Assembly (NCBI RefSeq): GCF_037201815.1
Contig: NZ_CP147407.1
Location: 3,914,723-3,978,722, forward strand
DNA: 64,000 bases
Origin: Metabacillus sp. FJAT-52054
Lineage (GTDB): Bacteria > Bacillota > Bacilli > Bacillales > Bacillaceae
Direction of reading: 5' to 3'
Made by a program: the position numbers and the translations under genes. Of this stretch, positions 1 to 64,000 are shown piece after piece (within the stretch, counting starts at the first letter, position 1; each line of letters begins with the position of its first letter). The notes below the pieces were generated by a model. That model saw only the letters and a list, made by a program, of their open reading frames with translations, had not been told where the DNA came from and ran no database searches.

Positions 1-9
1 AGCCGGTTA

Positions 10-35
10 GTTTTTGCAGCTGCTTAATCGGGTAA
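10..35 (+). promoter_or_regulatory. Putative sigma-B promoter of the 17M-like stress gene
   Basis: GTTTTT (10-15), a 14-base spacer and GGGTAA (30-35) resemble the Bacillus sigma-B consensus GTTTAA-N12/15-GGGTAT. The predicted start of transcription would be about 30 bases before the gene at 72. General-stress proteins of this family are known sigma-B targets in B. subtilis, so motif and gene agree; the assignment is inferred from the motif alone. Confidence 0.55.
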
Positions 36-71
36 AGGTTGATATTACAAAGTCTTGGGGAGGAAATAAGC

Positions 72-395
72 ATGAAATTATTTGTTGTGGAAAACGGTGT
101 TCAGGCCATTGAGAAAGTGAAGAACCTGGAAGAACAAGGCATCAGCAAAAATTCCATTTTTTTATTCGCTCAGGATGAAGATCGGTCAAAGCACCTGACA
201 GAAAACACAAATACGAGCAAAATGAATACACTCGATAAGGGCTTATTCAATACAATGGCGAATGCATTCCGATCAAGAACAGAGGAATTGACCTCTAAAA
301 TGGCTGCTCTCGGAGTGAGCCAAAATGAAGCTATAAAATTTGAGGAAGAGCTTGCAAACGGACGAATTGTGATCCTTGCGAAGGAAAAGGACTAA
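72..395 (+). CDS. General stress protein 17M-like (YflT domain) protein
   Basis: A 107-residue soluble protein beginning MKLFVVENGVQA, with the 17M/YflT-type fold: an N-terminal beta strand, an IEKVKNLEEQG helix, then an acidic helix-rich C-terminal half. The family is induced by general stress in bacilli; its biochemical role is unknown. I chose the ATG at 72 over an earlier in-frame start because GGGGAGG at 57-63 is correctly spaced before it. A sigma-B-like promoter precedes it and a strong hairpin follows. It faces two GlsB/YeaQ genes, another stress family, so this end looks like a stress cluster. Confidence 0.85.
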   Translation: MKLFVVENGVQAIEKVKNLEEQGISKNSIFLFAQDEDRSKHLTENTNTSKMNTLDKGLFNTMANAFRSRTEELTSKMAALGVSQNEAIKFEEELANGRIVILAKEKD

Positions 396-413
396 TTTAT
401 TTTGCATACAAAA

Positions 414-443
414 GAAGACTAACCCTTTACCGGGTTAGTCTTC
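414..443. terminator. Bidirectional hairpin terminator
   Basis: A perfect 12-bp inverted repeat (GAAGACTAACCC at 414-425 with GGGTTAGTCTTC at 432-443) sits between the convergent genes ending at 395 and 477. It lacks a long T run, but its position suggests it serves both strands. Confidence 0.7.
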
Positions 444-476
444 CAATTAGAATTCCTGCTATGCAAAATCCTTCTA

Positions 477-746
477 TTAATGATTGTGAGCTCTTCTTGA
501 ACCGCCCATCTTTCTCATAACGAGCTGTACGATGAATACAACGATGGCTGCACCAATAATGGCAGGAATGATTGCAAATCCTGCAATATCAGGACCCCAT
601 GTTCCAAATAGACCGTGACCTAACCAAGCGCCTGCAAAACCAGCGATAATTGAACCGATAATTCCTCCAGGCATAGAGCCTTTCACTAGAAGGTCTCCGA
701 TCCACCCGATTACTAATGCTACAATGATTGATACGATAAAGTTCAT
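477..746 (-). CDS. GlsB/YeaQ/YmgE family stress-response membrane protein
   Basis: An 89-residue, very hydrophobic protein with three membrane segments (about 4-20, 28-46 and 54-76), the GWIGDLLVKGSMPGGIIGSIIAG block typical of the transglycosylase-associated (GlsB/YeaQ) family, and a basic tail. These small integral membrane proteins are stress-induced in many bacteria and of unknown mechanism; B. subtilis YwzA belongs here and sits near galT, as this gene does. AAAGGAGTG precedes the ATG. A close paralogue is at 1111-1368, so this is a local duplication. Confidence 0.88.
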   Translation of the reverse strand: MNFIVSIIVALVIGWIGDLLVKGSMPGGIIGSIIAGFAGAWLGHGLFGTWGPDIAGFAIIPAIIGAAIVVFIVQLVMRKMGGSRRAHNH

Positions 747-892
747 AAGATTGACACTCCTTTAGGTTTTATTACTCTATAGATTCCTCATAAATACTAC
801 TTTAAAACCTATTAAACCTTGAATTTCGCATAAATGGTTCTAAATACCTCATCCATATTCCTTATATTACCTTTCCGTAGTTTGAAAGATTC

Positions 893-956
893 AAAAAAAA
901 GGACTTGAATAATCAAGCTATTAATAAGAAGAACAATTGCGAAGTCCGCTTTTTTT
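893..956. other. Gene-free gap with a long-loop inverted repeat
   Basis: Between the two GlsB/YeaQ genes (747-1054) I find no credible gene. The only structure is an A8 run plus GGACTT at 893-906 facing AAGTCC-GC-T7 at 942-956, with a 35-base loop. It could be a degenerate terminator or the relic of a lost small gene. Confidence 0.3.
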
Positions 957-1054
957 CATACCGGGGAAGAGTTTATAGAAAAGGATGATGTAACTGGGGG
1001 TCTACGACTCACTAAATTCACTTCCTTTTTAGAAACGCTCCATCATTAAATTCA

Positions 1055-1087
1055 TAAAAAAAGACCAACCCTCTGACGGATTAGTCT
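1055..1087 (-). terminator. Rho-independent terminator of the second GlsB/YeaQ gene
   Basis: On the minus strand AGACTAATCC pairs with GGGTTGGTCT (10 bp, two G-U pairs), followed by seven or more T, 24 bases past the stop at 1111. Confidence 0.75.
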
Positions 1088-1110
1088 ATCAGCTTGCATA
1101 TTCAGCTCGT

Positions 1111-1368
1111 TTACAATGGTCCTCTTCTGGTTGCTCTAATGATTAAACCAGTCAGGAATACAACAATCGCTGCTCCAATGATTGCCGGAATAATGTAAAA
1201 CCCTGCAATTTCCGGGCCCCACCTCCCCAGCAGAGCACTGCCGAGCCATGCGCCAGCAAAGCCGGCGATGATGGAACCGATGATGCCGCCGGGCATGGTG
1301 TTTTTAACAAGCAAGTCACCAATCCAGCCAATCACTAATGCCACTAATATAGAAACGATGAGGTTCAT
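1111..1368 (-). CDS. GlsB/YeaQ/YmgE family stress-response membrane protein (paralogue)
   Basis: An 85-residue paralogue of the gene at 477-746: same MNLIVSILVALVIGWIGDLL start and same MPGGIIGSIIAGFAGAWLG core, with a different, basic C terminus (RATRRGPL). Three membrane segments are predicted by eye. A longer frame upstream exists, but GGAGGTG lies at the right distance before the ATG at 1368, so I use that start. Function as for the family: a stress-related inner-membrane protein of unknown mechanism. Confidence 0.88.
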   Translation of the reverse strand: MNLIVSILVALVIGWIGDLLVKNTMPGGIIGSIIAGFAGAWLGSALLGRWGPEIAGFYIIPAIIGAAIVVFLTGLIIRATRRGPL

Positions 1369-1470
1369 AATTTGTTCACACCTCCAGATTCTCTTACTCT
1401 TTATTCTTACTCCGTATAATCCTTGTTCATTCGGTTTATATAATAAACAGGCTATACTGCCCATATAAAA

Positions 1471-1502
1471 AAGAGCCGCTCCTGCAGCAGAAGCGGCTCT
1501 TT
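1471..1502. terminator. Terminator of the gal/bga operon
   Basis: AAGAGCCGCT at 1471-1480 pairs with AGCGGCTCTT ending at 1502. A T run on the minus strand follows, ending the operon whose last stop is at 1505. The T run on the plus strand makes it potentially bidirectional. Confidence 0.85.
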
Positions 1503-1504
1503 TT

Positions 1505-3499
1505 TTATTCTTTTTTTAGCAATATAGACGCAAGCGGTGCCAATTTTAACGCGCCTTTTATTTTTTGATTCGTTGCACAATCGATATAATTTCCTTCAGG
1601 AAGGGCGATTTCCGCCGGACGATCAACGGAGTGGTTCATGGCACTCAGGAATTTTTCGCGGCGAACCACTTCCACTCCATTTTGCGTTTCGATTATTTCT
1701 GCTCCAGCCTCTTGGAAAATTTCTTTGTAAAGGGCTGTCAGCATGGTTTCTTCAAGGGCGGTACCGATATAATAAACCGTTCCTTTTCCGTACTTGTTTT
1801 TCGTCACAGCAGCTGTACCTTTATAGAAGCAATCATCATATTCAGCCAGCACTTCTGCTGTCACCGGATCAATCAGGTCACACCATACCGTCGCAGCGGA
1901 CTCTAATCCGCTAAGACTTCCTTTTACCCCATTCACCTTATTTTGCTGGCCTGTTTGCAGGGATTCATATTCGTTAATCGTAATCCCGGTCATTTCCGTC
2001 AGCTCTCCAGGCAGGGTTTGGCCTGTAACGAAATTGTTCGGTTTTTTTACACCTGAACGGTAGCTGAATACGACGGTTCCTCCGTTTTCTGCATAGCGCT
2101 TCAGTTTTTCAGTGAAAATCGGATTCTCAAGGAAATAGATTGGGACAAATACAACCTTGTATCCTTCAAGACTGCTGCGGCTGTTTACCGCATCGGTCGC
2201 TACGTTGAGCTTGTGTGCAGGCGTATAATGCCTCAGCAGCTCCTGCCGGTGGGAGAACGCGCTGCTTTGCGGCTGAATGTTCCACGCCCAGGCATTTTCT
2301 GTATCATAGTAAACCGCTGCCTGCGCTTCATATTTTGAAGCGATCCAGTCGTCGCCGTGTTCCTTCAGCGAGTCAATGACTTCCTTTACTTCGTTGTATT
2401 TTCGTTTAGGAATGCCATCATGATCGAGAATTCCGTGGCAAAATTCCTCTGTTCCAAAATGGGCTGCGCGCCACCTGAAATAAACAATCGCTTCTGCTCC
2501 TCTTGAGATTGCCTGGTAGGTCCATAGCTTAATATGGCCAGGTCTCGGTAGGTAGCCGATTTTACTCCAGCCCTGTGCACCGGACAGCTCTTCCATTACC
2601 CAGTAGCCTTTCCCGTTTTTCGTTCCCCGGCACAGATCGTGCTGATGGGCAATGGCTGAGGGAGACACCGGTTCTGCGAGTCCGCCCCAAACAGGGTAGT
2701 TGTCGTACGAAACATAATCTAAATCCTCAGCCATATCCCATTGATTAATCGCTTGATCCGTATACACGAAGTTATGGGTTAAAAACTGATCGTCACGGAT
2801 ATTTTCTCGTAAACAATCTGTTTGAAGCTTGTTGTAGCTCGTGTATGCATCAGCGCAAAAGCGGTCAAAATCCAGCAGGAGGCTTGGGTTATGTTCCTGG
2901 AGAACCTTGCGCGGAACCGGAATTTGAGACCAGTCTGTGTATGTTTGACTCCAGAAAACAGTGCCCCAGTTTTCGTTCAGCTGATCCAGCGTTCCGTATT
3001 TTTTCTCAAGCCACGCCTGGAAGGATTGACGGTCTTCCTCTCCATAGCTGCGGTCCGATTTTTCATGTCCGTATTCGTTGTCAGTCTGCCACCCGATGAT
3101 GTCCGGATGCTGCCCGTAGTGCATTGCCATCTCGGTAACAATCTTCTTTGTGTATTCATGGAAAATCCGGCTGTTCACCGTGTAATGTCTTCTTGCACCA
3201 AAGGAAATCTGAACCCCGTTCTCATCTGTCGGCAAAATTTCGGGGTGCTTTTGAATGAGCCATGCCGGCGGTGTCGCAGTCGGTGTACCGAGGACCACTT
3301 TAATTCCATTTTCAGTCAGCAGCTTTATTGCACGGTCATAAAGGGAAAAATCATAGCGTCCTTCCTCAGGCTCCATCAGCTGCCAGCCAAATTCCGCGAT
3401 TCTTACGACGTTGACGCCAAGCTCCTTCATGAGCGTAACATCCTCAGGCCATCTTGATTCTGGCCACTGCTCAGGGTAGTAATCCACTCCGATATACAT
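1505..3499 (-). CDS. Beta-galactosidase, glycoside hydrolase family 42
   Basis: A 664-residue cytoplasmic enzyme that releases galactose from beta-galactosides. The N-terminal TIM barrel has the GH42 signatures: YYPEQWP near residue 8, the acid/base Glu142 in QTDNEYG, and the nucleophile Glu303 in VMEELSGAQGW. The beta-galactosidase trimerisation domain and a small C-terminal beta domain follow; length is normal for the family (about 660-690). No signal peptide is present, so the substrate must be imported. It is the last gene of galK-galE-galT-bga, 20 bases after galT, behind GGAGTG. The operon converts the released galactose by the Leloir pathway. The natural substrate (lactose or galactan oligosaccharides) cannot be told from sequence; no galactanase is nearby. 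Confidence 0.95.
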   Translation of the reverse strand: MYIGVDYYPEQWPESRWPEDVTLMKELGVNVVRIAEFGWQLMEPEEGRYDFSLYDRAIKLLTENGIKVVLGTPTATPPAWLIQKHPEILPTDENGVQISFGARRHYTVNSRIFHEYTKKIVTEMAMHYGQHPDIIGWQTDNEYGHEKSDRSYGEEDRQSFQAWLEKKYGTLDQLNENWGTVFWSQTYTDWSQIPVPRKVLQEHNPSLLLDFDRFCADAYTSYNKLQTDCLRENIRDDQFLTHNFVYTDQAINQWDMAEDLDYVSYDNYPVWGGLAEPVSPSAIAHQHDLCRGTKNGKGYWVMEELSGAQGWSKIGYLPRPGHIKLWTYQAISRGAEAIVYFRWRAAHFGTEEFCHGILDHDGIPKRKYNEVKEVIDSLKEHGDDWIASKYEAQAAVYYDTENAWAWNIQPQSSAFSHRQELLRHYTPAHKLNVATDAVNSRSSLEGYKVVFVPIYFLENPIFTEKLKRYAENGGTVVFSYRSGVKKPNNFVTGQTLPGELTEMTGITINEYESLQTGQQNKVNGVKGSLSGLESAATVWCDLIDPVTAEVLAEYDDCFYKGTAAVTKNKYGKGTVYYIGTALEETMLTALYKEIFQEAGAEIIETQNGVEVVRREKFLSAMNHSVDRPAEIALPEGNYIDCATNQKIKGALKLAPLASILLKKE

Positions 3500-3519
3500 G
3501 CTCCAACACTCCAGTCTGC

Positions 3520-5055
3520 TTATAGTAGGACGGGAACTCCCCCCGCTTTTTCAATAAAGGCTGTGAATGCAGCCATTCCTTTTTCATTCCGCTTGAAAAC
3601 ACCCGCGTGCTCGAGGATGACAGCGAAAACTCTGCCTAATTCCTCCTGCAGAACCGCATAGCTGTTATCGCTTGTCACGCTGCAGCGCTCCTTTATTTCC
3701 AGAGCCCATTCAAGGTGCTGGTTGAGTTCCGGATGCTGAGCGATTTGCTCTGCTGCGAGTTCAGATGGCAGCAGCTCAGCCAGCTTCTGCATTTCCTCCG
3801 TCAGCCTGCCCGGCAGAACAGCCAGCCCCATCACCTCAATCAGTCCGATGTTTTCTTTCTTAATATGATGAACCTCCTGATGCGGGTGGAAGATTCCCAT
3901 TGGATGCTCGTCACTCGTCCGGTTGTTGCGGAGGACAAGATCAAGCTCAAACAGTCCTCCCCTTCGCCGTGCGATCGGTGTAATCGTATTATGCGGGTCA
4001 TCCCCCGTTGCAGCAATGACGTCAGCATCCGGATCGGAATAGCCCTTCCACTCGTTGAGCAAATATTCCGCAGCCCGGACAAGCTCCTCTTTATCCGTCC
4101 CCTGCAGCCTCAGTACAGACATCGGCCATTTGACGATTCCCGCTTTTATTCCTGGATAACTTGAGAATGTAAACATCTTTTCCACTTCCGCTTTCGCCAT
4201 CGGAAAGTCGTGACGGCCTCCCTGAAAATGGTCATGACTCAAGATCGATCCGCCGACTATCGGAAGATCTGCGTTTGAGCCTAGGAAATAATGAGGGTAT
4301 TCATCCGTGAAATCCAGGAGCCTTACAAAGGTTTCTTTCGAAATGCGCATTGGTTTGTGCTCTCCCGCTAGCACAATGCAATGCTCGTTATAGTAAACGT
4401 AAGGAGAATACTGCAAATACCATTCCTCGCGATTGAGCGCCACAGGAATAATCCGGTGATTTTGTCTGGCGGGATGATTCAGTCTACCCGCATACCCGGT
4501 ATTTTCTTTGCAGAGCAAGCATTCAGGATAGCTGCTGACCGCCAGATTTTTAGCGGCCGCAATCGCTTTTGGATCTTTTTCAGGCTTTGATAGATTAATG
4601 GTGATTTCCATTTTCCCGTACGGAGTGTCCGAGTACCAATGCTGATTTTTCGCAATCCGGTCTGTACGAATGTAATGGAGATCCTGTGAAAACTGGTAAT
4701 ACGCATCTGTAGCTGCTTCGATTCCTTCGCGGGCAGCCGTTTCCCGGAATCTGCGGATTACTTCAGACTGGGAAGGAGTCAGGCAGCCCATCAGCTTCGT
4801 ATCAAGCAAATCCCTATAGGTGACAGAGTCTGCTTCAAGCCTTCCGTTTTCTGCTGCCCAGTCAAGGATTTTCTGCAGGATGGGCACAGGGGTTTCCGGA
4901 ACCTCACCAAAGTAAGCCGCTGTTTTTTCTCCGTTCAAATCAAGTGCTTCGAAAAGCTTATTTCTGACGAGATCCACATCCCATTTTGAAACGAGCTTTT
5001 TCTCGATTCCGTATTGAAGCAGTTCCTCCAGATGAGCATAAATTGGATTTGGCAT
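3520..5055 (-). CDS. galT: UDP-glucose--hexose-1-phosphate uridylyltransferase (class II)
   Basis: A 511-residue Leloir enzyme that exchanges UMP between UDP-glucose and galactose-1-phosphate. It is the long firmicute class II form: all-helical N terminus, ECLLCKENTGYAGR and NHRIIPVALN blocks, and the active-site HDHFQGG motif near residue 280, where a histidine carries the uridylyl group. GGGAGGG precedes the ATG. It lies between galE (34 bases upstream) and the GH42 gene in one transcription unit. B. subtilis galT is beside galK; here galE is inserted between them. Confidence 0.96.
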   Translation of the reverse strand: MPNPIYAHLEELLQYGIEKKLVSKWDVDLVRNKLFEALDLNGEKTAAYFGEVPETPVPILQKILDWAAENGRLEADSVTYRDLLDTKLMGCLTPSQSEVIRRFRETAAREGIEAATDAYYQFSQDLHYIRTDRIAKNQHWYSDTPYGKMEITINLSKPEKDPKAIAAAKNLAVSSYPECLLCKENTGYAGRLNHPARQNHRIIPVALNREEWYLQYSPYVYYNEHCIVLAGEHKPMRISKETFVRLLDFTDEYPHYFLGSNADLPIVGGSILSHDHFQGGRHDFPMAKAEVEKMFTFSSYPGIKAGIVKWPMSVLRLQGTDKEELVRAAEYLLNEWKGYSDPDADVIAATGDDPHNTITPIARRRGGLFELDLVLRNNRTSDEHPMGIFHPHQEVHHIKKENIGLIEVMGLAVLPGRLTEEMQKLAELLPSELAAEQIAQHPELNQHLEWALEIKERCSVTSDNSYAVLQEELGRVFAVILEHAGVFKRNEKGMAAFTAFIEKAGGVPVLL

Positions 5056-5088
5056 GACATTCCCTCCCTATTGAATAGCTGAAGATTT

Positions 5089-6072
5089 TTAGTAGCCTTT
5101 TGGATTCTTTAAAAACCAGTTCCATGCACTCTCAATGATGGTGTGCAGATCTGCATATTTCGGCTTCCAGCCAAGCTCCTGAATCGCTTTTTCAGAGGAC
5201 GCCACAAGTCTTGCTGGATCTCCTGCCCGTCTTGGAGCAACCTCTGCCGGTATCGGATGGCCTGTTACCACGCGAGCCACATCGATGACTTCCTTCACGG
5301 AAAAACCATTCCCATTTCCGAGATTATACGTACCGCTCACAGGCTGTTTTCTTAAAGAATCAAGGGCGAGCAAATGAGCGTCAGCAAGATCGGTCACATG
5401 AATGTAGTCTCTAATGCATGTACCGTCCGGTGTAGCATAGTCATCTCCGAAAATCATGATTTTCTCGCGCTGCCCAAGCGCTACTTGAAGAATAATCGGA
5501 ATGAGGTGCGTTTCCGGCTGATGGTCTTCGCCAAGCTTTCCATCCATATGGGCACCCGCAACATTAAAGTAGCGAAGAACCATGTAATTTAATCCGTAAG
5601 CCTGCTCGGACCACTTCAGCATTTTTTCAATCGCAAGCTTCGTTTCTCCATACGGATTCGTCGGTTCCGTCGGCTCGGTTTCCTGTATCGGAATATTTTT
5701 CGCCTCTCCGTAAGCTGCTGCTGTAGAAGAGAAAACAATCTTTTTCACGCCAAATTCCTTCATAACCTTTAAAAGGGACAAAGCTCCATACACATTGTTA
5801 TCGTAATATTTCAAAGGGTCCTCAACGCTTTCTCCAACTAAAGAGTCCGCTGCAAAGTGCATAACTGCCTCAATTTCATTCTCTTCAAAAAGATTTCTTA
5901 AAAACGCTTCATCTCTCAAATCGCCTGTATAAAGCTTCGCACCGTCTAAAACCGCTTCAATGTGCCCTTTTTGCAGACTGTCTGCCACGATCACCTTTTC
6001 CCCGCGATCCAGCAGCTCTGACACTGCATGGCTTCCAATGTAACCCGCTCCGCCGCAAACTAAAATCGACAT
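5089..6072 (-). CDS. galE: UDP-glucose 4-epimerase
   Basis: A 327-residue extended SDR enzyme interconverting UDP-galactose and UDP-glucose with bound NAD. Visible features: the Rossmann motif GGAGYIG at 7-13, SSTAAAYG near 115-122 and the catalytic YGETK (Tyr141, Lys145), then an RYFNVAGA block and the C-terminal nucleotide-sugar part. Length is typical (325-340). AAGGAGGAAG precedes the ATG. Being inside the gal operon it recycles the UDP-galactose made by GalT. It may also supply UDP-galactose to surface polymers. Confidence 0.96.
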
Positions 6073-6084
6073 GTCTCTTCCTCC

Positions 6085-7257
6085 TTAAATATGAATAATT
6101 TCTCTTGCTCCATCTCCAACTTCAACTACATAGAACTCTGGGGTAAGCCCCGTTTCTTTTTTATAGACAGCGCCTGCCTCTGAGATAAACGTCTGGACAG
6201 CTGATTTCTGAACAATGCTGACGGTGCAGCCGCCGAATCCTGCTCCGGTCATTCTGGAGCCGATTACACCCGGCAGTTTCCATGCGATTTCGACCATGGC
6301 ATCGAGTTCTTTCCCGGTTACTTCGTAGTCATCCCTTAAAGACAGATGGGAATCATTCATTAATTGTCCGAATCCCTCTTCATCGCCAGCATGGAGCTTC
6401 TTAACTGCCTGTAATGTACGAATGTTTTCAAGCACCGCATGTTTTGCTCTTTTGCGGTCTGTTTCGTTTTCAATGAGATGCTGATTTTCTTCAAATTCTT
6501 CTGCTGTTAAGTCTCCAAGTGAATGGATATCAAGCTTAGTTTGCAGATTTTTCAGTGCACGCTCGCACTCTGACCGGCGCTCATTGTATTTAGAATCTGC
6601 CAGTGTTCTTCGTTTCCCTGTATTGGAAATCACGAGAACAGAATCCTTCAGCTCAAGCGGGCTGTACTGATATTCAAGAGTCTGGCAGTTTAGCAGAACC
6701 GCCGAGTCCTTTCTGCCCATGCCGATCGCGAACTGGTCCATAATGCCGCAGCTGACTCCGATAAATTCATTTTCTGCATGCTGACTCATTTTGACAAGCT
6801 CTAATCGATCAATCGATGATCTTGTCAGCTCGTTTATCATGACAGCAGAAGCAAGTTCGATGGAAGCAGAGGAGGAAAGGCCTGCACCATTCGGGATGTT
6901 GCCGAAAAACAGAACATCCAGTCCATGAATCAGCCGGATTCCCTTCAGGCTGAACTCCTTCAGGACTCCTTTCGGATAGTTCGCCCAATCATGCTCTTCC
7001 TTATATAGGAGGTCATCCGCCTGAAATTCAATCATGCCTTTATCTTCAAAGTTCATGGAATAGAGACGCATCATCTGATCACTTCTCTCTCTAACCAAGC
7101 AATACGTCCCTACATTAAGCGCACAGGGAAAAACATGACCGCCATTATAATCCGTATGTTCACCTATTAAATTCACTCTTCCTGGAGCAAAGAAAATTCT
7201 TGGTTCTGTACCTTTGCCGAATACTTCATTAAATTGATTAATTAACTGTGTATGCAT
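6085..7257 (-). CDS. galK: Galactokinase
   Basis: A 390-residue GHMP kinase making galactose-1-phosphate from ATP and galactose. It has the galactokinase signature GRVNLIGEHTDYNGG at 26-40, the ATP-binding PNGAGLSSSAS near 122-132, the catalytic Asp174 in CGIMDQFA and GSRMTGAGFGG at 333-343. It is the promoter-proximal gene of the galK-galE-galT-bga operon. A clean sigma-A promoter and a cre-like palindrome lie just upstream, with an AraC-family gene diverging. GGTGGGTGA is the probable ribosome-binding site. Confidence 0.97.
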   Translation of the reverse strand: MHTQLINQFNEVFGKGTEPRIFFAPGRVNLIGEHTDYNGGHVFPCALNVGTYCLVRERSDQMMRLYSMNFEDKGMIEFQADDLLYKEEHDWANYPKGVLKEFSLKGIRLIHGLDVLFFGNIPNGAGLSSSASIELASAVMINELTRSSIDRLELVKMSQHAENEFIGVSCGIMDQFAIGMGRKDSAVLLNCQTLEYQYSPLELKDSVLVISNTGKRRTLADSKYNERRSECERALKNLQTKLDIHSLGDLTAEEFEENQHLIENETDRKRAKHAVLENIRTLQAVKKLHAGDEEGFGQLMNDSHLSLRDDYEVTGKELDAMVEIAWKLPGVIGSRMTGAGFGGCTVSIVQKSAVQTFISEAGAVYKKETGLTPEFYVVEVGDGAREIIHI

Positions 7258-7293
7258 ACGTCACCCACCTGACATTCTATAAAAGTTATTCAT

Positions 7294-7307
7294 TGAAAAC
7301 GTATTCA
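7294..7307. promoter_or_regulatory. cre-like operator in the gal promoter
   Basis: TGAAAACGTATTCA matches the CcpA consensus TGWNANCGNTNWCA at all but one position and is the centre of a 16-bp near-palindrome. It begins about 12 bases past the galK -10 box, where CcpA binding would block transcription. A LacI-type regulator is an alternative binder. Confidence 0.6.
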
Positions 7308-7319
7308 ATATCTACTTTC

Positions 7320-7348
7320 ATTGTAGAGGTGTGAACAGGGGATGACAA
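7320..7348 (-). promoter_or_regulatory. Sigma-A promoter of galK-galE-galT-bga
   Basis: On the minus strand TTGTCA (7343-7348), a 17-base spacer and TACAAT (7320-7325), about 62 bases before the galK ATG. The strong match suggests the promoter is mainly controlled by repression at the adjacent cre-like site, with or without help from the divergent AraC protein. Confidence 0.75.
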
Positions 7349-7491
7349 TGGTAAAATAGTTAAGAACTTAAGGTATTTTTTTGCTTGCGGGGAATCCTGT
7401 TGCTTCGTATGGCTTCAACGCATATTTGACTTTTGCGTCATAATCATTCAATCCATAAAACAATCTTTTTTTGCTTGGAGGGGGATCTATT

Positions 7492-8373
7492 ATGTCAGAT
7501 TCACAGTACGGAGCGGTCGCCTTCCGCTTTAAAGAGGAGTCAATCAATCATCTTGCTCAGCTCTGGTCAGTCGGGTGGGACTTGCAGTCATCTCCGATTT
7601 ATTCCTGGAGCGGTACAGAGCGCAAGGATCTTGGCAAGGTCATTTTTCAGGTCACCTTATCCGGCTATGGGGAAATTCAAATAGATGGCAGGACGCATCG
7701 TGTTCAGCCCGGTCAGGCTTTTATTGTAAAAAGCCCGAGTGATTACCGTTATTATTTGCCTGAAACAAGCGAAAAGTGGGAGTTTATGTATGTAACGCTT
7801 TTTGGCAAGGAAGCGGATCGCTGCTTCGAACACATTAAGGAAAAAACGAACCAGGTCATCCGGTTTCATCCTGAATCTGTTCCAGTCAAGCTTGTTAAAC
7901 AGATCTATGATGAAGCCAACAGCAAAAATATAACGTCCGCTTATAAAGGCTCAAGTCTTGCTTATCAATTCATAATGGAGCTTTACGAATATGTATCTGC
8001 GATGGACAGGGAAATGGAAGACTGGCCTGAAAGCATAGTCAGTGCTGTCCTGTTTGCCAGACATTCGTACCACAATCCCATCGGTCCTGATGAAATGGCG
8101 GATGCATCCGGGCTCTCCCGTTACCATTTCACAAGAATCTTTAAGAAAAATACAGGTCTCACACCGATTCAGTATTTAACGAATATCCGCATTGCAAAGG
8201 CGCTTGAGCTTCTTTCCCACACCAAATATACAATTGAGGAAATTGCTGTACTAGTAGGCTATACGAACGCAAATTATTTAAATAAGGTGTGCCGGAAAGT
8301 TACAGGTAAATCCCCAGGACAGCTCAGAAAAGAAAAAGCCGGGTGGCAGCAGGATAAATTCATTCAGGAATAG
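7492..8373 (+). CDS. AraC family transcriptional regulator, probably of the galactoside genes
   Basis: A 293-residue protein with an N-terminal sugar-binding cupin (about residues 15-150; includes a VQPGQAFIVKSPSDYRYY stretch) and a C-terminal pair of helix-turn-helix motifs (SGLSRYHFTRIFKKNTG, then TIEEIAVLVGYTNANYLNKV). I use the ATG at 7492 because GGAGGGGG at 7477-7484 is well placed; a TTG upstream overlaps that site. It diverges from galK and shares its intergenic region, so control of the gal operon is the natural inference. The ligand is not known. Confidence 0.85.
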   Translation: MSDSQYGAVAFRFKEESINHLAQLWSVGWDLQSSPIYSWSGTERKDLGKVIFQVTLSGYGEIQIDGRTHRVQPGQAFIVKSPSDYRYYLPETSEKWEFMYVTLFGKEADRCFEHIKEKTNQVIRFHPESVPVKLVKQIYDEANSKNITSAYKGSSLAYQFIMELYEYVSAMDREMEDWPESIVSAVLFARHSYHNPIGPDEMADASGLSRYHFTRIFKKNTGLTPIQYLTNIRIAKALELLSHTKYTIEEIAVLVGYTNANYLNKVCRKVTGKSPGQLRKEKAGWQQDKFIQE

Positions 8374-8375
8374 AC

Positions 8376-8609
8376 TTACGCATCAATTTCAATCGTCAGC
8401 GAACCCTTTGAGTGGACAATTTTCATGCTGGTCCCAGGCGTCATAATATTTTCAAAAATATCCTTGGCCGTTTGAAGAGCAAGCTCCATCCGTTCCGCTT
8501 TCTCCGCTTCTTCTTCGTTCAATTCACTTTGACGAAGGGCGGAAAGCACTTGCTCGTGGTCTTTCTCCAAACGCTCATAAATTTCATCGTATAAGGCTTG
8601 AATTTTCAT
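8376..8609 (-). CDS. Small hypothetical helical protein
   Basis: 77 residues, charged (ALYDEIYERLEKDHEQVL, then a Glu-rich helix), ending in a short beta-like KIVHSKGSLTIEIDA. I do not recognise the family. I chose the internal ATG at 8609 because AGGTGAG precedes it and a TATAAT on the minus strand (8643-8648) would start transcription just before it; the earlier ATG has no ribosome-binding site. It stops 3 bases from the convergent AraC stop. Two alpha helices with heptad character suggest a small coiled-coil protein. Confidence 0.6.
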   Translation of the reverse strand: MKIQALYDEIYERLEKDHEQVLSALRQSELNEEEAEKAERMELALQTAKDIFENIMTPGTSMKIVHSKGSLTIEIDA

Positions 8610-8665
8610 CGCGCTCACCTGCTTCTCATCCATTTGTGGCCTATTATATCATGATTTAGAGGACG

Positions 8666-8695
8666 AAAAAAAACCGCCGGACCCATGTCCGGCGG
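8666..8695 (-). terminator. Terminator of the sodium:solute symporter gene
   Basis: A perfect 9-bp stem, CCGCCGGAC/GTCCGGCGG (8674-8695), with the A run at 8666-8673 giving T8 on the minus strand, ten bases past the stop at 8705. Confidence 0.9.
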
Positions 8696-8704
8696 CACTC
8701 CTCG

Positions 8705-10297
8705 TTATCCATTTGCAAATCCGGCTGATGAGAAGAGTACATAGACGGTAATCATGGCAACAACCGCCGCAAAGCCCATTGGATACAGGAGCTTCCAAGG
8801 CGTCATATCCACGACCTTCTCATCTTCAAGCTCATAGACCGTGTCCTTAGGCCAGATCTTTCCGATCAGGAGCATCAGTCCGACACACAGAACAAACAAT
8901 ACAGCAAGAATGTGAAGGAAATGAATTCCCGTATCCCAAACAAGCTGGGTGATTGCATAAACCGAAATGAACAGCGCCAGCGAAATTTTCGCAGCAATGG
9001 CCGGCACCCGTTTCGTTGCATATCCAACAATGATAATGGTCAGAATCGGCACATTATAGAATCCGTTTACAATCTGGAGATACTGGAAAAACCCTTGTGG
9101 AACAAACATGATCAGCGGTGCCACGCACATGGCAAATATAGCAAGAAACGTACCGACAATTTTCCCGTTTTTCACAACCTGTGCATCCGTTGCATTCGGA
9201 CGAACAAAAGGCTTGTAAATGTTTAACGCAAAAAGTGTAACCGATGAGTTTAATGCAGAATTAAAGGAGGATAATATCGCTCCAAACAATACGGCTGCAA
9301 AGAACCCGACAAGAGGAGTAGGAAGTACATGGTTTACAAGCTTCGGATAAGCCTCCATCGGTTCCAGTCCAGGACCAAAAATATTATAAGCGATGATTCC
9401 CGGCAGGATTAGAAAGACAGGTCCCAAAAGTTTCAGAAATGCTGTAATGACAAGCCCTTTTTGCCCCTCTTTCAGATTTTTGGCGGCAAGCGCCCTTTGA
9501 ATAATATGCTGTGCTGTTCCCCAATAAAAAAGGTTAACAAGCAGCATTCCCGTAAACATCGTACTGAAAGGAACAGGATCCGTATTGGATCCGATTGAAT
9601 TCAATTTTTCCGGTGTATTTTCAGCAATAGACTGGAAGCCCGCAATCGGTGAACCATCTCCAAGCATTGTCAATCCAAGGAACGGAATTAGAAGTCCTCC
9701 AATGAGCAGGCCTATTCCATTTATCGTATCGGACACTGCGACCGCTTTCAAACCGCCGAATATCGCATAAATCGATCCAATAATTCCAATCGCCCAAACC
9801 ATTATCCAGATTGAGGTTTCATAGCTTACACCAAACACTTCCTGCACATTAAAAATCGAGCTTAATGCTGTCGCTCCTGAATACAAGATGGGCGGAAGAA
9901 GATTAAGGACATATCCAAACAAGAAAAGGAGCGTAACAATCTGCTTTGTTCCGCTGTCGAACCGTTTTTCAAGAAAATCCGGGATGGTCGTAATTCCTCC
10001 CTTTAAATAGCGCGGGAGCAAGAAAAAGGCTACTAAAACAAGCGCGATTGAGGATCCAACCTCCCAGCCCATTACTGACATATTAAACTTATAACCGTCT
10101 GCATTCAGCCCGACTAGCTGCTCAGTTGATAGATTTGTCAGCAATAAAGAACCGGCTATTACCCAGGCCCCAAGGCTCCGGCCGCCAAGGAAATACCCAT
10201 CTTGGGTATCCAGTTTTTCATTTCTTGTAAGGAAATAAGAAATGACAGCCACTAAACCCGTAAAAAAGATAAATGAAAATATCGTCAATACATTCAT
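8705..10297 (-). CDS. Sodium:solute symporter (SSS/SLC5 family), YidK/SGLT-like
   Basis: A 530-residue inner-membrane symporter with about 13-14 hydrophobic segments. SSS signatures include LLLTNLSTEQLVGLNADGY in the first unwound helix, the GGLKAVAVSDTIN block and LSSFNSALNSSVTLF. The subgroup (YidK, vSGLT) takes up sugars with sodium. I use the ATG at 10297 because GGGAGCTGG precedes it and YidK-like proteins begin at this point; a longer frame to 10333 has no such site. Two cre-like boxes lie upstream. Together with the gal operon 1.5 kb away, galactose or galactoside uptake is a reasonable inference but unproven. Confidence 0.85.
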   Translation of the reverse strand: MNVLTIFSFIFFTGLVAVISYFLTRNEKLDTQDGYFLGGRSLGAWVIAGSLLLTNLSTEQLVGLNADGYKFNMSVMGWEVGSSIALVLVAFFLLPRYLKGGITTIPDFLEKRFDSGTKQIVTLLFLFGYVLNLLPPILYSGATALSSIFNVQEVFGVSYETSIWIMVWAIGIIGSIYAIFGGLKAVAVSDTINGIGLLIGGLLIPFLGLTMLGDGSPIAGFQSIAENTPEKLNSIGSNTDPVPFSTMFTGMLLVNLFYWGTAQHIIQRALAAKNLKEGQKGLVITAFLKLLGPVFLILPGIIAYNIFGPGLEPMEAYPKLVNHVLPTPLVGFFAAVLFGAILSSFNSALNSSVTLFALNIYKPFVRPNATDAQVVKNGKIVGTFLAIFAMCVAPLIMFVPQGFFQYLQIVNGFYNVPILTIIIVGYATKRVPAIAAKISLALFISVYAITQLVWDTGIHFLHILAVLFVLCVGLMLLIGKIWPKDTVYELEDEKVVDMTPWKLLYPMGFAAVVAMITVYVLFSSAGFANG

Positions 10298-10318
10298 GCA
10301 ACCAGCTCCCAGATGTGT

Positions 10319-10332
10319 AGTTAACGCTTTCA
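10319..10332. promoter_or_regulatory. cre-like box upstream of the symporter
   Basis: On the minus strand TGAAAGCGTTAACT differs from the CcpA consensus TGWNANCGNTNWCA only at the last base. It lies 22 bases before the symporter start codon, so CcpA would act as a roadblock. Confidence 0.6.
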
Positions 10333-10395
10333 AAATAACTTGTGCGCACTTTATTAAATTAATAAACTATGAATAATCTTCAGTGCTTCCCATTT

Positions 10396-10409
10396 TATAA
10401 ACGCTTTCA
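10396..10409. promoter_or_regulatory. Second cre-like box upstream of the symporter
   Basis: On the minus strand TGAAAGCGTTTATA has one mismatch to the cre consensus. It lies 77 bases upstream of the first box, allowing cooperative or looped CcpA binding. I could not place a convincing -35/-10 pair between the boxes. Confidence 0.5.
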
Positions 10410-10525
10410 CATTCCGTCAACCGGGCTAAAATTGCTCGTTTAGAGGACATTTTTGCTTGAGGGGAAAAGCTGCATGGAGTTATTGAGCGGAGGATACTGG
10501 GTTTGACGCTGCTGCGGGAAGGCCG

Positions 10526-10553
10526 CTTTGTCTGACGAACTTGTCAGACAAAG
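10526..10553. other. Perfect 11-bp inverted repeat in the 10298-10598 gap
   Basis: CTTTGTCTGAC at 10526-10536 and GTCAGACAAAG at 10543-10553 form a perfect hairpin with a 6-base loop. There is no adjacent T run on the plus strand and the flanking DNA holds no gene. It may be an operator or a terminator relic. Confidence 0.4.
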
Positions 10554-10560
10554 CTCTGCT

Positions 10561-10587
10561 AAAAAAAGCCATCCAACTCTGGATAGC
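10561..10587 (-). terminator. Terminator of the NAD(P)-binding protein gene
   Basis: On the minus strand GCTATCCA pairs with TGGATGGC (one G-U), followed by T7, 12 bases past the stop at 10599. Confidence 0.8.
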
Positions 10588-10598
10588 GGGTATACTGC

Positions 10599-11534
10599 TT
10601 ATTTATTATGTTTCATGTAGGCGAGTGTCCTCCTGATTCCGGCTTCGTATGATGTAGCTGGAATGGGGCCGATAAAGTTTTGATATTTTTCTCCTGAGAG
10701 GATGACTGGGTTTTCATATAAATACATCATTTCTCTCATTTCCTTCATATTCCGATCAAACAGCCCCATCAGCCAAATGGTCCTTTTTCCTACCTTCATC
10801 ACTGATTTTGTATAGCCGCCTTCCCTTTGGAATAGCTGCATCCATTCCTTCCCGCTAATCACACCTGCACCCGGAATGTTCCAGTTCTGACCGAAGGCTT
10901 CCTCCTTCATTGCCAATGCAACGGCTGCCTTTGCACCGTCCGGCGTGTAAATGTATTCTCTCTTCCTATTGAGTTCCCCAATAAAAATGGTTCTTTTATT
11001 TAAAGAAATCGGTTTGAGTGTTTGATGAAGGAGTGTATTTTCAGCATTTGGTCCATAGTAATCCGGAAAATGAAGGATCATATAGCTGACTCCTGATTCC
11101 TTTACCATTTTTTCAAGCGAAAGGCGAATCTGCCCTTTTTTAGTATGAGGACTTTTTTGCGCTGTTTCTTCTACTTTTTTGCCATTCTGCATTCCATAGG
11201 CGTAAATATTATCAATAATAATGAGTTTAGCGTTTTCAGCTTTAGCCGCATTGATTGCATTCTTCATAATAGCTGGGTGTCCGTCTGTCCAATCTGGATA
11301 AGGTACACTTACTGTATGAAAAATCAGATCTGCTCCTTTGCAGGCTTTAAGGATATCCCCTTCTGCATATGCATCACCGGTTTCAATCGCCACTCCATCT
11401 TTTCCCCCAAAATGCCGCTCCAATTTGGCTTTATTCCTGGCAAAGGCTGTGACCTTGAAGCCATTCTCAATCAGTTCGTTAACAAGGGCGTATCCCATTC
11501 CTCCTGATGCTCCTAAAATGGCTGCATGTTTCAT
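10599..11534 (-). CDS. NAD(P)-binding epimerase/NmrA-like SDR protein
   Basis: A 311-residue atypical SDR protein with the Rossmann motif GASGGMGYALV at 8-18, an LIFHTVSVPYPDW segment and an IIIDNIYAYG block where the catalytic Tyr region of extended SDRs lies. Family members include sugar-nucleotide epimerases and NADPH-sensing NmrA proteins; the substrate cannot be predicted. AAAGGATG precedes the ATG. The promoter carries an operator-like 15-mer nearly identical to one in front of the adjacent TetR gene, so the pair is probably one small inducible regulon. Confidence 0.8.
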   Translation of the reverse strand: MKHAAILGASGGMGYALVNELIENGFKVTAFARNKAKLERHFGGKDGVAIETGDAYAEGDILKACKGADLIFHTVSVPYPDWTDGHPAIMKNAINAAKAENAKLIIIDNIYAYGMQNGKKVEETAQKSPHTKKGQIRLSLEKMVKESGVSYMILHFPDYYGPNAENTLLHQTLKPISLNKRTIFIGELNRKREYIYTPDGAKAAVALAMKEEAFGQNWNIPGAGVISGKEWMQLFQREGGYTKSVMKVGKRTIWLMGLFDRNMKEMREMMYLYENPVILSGEKYQNFIGPIPATSYEAGIRRTLAYMKHNK

Positions 11535-11558
11535 AAAATATCATCCTTTTGTTTTTAT

Positions 11559-11573
11559 TTAACCAGTGGTCAA
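11559..11573. promoter_or_regulatory. Probable TetR operator, copy 1
   Basis: TTAACCAGTGGTCAA is an imperfect palindrome 25 bases upstream of the epimerase-like ATG. It matches TTAACCACTGTTCAA at 12209-12223, in front of the TetR gene, at 13 of 15 positions. Confidence 0.65.
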
Positions 11574-11609
11574 TAATGAGTAAAAAGCAGGCCGCAGAGT
11601 AATCTGCAG

Positions 11610-12191
11610 CTAAGATTTCGGAACTAATGAATTCATTAAAAACTGCACATGTTGATTGGCCATCTCTCTTGCATCCTCAAACTCCATGCCCGTTTTGCTG
11701 TAATGAGTCACAAATCCATGAAGCGAAAGGAAAATGGACCAGATTTGCGAAACCGTGACGCTGCCTGAAGAAAGCTTATATATGGATTGAGCAAACTTTT
11801 CATAGCTTAAATTTGGCTCCTCCGCAAAATAGCTCTTCACTTCCTCATCTTTTATGAGGAACATCACTTCATAATGGCTTTGATGAGTCAGTCCGAATTC
11901 AATGTATCCGAATAATATGCTTCTCAGCTTCTCTTCATTGGAAGACTGTTTCTTCTCAAGGATCCCATCCAGCACCTCATTTAGTAATTGAAAGTCCTCA
12001 CGCACCATCGCATAAAAAAGTTCGGCCTTGCTTTTGAAATGGTAATAAATAGATCCATGGCTGTAACCGAGCTCGGCTGCAATTTTTCTCATGGAAACAT
12101 TCTGATACCCTTCCTCTACAAAGAGTTCCCTGGCTGAAGCAATAATGATGTCTCTAGTTAATTCCTGTTTAACTGCTTTTCTTGCTGCCAC
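11610..12191 (-). CDS. TetR/AcrR family transcriptional repressor
   Basis: A 193-residue TetR protein: helix-turn-helix in the first ~50 residues (SMRKIAAELGYSHGSIYYHFKSKAELF) and a helical ligand-binding C-terminal domain. I place the start at the GTG at 12191, preceded by CGGGGTG. A longer frame to 12257 would read through the gene's own -10 box and operator. It is followed after about 75 bases by the NAD(P)-binding protein gene in the same direction, and both promoters carry the same palindrome, which suggests autorepression and co-regulation. The inducer is unknown. Confidence 0.88.
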   Translation of the reverse strand: MAARKAVKQELTRDIIIASARELFVEEGYQNVSMRKIAAELGYSHGSIYYHFKSKAELFYAMVREDFQLLNEVLDGILEKKQSSNEEKLRSILFGYIEFGLTHQSHYEVMFLIKDEEVKSYFAEEPNLSYEKFAQSIYKLSSGSVTVSQIWSIFLSLHGFVTHYSKTGMEFEDAREMANQHVQFLMNSLVPKS

Positions 12192-12208
12192 TTTTACACC
12201 CCGATTTA

Positions 12209-12223
12209 TTAACCACTGTTCAA
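12209..12223. promoter_or_regulatory. Probable TetR operator, copy 2
   Basis: TTAACCACTGTTCAA abuts the -10 box of the TetR promoter and covers the likely transcription start, as expected for autorepression. See the partner site at 11559-11573. Confidence 0.65.
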
Positions 12224-12251
12224 TTATAAATTTACCTTTTTTTCCATCCAA
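12223..12251 (-). promoter_or_regulatory. Promoter of the TetR gene
   Basis: On the minus strand TTGGAT (12246-12251), 17 bases, then a perfect TATAAT (12223-12228). It supports the GTG start at 12191. Confidence 0.65.
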
Positions 12252-12283
12252 TAGCAACCCCTTTTCTCCCTCACGCAGGAATC

Positions 12284-12312
12284 TTTATAACAGACCGATC
12301 AATTGGTATAAT
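12284..12312 (+). promoter_or_regulatory. Promoter of pdxK
   Basis: TTTATA (12284-12289), a 17-base spacer and TATAAT (12307-12312), about 44 bases before the pdxK ATG. Confidence 0.6.
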
Positions 12313-12355
12313 AAACAAGATAGATAAAAGGTTAATTTGGATGGAGGTACAACAT

Positions 12356-13168
12356 ATGAATATGCCTAAAGCATTAACCATTGCCGGTTCGGACAGCAGC
12401 GGCGGAGCAGGAATCCAAGCTGATCTGAAAACCTTCCAGGAGCATGGTGTATACGGAATGTCTGCTTTAACTGTGATTGTCGCGATGGATCCCCATAACG
12501 AATGGCACCATCAAGTCTTCCCAGTTGAGCTCGATGTGATAAAGCCCCAGCTTTCTACAATCGTCGAAGGCATTGGTGCGGATGCAATGAAAACCGGCAT
12601 GCTGCCGACTGTGGATATTATCCGCCTTGCAGCCGACACAATTAAGAAACATGGTTTAAAAAATGTAGTAGTCGATCCCGTTATGGTGTGCAAAGGAGCA
12701 GATGAAGTTCTGTACCCTGAGCTTGCGGAAGCACTGCGCGATATTTTGACGCCGGCTGCTACCGTTGTGACGCCTAATCTTTTCGAAGCTGGACAGCTAA
12801 GCGGTATTGGAACGATTACAACAGTAGAACAGATGAAAGACGCTGCAGCGAAAATCCATGCATTAGGCGCTCCTTTTGTCCTTGTTAAAGGCGGCGGAAA
12901 GCTTGACCATGAAAAAGCAGTTGACGTGCTTTATGATGGAACGGATTTTGAAGTCCTGGAAAGCGAACGAATCGACACGACTTACACTCATGGCGCAGGA
13001 TGCACGTACTCATCGGCAATCACTGCCAACCTCGCTAAAGGCTTGGAAGTAAAAGAAGCCATTTACGAAGCAAAAAAATTCATTACAGCAGCCATTAAGC
13101 ATTCTTTCCCGCTCAATGAATACGTAGGACCTACCAACCATGCAGGCTTGAGACTGCACGGAGAATAA
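12356..13168 (+). CDS. pdxK: Pyridoxine kinase / hydroxymethylpyrimidine (phosphate) kinase-like
   Basis: A 270-residue ribokinase-fold kinase beginning [27 protein letters not shown], with the GSDSSGGAG phosphate-binding loop at 11-19, a DPVMVCKG block, and the ATP/anion-hole motif THGAGCT near residue 210. It resembles B. subtilis PdxK (YwdB, formerly ThiD), which phosphorylates pyridoxine and has the ThiD-like fold; ThiD activity in thiamine synthesis cannot be excluded. I use the ATG at 12356 because GGAGGT at 12344-12349 is its ribosome-binding site. It is monocistronic, with its own promoter and terminator. Confidence 0.9.
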
Positions 13169-13174
13169 ATAACG

Positions 13175-13211
13175 AAAAACAGCCCGGTTAGACGGATGGG
13201 CTGTTTTTTTG
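13175..13211 (+). terminator. Terminator of pdxK
   Basis: AAAAACAGCCC (13175-13185) pairs with GGGCTGTTTTT (13198-13208), followed by further T residues. Confidence 0.88.
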
Positions 13212-13251
13212 TTTGGATGTGTAGCGGGGTGAATTATGGTGAGGATAGGGA

Positions 13252-13398
13252 TGCTTGGCATTGTGCTTTTTCCGGTTGATGCCTGGCATTGTGCTTTTTA
13301 TCCCTGTGTTGCCTGGGATTTCGGTTTTGCCTGGCATTGCGGTTTTGCCTGGCATTCTTGCCTGGGATTGGAGTCTTTTTACGGTGCTGCCTGGGATT
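13252..13398. repeat. TGCCTGGCAT array A downstream of pdxK
   Basis: Seven copies of a TGCCTGG(C/G)AT core start at 13252 (degenerate), 13280, 13310, 13328, 13346, 13359 and 13388; spacings are 28, 30, 18, 18, 13 and 29 bases. TGCCTGGCA is itself an odd palindrome. The array begins just past the pdxK terminator; one more isolated copy sits at about 14085. A regular version of the same element is at 28194-28399. No open frame here looks coding. Confidence 0.8.
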
Positions 13399-13546
13399 AA
13401 TATGACGGATTTATGATCGAAAGTCACATATATTGGTTTGAAACTGCTACAATGGCTAGTCAACGTAGCTCAGATAAGAAAATTTGGTGCTAGAATCGGG
13501 ATGAATTGGGTTATTTCGGTACGCAGTTGGGGGGCAGCTAATGAGA

Positions 13547-13686
13547 TATCGGCTATTCTGAGCGGATATCGACCGAAATTTAAATATATCGGCGATTATT
13601 TCAATATATCGGCGAAAATTTTAATATATCGACGATTATTTCGATATATCGACGAAAATAAGCGGATATCGACTTTTCGGGAGGAT
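13547..13686. repeat. 20-bp periodic TATCG array 1
   Basis: Seven TATCG(A/G)C cores start at 13547, 13567, 13587, 13607, 13627, 13647 and 13667, an exact 20-base period. Between cores the sequence is A/T-rich (GATTATTTC, GAAAATTTT). An eighth degenerate unit (GATACG) follows near 13685. Units such as TATCGGCTATT and TATCGACCGAAAT recur, on the opposite strand, in the array at 50926-51250. Confidence 0.85.
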
Positions 13687-14162
13687 ACGACAGAGATGGC
13701 AGTGCCCTCTTTTCGCTGGATCCCCTTCCGCAGCCCACACCCTCCAGTCCTGCCCTATAATCGATGTGCCTGTTCTACCTTAACTTGAATCTTCGCCAAT
13801 CTCCCCCCTGTCAAAATAAAGTCCAGCCAAACGTTTAGCTAGTAAACACTACGTTCAATCAACCGAGAATTCCCCTCTACCCATGAGACCGGAAATTTAC
13901 CAGGGGTTACCTCAATCTCGCAGACGCAGCGATTAGCATGAGCAGGTAAAAAGGAAGCGTCCCTTTCTTCTGCACACAGTTAAAAACTTCATGAAGTCTG
14001 TGAGCATAAAGAGGTTACCGTGATTCTGAATAAAAAAGCCCGGCTGCTGAATAGCGAATCTTTTTCCCGGCTGATGCCTGGCATTCTTCCCAGTAACCTC
14101 ACCTTTCAAGTTTCCTATAACCCTTTTTACCATGATTAACATCGAGTTCACAAAACACCTAG

Positions 14163-14399
14163 TTATCCACAAATTTATGAAGCTTTCGTTATTATTTTGT
14201 AAATTGTTAGATATACACAGGTGAAAACGCCTTTACAAACATCTTATCCACAGAACTTATCAACATATCCACAAAAGTTACCCACATTTTGTGTGGGTAC
14301 ATGCGTTCCCTACTATATCTGCACTTGGTATTTTAGTCATACACAAGTTGTTCACAGGTTTTCAGTTATTAACAAGGAATCGGAAAGGGCTGTGGAGAA
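14163..14399. promoter_or_regulatory. DnaA-box cluster
   Basis: Two perfect TTATCCACA boxes (14163-14171, 14244-14252) and seven one-mismatch boxes: ATATACACA 14211, ATATCCACA 14265, TTACCCACA 14278, TCATACACA 14337, TTGTTCACA 14348, and TTCTCCACA on the minus strand at 14391-14399; a two-mismatch reverse box is at 14292-14300. TTACCCACA and the reverse box form an 8-bp-arm hairpin at 14279-14299. The flanks carry no dnaA or dnaN, so this is unlikely to be oriC. B. subtilis has DnaA-box clusters outside oriC, one of which I recall in the vpr-ywcI region close to nfrA. Otherwise 13399-14497 contains the 20-bp array but no recognisable gene. Confidence 0.7.
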
Positions 14400-14497
14400 T
14401 GTATGGGGGAAGGACGGGTAAAACTTTTGCGAACTTTCATTTTTTTTCATATGCTGGTGTGCTAGAACAATAGAAAAATTCGGGGGAACCTGCTTCA

Positions 14498-14731
14498 ATG
14501 CCAGAACTTTTCTTACTATTTCTCATTGCTTATGCAGTCTGCTTTATCCTGTTTTCACTTTTGTTTTCCTTGTTATATGTATTCTTAGGTAAAAAGAATC
14601 CACTAGGACAGGCTGCTGAAGATGTCGTGGATCTTCTCATTTTAACCCCTGCCGGATGGATGATTTCAATTTTATACTTTTTGTATCTGGTGGCAGCTTT
14701 TCCTTTTTGGTGGTTCTCCAGACGAAAATAA
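14498..14731 (+). CDS. Small membrane protein of unknown function
   Basis: 77 residues with two strong membrane segments (about 3-30 and 48-72), a short polar loop GKKNPLGQAAEDVVD between them and a basic end WFSRRK. I do not recognise the family. A GGGGGAA sequence lies 10 bases before the ATG. It lies directly after the DnaA-box cluster and converges on nfrA, with which it shares a terminator. Confidence 0.65.
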   Translation: MPELFLLFLIAYAVCFILFSLLFSLLYVFLGKKNPLGQAAEDVVDLLILTPAGWMISILYFLYLVAAFPFWWFSRRK

Positions 14732-14736
14732 AGAAC

Positions 14737-14761
14737 AAGCCCCCGGTTAAAATGGGGGCTT
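14737..14761. terminator. Bidirectional terminator between the small membrane gene and nfrA
   Basis: AAGCCCCC (14737-14744) pairs with GGGGGCTT (14754-14761). The pairing extends outward (AATAAAGAA with TTCTTTATT) apart from one mismatch, so T-rich tracts follow on both strands. Confidence 0.85.
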
Positions 14762-14766
14762 ATTCT

Positions 14767-15513
14767 TTATTTATTATTAAAGCCTTTCTTTTGCACAAAT
14801 TCTTTCATGTACATCCTTTGAGGGTGCGCTAGCATTTGCGCCATTTGGCCGGTCCATGTATCAGAGCGCCTTCCGTCTGTACGTTCATTATAGTAAGCAG
14901 ACACGGTTTCGTTATATTCTTTCAGCTGCTCTTCGTATTGCTCTCCGGTGTCATAGTGGTCTTCAAAATAAACATGGTTAAATGGAAGCCGCGGTTTAAC
15001 ATCCGGGTTTTGATCAGGATAGCCAATTGTCATTCCAAAGAGCGGAATGACTCGGTCAGGAGTTTTAAGAACACTTGATACTTCAGGAAGATTGTTTCTT
15101 AATCCCCCGATGTAGCAAATGCCAAGTCCCATCGATTCTGCAGCGATTGCTGTATTTTGGGCAGCGAGAGCGGCATCTATAATAGCTACCATGAATTTTT
15201 CCGTGCTTTCGATGGATTCGGTAACTTCCTGTTTCTCCATTTCTCCTGCTTTTTCGTGGCGGTACAGGTCTGCACAGAATACAAAGAAGTGACCATTATG
15301 AGCAACATATGACTGGTTTCCTGCAAGCTCAGCCAGCTTTTGCTTCGTTTCGGGATTTTTCACACCGATGATCGAATAGGCTTGAATATTGCTGGATGTA
15401 GAGGCAGCCTGCGCGGCTTTCACGAGCAGAGATATTTGTTCGTCCGATAGGGGACGATCTTGAAACTTCCGTATTGAGCGATGATTTAAAATGGTTTCAA
15501 TGGTTGTATTCAT
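14767..15513 (-). CDS. nfrA: NADPH-dependent FMN reductase / nitroreductase NfrA
   Basis: A 248-residue nitroreductase-fold flavoenzyme. MNTTIETILNHRSIRKF at the N terminus carries the FMN-phosphate-binding HRSIR motif; AAQAASTSSNIQAYSIIGV and the AAESMGLGICYIGG block are characteristic. It closely resembles B. subtilis NfrA (249 residues), an NADPH:FMN oxidoreductase/nitroreductase linked to oxidative and thiol stress. The ATG at 15513 is preceded by GAAAGGG and gives the family length; the longer frame would add 45 unrelated residues. It is monocistronic. Confidence 0.92.
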   Translation of the reverse strand: MNTTIETILNHRSIRKFQDRPLSDEQISLLVKAAQAASTSSNIQAYSIIGVKNPETKQKLAELAGNQSYVAHNGHFFVFCADLYRHEKAGEMEKQEVTESIESTEKFMVAIIDAALAAQNTAIAAESMGLGICYIGGLRNNLPEVSSVLKTPDRVIPLFGMTIGYPDQNPDVKPRLPFNHVYFEDHYDTGEQYEEQLKEYNETVSAYYNERTDGRRSDTWTGQMAQMLAHPQRMYMKEFVQKKGFNNK

Positions 15514-15666
15514 TTGATTCAACCCTTTCTCATGCAAGTCGGTTAGAGCTATAGATTGTTTTATATTTTTAGCTTTTCTTCCATAACAAAGCTGCATCCT
15601 CATGAATTTCCTGATTAAAGAGTAGCGGAGTTGATTGCCCTCCGTCAAACAATTGAATTTGAGCCG

Positions 15667-15697
15667 AAAAAAAAATCCCCTTCAGAGATCGAAGGGG
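15667..15697 (-). terminator. Terminator of the YitT-family gene
   Basis: CCCCTTC/GAAGGGG stem (15677-15697), with the A run at 15667-15675 giving T9 on the minus strand, just past the stop at 15702. Confidence 0.85.
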
Positions 15698-15701
15698 TTC
15701 T

Positions 15702-16538
15702 TTATGTTTTCGGGAAGGTAAAGCCTTCTCCGAATACATCGCGTACATCATGAATTACGACAAACGCTTTGTCATCAATTTTATGAACAATTTTTTTCAG
15801 CTGAAAAAGCTCTTGTTTATTAATGACGATATAGAGAATATCGCGCGATTCATTCGTATAGCTGCCTTTTGCAGAAATGACCGTGACACCCCGGTCCATA
15901 TCTTCATTAACCCGGCTCGCCACTTCATCCGCATGATCAGAAATAATGGTGGCAGCTTTTCTCGTATCGAAGCCTTCGAGAATATAATCGAGCACTTTGG
16001 TACTAATGTAGATAGAGATTACGGTATACATGGTATTAGCAGCACCTATGACAAAATAAGAGCTTAGCACCACAATCATATCGAACAGCAGCATCGAGCT
16101 GCTTACACTCCAGCCAAGATATTTTTGAGTCATTCTCGCAAGAATAGCCGAGCCCCCGGTTGTACCGCCTGCGCGAAGAACGAGTCCGAGACCGACACCG
16201 ATGAAAATGCCGGCAAAAACAGTTCCCAAAATGGCATCTTCAACTGGTGCTGCCATTCCTTCCGTTAGATGCAGGAAAACGGAAGTGAACACAATGGAGA
16301 TGATAGAATAATAGGTTACACGCTTACTCAGTAAGCGAAAGCCGACTGATAGCAAAATACCGTTCATAATGAAGTTGGTGATGCCAGGGGACCAATGAAG
16401 CACATAGTAAAGAAGCATCGAAATTCCCGTTACGCCGCCTTCACCCAGCTCATTTGGGATGGCAAACAGATTAACCCCAATGGCAAAAAAGAAAGATCCT
16501 ATGATGAGCAAGCTGTATTCTTTAATATTTGTAAGCAT
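15702..16538 (-). CDS. YitT family membrane protein (DUF161/DUF2179)
   Basis: A 278-residue protein with five or six membrane helices in residues 5-190, including NELGEGGVTGISMLLYY and the RAGGTTGGSAILARM loop of the family, followed by a cytoplasmic DUF2179 domain (about 195-275; DRGVTVISAKGSYT, FVVIHDVRDVFG). YitT proteins are common in Bacillaceae in multiple copies; substrates are unknown. The ATG at 16538 follows GAGGAGAG. A paralogue lies at 45111-45956. Confidence 0.88.
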   Translation of the reverse strand: MLTNIKEYSLLIIGSFFFAIGVNLFAIPNELGEGGVTGISMLLYYVLHWSPGITNFIMNGILLSVGFRLLSKRVTYYSIISIVFTSVFLHLTEGMAAPVEDAILGTVFAGIFIGVGLGLVLRAGGTTGGSAILARMTQKYLGWSVSSSMLLFDMIVVLSSYFVIGAANTMYTVISIYISTKVLDYILEGFDTRKAATIISDHADEVASRVNEDMDRGVTVISAKGSYTNESRDILYIVINKQELFQLKKIVHKIDDKAFVVIHDVRDVFGEGFTFPKT

Positions 16539-16709
16539 AGTTGTCTCTCCTCGAAGATTTTCGTAAAAAAGGCCGGTGTCCGGAACAGATCTATTCCGTG
16601 CAGCGGTCTTCGGAATCACTGAACAGACCTGCCTCCTTCAGACCTCAGGCTTCAAGTCTGTCCAATACTATAGCACCCTCTAAGGCGATTATCAACACTC
16701 AGAAGGGTA

Positions 16710-17921
16710 TTAAAATTCTTCCATTTCCGTTTGTTTCGTTTCTCTCCCCAAAAATGCAACGGAAAGCACACCGATGATGATGGAGAAACAGAAAATGGTA
16801 AAGATTGTTCCAATTTCAACATTCATTTTAATCAGATATCCAACAAGCAGCGGTCCCAATATTCCACCGATTCTTCCGAACGAGGCCGCCATCCCTGATC
16901 CGGTTCCCCGAATGGAAGTTGGATACTGTTCAGGGGTGTATGCATAGAGCGCTCCCCATGCCCCTAGATTAAAGAAGGAAAGAAACATTCCTGACGCAAG
17001 AAGCAGCGCTGGTGTTTCTGCATTTCCAAAGAAATAGGCACTCAGAGCAGTACCTGACAGGTAAACAATCAGGACAAATTTCCTGCCCTTTTTTTCAATC
17101 AGCCAGGCCGCACTGAAGTAACCTGGGAGCTGAGCAAGAGTCATAATAAGGACATATTCAAAGCTTTTAATTAAGGTGAATCCTTTCATGGTCATGACGC
17201 TTGGCAGCCATAGAAACATTCCGTAATAGGAAAAAACCACAGAAAACCATAGAATCCACAGCATAGCGGTGCGTTTTTTGTATTTCCCGCCCCATACCTT
17301 TGCTATTTTTTGCAGCATCGTTTCCTGGTCTTTTTCCTGAACAGCCTTAAACGCTTTGGAATCCGGAAGATTCCATCGTAAATATAGAGCATAAAATGCA
17401 GGAAGTGCACTGATGACCAGTGCTGTCTGCCAGCCAAAACGCGGAATGATAAAGAAGGCAATCAAGGCTGCAAGGAGCCATCCGCCCGCCCAAAAGCTTT
17501 CCAGAAGTACAACAATGCGGCCTCTTTCATGCGGTTTCACACTTTCAGAGACGAGCGTCGAGGCAACCGGAAGCTCGCCGCCTAAACCCATTCCTATGAT
17601 AAATCGCAAAACAAGAAAAACCGGCAGCGCCCAAGCAAGCGCGGATAACCCGCTTCCCACTGAAAATAACAGAAGAGTGATAATAAAAACGTTTTTTCTG
17701 CCGATGCGGTCCGCCATCAAACCAAAAATGAGAGCACCGACTGCCATCCCGATTGAATTGACCGAGCCGATCCAAGCCATTTGATCCGGTTTCAGCTGCC
17801 ACTCCACCGCAAGCGCGGCGATAATAAATGAGAGGAGTCCAACATCCATTGCATCAAACATCCATCCCATTCCTGCTATTCCTAAAAGCTTCCTTTTCGA
17901 AAGCTTTGTTTGATCATTCAT
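16710..17921 (-). CDS. MFS transporter, NaiP (YceI)-like
   Basis: A 403-residue major-facilitator permease with 12 hydrophobic segments. The N-terminal GMGWMFDAMDVGLLSFIIAAL, the loop 2-3 motif GLMADRIGRKN and GMGLGGELPVASTLVSE place it in the metabolite:H+ symporter group. Of the B. subtilis members I recall, the niacin permease NaiP (YceI) fits best in length and motifs, so nicotinate uptake is a candidate role, not shown. The ATG at 17921 follows AAGGGTG; three more residues are possible. No biosynthetic partner genes are adjacent. Confidence 0.82.
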   Translation of the reverse strand: MNDQTKLSKRKLLGIAGMGWMFDAMDVGLLSFIIAALAVEWQLKPDQMAWIGSVNSIGMAVGALIFGLMADRIGRKNVFIITLLLFSVGSGLSALAWALPVFLVLRFIIGMGLGGELPVASTLVSESVKPHERGRIVVLLESFWAGGWLLAALIAFFIIPRFGWQTALVISALPAFYALYLRWNLPDSKAFKAVQEKDQETMLQKIAKVWGGKYKKRTAMLWILWFSVVFSYYGMFLWLPSVMTMKGFTLIKSFEYVLIMTLAQLPGYFSAAWLIEKKGRKFVLIVYLSGTALSAYFFGNAETPALLLASGMFLSFFNLGAWGALYAYTPEQYPTSIRGTGSGMAASFGRIGGILGPLLVGYLIKMNVEIGTIFTIFCFSIIIGVLSVAFLGRETKQTEMEEF

Positions 17922-18131
17922 ATGTAACACCCTTCTTTTTCAAAATTCTTCTTTATTATGTCACAATCCGATATTTTAGGAAATAAGAATAGCAGCGGAA
18001 TATTCCCCTTCAAAGTTTCCATGTTCCAGCATGCTGCTTTCAGATAAGAAAAGGATACTATTATTTGACAAGGAAAGAAGCTATTCAAAAAAGAGCAGCA
18101 TCATAATTGAATGAATGAGGTGCCATATCTT

Positions 18132-18644
18132 ATGGAATTTAAACTAGAAAAATTAGAGGGATATACTCCCCAAATAGGCCATCTTGTCACACAAATGGAA
18201 TATGCCAGAAAAACAACATTAGAAGCAGTCACCGGTTTAACAACCTCCGAATTAGATTTTTTACCAATCAAGGATGGGAATAGTATCGGAGCCCTGCTGC
18301 TGCATATAGCAGCAGTTGAAAAAGGGTTCCAAATAGAGATTTTTGATGGAAGAAGCCCGAATGAGCAAGAGATGGCAGAATGGGGTGCACCGTACAGTCT
18401 GGGAGCAGAAGGAAGAAAAAGTATCAAAGGATATCCTTTGGAATACTACATTTCCAAGCTTGAAGATGTCAGAAACAGAACAATGAGCGAATTTGCTGCT
18501 TTAAATGATGACTGGCTTTACGAAAATAGAGTATGGGATCACCACCCGTCTAATAATTATTTCATCTGGTTTCACGTGTTTGAGGATGAAATCAACCATA
18601 GAGGTCAAATAAGGCTGATTAGGAAAATGCTGACTCATAAATAA
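18132..18644 (+). CDS. DinB-like (DUF664) four-helix protein
   Basis: A 170-residue DinB/YfiT-superfamily protein. The metal-binding histidines expected of the fold are visible: LLLHIAAVEKGFQ near residue 60 and WFHVFEDEINHRGQIRLI near residue 150. Members are often metal-dependent thiol transferases or of unknown function; DUF664 proteins include bacillithiol-dependent enzymes. The ATG at 18132 is preceded by GAGGTG. It is a single gene with no clear operon partner. Confidence 0.8.
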   Translation: MEFKLEKLEGYTPQIGHLVTQMEYARKTTLEAVTGLTTSELDFLPIKDGNSIGALLLHIAAVEKGFQIEIFDGRSPNEQEMAEWGAPYSLGAEGRKSIKGYPLEYYISKLEDVRNRTMSEFAALNDDWLYENRVWDHHPSNNYFIWFHVFEDEINHRGQIRLIRKMLTHK

Positions 18645-18732
18645 TGAGGTATTACGTTTTACGGGCCTGGTTACCTAATACAGCGTTTTTCAGTGAAGTG
18701 GATTAGTAACCGTCTCACAATACCAGCAGCCC

Positions 18733-19356
18733 TTATTGAATAACCGTACCCTGAGCAGGGATGGGGTTTTCTTTCAGCATTCTGGCGAAATGCATCAGGT
18801 TAAATGCCAGCATTTGCACATGCTGTTTTGTAAATTCATTTTTATATCCTTCCGCTTCAATAAAAGAAGGTCCTGGTCCAGCCTCTCCCACCCAATATGT
18901 ATCAACATTTGGAGGAACGGTGAGGCCCATATGCGAAAGACCGTATAAAATGGATTTAGCCGCATCTTTTGCTCCATCCTCATTCCCAGTTATAACAACT
19001 CCGCCGACTTTGTTGTAATAGATGGATTGTCCTTTTTCATTGGTCAGGCTGCTTCCGCCATACAGCCTCTCCATAACCATGGCTGCAATGCTGCTCTTCT
19101 CCCCAATCCAAAGAGGGGTGCCTATAATTAGAATGTCCGCCTCTTTCACTTTTTCAAAAATCTGCGGCCATTCATCTCCTCCGCCCATATCATCGGAGAT
19201 TCCAAAAGCTACGTTATAATCAGCTACCCTGACTGTCTCAGTAAATACTCCTTCACGCTGCATAATGCCGGTTACCTTTTTAACTAACGCTTCCGTATTT
19301 GATTCTTCATCACCCTTTTTCAGGGAACAGTTCAATAACAATGCTTTTAATGTCAT
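18733..19356 (-). CDS. Flavodoxin-fold NAD(P)H-dependent FMN reductase family protein
   Basis: A 207-residue flavodoxin-like protein with an N-terminal KALLLNCSLKKG phosphate loop, an ADILIIGTPLWIGE segment contacting FMN and a VGGVVITGNEDGAKDA block. The family reduces FMN, quinones or metals with NAD(P)H; the exact substrate is unknown. GGAGGAC precedes the ATG. It converges on the DinB-like gene; the 88-base gap holds a bulged GGTTAC/GTAACC hairpin but no clear terminator. Confidence 0.82.
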   Translation of the reverse strand: MTLKALLLNCSLKKGDEESNTEALVKKVTGIMQREGVFTETVRVADYNVAFGISDDMGGGDEWPQIFEKVKEADILIIGTPLWIGEKSSIAAMVMERLYGGSSLTNEKGQSIYYNKVGGVVITGNEDGAKDAAKSILYGLSHMGLTVPPNVDTYWVGEAGPGPSFIEAEGYKNEFTKQHVQMLAFNLMHFARMLKENPIPAQGTVIQ

Positions 19357-19568
19357 TTTTTTGTCCTCCTCAAAGTATATAGTTTAAAAATTCCACAAAT
19401 GAGAAATGCTAAACGTAAAAATAGGCAAATTTTCTCAAACAAAATCCTTTAATTATCAGAATTTTGTGATATACTAGTTGTAACAGAAAGTTCACAAATT
19501 GTTCTTTTCTCTGTCACAATTGGTCAAGTTATGTAAGCGTTATCAAATTTGACAAGGAGGTAAGTGAA

Positions 19569-19859
19569 ATGGATGTGTTCGTGGTTTATCTTTTCATCGC
19601 GACAGCAACTCCTTTATTTCTCTGGCCTGAACGAAAGAGATTAGCAATCATCCATATTCCATTTATTGTTGGAATGTGGGCTTACTTTCTCCTCTATCTC
19701 AGCGGAAGCTTAAATTTCATCGACCACTACGTCCTCAATATGATCTTCGTCGGCAATGTCGTATTTGCCCATATCGCAGCATTCCTAATTTATGCCTTCC
19801 CAATCATTAAGCGTGAGCATGAGAAGAAACACGCTCCAAAATCACCAATCATTGAATAA
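19569..19859 (+). CDS. ywcE: Spore morphogenesis/germination membrane protein YwcE
   Basis: A 96-residue protein with three membrane helices (about 4-22, 28-50 and 60-80) and a charged tail KREHEKKHAPKS. Start MDVFVVYLFIATATPLFLW, size and holin-like topology match B. subtilis YwcE, reported to act in spore morphogenesis and germination. As in B. subtilis it sits beside the qox operon, supporting the assignment. AAGGAGG gives a strong start. Confidence 0.85.
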   Translation: MDVFVVYLFIATATPLFLWPERKRLAIIHIPFIVGMWAYFLLYLSGSLNFIDHYVLNMIFVGNVVFAHIAAFLIYAFPIIKREHEKKHAPKSPIIE

Positions 19860-19860
19860 G

Positions 19861-19890
19861 CCTTGCATCGAACGCGGTGCAGGGTTTTTT
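19861..19890 (+). terminator. Terminator of ywcE
   Basis: CCTTGCATC pairs with GCGGTGCAGGG (9 bp with G-U pairs), followed by T6, directly after the stop codon. Confidence 0.8.
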
Positions 19891-19944
19891 CTTGTTTTAG
19901 GCTGCTGCAGATTCACTTTTACTCTGTAATCGGGCGTTGAGGAT

Positions 19945-20565
19945 TATCACGGACACTCCTGGGTGGATATCAGACATTCTTGTCATGATATCACCCGGCC
20001 CGCTCCGGATATCGGACACTTTGTCTCATTTATCGGACGTTCTCGCTTTTATCGGACACTCTTGAATGGATATCAGACATTCAAGTACGGATATCGCCCG
20101 CTCCGCTCCGGATATCGGACACTTCCCCTCATTTATCGGACGTTCTCGCTTTTATCGGACACTCTTGTCAGGGTATCGCCCGCTCCGCTCCGGATATCGG
20201 ACACTTTGCCTCATTTATCGGACGTTCTCGGTTTTATCGGACATCCCTGGATGGATATCGGACACTCTTGTCAGGATATCGCCCGCTCCGCTCCGGATAT
20301 CGGACACTTTGCCTCATTTATCGGACGTTCTCGCTTTTATCGGACACTCCTGGGTGGATATCGGACATTCTTGTCAGGATATCGCCCGCTCCGCTCCGGA
20401 TATCGGACACTTTGCCTCATTTATCGGACGTTCTCGGTTTTATCGGACATCCCTGGATGGATATCGGACACTCTTGTCAGGATATCGCCCGCCCACTCCG
20501 GATATCGGACACTTTACTTACTTTATCGGACACTCACGCTTTTATCGGTATCGGACATTTGCGAT
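19945..20565. repeat. 30-copy periodic TATCGGAC array 2 with a 103-bp higher-order unit
   Basis: TATC cores start at 19945, 19968, 19989, 20010, 20031, 20050, 20071, 20092, 20113, 20134, 20153 and so on to 20543. The spacing pattern is 21-21-21-21-19, repeating as a 103-bp unit (one unit is 82 bp, lacking one monomer). Most cores read TATCGGACA or TATCGCCCG. Five successive units from about 20100 are almost identical. All three plus-strand frames stay open across it because the monomer has no stop; none has a ribosome-binding site. The array fills the gap between the convergent ywcE and qoxD terminators. Confidence 0.92.
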
Positions 20566-20603
20566 GTAGTACAGTTTTCCAGCAGAGCTGCCTTTAGATT
20601 AAA

Positions 20604-20650
20604 ACAAAAAACCGGTAAGCGATGCCCCATCTGGGATAGCGATTACCGGT
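20604..20650 (-). terminator. Terminator of the qox operon
   Basis: ACCGGTAA (20611-20618) pairs with TTACCGGT (20643-20650). An inner GATGCC/GGGATAGC pairing and an A-rich tract at 20601-20610 give T-rich RNA on the minus strand after qoxD. Confidence 0.8.
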
Positions 20651-20660
20651 TTACTATTGT

Positions 20661-21047
20661 TTATTTACCTTCATGTTCTCCATGTTCACCATGAGAAGGC
20701 GGGTTTTTCTGATGTTCTGAGTGACCGCCATGCGATCCCATTACCCAAACTGTTCCAGCTACGATTACAATCGCAATGAATGCTGCAAACACAGTATTGA
20801 GGGTTTGAATCCATCCGCTGCTGCTCTCTGTCATATGCATGAACATAAGCAGCTGAAGTGCAGCCTGGAAGAAAGCAAAAACGAAAATGATGATCAGGAT
20901 AGTGGTATCAGAGAATCCTGATGCTAAGCCTACCCACAGAGCGAGCAATGTTAAAACGATGGATAATGCAAAACCAATGACATTGCTCCATGGGAATTTA
21001 TCATGAGATGAATGTGTGTTATGAGATGTTTGAGTATTTCCAGCCAT
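20661..21047 (-). CDS. qoxD: Cytochrome aa3-600 quinol oxidase subunit IV
   Basis: A 128-residue protein with three membrane helices (about 20-42, 48-68 and 82-104), containing LQLLMFMHMTESSSGW, typical of subunit IV, and a His-rich C-terminal tail (GSHGGHSEHQKNPPSHGEHGEH). It is the last gene of qoxABCD. It stabilises the oxidase and has no cofactors. Its ATG lies one base past the qoxC stop. Confidence 0.93.
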   Translation of the reverse strand: MAGNTQTSHNTHSSHDKFPWSNVIGFALSIVLTLLALWVGLASGFSDTTILIIIFVFAFFQAALQLLMFMHMTESSSGWIQTLNTVFAAFIAIVIVAGTVWVMGSHGGHSEHQKNPPSHGEHGEHEGK

Positions 21048-21048
21048 A

Positions 21049-21663
21049 TTACAACACCATCCCCATCAAATAGACTCCAGTGAAAATGAAAATCCAGACG
21101 ACGTCAAGGAAATGCCAGTAAAGACTTGAGATAAAAAGCTTCGTAGCAGTTTGTGGTGTTAAACCGCGCTTTTTAACCTGGATTAGGATTAAGGAAATCC
21201 ATGCGATACCGATGGATACGTGAAGTCCGTGTGTCCCTGCAAGAACAAAGAATGCGGACCAGAAAGCACTCGTCTGGAGCGTAGCGCCTTCATGTACATA
21301 CTCGACGAACTCATATACTTCGTAGCCAACAAACCCGGCGCCGAGAAGAAGGGTAATAATCGTCCAAATGAATACACCCTTCATGTTGTGGCGGCGCAGC
21401 TCATGAATGGCAATACCGCTTGTAAAACTGCTTATCAAAAGCAGGAATGTCATAATCAATACGCCTTCTACTTTGAACATATCCCCAGGAAGCGGACCAT
21501 CTGCAGTTTGGTTAAATAATGCGAAATACGTTGCAAAAAGTGTAGAGAACAACGCAATTTCCGCTCCAAGGAAAATCCAGAAGCCTACAATATTCAATCT
21601 GCCTATTTCAGATTGATATTCCAGCGGCGTGTTTGAACCATCATGTGTGTGTGAATGTCCCAA
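21049..21663 (-). CDS. qoxC: Cytochrome aa3-600 quinol oxidase subunit III
   Basis: A 204-residue protein with five membrane helices and the subunit III features FWIFLGAEIALFSTLFATY and GTHGLHVSIGI. The N terminus is His-rich (MGHSHTHDGS). The start is TTG at 21663 behind GGAGGCG. It lies between qoxB (14 bases) and qoxD in the operon for the proton-pumping menaquinol oxidase. Confidence 0.95.
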   Translation of the reverse strand: MGHSHTHDGSNTPLEYQSEIGRLNIVGFWIFLGAEIALFSTLFATYFALFNQTADGPLPGDMFKVEGVLIMTFLLLISSFTSGIAIHELRRHNMKGVFIWTIITLLLGAGFVGYEVYEFVEYVHEGATLQTSAFWSAFFVLAGTHGLHVSIGIAWISLILIQVKKRGLTPQTATKLFISSLYWHFLDVVWIFIFTGVYLMGMVL

Positions 21664-21677
21664 ATTTCACGCCTCCT

Positions 21678-23630
21678 TTAAACGGTTGCCCGTTTTTCAG
21701 TTTCTTGTATTTCTTCTACGCTGACGTAGTAGCCATCGTCAATTTCAAGCGAGCGAAGAATCATTGTTGCAAATACACCGACTAATCCGATAATCGCCAT
21801 CCACCATAGGGAGAAGACCATACCGAATCCTGCGATACCGAAAGCTACTGACATAATAAGCGGTCTGCCGGAATAGTTCGGCATGTGAATCGGTTTATAT
21901 TCAACTGCTTCGCGTTTGCCAGTCGTTTTATTTCTTTGTTTCATTCTCCACCATTCATCCATGCCAGTTACTTCAGGGATAACAGCGAAGTTGTAGTGCG
22001 GAGGAATTGCTGTAGATGTCGCCCACTCAAGTGTACGGCCATCCCAAGCATCTCCTGTTTGCTCTCTTTCCGCAAAACGGAAGCTGTAATAGATGTTGTA
22101 AACAAGAACCATAAATCCAACAGCCATACCAAGTGCTCCGATTGAAGCAACAATGTTCAGATCCTGCCAGCCGTCAGCTGCATCGTATGTGTTAACACGG
22201 CGCGGCATACCGTCAAGACCTAAGAAGAACATTGGGAAGAAACAAACGTTAAATCCAATGTTAAAGAACCAGAAGCTCCAGCGGCCGATTCTTTCGTTCA
22301 GCTTGTGGCCGAACATTTTTGGATACCAGTAGTAAAGACCAGCGAAACATGCATAAACTGTTCCGGCAATCAATACGTAGTGGAAATGGGCAACAAGGAA
22401 GTACGTATTATGGTATTGATAGTCAGCTGCTGCCATTGCTAGCATAACCCCTGTAACTCCCCCGATTACGAATGTCGGGATGAAAGCAAGAGACCAAAGC
22501 ATTGCAACAGTGAATTTAATTCTTCCTTTGTAAAGCGTAAACAGCCAGTTAAATATTTTTACACCTGTAGGAATGGCAATTGCCATGGTTGTGATTGAGA
22601 ATACAGAGTTAACTCCAGCGCTTGAACCCATTGTAAAGAAGTGATGCACCCATACAAGGAAGCTCAAACCGGAAATAACAACGATTGCGGCAACCATCGC
22701 TTTATATCCGAACAGTGCTTTTCGTGCAAATGTAGCAATGATTTCCGAGAAAATACCGAAAGCCGGAAGGATAACGATATATACCTCAGGATGTCCCCAA
22801 ATCCAGAAAAGGTTCGCCCATAGCATCGGCATACCGCCGTCTGCAAGAGTAAAGAAGTGGGAACCGAACAAACGGTCAAATGTCATAAGTGCAAGTGCTA
22901 CAGTCAATACAGGGAAAGCGAACACAATGATTAGGCATGTGATAAGTGCAGTCCATGTAAACATAGGCATACGCATAAGCGTCATACCTTTTGCACGCAT
23001 TTTCAAAATTGTAACCATGAAGTTAATACCGGTCATCAATGTACCGATACCTGCTACTTGAAGACCAAGCAAATAGTAGTTCTGCCCTGGTCCAGGAGAG
23101 CTTTCAACACCGGCAAGAGGCATGTAAGCTGTCCAGCCTGCTGATGGAGAACCCCCGAATACAAATGAAATATTAAAGAGCATCGCTCCGACGAAAAATG
23201 TCCAAAAGCTCAATGAGTTCAAATAAGGATAAGCAACGTCGCGTGCACCGATTTGAAGAGGAACAACAACGTTGATCAGTCCAATCAGGAACGGCATCGC
23301 CATGAAGATAATCATGATCGTTCCATGTGTTGTGAATATTTCATTGTAATGCTGCGAGTTCAGGAACTCTGCATTATTTACCGTGAGCTGAGCACGCATA
23401 AGGAGTGCATCGACCCCTCCGCGGAAAAGCATCAAAATTGCGGCAATGATATACATAATCCCCAATTTTTTATGGTCAACCGAAGTCAGCCAGTTCGTCC
23501 ATAGCCATTTCCATTTTTTGAAGTAGGAAAGGACGAAAATAATTGCAACTGTAGTAAGACCAATAGATACCTGAGCTCCCATAATAAGCGGGTCGTCAAG
23601 AATCAAATTGTTCTTGATAAATTCGAACAT
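21678..23630 (-). CDS. qoxB: Cytochrome aa3-600 quinol oxidase subunit I
   Basis: A 650-residue heme-copper oxidase core subunit with about 14-15 helices. It carries the heme ligand region [14 protein letters not shown], the CuB/His-Tyr motif [17 protein letters not shown], the CuB pair in VHHFFTMG and the a3 ligand region VAHFHYVLI. It reduces oxygen to water with electrons from menaquinol and pumps protons. GGAGGAAATTC precedes the ATG. Length and order match B. subtilis QoxB. Confidence 0.97.
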
Positions 23631-23646
23631 TGAATTTCCTCCTTTC

Positions 23647-24600
23647 CTATTTGGAGCCTAATTCTTCCCCGGTATCATTCTTTTCTTTTTCTTCGGTCTT
23701 TGAATGATGCTCCTGGTAAGTTACTCCGTATTTCTCACGGACTCTGATTGCATATTCAGGGTCCTTTGCGTGATCTACAAATCCTAAGTGAGTTGAGGAG
23801 AATGTCATCGGTTTCGCATCACCAGGGAACATTAATTTCTCATACTGCTCCTCTTTCAGTTCAGGAGCACTTTGGCTTTTCTTCACCCAGGCAGCGAAAT
23901 CTTCCTCTGTTTGGGAGTAGACTTTAAAACGCTGTTTTGTAAATCCTTCACCTGTGAAGTTGGCATTGCGTCCTTCGTATACACCAGGCTCATCGGATTG
24001 AAGGTAAAGCTTCATTTCCATTTCTGACATAGCATATTTCTGTCCGCCTAGCTGAGGAATCCAGAATGATGCCATTGTGTCAGCAGATGTTAAACGGAAT
24101 TCCAGCGGACGATCTTCAGGAATATAAAGCTGATTGACCGTTTCAATGTCTTCCTCCGGATAGCTGAAGATCCACTTCCAGTCTACAGATGTTGCATAAA
24201 CGACAAGCGGCTTCTTATCCGCATGTTCACTTTCCGGTATTTCCTCCAGGCTGTAAATGGCCTGAACTGTTGGAATGGAAAGCGCGATTACGATAATAAT
24301 CGGAATAACCGTCCAAACAATCTCAAGGAACTTGCTGCCTTCCATTTCAGGCGGCTCATATCCCATGTTTGTTGGGCGCTCACGATATTTAATAATGATA
24401 AGAACAAACAGGACAAAAACAACTGCTATGATAAACAGCATAAATACAATAGAGAGCATGATCAGGTCTCTTTGCTGCGCGGCAACCGGTCCTTTCGGAT
24501 CGAGAACGGCCATCTGGCTGCAGCCGCCAAGCAAAAATACTGACATCAAAGCTCCAAATAAAATGATAGGTTTCAAATATTTACCCAAAAGGTTCACCAT
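23647..24600 (-). CDS. qoxA: Cytochrome aa3-600 quinol oxidase subunit II (lipoprotein)
   Basis: A 317-residue membrane-anchored lipoprotein: signal with lipobox LLGGC near residue 27-31, two membrane helices, then a cupredoxin domain facing outside. The [14 protein letters not shown] region lacks the CuA cysteines, as in quinol rather than cytochrome c oxidases. I chose the ATG at 24600 (AGAAGGA upstream) over a TTG ten codons earlier. It is the first gene of qoxABCD; three phased TCACA elements lie 138-175 bases upstream. Confidence 0.94.
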
Positions 24601-24737
24601 CCTTCCCAATCCTTCTATAAATAATGACAAAAAAGTCTATAAGCACAGCAATCACTTAAACTTTTACCCTTATAGTAACAGACCACAAACAAAAATGGCT
24701 TTCCAAATTTTAATGTCATCCAGTTTTCATACAAAAG

Positions 24738-24775
24738 TCACATCTTGTTCAATATTTTTTCACAATATGTTCACA
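24738..24775. promoter_or_regulatory. Three helically phased TGTGA elements upstream of qoxA
   Basis: On the minus strand TGTGA occurs at 24771-24775, 24760-24764 and 24738-24742, spaced 11 and 22 bases, two of them continuing as TGTGAA. This resembles direct-repeat sites for response regulators such as ResD; a Rex or Fnr palindrome is not formed. No firm -35/-10 was found. The rest of 24601-24901 shows no gene. Confidence 0.4.
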
Positions 24776-24901
24776 CAATTGGATAAATCTTGATTTAGCG
24801 GAAAATCCATTCTTTGTAACCATCTGGATGGCAGTAGCAGAAAAGTAAAATTTTATTGAGTGTACGTGACGAGATGCAGAATTTACTGTCCGTTAACAAG
24901 T

Positions 24902-24915
24902 GATAAACGCTTTCA
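24902..24915. promoter_or_regulatory. Weak cre-like box before the small hydrophilic gene
   Basis: On the minus strand TGAAAGCGTTTATC has two mismatches to the cre consensus. It lies 72 bases before the TTG start at 24988. A GTTTGA ... GGAATA pair further downstream weakly resembles a sigma-B promoter. Confidence 0.35.
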
Positions 24916-24987
24916 TTGTTTGCCCGGCTTACGTTTGAACTTTTTTGTACGGTGGAATATACAAATTATATCAGGGAGGTGGAGATT

Positions 24988-25194
24988 TTGTCGAAAGAAA
25001 GCACTAAACACCATAATGAACATCCTGAACAGGTCCCGACAGATAATGAGAGCTTGCATGATAAATTTGAAAATGAACAAACGGTTGATTCCATTCCTTT
25101 GGAAGATTTGAAAAAAGATATGCAGGATGAGAAAAAGAAGCATAAAACAAAGGATGATTCTGATTCAGAAGATCAATTTAAAAAGAGAAAATAA
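24988..25194 (+). CDS. Small highly charged hypothetical protein
   Basis: 68 residues starting at a TTG behind GGGAGGTGG, reading (M)SKESTKHHNEHPEQVP and ending in Lys/Asp/Ser-rich DSDSEDQFKKRK. There is no membrane segment and hardly any hydrophobic residue, so it is probably disordered. I do not recognise a family; small hydrophilic proteins like this are common among stress and sporulation genes of bacilli. The start, stop and following terminator are convincing. Confidence 0.65.
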   Translation: MSKESTKHHNEHPEQVPTDNESLHDKFENEQTVDSIPLEDLKKDMQDEKKKHKTKDDSDSEDQFKKRK

Positions 25195-25197
25195 GAA

Positions 25198-25242
25198 AAA
25201 CGGCGTATCCGCTGAGTCATTAGCCGGTGCGCCGTTTCTTTT
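25198..25242 (+). terminator. Terminator of the small hydrophilic gene
   Basis: AAACGGCG (25198-25205) pairs with CGCCGTTT (25230-25237), followed by a T-rich tract. Between here and the PTS promoter (25243-25526) I see no gene or clear motif. Confidence 0.75.
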
Positions 25243-25526
25243 TGCTTTATCAGCATTTCATTAAAACTATTCGGCATTATTGTGAAGGGATGAAAAGGAT
25301 CTGTCAAAATACCTCTTGGATCTATATCCGTCATACCCAAGTTAACATGACAAATAGTGATGAGAGACTGTACTCGTTCTAGATATTTTTTAGTAAAAAT
25401 GCAATTTAAAACTCATAATAAATTTAAAAAAGAGGCGGTTTTTTTAGGGCTCCAGTCTTAAATAAAGGTCATTCTTTTCCATTAAGGCCGTCATATATCC
25501 TTCAAAAAATATTTTTCCAGAAACTC

Positions 25527-25555
25527 TTGCATTGTGCATATATATTTCATATAAT
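25527..25555 (+). promoter_or_regulatory. Sigma-A promoter of the PTS-EEP operon
   Basis: TTGCAT (25527-25532), a 17-base spacer and a perfect TATAAT (25550-25555). The transcript would have a leader of about 120 bases before the PTS ATG. Confidence 0.8.
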
Positions 25556-25560
25556 CAGAA

Positions 25561-25574
25561 TGCAAACGGTTGCA
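25561..25574. promoter_or_regulatory. Palindromic operator at the PTS transcription start
   Basis: TGCAAACGGTTGCA has TGCAA/TTGCA arms around a CG-containing centre, the style of LacI/GalR-family or CcpA sites, and covers positions about +1 to +13. It differs from the cre consensus at two positions. No LacI-type gene lies nearby, so a distant repressor or CcpA would have to act. Confidence 0.6.
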
Positions 25575-25683
25575 CTTATGTTGCATATTTATTTTTTACT
25601 TTATTAGTAAAATGTATTCGGTTTCAGCCATGCATTTTTATTTTCTTATCAATGTAAGCCCATACACAGAGGAGGAGCAAGTC

Positions 25684-27321
25684 ATGAAGAGTTTATTTTC
25701 ATTTGATTTCTGGCAAAAGTTCGGTAAAGCACTTATGGTAGTGGTTGCCGTTATGCCTGCTGCCGGAATCATGATTTCTTTAGGGAAATTAGTAGCGATG
25801 ATCGGAGGGGACGTCACCCTTGTCATGACCATCGCACGAGTAATGGAGGATATCGGATGGGCGATCATCACGAATCTTCACATTTTATTTGCAGTAGCCA
25901 TTGGGGGATCCTGGGCTAAAGAACGTGCCGGCGGTGCCTTTGCTGCCCTAATCGCATTCGTTCTAATTAACCGGATCACTGGTGCGATCTTCGGAGTAAA
26001 CGCTGCCATGTTCGATGATCCGAACGCAGTAGTAAACTCATTGTTTGGACAAGATCTTCTTGTAAAAGATTATTTCACATCAGTACTTGGAGCTCCGGCC
26101 CTTAACATGGGAGTTTTCGTTGGAATCATTTCCGGTTTCCTCGGAGCGAACCTGTTCAATAAATATTACAACTACAGCAAATTGCCTGATGCTCTTGCTT
26201 TCTTCAACGGAAAACGTTTTGTACCGTTCGCTGTTATCGGCGGATCTGTCATTACTGCAATCGTCCTGTCTCTTGTATGGCCTTTCGTTCAAGGTTTGCT
26301 GAATGACTTCGGTAAATGGATTGCATCTTCTAAAGATACTGCACCAATCATTGCACCATTCATCTTTGGGACACTTGAGCGTCTGCTCCTTCCTTTCGGA
26401 TTGCACCACATGCTCACGGTTCCGATGAACTATACTGCTCTTGGCGGAACGTACACCGTTCTGACTGGATCAAGCGCAGGAACAGTCGTTTCCGGTCAAG
26501 ATCCGCTATGGCTTGCTTGGATTGCTGACTTGAACAACTACCTGGCTGCTGGAAACCAGGCTGGATACGAAAAACTATTGAACGACGTTCACCCTGCCCG
26601 CTTTAAAGTAGGACAAATGATTCTTTCAACTGCTTCTTTGATCGGTATCGCTTATGCCATGTACCGCAATGTTGATAAAGACAAGCGCAAAAAATATAAA
26701 TCCATGTTCCTTTCTGCAGGTCTTGCCGTATTCCTTACTGGTGTAACAGAACCGATTGAATTCATGTTCATGTTTGCTGCACCGCTATTGTATGTTGTTT
26801 ATGCCATTACAACAGGACTTGCATTCGCACTGGCTGATATCATCAACCTGCGCGTCCACTCTTTCGGATTCATCGAGCTGTTGACTCGTACGCCGATGAT
26901 TTTCAAAGCTGGATTATGGATGGATTTCGTCAACTTTATTATTGCATGTGTTGTGTTCTTCGGACTGAATTTCGGAGTGGCCCATTTCCTAATCAAACGC
27001 TTCAACTTCCCTACACCGGGACGCAACGGAAACTACATCGACAACGAAGATAGCGAAAAAACTGGCGGAGCTGTACAAGAAGGTTCCCTTGCCCCTGCCA
27101 TCATCGAGCTACTAGGCGGAAAATCCAACATTACGGATGTAGATGCCTGCATGACACGCCTTCGCGTGACGGTTAAAGACTCATCTCTTGTTGCCGGCGA
27201 AGGTAAATGGAAAGAACAAGGCGCACTTGGCCTGATTGTTAAAGACAAAGGTGTACAAGCTATCTACGGACCAAAAGCAGACGTCATCAAATCTGATATC
27301 CAGGATTTACTGGGAGCATAA
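25684..27321 (+). CDS. PTS transporter subunit IICB (glucose/maltose/glucoside group)
   Basis: A 545-residue phosphotransferase permease. The IIC domain (about 1-440) starts FWQKFGKALMVVVAVMPAAGIMISLG and includes the conserved GVTEPIEFMFMF; the IIB domain (about 465-545) has the phosphorylated Cys in DVDACMTRLRV. No IIA domain is fused, so a separate IIA (for example of the glucose type) must phosphorylate it. The ATG at 25684 follows GAGGAGGAGC. Substrate is unclear. It is cotranscribed with the EEP-family gene, whose ATG is two bases after the stop. Confidence 0.9.
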   Translation: MKSLFSFDFWQKFGKALMVVVAVMPAAGIMISLGKLVAMIGGDVTLVMTIARVMEDIGWAIITNLHILFAVAIGGSWAKERAGGAFAALIAFVLINRITGAIFGVNAAMFDDPNAVVNSLFGQDLLVKDYFTSVLGAPALNMGVFVGIISGFLGANLFNKYYNYSKLPDALAFFNGKRFVPFAVIGGSVITAIVLSLVWPFVQGLLNDFGKWIASSKDTAPIIAPFIFGTLERLLLPFGLHHMLTVPMNYTALGGTYTVLTGSSAGTVVSGQDPLWLAWIADLNNYLAAGNQAGYEKLLNDVHPARFKVGQMILSTASLIGIAYAMYRNVDKDKRKKYKSMFLSAGLAVFLTGVTEPIEFMFMFAAPLLYVVYAITTGLAFALADIINLRVHSFGFIELLTRTPMIFKAGLWMDFVNFIIACVVFFGLNFGVAHFLIKRFNFPTPGRNGNYIDNEDSEKTGGAVQEGSLAPAIIELLGGKSNITDVDACMTRLRVTVKDSSLVAGEGKWKEQGALGLIVKDKGVQAIYGPKADVIKSDIQDLLGA

Positions 27322-27322
27322 T

Positions 27323-28114
27323 ATGAAATTGCTGACTCTTAACTGCCATGCCTGGATCGAAGAGAACCAAATGGAAAAGATAAGAACTCTAGCGAAAACA
27401 ATCGCCGAAAAAGACTATGACGTTATTGCGCTTCAGGAAGTGAATCAGTCTATAAATGAAGAAACGGCATTTGGCCTTGTAAAAAAAGATAATTATGCCG
27501 TCGTTCTTCTTGATGAACTCGACAAGCTCGGTGTCCATGGATATGAGCTTCACTGGGGCCAATCACACATCGGCTACGATATTTATGAGGAAGGTTCGGC
27601 CATGCTGTCGAAATTCCCAATCAGGGAAACTCATTCCTTCCTTATAACAAACAGTACAGACACGGCCTATTGGAAGACGAGACGGATTGTCGGGATAACG
27701 GTTGAAGCTGAAGGAGAGCTGATCTCCTTCTACTCCTGCCACCTCGGCTGGTGGGATGATGCAGAAGAGCCATTTAAAGAGCAGGCTGTATCTCTCCTCC
27801 GTCAGGTTCATAAAGAACACCGTTTCTTCCTGATGGGTGACTTCAACAATAACGCCCACATTGAAGGTGAAGGCTATGACTACTTAAAAAGCCAGGGCCT
27901 CCTGGATACGTATGAACTCGCTGAAGAAAAAGACAGCGGCATCACTGTTCCAGGAAAAATAGCCGGATGGGAAGAAAATGAAAACCCGCTTCGAATCGAT
28001 TTGATTTTAACCAATCAGCCACTCAGGGTAATGCGTTCTGCCGTGATCTTTAACGGGGTGAATAAGGCTGTTGTATCGGATCATTTTGGAGTGGAAATCG
28101 AGATCACAATATAA
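27323..28114 (+). CDS. Endonuclease/exonuclease/phosphatase (EEP) family hydrolase
   Basis: A 263-residue EEP-fold metal-dependent hydrolase: KLLTLNCHAW at the N terminus, the metal-binding Glu in ALQEVNQ, the MGDFNN motif near residue 170, and the terminal catalytic SDHFGVE. No signal peptide, hence cytoplasmic. EEP enzymes cleave phosphodiesters or phosphomonoesters. Translation is coupled to the PTS permease upstream, so a sugar-phosphate or related phosphate ester is a plausible substrate; this is inference. The start at 27323 is fixed by the adjacent PTS stop and GGGAG. Confidence 0.85.
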   Translation: MKLLTLNCHAWIEENQMEKIRTLAKTIAEKDYDVIALQEVNQSINEETAFGLVKKDNYAVVLLDELDKLGVHGYELHWGQSHIGYDIYEEGSAMLSKFPIRETHSFLITNSTDTAYWKTRRIVGITVEAEGELISFYSCHLGWWDDAEEPFKEQAVSLLRQVHKEHRFFLMGDFNNNAHIEGEGYDYLKSQGLLDTYELAEEKDSGITVPGKIAGWEENENPLRIDLILTNQPLRVMRSAVIFNGVNKAVVSDHFGVEIEITI

Positions 28115-28127
28115 TATAGAAGGAAAG

Positions 28128-28162
28128 CGGTCTGCAGAATGTTCTGCGGGCCGTTTTTTTTT
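28128..28162 (+). terminator. Terminator of the PTS-EEP operon
   Basis: CGGTCTGCAGAA pairs with TTCTGCGGGCCG (12 bp with two G-U pairs), followed by T9. Confidence 0.9.
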
Positions 28163-28193
28163 ATGGGTAAGGGAGGCTGGTGCAGCTGTAGTT

Positions 28194-28399
28194 CGCTTGG
28201 CATCACACTCCTTTTCCACCTTTGCCTGGCATTCTTGCCTGGCATCACACGCTTTTCCATCTTTGCCTGGCATTCTTGCCTGGCATCACACCCCTTTTCC
28301 ATCTTAGCCTGGCATTCTTGCCTGGCATCACACCACTTTTTCATTTTGCCTGGCATTCTTGCCTCGCATCGCACCCCTTTTCCCACATTGCCTGGCATC
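28194..28399. repeat. TGCCTGGCAT array B, 41-42 bp period
   Basis: Cores start at 28194 (degenerate), 28223, 28236, 28264, 28277, 28306, 28319, 28347, 28360 and 28389: alternating spacings of 13 and 28-29 bases, so each 41-42 bp unit carries two cores (…GGCATTC, then …GGCATCACAC) and a pyrimidine-rich CCTTTTCCATCT. It fills the gap between two convergent terminators. Frames running through it on either strand encode only repetitive peptides without ribosome-binding sites. Confidence 0.9.
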
Positions 28400-28426
28400 A
28401 CAACAACCAACACAGTCACCACCACC

Positions 28427-28461
28427 AAAAAAAACCGGGCTCCCAAAAGGAAGACCGGTTT
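28427..28461 (-). terminator. Terminator of the RND exporter gene
   Basis: On the minus strand AAACCGG...CCGGTTT arms (28433-28461) with an interior imperfect pairing, followed by T8, just past the stop at 28468. Confidence 0.8.
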
Positions 28462-28467
28462 TTCCAT

Positions 28468-31400
28468 TTATTCTTCTATTCCTGTCTTTTTCCGAAACTT
28501 ACTAAAGACCTCATACACAATCGGTACAATCAAAAGGGTAAGGAGTGTTGAACTAGTCAAACCGCCAATAACGGTGATTCCAAGTCCTTTGGAGATCAGG
28601 CCGCTTCCTTCGAGTCCGAGTGCCAGTGGTGCAAGTGCTCCAATCGTGGCAATGGCAGTCATGAGGATTGGTCTTAGACGGGTTGTTCCGGCCTCGAGGA
28701 TCGCCTCGCGGGTTGGGATTCCCTCTTTTTCTTTATGGATGACGCGGTCAATCAGGACGATCGCGTTTGTTACAACGATTCCAATGAGCATCAGTGCTCC
28801 GATCATAGAGGAGATACTGATCGTTTCTCCTGCAATGTATAATCCGGCGAGTGCTCCGATTACAGTGAAAGGCAGGGAGAACAGAATCGCAAATGGCGCG
28901 AGGCCGCCGCCAAACGTAATGACGAGAATCAGATAGACGATCGCAATGGCTGCAAGCATCGCAAGTCCAAGCTGGGAGAAGGACTCCTGGATGTCTTCGC
29001 TTACTCCACCCATTGAAAGATCGACTCCGGATGGCTGCTTCACATCATTTATTTTTTCTTGAACGGCTGCTGATACCTTCCCTACATCATCCGCTTTGAT
29101 ATCTCCGGATACGGAGACGCTGATTTTTCCATCACGCCGGGAGATGGTATCAGAGGTGGAACCTTCTTTCACCTCAACAACATCTTTAATGGCGACTTCC
29201 TTTCCTAGAGAGGAAGCGACTTTTTTGTTCGTCAAATCTTGAATGTCTTCCAGCTTTTCTTCTTCAGCCTGCAGATAGACATTTACATCTTTTCCATCTT
29301 TTTTAATGGTGGTTACAATTGGACGCTTTGTTTCCTGGCTTAGCTCCATACCGATTTGACCGGCAGTGAGGCCGAGCTCGCTAAGCTTTTTCTGGTCAGC
29401 AACGAGCGTAAATTCTTCATATGTCTTGGACAATCCGCTCTTCACATTTTCAAGATCGCTATTGTCTTTAAGAATTTTTTCAACGTCTGCTACAACCGGC
29501 TTGATGTCATCAATATTTTCGCCATTGACAGACACTTCAAGTGAATTGCTGCTGCCGCCTGAGGAGAAGCTTTGGGAAGCCCATTCTCCTTTTGGCGTCC
29601 TTTTTTGGAGATCCTCGATGACCTTTTCTTTTTCAGCCTCGAAATTTTCAGTGTCATCTTTATATTGAACAAAGAAGAGCGCTTGGTTTTGAGCTCCCGG
29701 ATTCATCGGGTTTTCTCCGCCAAGAGAATATTGAATCGTCTCTGCCCCTTTGCGACCGTCAAAATATTTTTCTGCATCAAGGGCAATTTTTTCTGACTCT
29801 TCACGGGTTTGTCCAGGTTCAGGATTGTATGTCGCCATCACCATTTTCTCCTCTTCATCCGGAAGGAAGCTGACTCCAATCAGAGGAACCAATGCAAGGC
29901 TTCCGACAAGCAGCAGGATGGCAATACCTGATGTGATCCATTTATGATTCAGGGACCAGTTTAGGACTCTTCTGTAAAAGCCTGATAGTTTTCCTGGCTT
30001 TTCTTCTTCTTTATGATGCTTCTCGTTTACTCCCTTTTTGAAGAAGGAGTGAGCCAGCATTGGTACGAGAGTGACTGCCACCAATAAAGAGGCAAGCAGC
30101 GAGAACACAATGGTAAGCGCAAAAGGAAGGAACAGTTCACCAATCATTCCTTTTACGAGACCAAGCGGAAGGAAAACCGCAATTGTCACAATTGTGGAGG
30201 ACATAATTGGGATAAACATTTCCTTTGTAGCGGATTTAATCAGCTCCGCTCCTTTAAGCGGCTCCCCTTTGAGAGACATTCTTCTGAAGATGTTTTCTAT
30301 AACCACAATGGAGTCATCGACTACCCGTCCAATCGCGACAGTCATTGCACCAAGCGTCATTATGTTTAGAGTAATATCCATCTGATTCAATATCAGTACC
30401 GCAATCAGCAAGGAAAGCGGAATGGAAATGACAGAAATAATGGTTGTCCGGATATTCCTTAAAAATAAGAGAATGATCAGGACTGCAAATCCAGCCCCAA
30501 ACAATGCTTTGCTCAGCATCGTATTAACGGATTTTTCAATTGGTTCTCCCTGGTCAAAGGTCGATGTAAAATGAACGCCCGGATAGTCTTTTTCTAATGC
30601 TTTCACCTGTTTTTCAACAGCATTAACGACATCTACCGTATTGGCATCCTCTGATTTGATGACCTGGAAGCCGATGGATTCCTGACCGTTTGTACGTGAA
30701 ATCGATTCTGCCTTACCGACTATCTTAATGTCTGCCAGCTCACTAAGCTTAACTGTAGGAAGCTTGGCGGGCTGAGCAGCTTCAGGCTGTGCCTGTGGCG
30801 GCTGTCCTGCTGCACCTTGCTGCGGCGGAGCTTGGCCGCTGCCCTGCTGAGGTGAAGTTTGTGCATTTCCTTGCTGAGGTGATGCCTGTGCACCTCCCTG
30901 CTGCTGACCCGGTCCTTGCTGTGCTGGAGCTTGCTGGGCGGACGAGCTTTGAGGGACAGCTGGTATCTCCATATTTTTCAAATCATCGATTGTGGATATA
31001 TTTCCATCAACAACGACCGATTTTTCTGTATTTCCAAACGTGTAAAGACCAAGCGGGGATGTGACATCCGAGCCTTTAATCATATTTTGAACGGTTTCTT
31101 CATTAAGGCCGTATTTTTTAAGCTGATCCTGTTTGAAGACAAGCTGTGCCTCTTCTACCTGCTGGCCTGTCAGCTGGACAGAACCGACGCCTTCCAAGCC
31201 TTCGAAGGATGGCAGCATTTCTTCCTCTGCCTTTTTCGTGAGCTCTTGCAATGATTCTTTGTCGCTTGAAGCACTTAGAACAATGACAGGGAATGCGTTC
31301 AGACTAAGCCGGGAAACTTCAGGTTCTTCAACTCCATCGGGCAATTCCAATGAACTTAAAGCATCCTCTGCTTCCTGCTTTGCTTCGTCCATATCCTTTT

Positions 31401-31695
31401 CATACCCGTATTCGATTTGCAGGGATGAGACGTTCTGGAAGGAGGACGAGCTGACTGTGCTGACTCCATTTAAGTTCTGAAGCTTTTTCTCCATCGGCTC
31501 AGACAGTTTGTCAGCCACCTGCTGGGGAGTAGCTCCAGGATAAACCGCAGTAACGGTTAAGAGCGGAGTATTAATGTTGGGGATCGTTTCAAGCTTCATA
31601 TTCAGCCCGGAATACAGGCCTGCTGCGGTTACGATAATGGTAAGCAGCCATACGGCAAATTTATTTTTTAATGAAAAGCCGATTATTCGATTCAT
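28468..31695 (-). CDS. RND family efflux transporter, SwrC/AcrB-like
   Basis: A 1075-residue RND permease with the usual 12-helix plan: one N-terminal helix, a large extracytoplasmic loop, helices 2-6, and a repeat of that pattern. ATPQQVADKLSEPMEKKLQ, the helix-4 proton-relay motif VGRVVDDSIVVIEN-type (here IGRVVDDSIVVIENIFRRM) and the second-half IGALMLIGIVVTNAIVLIDR are clear. Closest in kind to B. subtilis SwrC (YerP), a surfactin/drug exporter that works without an outer membrane. Residues about 248-310 form a Gln/Pro/Gly/Ala-rich insertion in the first loop. GGAGGAC precedes the ATG. A divergent TetR gene shares overlapping promoters and operators. Confidence 0.93.
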   Translation of the reverse strand: MNRIIGFSLKNKFAVWLLTIIVTAAGLYSGLNMKLETIPNINTPLLTVTAVYPGATPQQVADKLSEPMEKKLQNLNGVSTVSSSSFQNVSSLQIEYGYEKDMDEAKQEAEDALSSLELPDGVEEPEVSRLSLNAFPVIVLSASSDKESLQELTKKAEEEMLPSFEGLEGVGSVQLTGQQVEEAQLVFKQDQLKKYGLNEETVQNMIKGSDVTSPLGLYTFGNTEKSVVVDGNISTIDDLKNMEIPAVPQSSSAQQAPAQQGPGQQQGGAQASPQQGNAQTSPQQGSGQAPPQQGAAGQPPQAQPEAAQPAKLPTVKLSELADIKIVGKAESISRTNGQESIGFQVIKSEDANTVDVVNAVEKQVKALEKDYPGVHFTSTFDQGEPIEKSVNTMLSKALFGAGFAVLIILLFLRNIRTTIISVISIPLSLLIAVLILNQMDITLNIMTLGAMTVAIGRVVDDSIVVIENIFRRMSLKGEPLKGAELIKSATKEMFIPIMSSTIVTIAVFLPLGLVKGMIGELFLPFALTIVFSLLASLLVAVTLVPMLAHSFFKKGVNEKHHKEEEKPGKLSGFYRRVLNWSLNHKWITSGIAILLLVGSLALVPLIGVSFLPDEEEKMVMATYNPEPGQTREESEKIALDAEKYFDGRKGAETIQYSLGGENPMNPGAQNQALFFVQYKDDTENFEAEKEKVIEDLQKRTPKGEWASQSFSSGGSSNSLEVSVNGENIDDIKPVVADVEKILKDNSDLENVKSGLSKTYEEFTLVADQKKLSELGLTAGQIGMELSQETKRPIVTTIKKDGKDVNVYLQAEEEKLEDIQDLTNKKVASSLGKEVAIKDVVEVKEGSTSDTISRRDGKISVSVSGDIKADDVGKVSAAVQEKINDVKQPSGVDLSMGGVSEDIQESFSQLGLAMLAAIAIVYLILVITFGGGLAPFAILFSLPFTVIGALAGLYIAGETISISSMIGALMLIGIVVTNAIVLIDRVIHKEKEGIPTREAILEAGTTRLRPILMTAIATIGALAPLALGLEGSGLISKGLGITVIGGLTSSTLLTLLIVPIVYEVFSKFRKKTGIEE

Positions 31696-31714
31696 TGCTG
31701 TCCTCCTATGTAAA

Positions 31715-31743
31715 TTGACTGGTCGGTCATAACCACCTATAAT
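31715..31743 (+). promoter_or_regulatory. Promoter of the TetR gene (divergent pair)
   Basis: TTGACT (31715-31720), 17 bases, TATAAT (31738-31743). The -35 and spacer lie inside the operator at 31716-31729. Confidence 0.8.
31716..31729. promoter_or_regulatory. TetR operator, site 1
   Basis: TGACTGGTCGGTCA, an imperfect palindrome. Its reverse complement matches site 2 (TGACCGAATAGTCA at 31749-31762) at 12 of 14 positions. Confidence 0.7.
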
Positions 31744-31769
31744 ATAACTGACCGAATAGTCATAGTCAA
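31741..31769 (-). promoter_or_regulatory. Promoter of the RND exporter gene (divergent pair)
   Basis: On the minus strand TTGACT (31764-31769), 17 bases, TATATT (31741-31746). It overlaps the -10 region of the TetR promoter, and its spacer contains operator site 2. Confidence 0.8.
31749..31762. promoter_or_regulatory. TetR operator, site 2
   Basis: TGACCGAATAGTCA, inside the spacer of the exporter promoter. The two sites are 33 bases apart centre to centre, on about the same helical face. Confidence 0.7.
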
Positions 31770-31826
31770 TGGATATGATGTGAACAAATGAACAAACTGC
31801 CAGATATACTCCGGGGAGCGACGAGC

Positions 31827-32681
31827 ATGAATGAAAAAGAAATGATCATTATGGATGAAGCCATTAAATTATTTGCAGAAAAGGGATTCCGTGCGGCTTC
31901 TATACAAGAAATTGCTACAGCAAGCGGCATTTCGAAAGGTGCTTTTTATCTGCATTTTAAATCAAAGGAAGCCCTGCTGCTTTCTATCCTGCAGCATCAT
32001 CACCAGCAATTTGAAGAACAGGTGGCGCTGATTGAAAAAAAGGAACTGAATTCAAGGGAGAAGTTTACTGAATGGATGTCGCTTACCTTTGATGAAATCT
32101 CCAAACACCGCGAATTTATTATTACCCAGATCAGGGAACAAACTGTCCCGTTTAATAAAGAGATTGAAAACTTTTTCCGCCAGAAGGAGTGGGAAAGCTA
32201 TTTAATGTTCGAAAAAAATCTGCTCGGAATGTATGGAGAAGAGATCCGGCCGTTTTTGGGAGATTTGATCATCCTTGCAAAAGGAATGGTCCGGTCTTAT
32301 CTTGAACTGATTATCTTTGACGTGCTGCATTTCGACCGGTCTCAATTAGCTTCCTTCCTGCTTGAGCGGATGGATCACCTTGTGAAAGGCTTTTTCAAAA
32401 GCGAGCTCGCTCCCATTGTTTCCGGACAATCCATAAAGGTCATGTGGAAATCCATTCGCACAGCAAAGCTCGGATCTGTTGAATACGTTCTTGAAAAGCT
32501 TCAGGAGACAAGAAAATTGGCCAATGATAACGAGGACATCATGGTAACCTTAGATGTACTGGAGGAAGAGCTTCAAAGTGAACAGCTTCGAAAGCCCGTT
32601 GTTAAAGGGATGCTAACGAACTTAGAGCAGCAGGAAGCATTTAAAGAATTCGCAGGTACTGTCAGAAAGTACATTCTATAG
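31827..32681 (+). CDS. TetR family repressor of the RND exporter
   Basis: A 284-residue TetR protein, longer than most. The DNA-binding part is AIKLFAEKGFRAASIQEIATASGISKGAFYLHF in the first 50 residues; the long helical remainder should bind the inducer, probably an exporter substrate. B. subtilis swrC is likewise next to a TetR gene (swrB operon aside, yerO). The ATG at 31827 is preceded by GGGGAGCG; an upstream ATG at 31788 has no good site. Divergence from the exporter with shared operators implies autorepression plus exporter control. Confidence 0.88.
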   Translation: MNEKEMIIMDEAIKLFAEKGFRAASIQEIATASGISKGAFYLHFKSKEALLLSILQHHHQQFEEQVALIEKKELNSREKFTEWMSLTFDEISKHREFIITQIREQTVPFNKEIENFFRQKEWESYLMFEKNLLGMYGEEIRPFLGDLIILAKGMVRSYLELIIFDVLHFDRSQLASFLLERMDHLVKGFFKSELAPIVSGQSIKVMWKSIRTAKLGSVEYVLEKLQETRKLANDNEDIMVTLDVLEEELQSEQLRKPVVKGMLTNLEQQEAFKEFAGTVRKYIL

Positions 32682-32682
32682 C

Positions 32683-32714
32683 AAAAGGAGCCGCAAAAGC
32701 CGGCTCCTTTTTTT
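32683..32714. terminator. Bidirectional terminator between the TetR gene and the nuclease gene
   Basis: AAAGGAGCCG (32684-32693) pairs with CGGCTCCTTT (32701-32710), with T-rich tracts on both strands. Confidence 0.88.
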
Positions 32715-32720
32715 AATCTA

Positions 32721-33911
32721 TTAGTTAAATACCGTTGCCGCCCATTCAGGGTGATCAATGAATGGATTGCGGTTATGCTGATAATCGTTGTAAATGACGT
32801 CATTGCGGTGGCGTTCCCAATCACTTACAGGATCCTGCTGATGCCATTGCAGAAGAACGGATTTCTTACCCATATAAGGAGCAGATCCATTGTTCACACT
32901 CTCATTCAGCTCAAGATTCGGTTCGCCGCTGTCGCCTTCATAACGGACAGCCATGTAGAAGATCATACGTGCTACATCACCTTTAACTTCGTCGCGAGGC
33001 TCCCATGAATCGCTGTCGAAATAGTTTCCAAGTGCTTCTGAGTGCTGGGATCCGCCGTTATCAAAATCCAGGTTTCCTCTTGAGCTATTTACGGAAACAT
33101 CTGTCGGACGAAGATGATGAATATCTGTTCCCGGTCCCATTGCTGTTCCAAAGTCGCCGTGCGATTTTGCCCATACATGTTCGCGGTTCCAATCGTTTAC
33201 ATTGCCGCCGTTTGTCATTTTGCTCTGTGAACGGCCTGTATATAAAAGAATGACATTATTTGAGTTAAGCGGGTCTTCATCAGTATGGCGCAATGCATCC
33301 CATACTGCGTCGTAAGAAAGCTCCGTGTGGTCATCAATAATATTGTGCAAAGCAGATTTTAGTGAAGCTCCTGTTTTACCAATGGCCGGATTGTAGTATG
33401 TGCCGTCATAAGGAGACGGAGTCGTTGTTCCGCCGCCGTCAGAGCCGCCGCCATCATCTGTAGGGACGGTCCCGCTTGCTTTTTCCATTTGAACAGGGCT
33501 TTTTAATCCTGCATGGGAAAAATAAGCAGATAGGCTGCCTGTTGCTTTTATTGCCTGGCCTTTTAAAGAAGGATTAGACTGAAGGCCGAACGTACTGCGG
33601 TAAGAAGTGGAAAGCTGAACATAAATCATATTGGCCGGGTTTGTTTCGCTTGGAGAATCCGCCAATGCCACTGCATAATCATTTGGATAGCTGCTCGTTA
33701 TAACAGTCGCTGCTGCTGTGGGCTGTCCCACTACATAGCCTTGAACTGTTTTGGAAGAACCATTTTGATTGCTTATTGCCTGTGAAACAGAGAATGGGCT
33801 TGCCCAAGTACCGCTTCCAGTGACGGCTTCCGTTTGTGCAGGCGCCAGCATAGAAAGGATGAAAATAAAGACAAAAGATAGCGAGATGAGTGGCTTTACT
33901 CTTTTTTTCAA
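32721..33911 (-). CDS. Secreted endonuclease I family nuclease
   Basis: A 396-residue exported protein: signal peptide (LKKRVKPLISLSFVFIFILSML, cleavage near APAQTEA), an N-terminal OB-like DUF6359 domain (about 40-150), a DDGGGSDGGGTTTP linker, and a C-terminal endonuclease I domain with NREHVWAKSHGD, DIHHLRPTD and SRGNLDFD motifs where the His/Asn metal site lies. It resembles B. subtilis Bsn (extracellular ribonuclease, about 288 residues) with an added N-terminal domain. The start is a TTG at 33911 behind AGGAGGA. It likely degrades external RNA/DNA for nutrients. Confidence 0.87.
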   Translation of the reverse strand: MKKRVKPLISLSFVFIFILSMLAPAQTEAVTGSGTWASPFSVSQAISNQNGSSKTVQGYVVGQPTAAATVITSSYPNDYAVALADSPSETNPANMIYVQLSTSYRSTFGLQSNPSLKGQAIKATGSLSAYFSHAGLKSPVQMEKASGTVPTDDGGGSDGGGTTTPSPYDGTYYNPAIGKTGASLKSALHNIIDDHTELSYDAVWDALRHTDEDPLNSNNVILLYTGRSQSKMTNGGNVNDWNREHVWAKSHGDFGTAMGPGTDIHHLRPTDVSVNSSRGNLDFDNGGSQHSEALGNYFDSDSWEPRDEVKGDVARMIFYMAVRYEGDSGEPNLELNESVNNGSAPYMGKKSVLLQWHQQDPVSDWERHRNDVIYNDYQHNRNPFIDHPEWAATVFN

Positions 33912-34106
33912 CGTCGTTCCTCCTGAGATTAAGTTCTCCCTGTATCCAATCGCCAAAGTTTTTCTCTTTTTCTAGTATTTTTCATTTCTATTATTTCTTT
34001 TTTCTGAATGGAGCCACAAGTTCCAATAGTAGCAATCCACTCAAGGCTAAAGTCCCGGATTTGCAGAGACTGTCGAAGATGATATGAAAATGAGGAAAAT
34101 ACAGAA

Positions 34107-34135
34107 TTTACATATTTTTCTGAATTAATTATAAT
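34107..34135 (+). promoter_or_regulatory. Promoter of ywcB-ywcA
   Basis: TTTACA (34107-34112), 17 bases, TATAAT (34130-34135), 40 bases before the TTG start. The remainder of 33912-34106 shows no further signal. Confidence 0.8.
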
Positions 34136-34174
34136 GAAGTGGATATAGACACTTGTCTAAAAGGAGGAAATGGA

Positions 34175-34519
34175 TTGGACATAAAAGAAGAGGCTCAAGT
34201 ACAAGCCGAAAGAAATAAGGGGGCACGCATTGACTATACGGCCATTGCTGAATCACCAGCCTTCCAGATTCTGCTCGCTAAAAAGAAGCAATTTATTTTG
34301 CCCTTATCTTTATTTTTCCTCGCATTTTATTTTACCCTGCCTGTTCTCACCGCTTATACAAAAGTTCTGAATAACCCTGCGATCGGAGCGATTAGCTGGG
34401 CATGGGTATTCGCTTTTGCCCAATTTATTATGACATGGGTTTTATGCTCTCTCTATTCCAAAAAAGCTGCTTCATTCGACGAAATGGTTGAAGAAATCCG
34501 CGAGGAAGCAAAACAATAG
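34175..34519 (+). CDS. ywcB: DUF485 membrane protein YwcB
   Basis: A 114-residue protein with a hydrophilic N terminus, the DUF485 sequence SPAFQILLAKKKQFILPLSLFFLAFYFTLPVLTAY-like (two membrane helices, about 48-70 and 82-105) and a Glu/Lys-rich tail. DUF485 proteins always accompany ActP-type acetate symporters and are thought to be their small partner. TTG start at 34175 behind AAGGAGG. Ten bases separate it from ywcA. Confidence 0.87.
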   Translation: MDIKEEAQVQAERNKGARIDYTAIAESPAFQILLAKKKQFILPLSLFFLAFYFTLPVLTAYTKVLNNPAIGAISWAWVFAFAQFIMTWVLCSLYSKKAASFDEMVEEIREEAKQ

Positions 34520-34528
34520 GAGGATTAT

Positions 34529-36070
34529 ATGAATCTATTAGCCTTTTCTCTGTTTCTGGCGATTGTTGCCTTAACCTTGATTATTACCTATTCTGCTTCC
34601 AAACGGACAAAGACAACGAGTGATTTCTATACAGCCGATGGATCGCTGACAGGCTGGCAAAACGGTCTTGCCATCGCAGGAGATTACATGTCTGCTGCTT
34701 CGTTTTTAGGAATCGCCGGAATGGTAGCGCTTTCAGGTTTCGATGGATTTTTCTACAGTATCGGATTCCTGGTCGCTTATCTCGTGGTGCTTTACCTTGT
34801 AGCCGAGCCATTAAGAAATCTCGGAAAATACACAATGGCAGACATGATTGCCGCCCGCTTTGATGATAAAAAAGTTAGGGGTGTAGCTGCGCTCAATACG
34901 ATATCGATTTCTATTTTCTATATGATTGCACAGCTTGTAGGAGCTGGGGCCTTGATTAAACTGCTTTTAGGAATCGACTACATATGGTCTGTATTAATTG
35001 TAGGAACCTTAATGACCGTGTATGTTGTGTTCGGAGGAATGACTGCTACGAGCTGGGTGCAGATTGTAAAAGCACTTCTCCTGATGATTGGAACCTTTAT
35101 TATTTCAGTGATTGTTTTCGCGAAGTTTGACTTTAATATAATGAATATGTTTGAGGAGATGAAATCTGCTACTCCTCTTGGGGAAGCCTTTTTAAACCCT
35201 GGAAACAAATTCACAAACCCGCTCGACACCATCTCTCTGAATCTCGCATTGGTACTCGGGACAGCCGGGCTTCCTCATATTTTAATCAGGTTCTTCACAG
35301 TAAAGGATGCCATTACTGCGAGAAAATCAGTTGTTTATGCTACGTGGATCATCGGGATCTTTTACGTTATGACCATTTTCCTTGGCTTCGGAGCTGCTGC
35401 TTTTGTAGGCTATGACCGGATTGTAGAAGCGAATGCAGCAGGAAATATGGCTGCGCCGCTGCTTGCTCAAGCCCTTGGGGGAGACTTCCTCTTTGCCTTT
35501 GTATCCGCCGTAGCGTTTGCCACCATTCTCGCTGTAGTGGCCGGACTGGTTCTCTCAGCTGCATCCGCATTCGCTCACGACTTTTACAGTCATATCCTGC
35601 GTAAAGGAAAGGCAACGGAAAAGGAGCAGGTTGTGGCAGCAAGATGGGCATCCATTGGAGTGGCGATTCTATCCATTATCCTTGCGTTATTTGCCCAGAA
35701 AATGAATGTGGCGTTTCTTGTAGCCCTCGCCTTTGCTGTCGCGGCAAGCGCGAACCTGCCAGTGATTCTGCTCACGATCTTCTGGAAGAGATTTAATACG
35801 GCAGGAGCCATTACCGGGATGCTGACCGGCCTATTAAGCTCTCTCATCCTAGTCGCCATCAGTCCGAATTTATGGTCACCGGAAGCAGGAGCGGCCATTT
35901 TTACCGGCACTCCGCTGATCACTCTGACGAATCCGGGAATTATCTCGATCCCTCTAGGGTTCCTTGGCGCTTTCCTGGGGACCGTCATTTCACGCAAAAA
36001 AGAATCGGAGCGGAAATTCGATGAAATTGTCGTAAGGGCGAATACCGGGATTAAAGGAGAGTATAACTAA
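34529..36070 (+). CDS. ywcA: Cation/acetate symporter YwcA (SSS family, ActP-like)
   Basis: A 513-residue SSS-family symporter with about 13 membrane segments: NGLAIAGDYMSAASFLGIAGMVAL in the first unwound helix, FGGMTATSWVQIVKALLL and AAFVGYD blocks typical of the acetate/short-chain-acid (ActP) subgroup. It follows its DUF485 partner as in B. subtilis. GGAGGAT precedes the ATG. It should import acetate or a related monocarboxylate with sodium or protons. Confidence 0.9.
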   Translation: MNLLAFSLFLAIVALTLIITYSASKRTKTTSDFYTADGSLTGWQNGLAIAGDYMSAASFLGIAGMVALSGFDGFFYSIGFLVAYLVVLYLVAEPLRNLGKYTMADMIAARFDDKKVRGVAALNTISISIFYMIAQLVGAGALIKLLLGIDYIWSVLIVGTLMTVYVVFGGMTATSWVQIVKALLLMIGTFIISVIVFAKFDFNIMNMFEEMKSATPLGEAFLNPGNKFTNPLDTISLNLALVLGTAGLPHILIRFFTVKDAITARKSVVYATWIIGIFYVMTIFLGFGAAAFVGYDRIVEANAAGNMAAPLLAQALGGDFLFAFVSAVAFATILAVVAGLVLSAASAFAHDFYSHILRKGKATEKEQVVAARWASIGVAILSIILALFAQKMNVAFLVALAFAVAASANLPVILLTIFWKRFNTAGAITGMLTGLLSSLILVAISPNLWSPEAGAAIFTGTPLITLTNPGIISIPLGFLGAFLGTVISRKKESERKFDEIVVRANTGIKGEYN

Positions 36071-36076
36071 ACGCAA

Positions 36077-36108
36077 GACCCCCCTCAACCAATTTGAGGG
36101 GGGTTCTT
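36077..36108. terminator. Terminator between ywcA and livF
   Basis: CCCCCCTCAA pairs with TTGAGGGGGG around CCAAT, with GAC/GTTC extension; it lies between two convergent stops (36070, 36132). Confidence 0.85.
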
Positions 36109-36131
36109 GAAATTATAGGGCTTGCCTGATT

Positions 36132-36839
36132 CTAATGGCCTCCTAAATAAGCCATTTTCACCTGCTCGCTCGCATTCAGCTCATCCGGATGACCGGAAAT
36201 GACGACTTTCCCTGTCTCCAATACATAAGCCATATTAGCAATAGAGAGGGCCATATTGGCGTTTTGCTCAACAAGCAGGATGGTCGTTCCGCTTTTATTA
36301 ATCTCTTCAATGATCCGGAAAATCGTTTTGACAAGCAATGGCGCGAGACCCATAGAGGGTTCATCAAGAAGAAGGAGTCTGGGGCGGGCCATTAATGCGC
36401 GTCCCATAGCAAGCATTTGCTGCTCTCCTCCGGACAGTGTTCCGGCCTGCTGCTTGAGTCGTTCCTGCAGACGCGGAAACAGGTCATAGACCATGTCAAA
36501 ATCGTCTTTAATTCCCTTTTTATCTTTTCTAAGGTAAGCCCCAAGCTCGAGATTTTCTTCAACGGACATGTTGGCAAAGATCCTTCTGCCTTCAGGAACA
36601 TGGGATATTCCCTGTTTTACGATGGTCTGTGCGGCCTTTCCGTTAATATTCTTTCCTTCAAACTGGACCTCGCCTTTTTTAGCCTTTAAAAGCCCTGAAA
36701 TGGTTTTTAACAGCGTGCTTTTCCCCGCACCGTTTGCTCCGATCAGTGTCACAATCTCTCCCTGGCGGATTTCAAGGGAAACCTCCTTCAGAGCCTGAAT
36801 GTGGCCATAATACACGTTGATTCCTTCTACTTTCAGCAT
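36132..36839 (-). CDS. livF: Branched-chain amino-acid ABC transporter ATP-binding protein LivF
   Basis: A 235-residue ABC ATPase: Walker A GANGAGKST, signature LSGGEQQ, Walker B LLLLDEPSMGLAP, and the short C terminus typical of LivF. It forms the ATPase heterodimer with LivG. Start overlaps the livG stop by one base, so translation is coupled. Last gene of livK-H-M-G-F. Confidence 0.93.
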   Translation of the reverse strand: MLKVEGINVYYGHIQALKEVSLEIRQGEIVTLIGANGAGKSTLLKTISGLLKAKKGEVQFEGKNINGKAAQTIVKQGISHVPEGRRIFANMSVEENLELGAYLRKDKKGIKDDFDMVYDLFPRLQERLKQQAGTLSGGEQQMLAMGRALMARPRLLLLDEPSMGLAPLLVKTIFRIIEEINKSGTTILLVEQNANMALSIANMAYVLETGKVVISGHPDELNASEQVKMAYLGGH

Positions 36840-37618
36840 TATGAAACCTCCTCGCCCAGATAGGCCTCGATGACTTTAGGATTGTTCCGAACTTCTTCCG
36901 GGCTTCCTGATGCAATCATTTGACCATGATCCAGTACGTAAATACGCTCGCAAACTCCCATCACAAGCGGCATATCATGTTCAATTAATAAAACGGTCAG
37001 GTTAAATTCTGTTCGGATAAACCGGATTAGCTCCATTAAATCTCTCGTTTCCTGCGGATTCATTCCGGCAGCCGGCTCATCGAGCAAAAGAAGCTTTGGG
37101 CGGGCTGCAAGGGCTCTGGCAATCTCCAGCCTCCGCTGCTGTCCGTATGGGAGGTTTTTAGCCTTCTCATCCCGATACCCGTCCAATTTAAATATTTTCA
37201 AGAACTCCAGTGCTTTTTCTTCCATTTCCTTCTCGCCGGTGAAATGGCGCGGCAGCCTGAATATGGATTCAGCAATGGAGTGCTTTGATAAAGAATGATA
37301 GGCCACCTTTACGTTATCAATTACAGATAGTTCCCCAAACAGACGGATGTTCTGGAAGGTGCGGCTGATTCCTTTTTTCGTAATTTTATAAGGTGCCAGA
37401 TTTTTCAGCACCTTTCCCTCTAAAGAAATGCTTCCCTCTGTTGGAACATATACACCTGTAAGCAGGTTGAAAAATGTAGTTTTCCCCGCTCCGTTCGGAC
37501 CGATTAAGCCAGCCAGTTCTCCTTCGTGAAGCTCCATATTTACTCCTGACACCGCCTTCAGGCCTCCGAATTGGATGCTCACCGAATCTACCTTAAGCAG
37601 GGGTGTTGTGTTTTTCAT
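36839..37618 (-). CDS. livG: Branched-chain amino-acid ABC transporter ATP-binding protein LivG
   Basis: A 259-residue ABC ATPase: Walker A GPNGAGKTT, signature LPYGQQRRLEIARAL, Walker B LLLLDEPAAGMNPQET, and the LivG-type C-terminal SPEEVRNNPKVIEAYLG helix. The ATG at 37618 has AAGGAGG at ideal spacing and lies 26 bases inside livM. Confidence 0.94.
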   Translation of the reverse strand: MKNTTPLLKVDSVSIQFGGLKAVSGVNMELHEGELAGLIGPNGAGKTTFFNLLTGVYVPTEGSISLEGKVLKNLAPYKITKKGISRTFQNIRLFGELSVIDNVKVAYHSLSKHSIAESIFRLPRHFTGEKEMEEKALEFLKIFKLDGYRDEKAKNLPYGQQRRLEIARALAARPKLLLLDEPAAGMNPQETRDLMELIRFIRTEFNLTVLLIEHDMPLVMGVCERIYVLDHGQMIASGSPEEVRNNPKVIEAYLGEEVS

Positions 37619-38567
37619 CTGTTTGGCCTCCTTGTGCAGGTTTCTGCTTTTTGAAGAAGGATGTAATTTCCTTTGTCCCCATAACTCCTTGCGGACGGTA
37701 GAGCATCATTACAATCAGGACAAGGCTATAAATAATCATCCTTGTTTCCGGATAATCCTGAAGGAAGGTTGATACAATCGTCAGGAGGATTGCGGCAATT
37801 ACCGCCCCCGACATGCTTCCTAAACCGCCAAGTACAACAAAAATTAAAATATCAAAGGATTTCAGAAATCCGAAGTTTGATGGCTGAATAATGTAGAAAT
37901 TATGGGCAAACAATCCCCCTGCGATACCTGCAAAAAATGACCCGATGACAAACGCAACGACTTTGTAATAAGTCGTATTGATCCCCATGGCGTCCGCAGC
38001 CGTTTCATCTTCCCTGATGGAAATACAGGCTCTTCCGTGAGTAGAATTTGTAAAATTGCGGATCACGATAATCGTCAGAAGGAGGCAGCCGAAAATCCAT
38101 GGCCATGTTGTCAAATTGGAAACCTGCATTCCGCTTGCTCCGCCTACATAATCCATGTTCAAGAGCATAATTCTCACAATTTCTCCAAACCCGAGTGTCG
38201 CGATGGCCAAGTAATCGCCCCTTAGCCTAAGAGTCGGAATCCCGATAATTAAACCGGCAACAGCAGCGGCCAGTCCTCCAGCCAGCAGAGCTAAACCGAA
38301 TGGCAGCTGCAAATTCATCGAAAAAATTGCGGATGCATAAGCACCAACTGCGAGGAATCCGGCATGGCCAATGGAAAACTGTCCAGTAATCCCGATAATT
38401 AAGTGCAGGCTGACTGCAAGAATAATATTGATGGCAATGGTGTAGATGGCATTCACGTAAAACGGATTTAATATTCCCCCGGAAATAAGAATTTGAAAGA
38501 GGACAAAACCAGCGAGTGCACTTCCAATAGAAAGCCAAAAACCTAATCTGTTTTTTTGTTTAGCCAT
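37593..38567 (-). CDS. livM: Branched-chain amino-acid ABC transporter permease LivM
   Basis: A 324-residue permease with 9-10 hydrophobic segments and the LivM blocks SLHLIIGITGQFSIGHAGF, GDYLAIATLGFGEIVR and the EAA-like SIREDETAADAMGINTTYYK. A His-containing soluble tail ends KPAQGGQTDEKHN. It pairs with LivH, whose stop is 9 bases upstream. Confidence 0.93.
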   Translation of the reverse strand: MAKQKNRLGFWLSIGSALAGFVLFQILISGGILNPFYVNAIYTIAINIILAVSLHLIIGITGQFSIGHAGFLAVGAYASAIFSMNLQLPFGLALLAGGLAAAVAGLIIGIPTLRLRGDYLAIATLGFGEIVRIMLLNMDYVGGASGMQVSNLTTWPWIFGCLLLTIIVIRNFTNSTHGRACISIREDETAADAMGINTTYYKVVAFVIGSFFAGIAGGLFAHNFYIIQPSNFGFLKSFDILIFVVLGGLGSMSGAVIAAILLTIVSTFLQDYPETRMIIYSLVLIVMMLYRPQGVMGTKEITSFFKKQKPAQGGQTDEKHNTPA

Positions 38568-38576
38568 GGCTCACCC

Positions 38577-39455
38577 CTACACTTTCTCTCTCATATTTTT
38601 CCCGAACAACCCAGATGGACGGAAAATGAGAATGAGAATGAGAACGATAAATGCTACTCCGTCGCGCCAAAGCGAGAATCCCATAGCGCTTACTAAGGAT
38701 TCAATGACTCCAAGGACAAGGCCGCCGACCATCGCTCCGGGAATAATGCCGATCCCCCCCAGAACAGCTGCTACGAATGCCTTAAGCCCGGGAATAATCC
38801 CCATTAATGGTTCAATTTTTATGTAATACACCCCAAAGATGACACCGGCTGCTCCCGCGAGTGCGGAGCCAATGGCAAATGTGGCGGATATTGTATTATC
38901 AACGTTAATCCCCATTAGCTTTGCTGCTTCTGCATCATGGGACACAGCTCGCATCGCTTTGCCGATTTTCGTACGATGCACGATAAATTGAAGCAAAATC
39001 ATCAAAAGAACGGAAATGCCTAAAATAAACAATGATTGCGAGCTTACGCTTAATCCGAACAGTTCAATCGTTTCCTTAGGCAGGACAGTGCCTGGGTATG
39101 CTTCCGGCTGGGCACCGCGGACATAAATCATTCCATATTCAATAAATAACGAAACTCCGATGGCCGTAATCAAGGCAGCGATCCTGGTGGCATTTCGAAG
39201 GGGCTTGTACGCAATTCTTTCGATCATCATCCCGAACAAGGCACAAACTGTCATAGCAAGAATAAGAGCCGGGAAAAATGGAAGCTTCAAAACTGTAATG
39301 GAATAAAAACCGACAAACGCTCCAACCATGAAAACATCACCGTGAGCGAAGTTAATTAATTTTACAATTCCGTAAACCATCGTATAGCCTAACGCGATTA
39401 AAGCGTATATACTGCCAAGCGATATGCCGTTAATCAGCTGCTGGATATATTCCAT
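38577..39455 (-). CDS. livH: Branched-chain amino-acid ABC transporter permease LivH
   Basis: A 292-residue permease of eight or so helices with LINGISLGSIYALIALGYTMVYGIVKLINFAHGD and the coupling loop AVSHDAEAAKLMGINVD. It is the first permease gene; 90 bases with a hairpin separate it from livK. Confidence 0.93.
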   Translation of the reverse strand: MEYIQQLINGISLGSIYALIALGYTMVYGIVKLINFAHGDVFMVGAFVGFYSITVLKLPFFPALILAMTVCALFGMMIERIAYKPLRNATRIAALITAIGVSLFIEYGMIYVRGAQPEAYPGTVLPKETIELFGLSVSSQSLFILGISVLLMILLQFIVHRTKIGKAMRAVSHDAEAAKLMGINVDNTISATFAIGSALAGAAGVIFGVYYIKIEPLMGIIPGLKAFVAAVLGGIGIIPGAMVGGLVLGVIESLVSAMGFSLWRDGVAFIVLILILIFRPSGLFGKNMREKV

Positions 39456-39500
39456 CGCTAACTCTCCTTATCGTGCTTCTTATTTTGTTTGGATAAAAGC

Positions 39501-39530
39501 GAAAAAAGGAAAGGGGGACAGACCCCCGTT
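39501..39530 (-). terminator. Attenuating hairpin between livK and livH
   Basis: On the minus strand AACGGGGG...CCCCCTT forms a compact hairpin followed by TTCCTTTTTT. A leaky terminator or mRNA-stabilising structure here would raise the binding protein over the membrane subunits, as is common in ABC operons. Confidence 0.55.
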
Positions 39531-39545
39531 CCATAAAGGAACTCC

Positions 39546-40715
39546 TTATTCCGGCTCTACGTTTGTTTTAAACTGCTGCTGTCCGTCTTTGTATTCAAGA
39601 ATAGCAGCCGATTTAACCGGATCATGGTTTTTATCCAGCGTCAGTTTTCCGGAGATAAGCGCCAAATCTTTTGTATCTGCCAGCGCCTTTTGAATCTTCA
39701 CAGGATCTGCGCTTCCTGCACGCTTAATAGCATCTGCTAAATAGTAAGCCGTATCATATCCCAGGGCTGCAAAAGCATCAGGGGATTTATCTTTGTATTT
39801 CGCTTTGAATGCATTGACGAATTTCTGAATTTTTTCATCTGGATCTCCAGCTGAGTAGTGATTTGTGATAAATGTATTGTTCAAAGCATCGCCGCCTGCA
39901 ATTTCAGCCAGCTTAGGAGAATCCCAGCCGTCTCCGCCCATAAATGGCACATCAATGCCAAGCTCACGGCCCTGCTTAATGATCAGACCCACTTCCTCGT
40001 AATACCCCGGAAGGAAAACAAAGTCGGGTTTAGATGATTTAATTCTTGTAAGAGTAGCGCGGAAATCCGTATCTTTTGCAATATACGCTTCCTCAATCAC
40101 AATTTTTCCGCCCGCTTTTGTAAAGGACTCTTTAAAAGCAGCAGCCAAACCTTTAGAATAGTCACTGGCAGAATCGATGTATACGGCCGCTGTTTTCGCT
40201 TTCAGCTCATCTGCTGCGAAGTTAGCCGCCACCGTCCCCTGGAATGGGTCGATGAAACATGTTCTGAACGCGTATTCATTAACCTTGCCATCTTTATTTG
40301 TGATTGCCGGGTTCGTGCCGGTCGGCGTAATAAGAGCAACCTTATTTTTCGCAAGAATCTCTACCTGCGCCAGTGTATTTGTACTTGTAGCAGCTCCTAC
40401 TACAGCTGCTACCTTATCCTGGCTCACAAGTTTAAGCGCTCCTGAAGTTGCTTCGGCTGCTTCTGATTTATTATCAACTTTAACAAGCTGCAGTTTTTTC
40501 CCATCAATGCCTTCTTTATTGATTTCTTCCAGCGCAAGCTCCAATCCTTCTGAAACAGATTGCCCATAGGAAGCCACCCCGCCTGAAAGCTCAAGATTCG
40601 CTCCAATCTTAATCGTATCTTCAGCAGAACCTCCTGTCTGCGCACCGCATCCTGCCGCTATTCCAGTTAATAAGGATAAAGATAGAAAAATTCCAGCAAA
40701 TTTTTTCTTGTTCAT
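39546..40715 (-). CDS. livK: Branched-chain amino-acid ABC transporter substrate-binding lipoprotein
   Basis: A 389-residue type I periplasmic-binding-fold lipoprotein: signal with lipobox LTGIAAGC, then KIGANLELSGGVASYGQSVSEGLELAL and the AVVGAATSTNTLA and DFVFLPGYYEE segments of Leu/Ile/Val-binding proteins. It delivers substrate to LivHM. A GGGGGG precedes the ATG. A CodY-like box lies 85 bases upstream. Substrate specificity among branched-chain or other amino acids is inferred from the operon. Confidence 0.92.
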   Translation of the reverse strand: MNKKKFAGIFLSLSLLTGIAAGCGAQTGGSAEDTIKIGANLELSGGVASYGQSVSEGLELALEEINKEGIDGKKLQLVKVDNKSEAAEATSGALKLVSQDKVAAVVGAATSTNTLAQVEILAKNKVALITPTGTNPAITNKDGKVNEYAFRTCFIDPFQGTVAANFAADELKAKTAAVYIDSASDYSKGLAAAFKESFTKAGGKIVIEEAYIAKDTDFRATLTRIKSSKPDFVFLPGYYEEVGLIIKQGRELGIDVPFMGGDGWDSPKLAEIAGGDALNNTFITNHYSAGDPDEKIQKFVNAFKAKYKDKSPDAFAALGYDTAYYLADAIKRAGSADPVKIQKALADTKDLALISGKLTLDKNHDPVKSAAILEYKDGQQQFKTNVEPE

Positions 40716-40799
40716 CAGTCATTGCCCCCCGTTTTTACTTGCTTAGAATGGTAGATTCTTTCCCTCTCTGTTAGTATTTCGAATAATTACAATAAAATT

Positions 40800-40814
40800 A
40801 ATATTCTGAAAATA
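40800..40814. promoter_or_regulatory. CodY box upstream of livK
   Basis: AATATTCTGAAAATA matches the CodY consensus AATTTTCWGAAAATT at 13 of 15 positions. CodY senses isoleucine, leucine, valine and GTP, so it suits this operon. No firm -35/-10 was identified beside it. Confidence 0.65.
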
Positions 40815-40864
40815 TTTTACATAATAGATTCTATTCCGTCTAGTAGTATTGGTCGTCTTTCCTC

Positions 40865-40970
40865 CACTTTATTCCTACAAAATACGACATATTTTTTAGG
40901 TCTTATTGACCGTTTTACACGTATTTTCACTGTTTTTCTACGAATATGACCTATTTTACTGGAAAAACAT
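40865..40970. repeat. Degenerate ~20-bp periodic array upstream of livK
   Basis: (G/C)AC cores followed by T-rich runs start at 40865, 40886, 40908, 40928 and 40948 (spacings 21, 22, 20, 20), with TACGAAATA-like text between them. Weaker than the other arrays, but the period is the same. No gene is evident from 40971 to 41196. Confidence 0.45.
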
Positions 40971-41196
40971 GCTAACAGGAGGCGGTTTTTAGCGCAGAAA
41001 AAGGCAAACAGAACGCTAACTTTCATAAGAGATTCATAGAATCACTTTTGAAATCATATAAGTAAGCCCTCTTCGAGAATCAACAAAACAGAAAAGGAGA
41101 CGATTATAAATGAAGCCATCCTTTTAATATGAGTTAATTTTATAAAGCAAAATGGGCTGCCCAAACAGTCCTGCTGAAAAGAAATGATTAAAATTG

Positions 41197-41234
41197 AAAC
41201 CCCCGGGTAGCTGTGTGTGCATTCCCGGGGGTTT
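41197..41234. terminator. Perfect 11-bp inverted repeat, possible terminator
   Basis: AAACCCCCGGG (41197-41207) and CCCGGGGGTTT (41224-41234). On the minus strand it is followed by TTTCAATTTT, about 100 bases past the DUF3231 stop. It may be that gene's terminator. Confidence 0.55.
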
Positions 41235-41335
41235 ATAAGGCACTTTGAACAAGAATCGATGATTGGAGCGGAAACCAGCCAACACCAATCCAATTTCAAA
41301 AAGAGAAAGGAGCTTCTCCGGACAATCCCTTATTC

Positions 41336-42319
41336 CTATATCCTTCTTTGAGCATGAGGGGGCTGTTCGAGCCATCCCCGGTCGATCATAAGCTTTGCTC
41401 CCTCTTCCACAAACAGCAGAATATCTTTCATGAGAAGCATGTAATGCATACTGACGTCTCTTCTCATTGAAGCGGAGAGAGACCTTCCCAAAAGCCATAT
41501 TGCAGTTGAGGTAGAGGTGGTAATCATAAACATGTTAAGTTTGTCAGAAAACGGATTGACCGTTGTATCCGTCACCTCTAATGAAACAGGCAGCGTTCCT
41601 AAATGGCCTTCTTCTTTGAGCAAATCATTAAAGGTATCGATTTGTTTTTGGGCAAGCTTCCGCCCTTTTACAAAAAACTCCTTCACATCGTGATCCTTGC
41701 ACGTTTGAATGAGGCCGATCAAATGAATCATTCCAATGTAATTCCGCTCAATAATGAAAAATGCCTCACCTAATTCAAAAGCGTTTAAAGGCCGCTCCTT
41801 CAGCCAACCGTTCATAAACGAATTTTTTTGAACTAACTCAGCCCGTTCAGGATACGGAATTTTGGGAGGGCGGTCATAAATTCCTTTTGAGAGCATCAAG
41901 TCTACCGCTTTCCTGTAAATCTTTGTGGCAGCTTCTTTTGTTTGTTCAAAGAAATCAAGCAAATCCTTCCGGGCCACTGTAATAAATGAATACGCATACC
42001 CCATCATTCCAAGCTGGCTGACACGGTATACATAGCTGAGGGCATATAGATCCGTAAACAGAGGAGGTGCTTGTTCATCCAGATCTCCCTCACCAAAACC
42101 AAATGGAATGGGAAAATTCTCTTCTTTGAACGTTTTTTTCAATTGATTGATTGAGGAAACTGACAAATCATAAGCTTCCTGCACGATTGGTTTTATCTGT
42201 TCATCCTCCATGTAAATGAGGAAATGCTTGAGAAAACAGGAAGAGGCAGTCTCCTGCATATAGGCTGTCCACAGAGCAGAAATTTCCGGAGTGGTTAAAT
42301 TGATATTATGCTGGACCAA
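41336..42319 (-). CDS. DUF3231 family protein
   Basis: A 327-residue protein of two similar helical halves (about 8-165 and 175-325), each with an SCFLKHFL/QTCKDHDVKEF-like pattern of DUF3231, a Bacillaceae family with ferritin-like helical bundles and unknown function, often spore-linked. The start is TTG at 42319 with GGAGGT nine bases upstream. No operon partner. Confidence 0.82.
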   Translation of the reverse strand: MVQHNINLTTPEISALWTAYMQETASSCFLKHFLIYMEDEQIKPIVQEAYDLSVSSINQLKKTFKEENFPIPFGFGEGDLDEQAPPLFTDLYALSYVYRVSQLGMMGYAYSFITVARKDLLDFFEQTKEAATKIYRKAVDLMLSKGIYDRPPKIPYPERAELVQKNSFMNGWLKERPLNAFELGEAFFIIERNYIGMIHLIGLIQTCKDHDVKEFFVKGRKLAQKQIDTFNDLLKEEGHLGTLPVSLEVTDTTVNPFSDKLNMFMITTSTSTAIWLLGRSLSASMRRDVSMHYMLLMKDILLFVEEGAKLMIDRGWLEQPPHAQRRI

Positions 42320-42454
42320 ACGAATGTACCTCCACCCATTTTTTTCTTACTATGTGCAAAAGGTCCTTTTTTATTCATTAGACAAAGTGTTTGTTCTGGA
42401 TATCATTTTCATCATTGTTTAGAATTTCACTTATAAACGAAGGAGGAATGAGAG

Positions 42455-43072
42455 TTGAAGATAACCGTATTTGGAGCAAGCGGAGGAACCGGAAAAGAAT
42501 TTGTGCGGCAGGCGGCAGAACAGGGACATGAAATTAAAGCATTCGTCAGAACTCCTTCCAAATTTCCCTTTCAGCAAACACCGAATGTAACGATGATTGT
42601 TGGAGATGCATTGCAGTTTTCCGCTGTTATGGAAGCCGTTAGCGGCAGTGATGCGGTTGTATCCTGTCTTGGTGCGGATGGCTTGGGGAAAACCACTGTA
42701 CTTTCAGAAATGACCGGTCATATTATCAGGGCAATGCAACAGAATGGAGTAAAACGCCTGGGGTACGTGGCATCGGCTGGAATACATCGGGAAATTCCCG
42801 GTTTAAGAGGAAAAATGGCTGCCATGGTTCTTCGAAATGTTCTGGACGATCACCTTAGAGCTGCTGAGCTCATGAAAGAGTCGGATCTAGAATGGACGAT
42901 AGCCCGTCCGATGCGATTGATGGACGAACCGCTTACCGGAACCTACCGCACATCTATGGACAGCGTGCCGAAAGACGGCCAAAAAATCAGCCGGGCGGAT
43001 GTCGCTCATTTCATCCTCTCCTCAATTGATAATGGTACCCACATTCGGGAATCAGCAGGGCTCGCATATTAA
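42455..43072 (+). CDS. NAD(P)-binding SDR protein, NmrA/YwnB-like
   Basis: A 205-residue Rossmann protein with FGASGGTGKEFVRQA at 5-19, a SGSDAVVSCLGADG segment and VKRLGYVASAGI. It resembles B. subtilis YwnB and the flavin/biliverdin reductase-like atypical SDRs; the substrate is unknown. TTG start behind AAGGAGGA. Single gene with a short gap to the small gene on the other strand. Confidence 0.82.
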   Translation: MKITVFGASGGTGKEFVRQAAEQGHEIKAFVRTPSKFPFQQTPNVTMIVGDALQFSAVMEAVSGSDAVVSCLGADGLGKTTVLSEMTGHIIRAMQQNGVKRLGYVASAGIHREIPGLRGKMAAMVLRNVLDDHLRAAELMKESDLEWTIARPMRLMDEPLTGTYRTSMDSVPKDGQKISRADVAHFILSSIDNGTHIRESAGLAY

Positions 43073-43095
43073 AACGGGAATGTTTCACATGGAAC

Positions 43096-43127
43096 AAAAA
43101 AAAGAAGCGTCTTATCGAACGCTTCTT
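43096..43127 (-). terminator. Terminator of the 31-residue gene
   Basis: AAGAAGCGT (43102-43110) pairs with ACGCTTCTT (43119-43127); the A run at 43096-43103 gives T8 on the minus strand. The gene's stop codon lies in the loop. It may also serve the convergent gene ending at 43072. Confidence 0.85.
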
Positions 43128-43207
43128 CTACGTTTATTCATCATTTTCTTTACAATCGGGTAGATAATGGGGGCCCATTTCATTACTCGTCTAATTAGTT
43201 TACCCAT
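43112..43207 (-). CDS. 31-residue basic small protein
   Basis: Reads MGKLIRRVMKWAPIIYPIVK and ends in KMMNKRRRSVR. GAGGAGGG sits 7 bases before the ATG and a strong terminator overlaps the stop, so it looks like a real gene. A short hydrophobic WAPIIYPIV stretch between two strongly basic ends suggests an amphipathic membrane-associated peptide. I do not recognise a named family, although similar short MGK-x-WxPIIYPIV peptides seem familiar from bacilli. Confidence 0.65.
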   Translation of the reverse strand: MGKLIRRVMKWAPIIYPIVKKMMNKRRRSVR

Positions 43208-43290
43208 GTGGATCCCTCCTCATTTATCTATACCATTCCCAACTGCCCTTCTCTATAAACTTATGTGTAAATTTCATTATTTGCAAAGCC

Positions 43291-44157
43291 CTACTTTTTA
43301 ATAATCGGCACCCATACCTCTGACCTGTAGTCAGCGGCAAAGGGATTTCCATCCTTAGGGTAAACTTCCATTTCAGGACCCGCTGCATGCTCGTATCCAG
43401 TGGAGGGGAACCATTCCGTGTAAATTCTCGACCAAACCTCCTGAATCGCCCCCGGCATCGGTCCGATCGATTCAAACACTGCCCATGTGAGAGAAGGAAT
43501 CGTACGGACCTCTAGATCCTCTGCTTCAGCATGCGACGGATTCTCCGCTCCAATCATGTATCTCATTTCTTCTTTTTCCTGGTCAAAATCCAAGCAAATA
43601 CCGAGAAAGCCCATAGGCCCGGTTAAAGGAGCCAGTCTCTCACTCAGCCCGTTGATTTGATTGGATTCTTCCCAAAACTGGCTGATAGCCCCATGCTGCT
43701 CTCCATTTACCATTGATGCCTTGATTGATTTTCCAACCACTTTAAAGCTTTCCTTGTCTACAATATGATAGTTCATTTCTTTTTCTCCCTTCAGCTGAAT
43801 TTGAAACGAAAGCCGGGGATAGGCTTTAAGGATGCGGCCGGTCTGTCTAGCTTCAGTGGGACTCATTCCATGTGCTTTCCGGAACGCTTTTGAGAACGAT
43901 TCTGGCGTTTCGTAGCCATATTTCAAGGCAATATTTATGACCTTCGCTTGAGAATGGGTAAGCTCCTGTGCAGCCAAAGTCAATCTTCGCTTTCTTACGT
44001 ATTCACCCGGGGTAACCCCTGTGACCATTTGAAACATCCGGTGAAAATGAAATTTGGACATGCAGGCAGCCGCCGCTGCTTCTTCCATACTGATAACGGA
44101 ATCCAATCTCTTTTCCAGATAATCGATACTGTCGTTCATTCGGCTCAATGCTTCCAT
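43291..44157 (-). CDS. AraC-GyrI type transcriptional regulator
   Basis: A 288-residue regulator: an N-terminal AraC DNA-binding domain (about 1-110; CMSKFHFHRMFQMVTGVTPGEYVRKRR) and a C-terminal GyrI-like small-molecule domain (about 125-285; FKVVGKSIKA, MGFLGICLDFD, VWSRIYTEWFPSTGYEHAAGPEMEVY). Members such as BltR/Rob-type proteins sense drugs or lipophilic compounds. GGAGGTACGGGG precedes the ATG. No obvious target lies next to it. Confidence 0.87.
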   Translation of the reverse strand: MEALSRMNDSIDYLEKRLDSVISMEEAAAAACMSKFHFHRMFQMVTGVTPGEYVRKRRLTLAAQELTHSQAKVINIALKYGYETPESFSKAFRKAHGMSPTEARQTGRILKAYPRLSFQIQLKGEKEMNYHIVDKESFKVVGKSIKASMVNGEQHGAISQFWEESNQINGLSERLAPLTGPMGFLGICLDFDQEKEEMRYMIGAENPSHAEAEDLEVRTIPSLTWAVFESIGPMPGAIQEVWSRIYTEWFPSTGYEHAAGPEMEVYPKDGNPFAADYRSEVWVPIIKK

Positions 44158-44300
44158 CCCCGTACCTCCTTCTCTCTATTGATTTTATCAGCCGGGAATT
44201 GTTCCTGCCTGTCATTTCTTGCTCTTAAGTAACCCGTTCAGCTTCTTATACATCCGTTCTTTAAGAAAGAGACCCTTCTGAAATGAAAAATGACAAACGC

Positions 44301-44326
44301 AAAAAAGACCAGCCTTTTGCTGATCT
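44301..44326 (-). terminator. Terminator of the GntR gene
   Basis: On the minus strand AGATCAGC pairs with GCTGGTCT, followed by T6. The stop codon at 44325 touches the stem. Confidence 0.78.
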
Positions 44327-45023
44327 ATTTTTCTGCAGATAATATTTTTGATAATGGCTTAAACCCTTCATCCTCCAGGCGCAGGTCATTTATGCTTCTC
44401 TTCATATGCTGATCAATCAGAATGTGAAGGTCTTCTGCATTCTTTTCTTCCATAGCCTGGACCATTTTTTCATGTTCGGCAGCCCGCGCATTGTGTTCCG
44501 TCTCAACCTGATAAAACACATCAAGTAAAAATAAGTACACGTTGTTTTGATTCAACAGCTGTTCCATGTAGCGTATAAGAAACTTATTTCCGCTTTTTCT
44601 TGCCAAATACAAATGAAACTCTTTGTTCAAATGAACATATCCGTTCAAATCCTTGCTTTTATAGGTCTCCTGCTCTCTTTCAAGCAGATTTTTCAATTTT
44701 TCAATATCGGCAGCTTCCAGTTTGTCGAGTCCGTACTTCACAGCCATATGCTCAAATTCTCTTCTCATATCAAAAAAAGACAGAATCTCATCTTTAGATG
44801 GATGGACAACATAGGATCCTTTATTGGGGATGATTTCGATTAACCCTTCTGCCTCCAGCTTTTGGAATGCCTGTCTGATTGGCGTTCTGCTTACTTTCAA
44901 AGTTTCCGAAATCGTCTGTTCCACAAGCTGGGTTCCGGGGGCAATTTTTCTGGCCAATAGCGCTTCTTTGAGATTGCTGTACACCCGCTGCTCTGTTGTT
45001 TGTTTTTCTTTCAAATCCCTCAC
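44325..45023 (-). CDS. GntR family regulator (FadR/FCD subfamily)
   Basis: A 232-residue protein with an N-terminal winged helix (ALLARKIAPGTQLVEQTISETLKVSRTPIRQAFQKLEAEGLIEI) and a C-terminal FCD helical ligand domain (about 85-215). FCD regulators usually sense small carboxylates. The start is either GTG at 45023 or TTG three codons on; no site is decisive. It lies 87 bases after the YitT gene on the same strand and may be cotranscribed with it. Confidence 0.85.
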   Translation of the reverse strand: MRDLKEKQTTEQRVYSNLKEALLARKIAPGTQLVEQTISETLKVSRTPIRQAFQKLEAEGLIEIIPNKGSYVVHPSKDEILSFFDMRREFEHMAVKYGLDKLEAADIEKLKNLLEREQETYKSKDLNGYVHLNKEFHLYLARKSGNKFLIRYMEQLLNQNNVYLFLLDVFYQVETEHNARAAEHEKMVQAMEEKNAEDLHILIDQHMKRSINDLRLEDEGFKPLSKILSAEK

Positions 45024-45110
45024 CCTTCAGCCTTAATTACCGCACATAGAATAATTTTCCTTCTTTCATCATAAACGAAAAACCGATGGGGCAAAAGAGG
45101 TCCTGGCATA

Positions 45111-45956
45111 TTAAGCAAACGATTTGAAATTCCGGCCCATGATTTCATTCATGTTGTGGATGGTCACGAAAGCATCCTCATCAACTGATTGAATATACAC
45201 TTTCAAACGATGGAACTCTCTTCTGGCCAGGATCGTCGTGATGACTTCCTTTTCATCGTTTGAGAAAGCCCCTTTTGCTGTATGCACAGTCGCTCCTTTG
45301 TTCAGGTTCAGGAGAATAAACTGCTTAATTTTTTCACTTTCCGCACTGATAATCACCACTTCTTTATTTTCGTTCATCATCTGCATGGCATAGTCGATTA
45401 AAAAGCCTTTTATTAAAAGGCCCAGCAAGGCATACATCCCGGTTTGAATGCCAAAAACGGCCGCAGATGAGGCAACAATCGAAATATCTGCAAGCAGAAC
45501 GGCCCTGCCCATCTCCATATGAGTAAATTTATTAATGATCCTGGCAACAATGTCTGTTCCCCCGGTGGATGCGTTTTGGCTGAAAACAAGAGCGCTTCCG
45601 AATGAACCGATAATCATGCCTATAATCAGCTCGATCAAAGCATCATCGCTCATCGGCTTGTCCATCGGGAAAAATATACTGAAACCCCAAACGAGCAGGC
45701 TCAGGGTAATACTTGAATAAAGGGATACGGCTCCGAATGCAGACCCAATAATGAGAAATCCGATCACAAACAGAATGCCATCCAGCATCAGCATTATTTG
45801 GCCTACAGGAAGCGGCAGGAAGTGCTGAATGACAATCGATAAACCGCCTGTCCCTCCAGCAGCAATATTATTGGCAGACAAAAAGAAATGAATATTAATG
45901 GCTACAAAGATCAATCCGATATTTATTTTCAAAAATGATAAGATTTTTGGACTCAT
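45111..45956 (-). CDS. YitT family membrane protein (DUF161/DUF2179), second copy
   Basis: A 281-residue YitT protein: five or six helices (including NNIAAGGTGGLSIVIQHFL and SQNASTGGTDIVARIINKF) and a C-terminal DUF2179 domain (NKGATVHTAKGAF; AFVTIHNMNEIMG). AAAGGAGG precedes the ATG. It has its own strong promoter with a palindromic operator at the transcription start. A GntR gene follows. Confidence 0.88.
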   Translation of the reverse strand: MSPKILSFLKINIGLIFVAINIHFFLSANNIAAGGTGGLSIVIQHFLPLPVGQIMLMLDGILFVIGFLIIGSAFGAVSLYSSITLSLLVWGFSIFFPMDKPMSDDALIELIIGMIIGSFGSALVFSQNASTGGTDIVARIINKFTHMEMGRAVLLADISIVASSAAVFGIQTGMYALLGLLIKGFLIDYAMQMMNENKEVVIISAESEKIKQFILLNLNKGATVHTAKGAFSNDEKEVITTILARREFHRLKVYIQSVDEDAFVTIHNMNEIMGRNFKSFA

Positions 45957-45992
45957 TCGGAGACCTCCTTTTCAGGATTATTGTCGTTCGAA

Positions 45993-46005
45993 ATTGTTCA
46001 ACAAT
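45993..46005. promoter_or_regulatory. Perfect 13-bp palindrome at the YitT transcription start
   Basis: ATTGTTCAACAAT (ATTGTT/AACAAT around one base) lies 4 bases past the -10 box. It is of the size and style of GntR-family operators, and a GntR gene is the next gene downstream. Confidence 0.6.
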
Positions 46006-46009
46006 CCAG

Positions 46010-46038
46010 ATTATATCGGCCTGAAACCAGGATGTAAA
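46010..46038 (-). promoter_or_regulatory. Promoter of the second YitT gene
   Basis: On the minus strand TTTACA (46033-46038), 17 bases, TATAAT (46010-46015). The rest of the gap (46039-46313) shows no gene or clear motif. Confidence 0.8.
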
Positions 46039-46313
46039 TGATAATTTCCCGGTTAAGCCCTTACATTGGGAAATTTATTTTTTGAAAAAGAAAAAAGGAA
46101 CCGTTAACCCCCCTGACGAATGGTATTAGTAGAAAATGGAAGCTATGTTCTGTTGAAAATAAATGCAGCATGCAATGCAATGAGTATATGTAGCCATAAT
46201 CAAAGTTCAGGTTGATTTATCCCAGAATTCCAGCTGGTATTTAAATAAGTGAAGAACAGACCTTATGGATTGCCGGCTGCGCTAACATAACAGGCCAATA
46301 TGGGGGGATTAAA

Positions 46314-46490
46314 TTGCCGGATGACATCAATCAAGAAGTTTTAAGGGGATTAAAGAGTATGAATGAGAGGATTGAGAAGCTGGAAAGTGGAAAAGGATTA
46401 TCCGCTCCTATGAAAATACTCGCTCTCATTCTCGGTTTTATGATCATTGGCCCGCTGGCTGTATCTTTGATTGGACTTTTATTCAATTAA
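46314..46490 (+). CDS. Small single-pass membrane protein
   Basis: 58 residues from a TTG start behind GGGGGGA: a hydrophilic N terminus with coiled-coil spacing (VLRGLKSMNERIEKLESGKG), then one strong membrane helix (ILALILGFMIIGPLAVSLIG) to the C terminus. The ribosome-binding site and the terminator overlapping the stop argue for a real gene. Family unknown; the layout suggests a membrane-tethered coiled-coil peptide. Confidence 0.65.
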   Translation: MPDDINQEVLRGLKSMNERIEKLESGKGLSAPMKILALILGFMIIGPLAVSLIGLLFN

Positions 46491-46516
46491 AAAAGCCGCC
46501 CATCACAGGCAGCTTC
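46488..46516. terminator. Bidirectional terminator between the small membrane gene and the TetR gene
   Basis: AAGCCGCC (46493-46500) pairs with GGCAGCTT (46508-46515) with one G-U; A run at 46488-46494 gives T-rich RNA on the minus strand. Confidence 0.75.
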
Positions 46517-47176
46517 TTACGCTTGCATCTTTTTCAAAATGTACCCGATCAATTCCTCCATCGGACCATCATCCATTGTCTGAAGGATTTCCGGCTTAAC
46601 GAGCTGGATTTTTTTCATTTCGTAATAATCATACAAGGCTTTCTTAACCGATAATCCTTCTTCCATAAGGAAGGCTGGATCGAGCAGGCGTTTAAAGGCC
46701 GTTTCATCCTGCATAATGAGAAGCGCAGGATTGATGGAATGGAAAACGCCTTCCTTTATTCCCTCCTCGTAAAATTTCTTTATGTGCCCCTGTCTCCGTT
46801 TTCTTCCAGCTGTAATCTCCTCATAAATATCCGGACAGCTTTGTCTTAAATCCCTCATGAAGATTCCGGAAGTATAAATAGCAGAAAGTGCTCCCTGCTG
46901 AAATACTTTCTGAAACCGGTATGTGTAGCTGAACTCTATATTTAGAAGGGTTTCATCCACCTCTTGCATATAATCGGTGAACACTTCCCCTACCTTTTGA
47001 ATAATTTCTTCCTTTGATGAGAAATAATTGTACAAAGTGGCTTTGCTGACATTCATGAGCTGAGCCATATCCTGGATGGTCATCTTGCTGAAGCCTTGTG
47101 TCCGCATCACGTTCATCAGCTTCTTTGCATAAGACGTTCTCATTACATCGCGCTGTTCGTCATCTATTTTTCGCAT
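46517..47176 (-). CDS. TetR family regulator, divergent from an aldehyde dehydrogenase
   Basis: A 219-residue TetR protein with the DNA-binding helices TIQDMAQLMNVSKATLYNYFSSKEEII (about 35-60) and a helical sensor domain. It diverges from the aldehyde dehydrogenase gene at 47340, with a 13-bp direct repeat in the shared region, so it probably represses that gene. GTGGAAG precedes the ATG at 47176. Confidence 0.85.
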   Translation of the reverse strand: MRKIDDEQRDVMRTSYAKKLMNVMRTQGFSKMTIQDMAQLMNVSKATLYNYFSSKEEIIQKVGEVFTDYMQEVDETLLNIEFSYTYRFQKVFQQGALSAIYTSGIFMRDLRQSCPDIYEEITAGRKRRQGHIKKFYEEGIKEGVFHSINPALLIMQDETAFKRLLDPAFLMEEGLSVKKALYDYYEMKKIQLVKPEILQTMDDGPMEELIGYILKKMQA

Positions 47177-47217
47177 TCTTCCACACGCCTTTCTGTAAAA
47201 GTGAGCTGTTCCTATTA

Positions 47218-47298
47218 CAACATTTTAGACCATATAAGTCTAGTTAGTTTACAATGTTTCCTCATCAATGGTAGAGTGAGGGCATCAACATTTTAGAC
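47218..47298. promoter_or_regulatory. Paired 13-bp direct repeat in the TetR/aldehyde dehydrogenase intergenic region
   Basis: CAACATTTTAGAC occurs at 47218-47230 and again at 47286-47298 (68 bases apart); each runs into TAGTTT- or TAAGTCTAG-type sequence, and the first forms TAGAC-N7-GTCTA. They flank both transcription starts and are the best candidates for the local TetR operator. Confidence 0.5.
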
Positions 47299-47339
47299 TA
47301 GTTTCAAAAAAATAGTACAAAATAAAGGAGCGGTTTTAG

Positions 47340-48803
47340 ATGAATACAGATTTCAGCAAAATTTATATCAATGGAGCATGGAAATCAGGTTCCGGCGACC
47401 GGTCGATTAAAAATATAAATCCTTTCAATCAAGAGGACATTTTAGAGATTAAGCCAGCTTTAAAACAGGATTTGGACGATGCGTATAAAGCGGCAGAGCT
47501 GGCTCAAGTAAAATGGGCTAAAGAATTGCCGCAAGTGAAACGGGCTTTGCTTGAAAAGGCTGTCCAAATTATGGATGAACAAAAGGAGATCTTCACAGAT
47601 TGGCTTGTTAAAGAATCAGGCAGCACTGTTTTTAAAGCAGAAGCAGAATACCGTGCAGCCATGAACGTACTGAAGGAAGCCGCGACCTTCCCTTACAGAA
47701 TGGAAGGCAAAATTCTCCCTTCACAAACGCCTGGCAAGGAGAATCGGGTGTACCGCGAACCGCTTGGTGTAGTCGGAGTGATCAGCCCTTGGAATTTCCC
47801 GCTTCACTTAGCGATGAGATCCATCGCTTCTGCCATTGCTACTGGCAATAGTGTAGTCATTAAACCGGCTACTGAAACTCCCGTTACAGGAGGGCTTATA
47901 TTCGCAAGTCTCTTCGAAGCGGCAGGTGCGCCTAAAGGATTGGTTAACACGGTTGTAGGACGCGGTTCAGAAATCGGGGATGATATGGTGACACATAAAA
48001 CACCCCGCCTCATTTCATTTACCGGTTCCACAGAAGTAGGGCGCCGGATCGGCAAGCTTGCTGGCGGCGAATTGAAAAAAACTGCTCTTGAGCTTGGCGG
48101 AAACAATGTATTTATCGTGCTTGAAGATGCGGACATTGAGCAGGCAGCAGAGTCGGCTGTCTTTGGAAAATTTTATCACCAAGGGCAGATTTGCATGGCC
48201 ATCAACCGTATTTTTGTTCACAGCAGCATTTATGATCAATTTGCTGAGCGTTTCATTGAAAAAGCAAAAGAATTGAAATATGGAAACCCTGCTGAAGCCG
48301 ATACAAAAGTTGGTCCGCTGATTAACCGCGGCCAGGTTGACCGCATTTTAGAAGATGTAAACGAGAGCGTGAAACAAGGTGCAGAGTTGCGTCTGGGCGG
48401 TAAAGCGGACGGAAATGTTCTTGAACCTACCGTTTTGACAGGCGTTACAAATGATATGCCGATTGCCGTGAACGAAATTTTCGGACCGGCAGCCGCTTTA
48501 ATTTCCTTTGATTCAGAAGAGGAAGTAATTGAAATGGCAAATGCAATGCCATACGGATTAAGCGGTGCTGTGCACTCTTCTTCCATTGAGCATGCAACAC
48601 TTGTTGCCCATGAAATTCACACTGGCATGATTCACGTCAATGACCAGCCAGTAAATGAAGAACCGCACATGCCATTCGGAGGAGAGAAGGATTCCGGGAT
48701 TGGCCGATTCAATGGCGAATGGGCTTTAGAAGAATTCACAACGGTTAAATGGGTATCCGTGCAGCATAACCGCAGAAACTATGGTCCATTCTTTAAATCA
48801 TAA
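47340..48803 (+). CDS. Aldehyde dehydrogenase, YfmT (vanillin/benzaldehyde)-like
   Basis: A 487-residue NAD(P)-dependent aldehyde dehydrogenase. GVISPWNFPLHL, FTGSTEVGRRIG, the catalytic Glu in LELGGNN and the nucleophilic Cys in GQICMA (about residue 285) are present. The sequence style (NVLKEAATFPYRMEGKILPS) is that of the vanillin/benzaldehyde group such as B. subtilis YfmT; aromatic aldehydes are likely substrates, not proven. AAGGAGCGG precedes the ATG. A divergent TetR gene probably controls it. Confidence 0.9.
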   Translation: MNTDFSKIYINGAWKSGSGDRSIKNINPFNQEDILEIKPALKQDLDDAYKAAELAQVKWAKELPQVKRALLEKAVQIMDEQKEIFTDWLVKESGSTVFKAEAEYRAAMNVLKEAATFPYRMEGKILPSQTPGKENRVYREPLGVVGVISPWNFPLHLAMRSIASAIATGNSVVIKPATETPVTGGLIFASLFEAAGAPKGLVNTVVGRGSEIGDDMVTHKTPRLISFTGSTEVGRRIGKLAGGELKKTALELGGNNVFIVLEDADIEQAAESAVFGKFYHQGQICMAINRIFVHSSIYDQFAERFIEKAKELKYGNPAEADTKVGPLINRGQVDRILEDVNESVKQGAELRLGGKADGNVLEPTVLTGVTNDMPIAVNEIFGPAAALISFDSEEEVIEMANAMPYGLSGAVHSSSIEHATLVAHEIHTGMIHVNDQPVNEEPHMPFGGEKDSGIGRFNGEWALEEFTTVKWVSVQHNRRNYGPFFKS

Positions 48804-48818
48804 TAGAAATGAACCGGG

Positions 48819-48847
48819 TACCGGCTCCTTAGTGGAGCCGGTATTTT
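48819..48847 (+). terminator. Terminator of the first aldehyde dehydrogenase gene
   Basis: TACCGGCTCC (48819-48828) and GGAGCCGGTA (48834-48843), followed by TTTTC. Confidence 0.85.
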
Positions 48848-48901
48848 CTATAAGTCTAATAATTGACAATTTTACAAATACATGTTTCTCTAAAGTTAGG
48901 T

Positions 48902-48915
48902 TGTAAGCGATTACA
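48902..48915. promoter_or_regulatory. Perfect cre box before the second aldehyde dehydrogenase
   Basis: TGTAAGCGATTACA fits every position of TGWNANCGNTNWCA and is nearly a perfect palindrome. A TTGACA -35 lies at 48863-48868, but the -10 is poor. The site is 38 bases before the ATG, so CcpA would repress in the presence of glucose. Confidence 0.8.
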
Positions 48916-48952
48916 GTCCGTTAAACTACATATACGGGAGGAGAAATGAAGC

Positions 48953-50470
48953 ATGTACAAATTTCCAAATTCGGAAGGATCCATTATTCAGTTCAAAGAC
49001 CGTTATGACAACTTTATCGGAGGAAAATGGACACCTCCTGTAAAGGGAGAGTATTTTGAAAATATTACGCCTGTAACCGGCAAGGTTTTTTGTCAGGTGG
49101 CCCGTTCGACTGAAGAGGATATTGAGCTTGCTCTCGATGCTGCGCACAAAGCCAAGGATTCATGGGGCAGAACGTCTGTAACGGAGCGCTCTCTCATTCT
49201 TAACCGGATCGCAGACCGAATGGAAGAAAATCTTGAAAAGCTTGCCCTTGCCGAAACGTGGGAAAACGGGAAAGCGGTTAGAGAAACACTGAACGCAGAC
49301 ATTCCGTTAGCCGTTGATCACTTCCGTTATTTCGCTTCCGTCATCCGCGCCCAGGAAGGCAGCATCGGCCAGATCGATCAGGATACGGTTGCCTATCATT
49401 TTTACGAGCCGCTCGGCGTGGTCGGACAAATTATCCCCTGGAACTTCCCTATTCTGATGGCCACTTGGAAAATCGCTCCTGCACTTGCTGCCGGAAACAC
49501 CATTGTCTTAAAACCTGCAGAACAAACTCCTGCCTCCCTTATGTTTATGCTGGACCTGATCGGCGATCTTCTGCCTGATGGAGTATTGAACGTTGTGAAT
49601 GGCTATGGACTGGAAGCCGGAAAACCCCTTGCGTCTAACCCGAGAATCAGCAAAATTGCCTTTACCGGCGAAACTACTACAGGCCGCTTAATCATGCAGT
49701 ACGCATCCCAAAATATTATACCTGTTACACTCGAACTTGGAGGAAAGTCTCCAAACATCTTCTTTGAAGACGTCATGAGGGAAGATGATGCTTTTCTCGA
49801 TAAAGCCGTAGAGGGCTTCGTCATGTTTGCCCTGAATCAGGGCGAAGTGTGTACTTGCCCTTCCCGTGCTCTCGTACAGGAGTCCATCTATGATAAATTC
49901 ATCGAACGCGCTATTGAGCGGGTAAAAGCGATTAAAACGGGCAACCCTCTCGATCCAAGCGTTATGATGGGAGCCCAGGCCTCCTCAGAGCAAATGGAAA
50001 AAATCCTTTCTTATTTGGAAATCGGGAAGTCGGAGGGAGCCAAGTGCCTGGTCGGGGGCGAACGGAATCAGCTGGATGGCGACCTTTCTGAGGGGTACTA
50101 TATTCAGCCGACAATTTTTGAAGGAAATAATAAAATGAGAATTTTTCAGGAAGAGATCTTCGGACCGGTCCTATCCGTCACGACGTTTAAGGACGCAGAT
50201 GATGCCCTGTCCATGGCGAATGACACATTATATGGCCTTGGGGCTGGTGTCTGGACCCGCGATATGAACACTGCCTTCCATTTTGGCCGTTCCATTGAAG
50301 CCGGCCGCGTTTGGACAAACTGCTACCATCAGTATCCGGCACATGCTGCCTTCGGAGGGTACAAGATGTCCGGAATCGGACGGGAAAATCACAAAATGAT
50401 GCTCAGCCACTACCAGCAGGTTAAAAATCTGCTCGTCAGCTACAGCACAAACAAACTTGGTTTCTTTTAA
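48953..50470 (+). CDS. Aldehyde dehydrogenase, acetaldehyde (AcoD/ExaC)-like
   Basis: A 505-residue aldehyde dehydrogenase with the [34 protein letters not shown] and [14 protein letters not shown] blocks and the nucleophile Cys in [14 protein letters not shown]. It belongs to the AcoD/ExaC/AldA acetaldehyde group (500-506 residues), whose members commonly have a DUF779 gene next to them, as here. GGGAGGAG precedes the ATG. The perfect cre upstream implies catabolite repression, consistent with growth on alcohols or acetoin. Confidence 0.92.
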
Positions 50471-50490
50471 AAACGGAGGTGTATAACAAA

Positions 50491-50868
50491 ATGGCCGACC
50501 GCGTTACTGCGACTGAAACGGCGATCGCATTAATCGAAAAGCTGAAAGAGAAGCACGGTCCCATCATGTTCCACCAGTCAGGCGGCTGCTGTGACGGCAG
50601 TTCGCCGATGTGCTACCCCGAGGGGGATCTTCTCATCGGCATCCAGGACATTCTGCTTGGAGAAATTGGGGGCAGCCCCTTCTATATTCATAAAAAACAA
50701 TACGACTACTGGAAGCATACTCAAGTCATCATTGACGTGGTCGATGGCAGAGGCGGCATGTTCTCGCTTGAAGGGGTGGAAGGAGTTCGATTCCTGAGCC
50801 GATCCCGCCCGTTTACAGCGGAGGAGATTCGGGAGCTGAATGCGGAAGAGGAAGCTGGGCGGCGGTAA
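50491..50868 (+). CDS. DUF779 family protein
   Basis: A 125-residue protein with the family's conserved cysteine motif GGCCDGSSPMC near residue 34, then LGEIGGSPFYIHKKQYDYW. DUF779 genes occur beside acetaldehyde dehydrogenase genes and are of unknown function; the Cys-rich loop suggests metal binding or thiol chemistry. The ATG at 50491 is preceded by GGAGGTG; it follows the dehydrogenase stop by 20 bases. Confidence 0.87.
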   Translation: MADRVTATETAIALIEKLKEKHGPIMFHQSGGCCDGSSPMCYPEGDLLIGIQDILLGEIGGSPFYIHKKQYDYWKHTQVIIDVVDGRGGMFSLEGVEGVRFLSRSRPFTAEEIRELNAEEEAGRR

Positions 50869-50925
50869 GTGCATATACGGTTCGCCCGTTCGCTTCGGGT
50901 GGGGGTCGAATTCAGTCGAAAAATC

Positions 50926-51250
50926 GATATATTGTTATTTTCGTTGATATATTCGTATTTTCGTCGATATAATTCTATTTTCGTCGATAAACTCATTTTT
51001 CCGTCGATATTTTCGATTTTTCGTTGATATATCCAATCAATAGCCGATATATCTTATTTCGGTCGATATACTCAATTAATAGCCGATAAATCCTTATTTC
51101 GGTCGATATAATCAATTAATAGCCGATAAATCCTTATTTCGGTCGATATAATCAATTAATAGCCGATATATTGTTATTTCGGTCGATATATCCAATTAAT
51201 AGCCGATAAATCCTTATTTCGATCGATATATCCCAATTAGCCGGCGATTT
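50926..51250. repeat. 20-bp periodic GATA array 3
   Basis: GATA cores (TATC on the minus strand) start at 50926, 50946, 50966, 50986, 51006, 51026, 51046, 51065, 51085, 51105, 51125, 51145, 51165, 51185, 51205 and 51225, with a GATT at 51246: a 20-base period with one 19. From 51046 the units alternate (AGCCGATA then GGTCGATA), a 40-bp higher-order unit. Minus-strand units TATCGGCTATT and TATCGACCGAAAT also occur in array 1. The array occupies the gap between convergent genes; nothing else was seen in 50869-51307. Confidence 0.92.
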
Positions 51251-51307
51251 AATCTCTGTGCCAACAGAACCAACCTGATGTCTGCCACACAAAACCGCTA
51301 AACCGCC

Positions 51308-51345
51308 AAAAAACCCAGCTCCTCACCACCAGGAGCTGGGTTTTT
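51308..51345. terminator. Bidirectional terminator after the YvbH-like gene
   Basis: AAAAACCCAGCTCCT (51308-51322) pairs perfectly with AGGAGCTGGGTTTTT (51331-51345). Confidence 0.92.
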
Positions 51346-51347
51346 CA

Positions 51348-51962
51348 TCAATTATTAATGTATTTCTCAAATACGTAGCCAAAATCTCTGATGCTGTATT
51401 GCTTTTTCGTATCCATGAGCCAGTTGAAGGCTGTTTGGTTTACTTTTTTGAACTCTTCGGACAGGCTTCCTTCTGTGCTTCTCATATTGCCGAGCGTAGA
51501 GGATGCCATTTGAAGGCTTTGCTTTGCATACTCCAGCGCCTGGTGGCTTTCGCGGTTGATTTCAGCAATCTTAATGAGAGCTTTATAGAGATCCTTCAGC
51601 TCTTCCAGATGCTTTTTATGTACATCGATTGAGAACGCGGTATTTCCGAGCTTAAATTTAATCTCTACATCCAAATCTACCGTTCCTGCCGTTTCGAGAA
51701 AGACCTCTGAGATTTTATTTGCGCGGTATTCATATCGCTTCAGTGTACGTTTTTTGCTTGCAGCACTTGCTCCGTCCAAATGAACAAGGGCGCGGTTTGT
51801 GAAGCAATATTCATCAGCTTTTGATTTGATCAGGAAAAAGATCCGTTCGTTCTCTTCATGCAGGATGTAATCATCTGCGTCCACCTTGTCATAATCGGCA
51901 GGCTTGATGACGCTCCCAATATCACTAAGTCCCAGCATATCTGATGCTACTTTTCCAAACAT
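51348..51962 (-). CDS. YvbH-like PH-domain protein
   Basis: A 204-residue soluble protein with a bacterial PH-like N-terminal domain (about 1-125; SDEYCFTNRALVHLDGASAASKKRTLKRY) and a helical C terminus (MASSTLGNMRSTEGSLSEEFKKVNQ). Length and text resemble B. subtilis YvbH; function unknown. The second ATG (51962) is the better start because AAAGGAAG lies at correct spacing. Confidence 0.8.
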   Translation of the reverse strand: MFGKVASDMLGLSDIGSVIKPADYDKVDADDYILHEENERIFFLIKSKADEYCFTNRALVHLDGASAASKKRTLKRYEYRANKISEVFLETAGTVDLDVEIKFKLGNTAFSIDVHKKHLEELKDLYKALIKIAEINRESHQALEYAKQSLQMASSTLGNMRSTEGSLSEEFKKVNQTAFNWLMDTKKQYSIRDFGYVFEKYINN

Positions 51963-52013
51963 ATACATCTTCCTTTCAACTGTTTATGGTTCTAGTCTAA
52001 CATAGAGAGTCTG

Positions 52014-52562
52014 CTATTCTGCTAGATGAGTTTCCAAAAATTTTGTAATTTCCGGATCTCCTTTTGCCATCCGATCGGCAACGTCCTTCTTCCATTTTTC
52101 CGGATCGTCTGCATACATGGATAAATCCTCACCAAAAAGAGACTGAAGCTCGTCTTTTGTCACTTTTAAAGACATTGGCTTCTCCGTTTCGATTTTCAAT
52201 TCAGCCCACTCTGCATTTTCAATCAGGATGAGCAGGGAGGCTGCATTATTCAGCAGCACCTTTTGACTGTTTTTCGCATCCCAGCTTTTTTCAAAAGAAG
52301 CTTCATTTTGACCATTCTTCAGCCCGTACGTGACCGTCAGACCATAAGGCTTTTCCTTCGTATCAAGCTGCAGTGTTTTTACATACTGACTGCCTGGAAG
52401 CTGGCTTAAGATTCCGCCTACAGCGCTATTGTCTCCAACGAATGTGTGTTTCTCATCTATAAGAACTCTCTGGGCTGCGGCTTCCCCAGACTCTCCAGAT
52501 TGGCACCCTGCAAAAAGAGTTACTGCACCTGTTAAAAATAAAAACGCCAGCCATTTTTTCAA
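52014..52562 (-). CDS. DUF4825-type lipoprotein
   Basis: A 182-residue lipoprotein: signal WLAFLFLTGAVTLFAGC with lipobox FAGC, then HTFVGDNSAVGGILSQLPGSQYVKTL, which is the pattern of DUF4825 domains, and a helical C terminus. It would be anchored outside the membrane. TTG start at 52562 behind GGGAGGCGG. It shares its strand with the YvbH-like gene (51 bases) and the methyltransferase. Role unknown. Confidence 0.78.
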   Translation of the reverse strand: MKKWLAFLFLTGAVTLFAGCQSGESGEAAAQRVLIDEKHTFVGDNSAVGGILSQLPGSQYVKTLQLDTKEKPYGLTVTYGLKNGQNEASFEKSWDAKNSQKVLLNNAASLLILIENAEWAELKIETEKPMSLKVTKDELQSLFGEDLSMYADDPEKWKKDVADRMAKGDPEITKFLETHLAE

Positions 52563-52613
52563 AAAACCGCCTCCCATATGCTATACGATCCATAAGGAAA
52601 TAAGTTCCCATTT

Positions 52614-53654
52614 TCAGCGCGGTTTTGCCACGATTCCATTATGAACTTTAATGAAACCGTGACGGAGAATTTCAAAGCCGCCTTCATACACATAAAGCCC
52701 CATCTGCCGTATATCCATGAGCTCCCGGTACGTATGGTTCATTATATCGGCCATGATGGTGTAGAACAGCTTGGATTTCAATTGCAGCCTTGGAGTTGTC
52801 ATAATGACATAACCCCCCGGCTTTAAAAATTTGCGGTGCCAATCCAACGCCTCGTGCTTCAGCTCATCCGGAAAATGCTCTAACAAACCGACGCTTAAGA
52901 CAATGTCGAACTCTTTTCCGAATTGTAAATTCCTTATATCTTCAACCAAAAAGGTGATGTTCATCTGATCCTTATACCATACCTTCATATGGCCCGTCTG
53001 CGGGTTCGTTCCAAGGAAGGGATACGTATCGGGAAAGTGCCCAAAACGGTCGGTTTTGCAGAATTCATCATAATCAGCCATCACAATCTCACCGCCGGGG
53101 TACATGGCATAAAGCTGCATGGCTTCATATCCTTCTGCAGCGCCGAGGAAGAGGATTCTCGGTTTATGGACGTCCAATCCTTCAAACAGGGCGCGCTTGC
53201 CCCTTGGATCCCAGACACCATCCTCGATTCGGTGGGCATAGTTCCATAATGATAAGCGGACGGTTTCCCCTAATGCTTCTTTAACTTCTGAAAACCGGAA
53301 TCTGGAGAGGTGCTGCTTCAGTTCGCGCTTGCTTTGGGTTAGTTCATCTGGTACGTCCTTCACAAACCATTCGTGAAAGGACCGGTTAAAGTATTCCCAT
53401 GAAGCTTTTACGGACATTTCCCCGTTCTCGCGTTCATACTCGCGTTTGGATTTAGCGGCGATTTTCACTTCATACGGCTTTCCTGCTTCTTTCCAGGTCA
53501 AATTAGACCAATCACTGACTAGACCAGCATTAAAAAACTTTTCATTTTCCTTCGCATGTCTCATATCCACCCTGTAGCTCGGCAGCAGTTCCGTAATACC
53601 TGCATCATCTTCCGTATACCGCAATGAATGTTGAACCGCATTTATTAATTCCAT
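52614..53654 (-). CDS. Class I SAM-dependent methyltransferase
   Basis: A 346-residue protein. The first ~150 residues are helical and charged with no recognised domain; from about 165 a Rossmann methyltransferase domain starts with the SAM motif RILFLGAAEGYEAMQLYAMYPG-type glycine loop, then FDIVLSVGLLEHFPDE and PGGYVIMTTP. The substrate is unknown; small molecules are typical for this group. ATG at 53654, with GGAAGGGAG upstream. Confidence 0.8.
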   Translation of the reverse strand: MELINAVQHSLRYTEDDAGITELLPSYRVDMRHAKENEKFFNAGLVSDWSNLTWKEAGKPYEVKIAAKSKREYERENGEMSVKASWEYFNRSFHEWFVKDVPDELTQSKRELKQHLSRFRFSEVKEALGETVRLSLWNYAHRIEDGVWDPRGKRALFEGLDVHKPRILFLGAAEGYEAMQLYAMYPGGEIVMADYDEFCKTDRFGHFPDTYPFLGTNPQTGHMKVWYKDQMNITFLVEDIRNLQFGKEFDIVLSVGLLEHFPDELKHEALDWHRKFLKPGGYVIMTTPRLQLKSKLFYTIMADIMNHTYRELMDIRQMGLYVYEGGFEILRHGFIKVHNGIVAKPR

Positions 53655-53851
53655 ATGAATACGCTCCCTTCCAATTTACGCGTAGCAGAATAATTGCTGA
53701 CAAGAGGGGGAATAGTTAGCAGATGTGTTTTCTATATAATAGTTCCACAATTTTTTTTCATACCCTTCTGAAAAAAAAACACTTTTGATATACGCGAAAC
53801 AGTGGTAAGATAATAAATGTTTTTTTACTATAACTATAGGTGGCGAGTAAA

Positions 53852-55744
53852 TTGTCAGATGATTCAAAACAACGTGATAAATTTGTCCCTTACGTTCCTT
53901 CATCTAAATCTTTGCCTGAACTGACTGTAACCGCTATTGTTCTTGGTATTATTTTAGCGGTCGTGTTTGGTGCAGCGAATGCATACTTAGGACTTCGGAT
54001 TGGCTTAACGGTATCAGCATCTATTCCTGCTGCAGTTATTTCAATGGCAATTTTAAGAGGATTATTCAGAAGGAACTCGATTTTGGAAAACAACATCGTT
54101 CAGACGATGACGACAGCAGGAGAAGCGGTTGGAGCCGGAGCGGTATTCACCCTTCCTGCCTTATTTCTTTGGGATGTGGATGTCAGCCAGGGGCTGATTA
54201 TCTTCGTGGTCCTTACCGGGGGATTCCTTGGTGTATTTATGATGGTGCCTCTTCGCCAGCTTTTAATTGTCAGAGAGCATGAGATCCTCCCTTATCCGGA
54301 AGGCACAGCTTGTGCTGAAGTGCTTAAATCCGGTGAAGAAGGCGGAAACAGTGCGAAGCTGATTGGAATCGGCCTGTTAATCGGCGGAGGTTTTAAAGCA
54401 CTTGGCGATGGATTTAAATTGTTTAAGACCGAAGTGGAAACCGGCATAACAAACTTTAAAAATGCCGTAGTCGGGATTGATACACTGCCTGCCCTTCTCG
54501 GTGTCGGCTATATTATCGGACCTAGAGTTGCCGGTCAAATGCTTGGCGGCGGACTTCTTGCCTGGATCGTCCTGATCCCTGCAATCGGCTTCTTCGGAGG
54601 CGGTTCTGACGCTGCAATCTTCCCTGCTGATGCCCCAATCAGCGAATTGGATGCATGGGGTATTTGGGAAGGGTATATCCGCTATATCGGTGCCGGAGCG
54701 GTTGCAGTAGCCGGTTTGATTACCTTGGTTAAATCCCTTCCGACCCTTTTCAGTTCGGCGTTTGCTACATTCAAAGGGGTTCGTGATAATAGAGGGAACC
54801 TGCAGGCAGCACCAATCCGGACAGAGCAGGACATTCCGATGAAATATGTATTAATCGGGATCCTTGCACTTGTTTTGATTATCGCGTTTGTTCCTGTTAC
54901 GCAAATCGGAATCATTGGCGCTATTGCCATTGCGATTTTCGGATTTTTATTTGTTTCCGTGGCTTCCCGTATTGTCGGAGTCGTCGGAAGCTCTTCCTCT
55001 CCTGTTTCAGGAATGACGATTGCAACACTACTGATTGTTACGGTTGTGTATAAAGCAACCGGATTCTCCGGCATGGATGGAATGGTTGCTGCCCTTCTCG
55101 TAGCTGCAATCATCTGTACAGCCCTTGCTGTTGCAGGAGATATTTCCCAGGATTTAAAAACCGGCTACATTGTCGGAGGAACGCCTTGGAAGCAGCAGGT
55201 TGCGATGATGATTGGTGTCGTTGCATCCGGTTCCCTGATTGGATTCATTCTAATTTTGATGGACAATGCGTACACCATGGGTTCAGCTGATCTTCCTGCA
55301 CCGAAAGCCGCGTTAATGAAAATTTTGGCTGAGGGTGTTCTTGGCGGAGATCTTCCTTGGGATCTAATCTTTATTGGAGCGGCAATTGCCGTAACGCTTG
55401 AATTCTTCGGAATGAATTCTCTTGTCGTAGCGGTTGGTATTTACCTGCCTGTCCACGTAAGCACACCCATTATGATTGGCGGATTTGTACGCTTCTTCAT
55501 TGAGAAATTCTCGAAGACCAAAGAAGCTCTTGCAGAACGTACAGACCGAGGAACCCTGTTTGCATCCGGTCTGATTGCAGGAGAGGCTCTTATCGGGGTT
55601 GTCATTGCGATTCTCCTGTATTTTGAAGTAAACATTCCGGAAAATGCCCTGTTCCCTAGTGCATTGCTTCCGTTTATCCTATTCCTTCTTTTAGCGGTAC
55701 TGCTTGGGTATGTATCGTTTAAAGGCAGCAAAAAGCGTGTTTAA
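53852..55744 (+). CDS. OPT family transporter
   Basis: A 630-residue membrane protein with about 14-16 hydrophobic segments; FGAANAYLGLRIGLTVSASIPAAVISMAILR near the start and EILPYPEGTACAEVLKSGEEGG are OPT signatures. Bacterial OPT proteins import oligopeptides or metal-chelates driven by protons. TTG start at 53852 behind AGGTGG. Its stop overlaps the start of a PqqD-like gene, so both are translated from one mRNA. Confidence 0.88.
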   Translation: MSDDSKQRDKFVPYVPSSKSLPELTVTAIVLGIILAVVFGAANAYLGLRIGLTVSASIPAAVISMAILRGLFRRNSILENNIVQTMTTAGEAVGAGAVFTLPALFLWDVDVSQGLIIFVVLTGGFLGVFMMVPLRQLLIVREHEILPYPEGTACAEVLKSGEEGGNSAKLIGIGLLIGGGFKALGDGFKLFKTEVETGITNFKNAVVGIDTLPALLGVGYIIGPRVAGQMLGGGLLAWIVLIPAIGFFGGGSDAAIFPADAPISELDAWGIWEGYIRYIGAGAVAVAGLITLVKSLPTLFSSAFATFKGVRDNRGNLQAAPIRTEQDIPMKYVLIGILALVLIIAFVPVTQIGIIGAIAIAIFGFLFVSVASRIVGVVGSSSSPVSGMTIATLLIVTVVYKATGFSGMDGMVAALLVAAIICTALAVAGDISQDLKTGYIVGGTPWKQQVAMMIGVVASGSLIGFILILMDNAYTMGSADLPAPKAALMKILAEGVLGGDLPWDLIFIGAAIAVTLEFFGMNSLVVAVGIYLPVHVSTPIMIGGFVRFFIEKFSKTKEALAERTDRGTLFASGLIAGEALIGVVIAILLYFEVNIPENALFPSALLPFILFLLLAVLLGYVSFKGSKKRV

Positions 55745-56087
55745 TAAGAAAAAAGAGAGGAACCTGCTTGAACTGGTTCCTCTTCTTGCTAATCATGTTG
55801 AACTGCAGATGAAGGACGGCGGCAAAGGGGTTTTAATCGTACAGCGGGCAAACTGGGCTGAACGATTTTCCATCCGTTTCTTGAAACAGCCTGCTTTTAG
55901 AACCATTCAGATGGATGAGTACGGGACGTATGCCCTCTCACAAATGAAGGATGATGCCACCGTGACGGATCTGGCCAATGCTATGAGCGCCCATTTTGGC
56001 GAAGATGCCGAGCCCGTTCTCCCCCGGCTGACAAAATTTATTCAAATCCTGGAATCGCAGGAATGGCTAATATGGAAAGATGAATGA
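55737..56087 (+). CDS. PqqD-like (RiPP recognition-type) protein
   Basis: A 116-residue protein. The middle, IQMDEYGTYALSQMKDDATVTDLANAMSAHFGEDAE...LPRLTKFIQILESQEWL, has the winged-helix layout of PqqD domains. An N-terminal extension (about 1-45) is basic then contains VELQMKDGGKGVLIVQRANW. PqqD proteins bind precursor peptides of ribosomally made natural products, but no precursor or modifying enzyme is close by. GTG start at 55737 overlaps the OPT stop by 8 bases; the ribosome-binding site is weak (AAAGGC), so coupling is likely. Confidence 0.7.
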   Translation: MFNKKKERNLLELVPLLANHVELQMKDGGKGVLIVQRANWAERFSIRFLKQPAFRTIQMDEYGTYALSQMKDDATVTDLANAMSAHFGEDAEPVLPRLTKFIQILESQEWLIWKDE

Positions 56088-56149
56088 ACAAGAGGCTATC
56101 CAAAAAGCATCGTAGATAAACCACTTACTATTTAACTTAGATTTGTTTG

Positions 56150-56277
56150 GGCTGATTTCCGCTGCATGACGCCCTTTCCGCGGGGCGGGCGGTGAGCCTC
56201 CTCCTCGCTTCGCGACTGCGGGGTCTCACCTGTCCCGCTGCTCCCGCCGGAGTGTCGTCCTTCCGCTTCAATCAGCC
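56150..56277. repeat. G+C-rich dispersed intergenic repeat
   Basis: A 128-bp element with terminal arms GCTGATT/AATCAGC and an inner highly structured G+C-rich body (GGCGGTGAGCCTCC, CTGCGGGGTCTCACC, CCCGCTGCTCCCGCC). I recognise this from many Bacillaceae genomes as a recurring palindromic intergenic element; its function is unknown. It is far more G+C-rich than its surroundings. Confidence 0.75.
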
Positions 56278-56294
56278 TGACTCAAATTTTAAAA

Positions 56295-56335
56295 CAAAAC
56301 AGGGAAACGCTATAAAATGCGTCTCCCTGTTTTTG
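56295..56335 (-). terminator. Terminator of the pseudouridine synthase gene
   Basis: CAAAACAGGGAAACGC (56295-56310) pairs with GCGTCTCCCTGTTTTG (56319-56335) with one G-U and one bulge; T-rich on the minus strand, seven bases past the stop at 56342. Confidence 0.82.
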
Positions 56336-56341
56336 TTAATG

Positions 56342-57088
56342 TTACTTTCCAGACGTAATTCCCCTGGTTTTACCATATAGCTTTTCAAATAAAGTCAGCA
56401 TCTCATCGTCCGTAAGATGCCTCCATACCCCAAGCTCAATCCCTTCCAGATTTATGTTCATGATCCGGATTCTTTCAAGCCTCTTTACATAGAAGCCGAG
56501 CTCCTTGCACATTCTTCTGATCTGTCTGTTCAGCCCTTGAGTCAATATGATCCGGAACGTGTCAGAGGATATTCGGCTTACTTTGCACGGATTGGTGACT
56601 GTCCCAAGAATGGCAACACCCGCTCCCATCTTTTCCAGAAATTCATCTCCGAACGGCTTGGTGACGGTCACCACATATTCCTTCTCGTGGCTGTTCTCAG
56701 AGCGAAGAATTCGATTTGAAATATCGCCATCGTTTGTCATGATTAAAAGTCCCTGGGAATCCTTATCCAAACGGCCAACAGGAAAAATCCTCACTGGATA
56801 GTCCATATACTCGAAAAGGTTATTACGCACGTCTCTGACAGCGGTGCACACAATGCCGGGAGGCTTATTTAAAGCGATATAGACAGGTTTTGGCTTTTCA
56901 GGTATGGGCATCCCCTTCACAAGAACGGCATCTTCCTCTGAAACGTCCTGACCGCGGACACAAACGCTGCCATTTACGGTAATACTGCCTTCTTCAATGA
57001 AACGGTCTATTTCTCTTCTGGACCAGTGCCCTGAGAGACTCATATATTTATTGATTCTCAAACTTCCGCCTGCTTTCGTTTTTTCCAT
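56342..57088 (-). CDS. rluF: 23S rRNA pseudouridine synthase, RluF/RsuA family
   Basis: A 248-residue enzyme with an N-terminal S4 RNA-binding domain (INKYMSLSGHWSRREIDRFIEEGSITVNG, about 12-60) and the RsuA/RluE/RluF catalytic domain with the aspartate in GRLDKDSQGLLIMTND and the LTQGLNRQIRRMC motif. It isomerises uridine in 23S rRNA. The start is uncertain: ATG at 57088 has weak AAGAGA upstream; a TTG at 57112 has no site. It lies 45 bases after the ABC ATPase gene. Confidence 0.85.
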   Translation of the reverse strand: MEKTKAGGSLRINKYMSLSGHWSRREIDRFIEEGSITVNGSVCVRGQDVSEEDAVLVKGMPIPEKPKPVYIALNKPPGIVCTAVRDVRNNLFEYMDYPVRIFPVGRLDKDSQGLLIMTNDGDISNRILRSENSHEKEYVVTVTKPFGDEFLEKMGAGVAILGTVTNPCKVSRISSDTFRIILTQGLNRQIRRMCKELGFYVKRLERIRIMNINLEGIELGVWRHLTDDEMLTLFEKLYGKTRGITSGK

Positions 57089-57133
57089 TCTCTTATTAAA
57101 CGCTTTTTTCAAGGGAAGGGCAATGCTGGTTTT

Positions 57134-57847
57134 TTACCGGTTCAGAAGGTTATAGATCCACTCATCCCGGGAGGTGTTCCCTCCATATTCCTCTTCCGCC
57201 TCATTCGCTGTGCCAATAAAGGAAAAATCCCCATCCTTTAAAACACCGATTCTGTTAAACAAGGTCATAATTTCGTTTAAATCATGGGTCGTATAAACGA
57301 TTGTTTTTCCTTCATCCGCAAGCTTTCTTACGAGACGGTTAATCTCTAGCTTCGATTGAAGGTCGATTCCGACAGTCGGCTCATCCATCAGCAAAATATC
57401 CGGCTGATGAATGAGCGCTGCGGCAATATTGAGCTTCCTTTTCATGCCTCCTGAGAGTCTGCTTACCTTCTCCTCCCACTGATCCTCGAGCTGAACGTCA
57501 GAACAAAGCTTCTTTAAGCTTTCTTCAGATGCCTTGATTTTGGCCAGCTTGCTGAACACGATCATGTTTTCCTTCACGGTATTTTGCTCCCAAAGAGCAA
57601 TTTCCTGCGGTACATAGCCGATGCATTCCCTGACCTTTCTTTTCTGTTTCCTGCTGTCCATACCGTTAATATAAGCCGTTCCGGAATCCGGTTTAGAAAT
57701 CGCCGCGAGAATGGAAAGAAGGGTAGACTTGCCGGCCCCGTTCCTGCCAAGGAGCCCAAATACCTCACCTTTGGAGATTGTGAGAGACACCTCTTTAAGG
57801 GGCTGCTTTTTTCCATAGGTCTTGGTGACTTTATCTATATTAATCAT
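57134..57847 (-). CDS. ABC transporter ATP-binding protein (ABC-2 exporter)
   Basis: A 237-residue ATPase: Walker A GRNGAGKST, signature LSGGMKRKLN, Walker B ILLMDEPTVGID. It is of the drug/polymer ABC-2 exporter class. Its start overlaps the permease stop by 4 bases. Fourth gene of a tightly packed operon (60230-61909, 59007-60221, 57844-59010, 57134-57847). Confidence 0.9.
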   Translation of the reverse strand: MINIDKVTKTYGKKQPLKEVSLTISKGEVFGLLGRNGAGKSTLLSILAAISKPDSGTAYINGMDSRKQKRKVRECIGYVPQEIALWEQNTVKENMIVFSKLAKIKASEESLKKLCSDVQLEDQWEEKVSRLSGGMKRKLNIAAALIHQPDILLMDEPTVGIDLQSKLEINRLVRKLADEGKTIVYTTHDLNEIMTLFNRIGVLKDGDFSFIGTANEAEEEYGGNTSRDEWIYNLLNR

Positions 57848-59010
57848 CGGGTACTCCTTAAGCGAGACATTGAAATAAAGATAAGGATACTGCTCAGGGC
57901 TGATGTAAGAACCAGCTTCAGCCAGATGGAGCCGCTATAAAGATCCCAGTTCAGAACAGGTGCCTGAGGCAGCCATTCCTGCAGGTTTTTCAGCTGCGGC
58001 AGAATTTCACCAGCAGGGACAACGCTTCCTCCAAGCAGACTTACTGTAAAAATCCACACGGTACTTGCCGTGTAATAATTACCTGTATGCGGTGAGATGC
58101 TGGCGAGAAAAAAACTGACAGATAGCCCAAGCATCATGAAAATCACCATTGGAATGAGCAGCGTAATCGAGGTTCCGCTTTCAAGCCTGCCAATCATCCA
58201 CCAGCTGACTGCAGCCTGTATTACATTCAGGGCCAGGTACGCAATGAAGGATTGCACAATATAAGCATTGAGCCCTGCCGGTGTCGTCTGGATGCGTTTA
58301 TAAAGAACGTCTTTTTCCTTTGGAATCCAGTCACATGTGAACATGCACAAGAGCAAGGCAGCTATCGTCCATATTCTAGCTGGAGATTCAAGCAATCCCG
58401 ATCCGGAATCGGACTCCATTTCCGCGCTTTTTTCCTTCTCTGCAGGGACATACCGGATAGTCATGAGCGGCTTTGGCTCCCATTGCTGATCTGCGTATTG
58501 ATAGGCTTCCTGCCAGATTCCTTCTATAGCTGAAAAATTCCCCTCATATTTCCGGGCAATCTTTTCCACCCGGTTTGCCGCTTTAGCGCTGGATGTAAAC
58601 CGGATCACTTCACTCGCAGCTATCTCCCGAACCACACCTGAGGCTACTGATAACGGAGAGGTCCGCATTTCAATAATGCCTTCTCTCTCACCATCCCTAA
58701 TTGATTGTTTAAAGCCTTCTTTAATTATGAAAACCGTATCCGTTTCTTCTCTTAGCAGCAAATCTTTTGCATCCGCTTCGGTCGTTTGAGAAAGCTTAAT
58801 CCGTTCCTGTTTTTCCAGTCTGTTTATGAAGGTTTTTGAAAAATCAGTCCGGTCCTGATCTACGATGGCGACCGGTACACTCAAATCCTCTTCGACATTT
58901 CCTGTGAATTCACTTAACCCGTATATGGCGGCAGCCGGCAAAAAGAGAAGGAGGAGAAGGAGAAATGGCTTTTTCAGGATTTGCATGAATGTATGATGCG
59001 CTATTCTCAT
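57844..59010 (-). CDS. ABC-2 type permease, first of pair by distance to ATPase
   Basis: A 388-residue permease of the ABC-2/YhgE-like layout: one N-terminal membrane helix (FLLLLLLFLPAAAIYGL), an extracytoplasmic domain of about 180 residues (DQDRTDFSKTFINRLEKQ), then five or six helices. The ATG at 59010 follows GGAGGCG; the upstream permease stop overlaps it as ATGA. Confidence 0.87.
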   Translation of the reverse strand: MRIAHHTFMQILKKPFLLLLLLFLPAAAIYGLSEFTGNVEEDLSVPVAIVDQDRTDFSKTFINRLEKQERIKLSQTTEADAKDLLLREETDTVFIIKEGFKQSIRDGEREGIIEMRTSPLSVASGVVREIAASEVIRFTSSAKAANRVEKIARKYEGNFSAIEGIWQEAYQYADQQWEPKPLMTIRYVPAEKEKSAEMESDSGSGLLESPARIWTIAALLLCMFTCDWIPKEKDVLYKRIQTTPAGLNAYIVQSFIAYLALNVIQAAVSWWMIGRLESGTSITLLIPMVIFMMLGLSVSFFLASISPHTGNYYTASTVWIFTVSLLGGSVVPAGEILPQLKNLQEWLPQAPVLNWDLYSGSIWLKLVLTSALSSILIFISMSRLRSTR

Positions 59011-60221
59011 CCTTTCGCCTCCATTCTCTTTTCTCTCAGGAACGCACCAAGTGTTATAAGAATAATTAAGGCACATAACAGAATAAGGAGAGGTCCGAAA
59101 TTAGCAGTCCCGCCTTCGAAAAGAGCGTATGTCAAATCCAGCGCGTACGTATTGATTGAGTACAATGAGTATGGTTCAAGCCATGCCGGCAAGTAGAAGG
59201 AAGGAATAAAATGCCCGCCCAGTACACAGCCTGTGGAAATAAATACAGCAGATACAAGCTGGAAAAGCCGGTCACTCGTGAAAATGGATGATACAAAACC
59301 AAATAGAGCCGTAAAAATCAGTAAGATCAAAATAGACCCTGCCCCTATTTCCAGCATGCGTTCTCCATTCCAGATATCAATCGCCTTTAAGGCATACACC
59401 CCTGCTGCAAGCAAGGGGAGCAGGAAAACACTCGCAGCCAGCCATTCGGAAAGGCTCAATCTCCAAGCACTCATTTTGTAAAGCAGCAAACGCGTCCGTA
59501 TTCCAGACGTAATCTGCCCCCGCATAAAAAGTAAGATTTGATAGGCCCAAACCATAAAAAGCAGCGTGAAGATCGATATCCCGTAGTAGGAAAGGATATT
59601 CTTCAGAAATAAACTGCCTTCTTCCGTTTCGTCAAATATTTCATTTCTTCCGAGGGCATGCAAGGAAAAGGAGAGGACATCCTTTTTATATTCTGTCTTT
59701 CTGACTTCACTTGAAAGGTCCTCTCGAAGCATAAAATCATAGATGGTGTTTATTCCGCTTTGAGCAGCCGATGTATAATCAGCTGCACTTTCCATGACCT
59801 GGCGGAACAAATAGGCCTGAAGAGGCTTATTTTCATTCCCAATCACCGTGAGAGGGACATTTTCCCCGTTCATAATGGTTTTACTGAAGTTTTCAGGCAG
59901 GATTGCCATGCCGGCAATTTTGTTTTCTTCAAGCAGCTTTCTCGCGTTCTCTTCAGTTGTTACCACAGGCTTTACAACACGTGTCAGTTCCTTATTGTCC
60001 GTCAGCTGTTTGATGACATATCCTGTCTGAAAGGTTTCATCCTGGTCTACAATTGCGGCCTTAAACGGTTCAAGGCGTTCCTTATTCGTGAACGCCTTTG
60101 CCGCAATATAAGCTGAACCGCCCATTAAGATGAGCGGGACAGAGAATAAGAGAATAAGAGTTTTCCATTTTCGGACAACGCCTTTCAGAAAGAACAGCGT
60201 CATATAAAGGAAAGATATCAT
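59007..60221 (-). CDS. ABC-2 type permease, second of pair
   Basis: A 404-residue permease of the same layout as its neighbour: N-terminal helix, an extracytoplasmic domain (AIVDQDETFQTGYVIKQL, MNGENVPLTVIGNEN), then six helices. The two permeases probably form a heterodimer with one ATPase dimer. TAGG is the only site before the ATG at 60221; the DUF6583 gene ends nine bases upstream, suggesting coupling. Confidence 0.86.
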   Translation of the reverse strand: MISFLYMTLFFLKGVVRKWKTLILLFSVPLILMGGSAYIAAKAFTNKERLEPFKAAIVDQDETFQTGYVIKQLTDNKELTRVVKPVVTTEENARKLLEENKIAGMAILPENFSKTIMNGENVPLTVIGNENKPLQAYLFRQVMESAADYTSAAQSGINTIYDFMLREDLSSEVRKTEYKKDVLSFSLHALGRNEIFDETEEGSLFLKNILSYYGISIFTLLFMVWAYQILLFMRGQITSGIRTRLLLYKMSAWRLSLSEWLAASVFLLPLLAAGVYALKAIDIWNGERMLEIGAGSILILLIFTALFGFVSSIFTSDRLFQLVSAVFISTGCVLGGHFIPSFYLPAWLEPYSLYSINTYALDLTYALFEGGTANFGPLLILLCALIILITLGAFLREKRMEAKG

Positions 60222-60229
60222 TGCCTAAC

Positions 60230-61909
60230 TTAAATGACTCCAAGCTGCATCATTAGATCCTGCAGTTTAGTGCCGGCTTTTATTTGGATGTCTGTCATTT
60301 GGGCAGGTGTGATGTTATTGATATTAACTTCATTGTCCAGATTAACTTTAGGGATATCGGCATTTTTCTTGAGTTTTGTCTTCGTGTCGATTTTTAAAGA
60401 AATAGATCCTTCTGCCATATCTGCACCACCATTGAGTTTAATTTCAAAAAGCTGGTTGCTGTAATTGTCCTTCACGCTTACATCCTGCTTTTGTGTTACA
60501 TTACCCTCAATTTCAAACTCCATTCCGTCTTCTGAACCTAATGAGAAGTCGCGTTTAATCGTTTGCTTCGCTGGATCTTTTCCGGAAAACTCTGATTTCA
60601 TTGAGAAATTAAATGCACCCTCAGCTGCTGGATCCTGGCTTGAGATTTTGCCTTTCAGGTTCTCTTTCCGGTTGGCATCATCTGTTTTTGTGATCTTGTT
60701 TGTTAATAGGATCGATGCACCCTCATCCTGATTATCAGAGACCAAATCCATTTTAAATTCCTGGTCTCTTTTCTTATCCCCATCGTAAGGAACGTCCATT
60801 GTATGAATGGAAACCTCATTTTTCGATCCGCTTTCCGTGTCCGTCACGGCCAGATCCATTTTGCGGTCAATGACCAGTTCATCGCCGTTCACCATCAGTA
60901 CGGAAGTAAATCCTTTAGGGATCTTTGCATCCTTCAAACCTTCTTTCGCGTCTTTCAGACCATCCACGAAATCAGATTTTACTGTTTCAGGGTCCATCAT
61001 ATCCATTTGGCTTGCTCCGGTATTCCCGATTTTCACTACCCTGTTCGCTATAATAGTATGAAGCTCTTTATCTTTAATCATTTGATCAAGTAAACGGCTG
61101 ATCAGCGTTTTTGTTTCTTTTTCTGTTAATTTCATTGTAACCTGGGTTACACTCTGCTTTTCGCCGTTATGCTCATAAGAAACATTATCCTTTTTCGTGA
61201 AGAATTCATCCTTCAGCTGTTCATTTAAGAAGGACACATACGTATCCTGAAGGTGCTTCTGTTCCTTTTCATTCAGTTCAAAGTCTTTAATCGTAAGCGG
61301 CTGAAAGCTCAGCTTTTCAGGTCCGGAATAGGCTGGATCTACCTGTCTCATGAACTTGCCGTATTCATCTGAATTCAGGTAGAGGTACTTTTCATAAATT
61401 GAAGGTATTTTTGCAGCAACCTGTTCAGGTGATTGGTAAATTTCCATATCCAGAAGATTTTCTCCCTGAATGGCAATGCCTGCCTTCGTAAAGCTCTTAT
61501 CTGATTTTGGATCCTGTTCGACATCTGTTGTAATGGCAGCCTCATTTATTAACTCCTGGATCATTTCAAATTCGGGAGGCAGTACTCCATCGGCTTCAAC
61601 ACCGCCTGTAACTTCTGTTTTTGTGCTGGAAGCCATTTCCGCGAACTTTTCCTGAAAATCAGCAAGCTCGCCGTTTTGATCTTCAAAATCCTCAGCTGCT
61701 TTTTGAAACGTTTTAAATTCGGAGAACAAGTAAACCTGTTTAGCCGATTTGTTGAAAATTAAAGCATAAGCAGCCGTTCCCCCGATTACTAAAAAAGCAA
61801 CGATTCCTGCAATGACCCATTTCAGCGGGAATTTCATTTGTCTGCTTGGAACGGTCTCCGTTGCTGCAGCGGCTTCAGATCTTCCTGTTCGATTTTCATT
61901 GTTATTCAT
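60230..61909 (-). CDS. Membrane-anchored extracytoplasmic protein (DUF6583-like)
   Basis: A 559-residue protein: a polar N terminus, one membrane helix (about 30-52; WVIAGIVAFLVIGGTAAYALIF), then some 500 residues outside the cell, rich in beta-strand-like and charged text (FELNEKEQKHLQDTYVSFLNEQL; EGNVTQKQDVSVKDNYSNQLFEIKLNGG). I believe this matches DUF6583, a Bacillaceae family of unknown function. First gene of the ABC-2 operon, behind GGGGGTATTG. It may be an accessory, lid or substrate-capturing part of the exporter. Confidence 0.75.
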   Translation of the reverse strand: MNNNENRTGRSEAAAATETVPSRQMKFPLKWVIAGIVAFLVIGGTAAYALIFNKSAKQVYLFSEFKTFQKAAEDFEDQNGELADFQEKFAEMASSTKTEVTGGVEADGVLPPEFEMIQELINEAAITTDVEQDPKSDKSFTKAGIAIQGENLLDMEIYQSPEQVAAKIPSIYEKYLYLNSDEYGKFMRQVDPAYSGPEKLSFQPLTIKDFELNEKEQKHLQDTYVSFLNEQLKDEFFTKKDNVSYEHNGEKQSVTQVTMKLTEKETKTLISRLLDQMIKDKELHTIIANRVVKIGNTGASQMDMMDPETVKSDFVDGLKDAKEGLKDAKIPKGFTSVLMVNGDELVIDRKMDLAVTDTESGSKNEVSIHTMDVPYDGDKKRDQEFKMDLVSDNQDEGASILLTNKITKTDDANRKENLKGKISSQDPAAEGAFNFSMKSEFSGKDPAKQTIKRDFSLGSEDGMEFEIEGNVTQKQDVSVKDNYSNQLFEIKLNGGADMAEGSISLKIDTKTKLKKNADIPKVNLDNEVNINNITPAQMTDIQIKAGTKLQDLMMQLGVI

Positions 61910-61993
61910 GAACTCAATACCCCCTGGATTATGTAAGATTTTACTAAATCGTGGAAATCACCTAAACCATCATAAAAAAACACAAAGGTGAAT

Positions 61994-62022
61994 ACTATAC
62001 ATTCGACAATCTTTGCAAACAA
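61994..62022 (-). promoter_or_regulatory. Promoter of the DUF6583-ABC operon
   Basis: On the minus strand TTGTTT (62017-62022), 17 bases, TATAGT (61994-61999), 85 bases before the ATG. The gap 62023-62250 otherwise holds only a short GTAGAT/ATCTAC hairpin near 62061 and a TCCGA/TCGGA hairpin with T6 near 62140. Confidence 0.55.
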
Positions 62023-62250
62023 TAAGCGATTAGTTCTGCAACTTTAGTTCTGATTATGAGGGTAGATGAGGTCTAATCTACCTATACCCAAGAAAAGGAA
62101 AATAAAACTAAAACAACCTTCTTTTTACATATTTTTTCCGAAGTGATCGGATTTTTTAAGGATTGCGTTTGATTCATTTAAAGTGCATACCAAGGATAAG
62201 CGGTCAGTTTGGATCGAATATTCACAGCACTCAGCGGGAAAAAAGCCATC

Positions 62251-62275
62251 AAAAAAGACAGGCATTAAGCCTGTC
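62251..62275 (-). terminator. Terminator of the RlmI-like gene
   Basis: GACAGGC/GCCTGTC stem (62257-62275), T6 on the minus strand, six bases past the stop at 62281. Confidence 0.88.
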
Positions 62276-62280
62276 CAATC

Positions 62281-63474
62281 TTACTTCGCCGTTACTTTTA
62301 TAAAATATACTTTCAGGTAATTTCCCTGCTTGTATTGCGGACTAGTCCGAAAGTCTTTTGGCAGCTTGTAGTTTTCCAGAATGCTGTACTTTGCGTTCGA
62401 TTCTTTAAAGGCTTGATCGATAAACCCTTTAAATTTCTCGTCACTCACGTTGCTCGCATTTGTTGAGGCAACAATCACACCATTTCGCGCAGTCAGACTG
62501 ATTGTATCTTTCAGCAGGTTTTTATAATCCTTGGCAGCACTGAACGTATGCTTTTTGGATTTTGCGAAGCTTGGAGGGTCTAGGATCACCAGATCATAGA
62601 TTTTTTCTTTCTTAGCTGCATATTTAAAATATTTAAATACATCCTCCACGATTATCTCTTGCGCTTCATGGTCAATTCCATTGATGCTGAATTGCTCAAT
62701 CGTTTTCGGAAGGCTGCGGTTCGCCACATCGACACTCACCGTCTTAGAAGCCCCTCCCAGCGCAGCAAACACAGAGAATGCTCCTGTGTAGGAAAACATA
62801 TTTAAAACCGTCTTATCCTTCGAATAGGCATCTCTAATCGCCTTGCGGACATCGCGCTGATCCAAAAACACCCCGACCATTGCACCTTCATTCAAATAAA
62901 CCGCAAATTTTTCCCCGTTTTCTTTAACCAGAAGAGGATATGGAGCCTCCTCACCAGCAACAAAATCATCTTCTTCAATATATTGGCCTTTTTCATCAAA
63001 TCGTTTCTTTTGATAAATCCCCTTTGGACGAATTGCTTTCTGAAGGGCGGCCAGCACCTGGTCTTTAAATGCGTAAATTCCTTTGCTGTACCAATTGATG
63101 AGGCAGTAGCCTTCGAAGTAATCTATGGTTAGGCCGCCAATCCCGTCACCTTCACCGTTAAACAGGCGAAAAGCTGTAGTATCTTCACTCTTCAGCATTG
63201 AGGACCTATAGTCTGCAGCTTCCATCATTTTTTTATCAAAGAAAGGCTGGTCAATTGATTCACCTTTTTTAAAGGTTAAAATCCAGCCAATTCCTTTATT
63301 TTGTTTGCCATAATAACCTGTCCCTAAAAATGCCCCTTTTGAGTCGGTCAGAGTGAAAATCTCCCCTTCTTCTTTTAGGACACCCGGATTCGCCACTGCT
63401 TCCATTTCAACTAGGGGATACCCTTTTTGAAAGAGCTTGGCTGAAGCAGGTTTTGATTGAAGTTTTTTTTGCAA
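62281..63474 (-). CDS. Class I SAM-dependent rRNA methyltransferase, RlmI/YwbD-like
   Basis: A 397-residue protein: N-terminal PUA domain (residues 1-80; ASAKLFQKGYPLVEMEAV, GTGYYGKQNKGIGW), a central EEHC-like domain and a C-terminal methyltransferase with NMFSYTGAFSVFAALGGAS and VILDPPSFAKSKK. RlmI methylates C1962 of E. coli 23S rRNA; B. subtilis YwbD (396 residues) is the likely orthologue. The TTG at 63474 behind GGAGTG gives this length; a longer frame is unlikely. Confidence 0.88.
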   Translation of the reverse strand: MQKKLQSKPASAKLFQKGYPLVEMEAVANPGVLKEEGEIFTLTDSKGAFLGTGYYGKQNKGIGWILTFKKGESIDQPFFDKKMMEAADYRSSMLKSEDTTAFRLFNGEGDGIGGLTIDYFEGYCLINWYSKGIYAFKDQVLAALQKAIRPKGIYQKKRFDEKGQYIEEDDFVAGEEAPYPLLVKENGEKFAVYLNEGAMVGVFLDQRDVRKAIRDAYSKDKTVLNMFSYTGAFSVFAALGGASKTVSVDVANRSLPKTIEQFSINGIDHEAQEIIVEDVFKYFKYAAKKEKIYDLVILDPPSFAKSKKHTFSAAKDYKNLLKDTISLTARNGVIVASTNASNVSDEKFKGFIDQAFKESNAKYSILENYKLPKDFRTSPQYKQGNYLKVYFIKVTAK

Positions 63475-63604
63475 TGAAATCACTCCGTGTCGTGTAATAG
63501 CTTTTTCAGCTTCCCTAATTGCAAAGTATAACATATTATCCCGGGCCCGCTCTTACTGCTAAGCAATTGATGTAAATGGTAGATCATTAGACGGAAGGCT
63601 ATAC

Positions 63605-63691
63605 ATGAATGAGATGATGGAGCCTGGTGTAAATGGTAAAAATCCTAGGGTTCTGAACTTCTATTATGAAAGCAAAGCGAGAATTTCCTAG
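63605..63691 (+). CDS. Possible 28-residue small protein
   Basis: MNEMMEPGVNGKNPRVLNFY and eight more residues, with GGAAGG six bases before the ATG and a terminator 22 bases after the stop. Only ribosome-binding site and terminator support it; no family recognised. Confidence 0.3.
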   Translation: MNEMMEPGVNGKNPRVLNFYYESKARIS

Positions 63692-63712
63692 GCAATAATG
63701 TGTTTGAGAACA

Positions 63713-63745
63713 CAAATAAGGCTCCCGCCACGGGAGCCTTATTTG
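63713..63745. terminator. Bidirectional terminator at the right end
   Basis: CAAATAAGGCTCCCG (63713-63727) pairs with CGGGAGCCTTATTTG (63731-63745), perfect 15 bp. It covers the stop codon of the minus-strand partial gene (63739-63741). Confidence 0.85.
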
Positions 63746-64000
63746 TTCATACTCGACAGGAAATCTCCAAGAAGATCTTCTGCACTCTCTTCCTTTTCTT
63801 CTTCAGGTTCATGATTTCGAATCTGGTCTTGCATTTGATCGAAGCTGAAGCTCTCCAGATCATCATCCCCGGACTCTGCATCATCCAAGGGAAATTCCTC
63901 AGCAGGAACGGGAGTAAATGAAGGCTGCTCTTGTTCCAGCGCTGCCCCTGTCTGATCCTCAAACATAATCAGTTCATCGGGATCCAGGGTATGGCTGTTC
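63739..64000 (-). CDS. C-terminal part of an acidic protein, runs off the window
   Basis: The frame is open to the window edge, so only the last 86 residues are seen: a LDPDELIMFEDQTGAALEQEQ stretch, then a very acidic tail (EEFPLDDAESGDDDLESF, EEEKEESAEDLLGDFLSSMNK). An in-frame ATG at 63966 has no ribosome-binding site, so I treat this as the 3' end of a larger gene. The family cannot be named from this part. Confidence 0.6.
   Translation of the reverse strand, partial: NSHTLDPDELIMFEDQTGAALEQEQPSFTPVPAEEFPLDDAESGDDDLESFSFDQMQDQIRNHEPEEEKEESAEDLLGDFLSSMNK

Follow-up and report, generated by a model that had tools for sequence, protein, structure and literature searches.

What is the regular series of TATC words that lies between the convergent genes ywcE and qoxD in the genome of Metabacillus sp. 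FJAT-52054 (G000), and what keeps it regular? We analysed this series, array H, within a window of 64 kb (C1:3914723-3978722), to which plain coordinates refer below. Array H (19947..20559, plus strand) is made of about 30 TATCGGAC-type monomers in 103-bp units of five (21-21-21-21-19). Its 29 exact TATC words form one chain from 19968 to 20543 with spacings of 19, 20 or 21 bp (the first words at 19968, 19989, 20010, 20031 and 20050, the last two at 20524 and 20543), and the 30th core, TCAC at 19947, is degenerate, leftmost and in register; the longest chain in 2000 dinucleotide-preserving shuffles of the 621 bp was 4. The core positions bear out the thirty copies, the spacing and the 103-bp blocks of the preliminary description, including the one block (20153..20235, plus strand, by core positions) that has lost a single 21-bp monomer and measures 82 instead of 103 bp. 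There is one 20-bp spacing, at 20483-20503. TRF recovered the 103-bp period, and lag analysis ranked 103 above 82 above 21. At its right end the array breaks off in a truncated monomer, TATCGG followed by TATCGGACATT (20543..20565, plus strand), and the truncation is identical in strain G103.

Of 80 genomes in the family, 79 have an orthologue of the left neighbour, ywcE (19569..19859, plus strand), which ends 86 bp before the array; qoxD (20661..21047, minus strand) has its 3′ end 96 bp from it. A hairpin with a T-run 3′ of ywcE (CCTTGCATCGAACGCGGTGCAGGGTTTTTT, 19862..19893, plus strand) and an inverted repeat with A/T runs on either side (AACCGGTAAGCGATGCCCCA...TGGGATAGCGATTACCGGTT, 20606..20656, minus strand) were read by eye as the terminators of ywcE and qoxD, respectively. 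Array H sits inside these two terminator-like hairpins, in the intergenic place originally given for it.

Nor is the locus a single curiosity: it belongs to a genome-wide family and to an order-wide class with many cores. Our census of the G000 genome consisted of pattern searches and sampled stretches rather than every base. A six-core pattern at 21-21-21-21-19 matched 184 times, with no match in the reversed control, and the matches group into nine loci of 10-85 monomers and up to 1.7 kb, all in the same register (A 59, B 54, C and D 43-44 each, E 85, F 60, G 47, H 29-30 and I 10 monomers). Among the 421 spacings in these arrays, 332 are of 21 bp, 83 of 19 bp, three of 20 bp and one of 22 bp, while the remaining two are doubled and correspond to a monomer with a damaged core; exactly five monomers separate consecutive 19-mers in 62 of 73 intervals. 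Homology of monomer types between the arrays is weak (p 0.014); the 103-bp unit therefore probably has a single ancestry, the trace of which is nearly erased. Eight of the nine arrays, all except C, are oriented against the direction of replication (p 0.04), a count made in G000 only and on the assumption that, as in B. subtilis, position 1 of the chromosome record is the origin; this is too weak for a rule of strict orientation to replication.

Outside the nine arrays we found no TATCGGAC clusters in a 400-kb sample of G000, and single TATCGGAC-type cores occur 11 times versus 13.6 expected. Since the core is neither enriched nor avoided there, an ordinary promoter role is unlikely. The same count bears on the idea of a restriction-modification or defence decoy, with the cores as recognition sites of a modification system. 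Such a decoy would suit the shortness of the cores, their mostly asymmetric and species-specific sequences and their common orientation in each array, but the lack of avoidance in the rest of the genome and of any phage or plasmid match makes it scarcely credible. An origin from a plasmid or phage was rejected, as the plasmid and phage collections gave no match, and so were plasmid iterons, given that the flanking genes are ywcE and qoxD with no initiator and that the plasmid collection holds no similar sequence.

The arrays are helically phased. In all nine, phase coherence is high, with R 0.86-0.95 at 10.3 bp per turn and 0.87-0.95 at 10.28-10.31, and at 10.5 bp per turn it falls to 0.03-0.20 in eight arrays and is 0.72 in the short array I. 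The earlier suggestion of two turns of B-DNA per step, with all cores on one face, is therefore right as to phasing but holds only on average and at an effective repeat of 10.3 rather than 10.5; at 10.5 bp per turn the sites would share one face only within a five-monomer unit, and each following unit would be turned by about 70 degrees. The 19-bp monomer, one in five, may be a phase correction that would hold the sites in step with a helix of 10.3 bp per turn. Other array families are coherent at 10.0 (20-bp units), 10.2, 10.26 or 10.5 (21-bp units) bp per turn; in another genus (G030, G100), arrays of the unrelated core TATCTTCGATT mix 21- and 19-bp monomers and have their best repeat at 10.26. 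With pitches of 20.0, 20.4, 20.6 and 21.0 bp by family, no one fixed helical repeat is kept: the rule is two turns per unit, and the exact pitch is a family trait.

Each monomer combines a spacer of 9-10 bp with a core, TATCGGACA(C/T)TC, that is conserved, most strongly in TATCG and C8. When the consensus monomers of the individual arrays are compared, 1.5-1.9 bits of information fall on each of positions 1-6, 8 and 11, as against about 0-0.3 bits at positions 13-19; spacer identity between different arrays is at chance (0.37 versus 0.36 expected from base composition). Though the spacer sequence has been replaced, spacer length is unchanged in all 45 consensus monomers; neutral divergence on that scale would be expected to leave numerous short indels. 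Within arrays, heterozygosity is 0.020 at positions 1-8 versus 0.114 at positions 12-21, and between G000 and strain G103 there are 4 substitutions in 508 core positions versus 41 in 517 at spacer positions 13-21 (Fisher p 5e-9). Core variation is five to ten times below spacer variation, both within arrays and between strains, and these contrasts point more strongly than any other result to a core that is read by something.

The explanation that we favour, tentatively and at somewhat less than an even chance, is that the array is satellite DNA made of putative binding sites, with core and helical spacing maintained by a protein on one side of the helix. The protein that we infer would be sequence-specific, bind each core and assemble side by side at two helical turns per step, and the length of the spacer would matter while its sequence would not. 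Alternatively, the arrays could be neutral satellites produced by slippage or unequal exchange under a mechanical two-turn preference, with no protein that reads the cores. We consider this unlikely: it would have to account for the low variation of the cores relative to the spacers and for a register kept in nine arrays despite saturated spacers.

Comparison of relatives shows how the arrays change. In G103 (‘Bacillus sp. SJS’, same species) array H is present and runs off the ends of two contigs, and array G differs from that of G000 by one 21-bp monomer. The G103 draft assembly breaks inside these arrays (contigs C12, C15, C18, C20 and C23), so short-read genomes may under-report the class. 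In the sister species G001, with flanks about 82-99% identical to those of G000, locus H holds a single five-monomer unit versus about six units in G000. The repeat at this place is therefore real in independent assemblies. At other orthologous loci G001 has about eight monomers (A), about five (C) or remnants (B and D), and loci E, F and I have no array there; since these three are wholly absent, the arrays are not essential in G001. Locus H is also without an array in the more distant Metabacillus mangrovi (G003) and G002. Conversely, TATCGACA arrays are expanded in G001 and are short and degenerate at the corresponding places in G000. The turnover is like that of satellite DNA, in that small units are retained while each species expands its own. 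The satellite-like growth proposed at the outset holds in that whole monomers and five-monomer blocks are gained and lost, probably through recombination or slippage.

Turnover of this kind also suits a self-amplifying core, whereby a nickase, recombinase or transposase-like enzyme would read the core and duplicate about two helical turns. Only intact monomers would be copied, and the cores would stay intact with no need for a benefit to the cell. We judge this reading, too, to be unlikely, although it explains core conservation without host benefit. Conservation extends monomer by monomer through up to 85 copies, where selection on a single site should be weak, and turnover is fast, with one unit or none in G001 versus hundreds of base pairs in G000 and with arrays of its own in G001. 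On the other hand, the length of the spacer is kept with the same strictness as the core, a constraint that mere copying would not impose, and we found no hairpins, no target-site duplications and no candidate gene. TnpB was one candidate, its target rule being TTTAT-like, but G000, G001 and most of the genomes rich in arrays lack it. The notion that a constant TTTAT prefix with a variable continuation reflects an RNA-guided target (TnpB/TAM) was dropped for this absence from most carriers.

The arrays might instead act as RNA, in 3′ untranslated regions, or encode a repeat peptide. Array A begins 7 bp behind a stop codon, and in most arrays core-strand stop codons are fewer than in shuffles. 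However, fold z-scores range from -0.6 to +1.8 on both strands, core-strand stops fall in all three frames (A, B, C, E, F and G) or in two of three (D, H and I), the unit of 103 bp is not divisible by three, and an exact two-turn spacing is meaningless for single-stranded RNA; such a role is very improbable. A coding peptide was discarded on account of the stops and the unit length, and an RNA element was rejected given the absence of a fold and of any Rfam match in the 64-kb window. As a separate observation, arrays A, B, D, F and H (stretches L085, L086, L088 and L090 and the window) have about half or less of the core-strand stops of spacer shuffles, with frames summed, and the arrays are not coding. 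Action at the level of DNA rather than RNA is likely because there is no fold, the two-turn spacing is rigid and the arrays occur in both orientations relative to genes.

The window holds two further arrays of the class, one with core ATATCGACGA and a 20-bp unit (13545..13675, plus strand) and one with core GTCGATATA, a 20-bp unit and 40/80-bp higher order (50923..51233, plus strand). In the family, we sampled random stretches of ten genomes (1.5 Mb in total) for four or more similar 10-mers in a chain that lies outside genes. We found 20 non-coding arrays at a unit length of 20 bp and 19 at 21 bp, two sets that mostly coincide because neighbouring centres overlap; this sample had at most one array at each unit length from 12 to 18 bp, none with units of 23-38 bp, and a smaller group at 40-42 bp, which is a hairpin repeat. 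Two of the ten genomes had no array at all. Some 15 different cores are present, among them GTCGATATA, GGCTGGAAA, TTTATGATGAA, TTTATTTTCG, TTTATTTGC, TTTGGCCGGAT, TATCCGCGATT and TATCAGTCTAA. That many unrelated cores have only the 20-21 bp unit in common is a point for the neutral account, which explains a common unit length across unrelated cores, as do the gains and losses of whole monomers and whole blocks seen among relatives. Yet about half of the cores in this unbiased sample contain TTTAT, and a series of five TTATC words in 21-bp steps was matched in 83 of the 299 genomes, and in 49 of the 117 genera, of the order with few reversed-control matches (the search asked for the TTATC prefix, and coding repeats were left in, so that some matches may be coding); such recurrence speaks against neutrality.

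Five-monomer TATCGGACAAT arrays were found in G300, which belongs to another family. In one stretch of that genome (L237:5500-5980) the TATCGGACAAT array and an adjoining terminator-like hairpin are duplicated together as a unit of about 168 bp, and in another (L238:1-475 and 5856-6245) ATTTGC(G/A/T)TC recurs at exactly 20 bp in long arrays of about 20 copies. In each of two species (L109:14939-15208 in G000, L137:7313-7829 in G002), arrays of core GGCTGGAAA or GGCGGGAAAA are built of five-monomer higher-order units of 102 bp, with four 21-bp monomers and one of 18 bp.

With genes called by open reading frame only, 23 of the non-coding arrays lie in tandem, 12 in convergent and three in divergent gaps, as compared to 406, 128 and 169 of the other gaps of at least 120 bp. 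Divergent, promoter-only gaps are avoided (3 of 38 arrays versus 169 of 703 other gaps, p 0.018), and the excess in convergent gaps is marginal (p 0.053).

Two other repeat classes were met alongside. One has 41-42 bp units split 13+28, with cores TGCCTGGCA or GTCTGAC; in both families the core is a palindrome around a central T, and neighbours can pair into a hairpin with a T-T mismatch (window 28198-28398 and 13250-13356; L131:16457-17070; L115:1362-2386; L122:11796-12089). The other is a GC-rich 123-bp tandem element that starts with GAAAAGCGGA.GGCGCTT, is rich in GCGCC-type inverted repeats and has no shorter internal period; it is common to three species (L121:14001-14440 in G000, L134:15828-16209 in G001, L149:17030-17420 in G002).

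Several known systems resemble the arrays in part. LytTR regulators such as AgrA and ComE occupy one helical face at direct repeats of 9 bp that are spaced by about 21 bp; unlike the arrays here, their sites are two repeats at promoters rather than long arrays, and LytTR genes are present in 43 of 43 genomes tested, with or without arrays, so that their presence is uninformative. The core of the DnaA box is TTATNCACA, and a DnaA-box cluster is ruled out by cores that read TTATCGGACA or GATATCGGACA, with the CACA half missing. REP/BIME elements are likewise intergenic, clustered and often behind gene ends, but REPs are palindromic hairpins, whereas the monomers here are direct repeats without hairpin potential, as the fold z-scores on both strands attest; we rejected this identity. 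Spacers that recur every fifth monomer within an array rule out a CRISPR array. Eukaryotic higher-order satellite DNA shares with our arrays the nesting of monomers, homogenisation within an array, differences between arrays and fast species turnover; here, in contrast, the arrays are short (up to 1.7 kb) and lie between bacterial genes, and the monomer follows the helical repeat, not the nucleosome.

Staphylococcal STAR elements likewise repeat a conserved core in direct orientation between genes, with spacers that differ from locus to locus; their loci differ per species, their copy number grows and shrinks, and their function and dispersal are not known (PMC3532100). Their one core is a GC-rich 14-mer, T(G/A/T)TGTTG(G/T)GGCCC(C/A); spacers measure 40 bp or more, units are about 50 bp long and copies are few, and no helical phasing or higher-order unit has been described for them (PMC3532100). 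The arrays here have 20-21 bp units, cores that differ between species and up to 85 monomers, and array H in particular, with core TATCGGAC and spacers of 9-13 bp, is not a STAR element.

A survey of prokaryotic satellites defines these, in its main text, by at least four regular tandem units of 10-200 bp, a non-coding nature and copy changes by whole units (PMC6749651). Array H has 29-30 monomers and the nine arrays 10-85; the 103-bp unit, core-strand stops in every array and the convergent-gene gap mark it as non-coding; and G001 has one unit to about six in G000, next to the 21-bp difference in array G. By the main text of the survey, non-coding families are rare, those named being only from Leptospira interrogans and Methanocella conradii with repeats of 37-69 bp, and are put down to replication anomalies, which favours the neutral account (PMC6749651). 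They resemble our arrays as tandem non-coding repeats in families dispersed over the chromosome, but that main text holds no 20-21 bp phased class and no such Bacillales family (PMC6749651). In the literature accessible to us we found no account of a phased class with 20-21 bp units in Bacillales, and the class appears undescribed. The claim that no bacterial element of this form had been described stands only for the combination of features; intergenic direct-repeat arrays as such are already known from STAR elements and prokaryotic satellites.

The binding-site reading, which we continue to prefer, draws on the register and phase coherence of the nine arrays, the contrast between core and spacer, the mixture of 21- and 19-bp monomers around TATCTTCGATT, the concentration of non-coding arrays at 20-21 bp, the lack of RNA structure and the avoidance of divergent gaps. 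Against it, many unrelated cores, several per genome, would call for several proteins or for a shifting specificity; the pitch differs between families; the core is no commoner or rarer than expected outside the arrays; and G001 manages without some of the arrays. Core-dependent amplification and a neutral two-turn bias are strong rivals, and a mixture is possible. If a protein does coat the arrays, these, mostly behind gene ends, might serve as boundary or anchoring sites in the chromosome. Rather doubtful is a principle common to the Bacillales: species-specific cores, often starting with TTATC, repeated every two turns in phase over more than 1 kb as a chromatin-like fibre, with a protein that would co-evolve with them much as centromere proteins do with eukaryotic satellites. 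If the favoured reading is right, many spore-forming bacteria would carry helically phased satellite DNA that has been overlooked partly through breaks in short-read assemblies. The arrays would then offer a bacterial model for satellite turnover and for the co-evolution of repeats with DNA-binding proteins, and would point to a protein that coats intergenic DNA in register.
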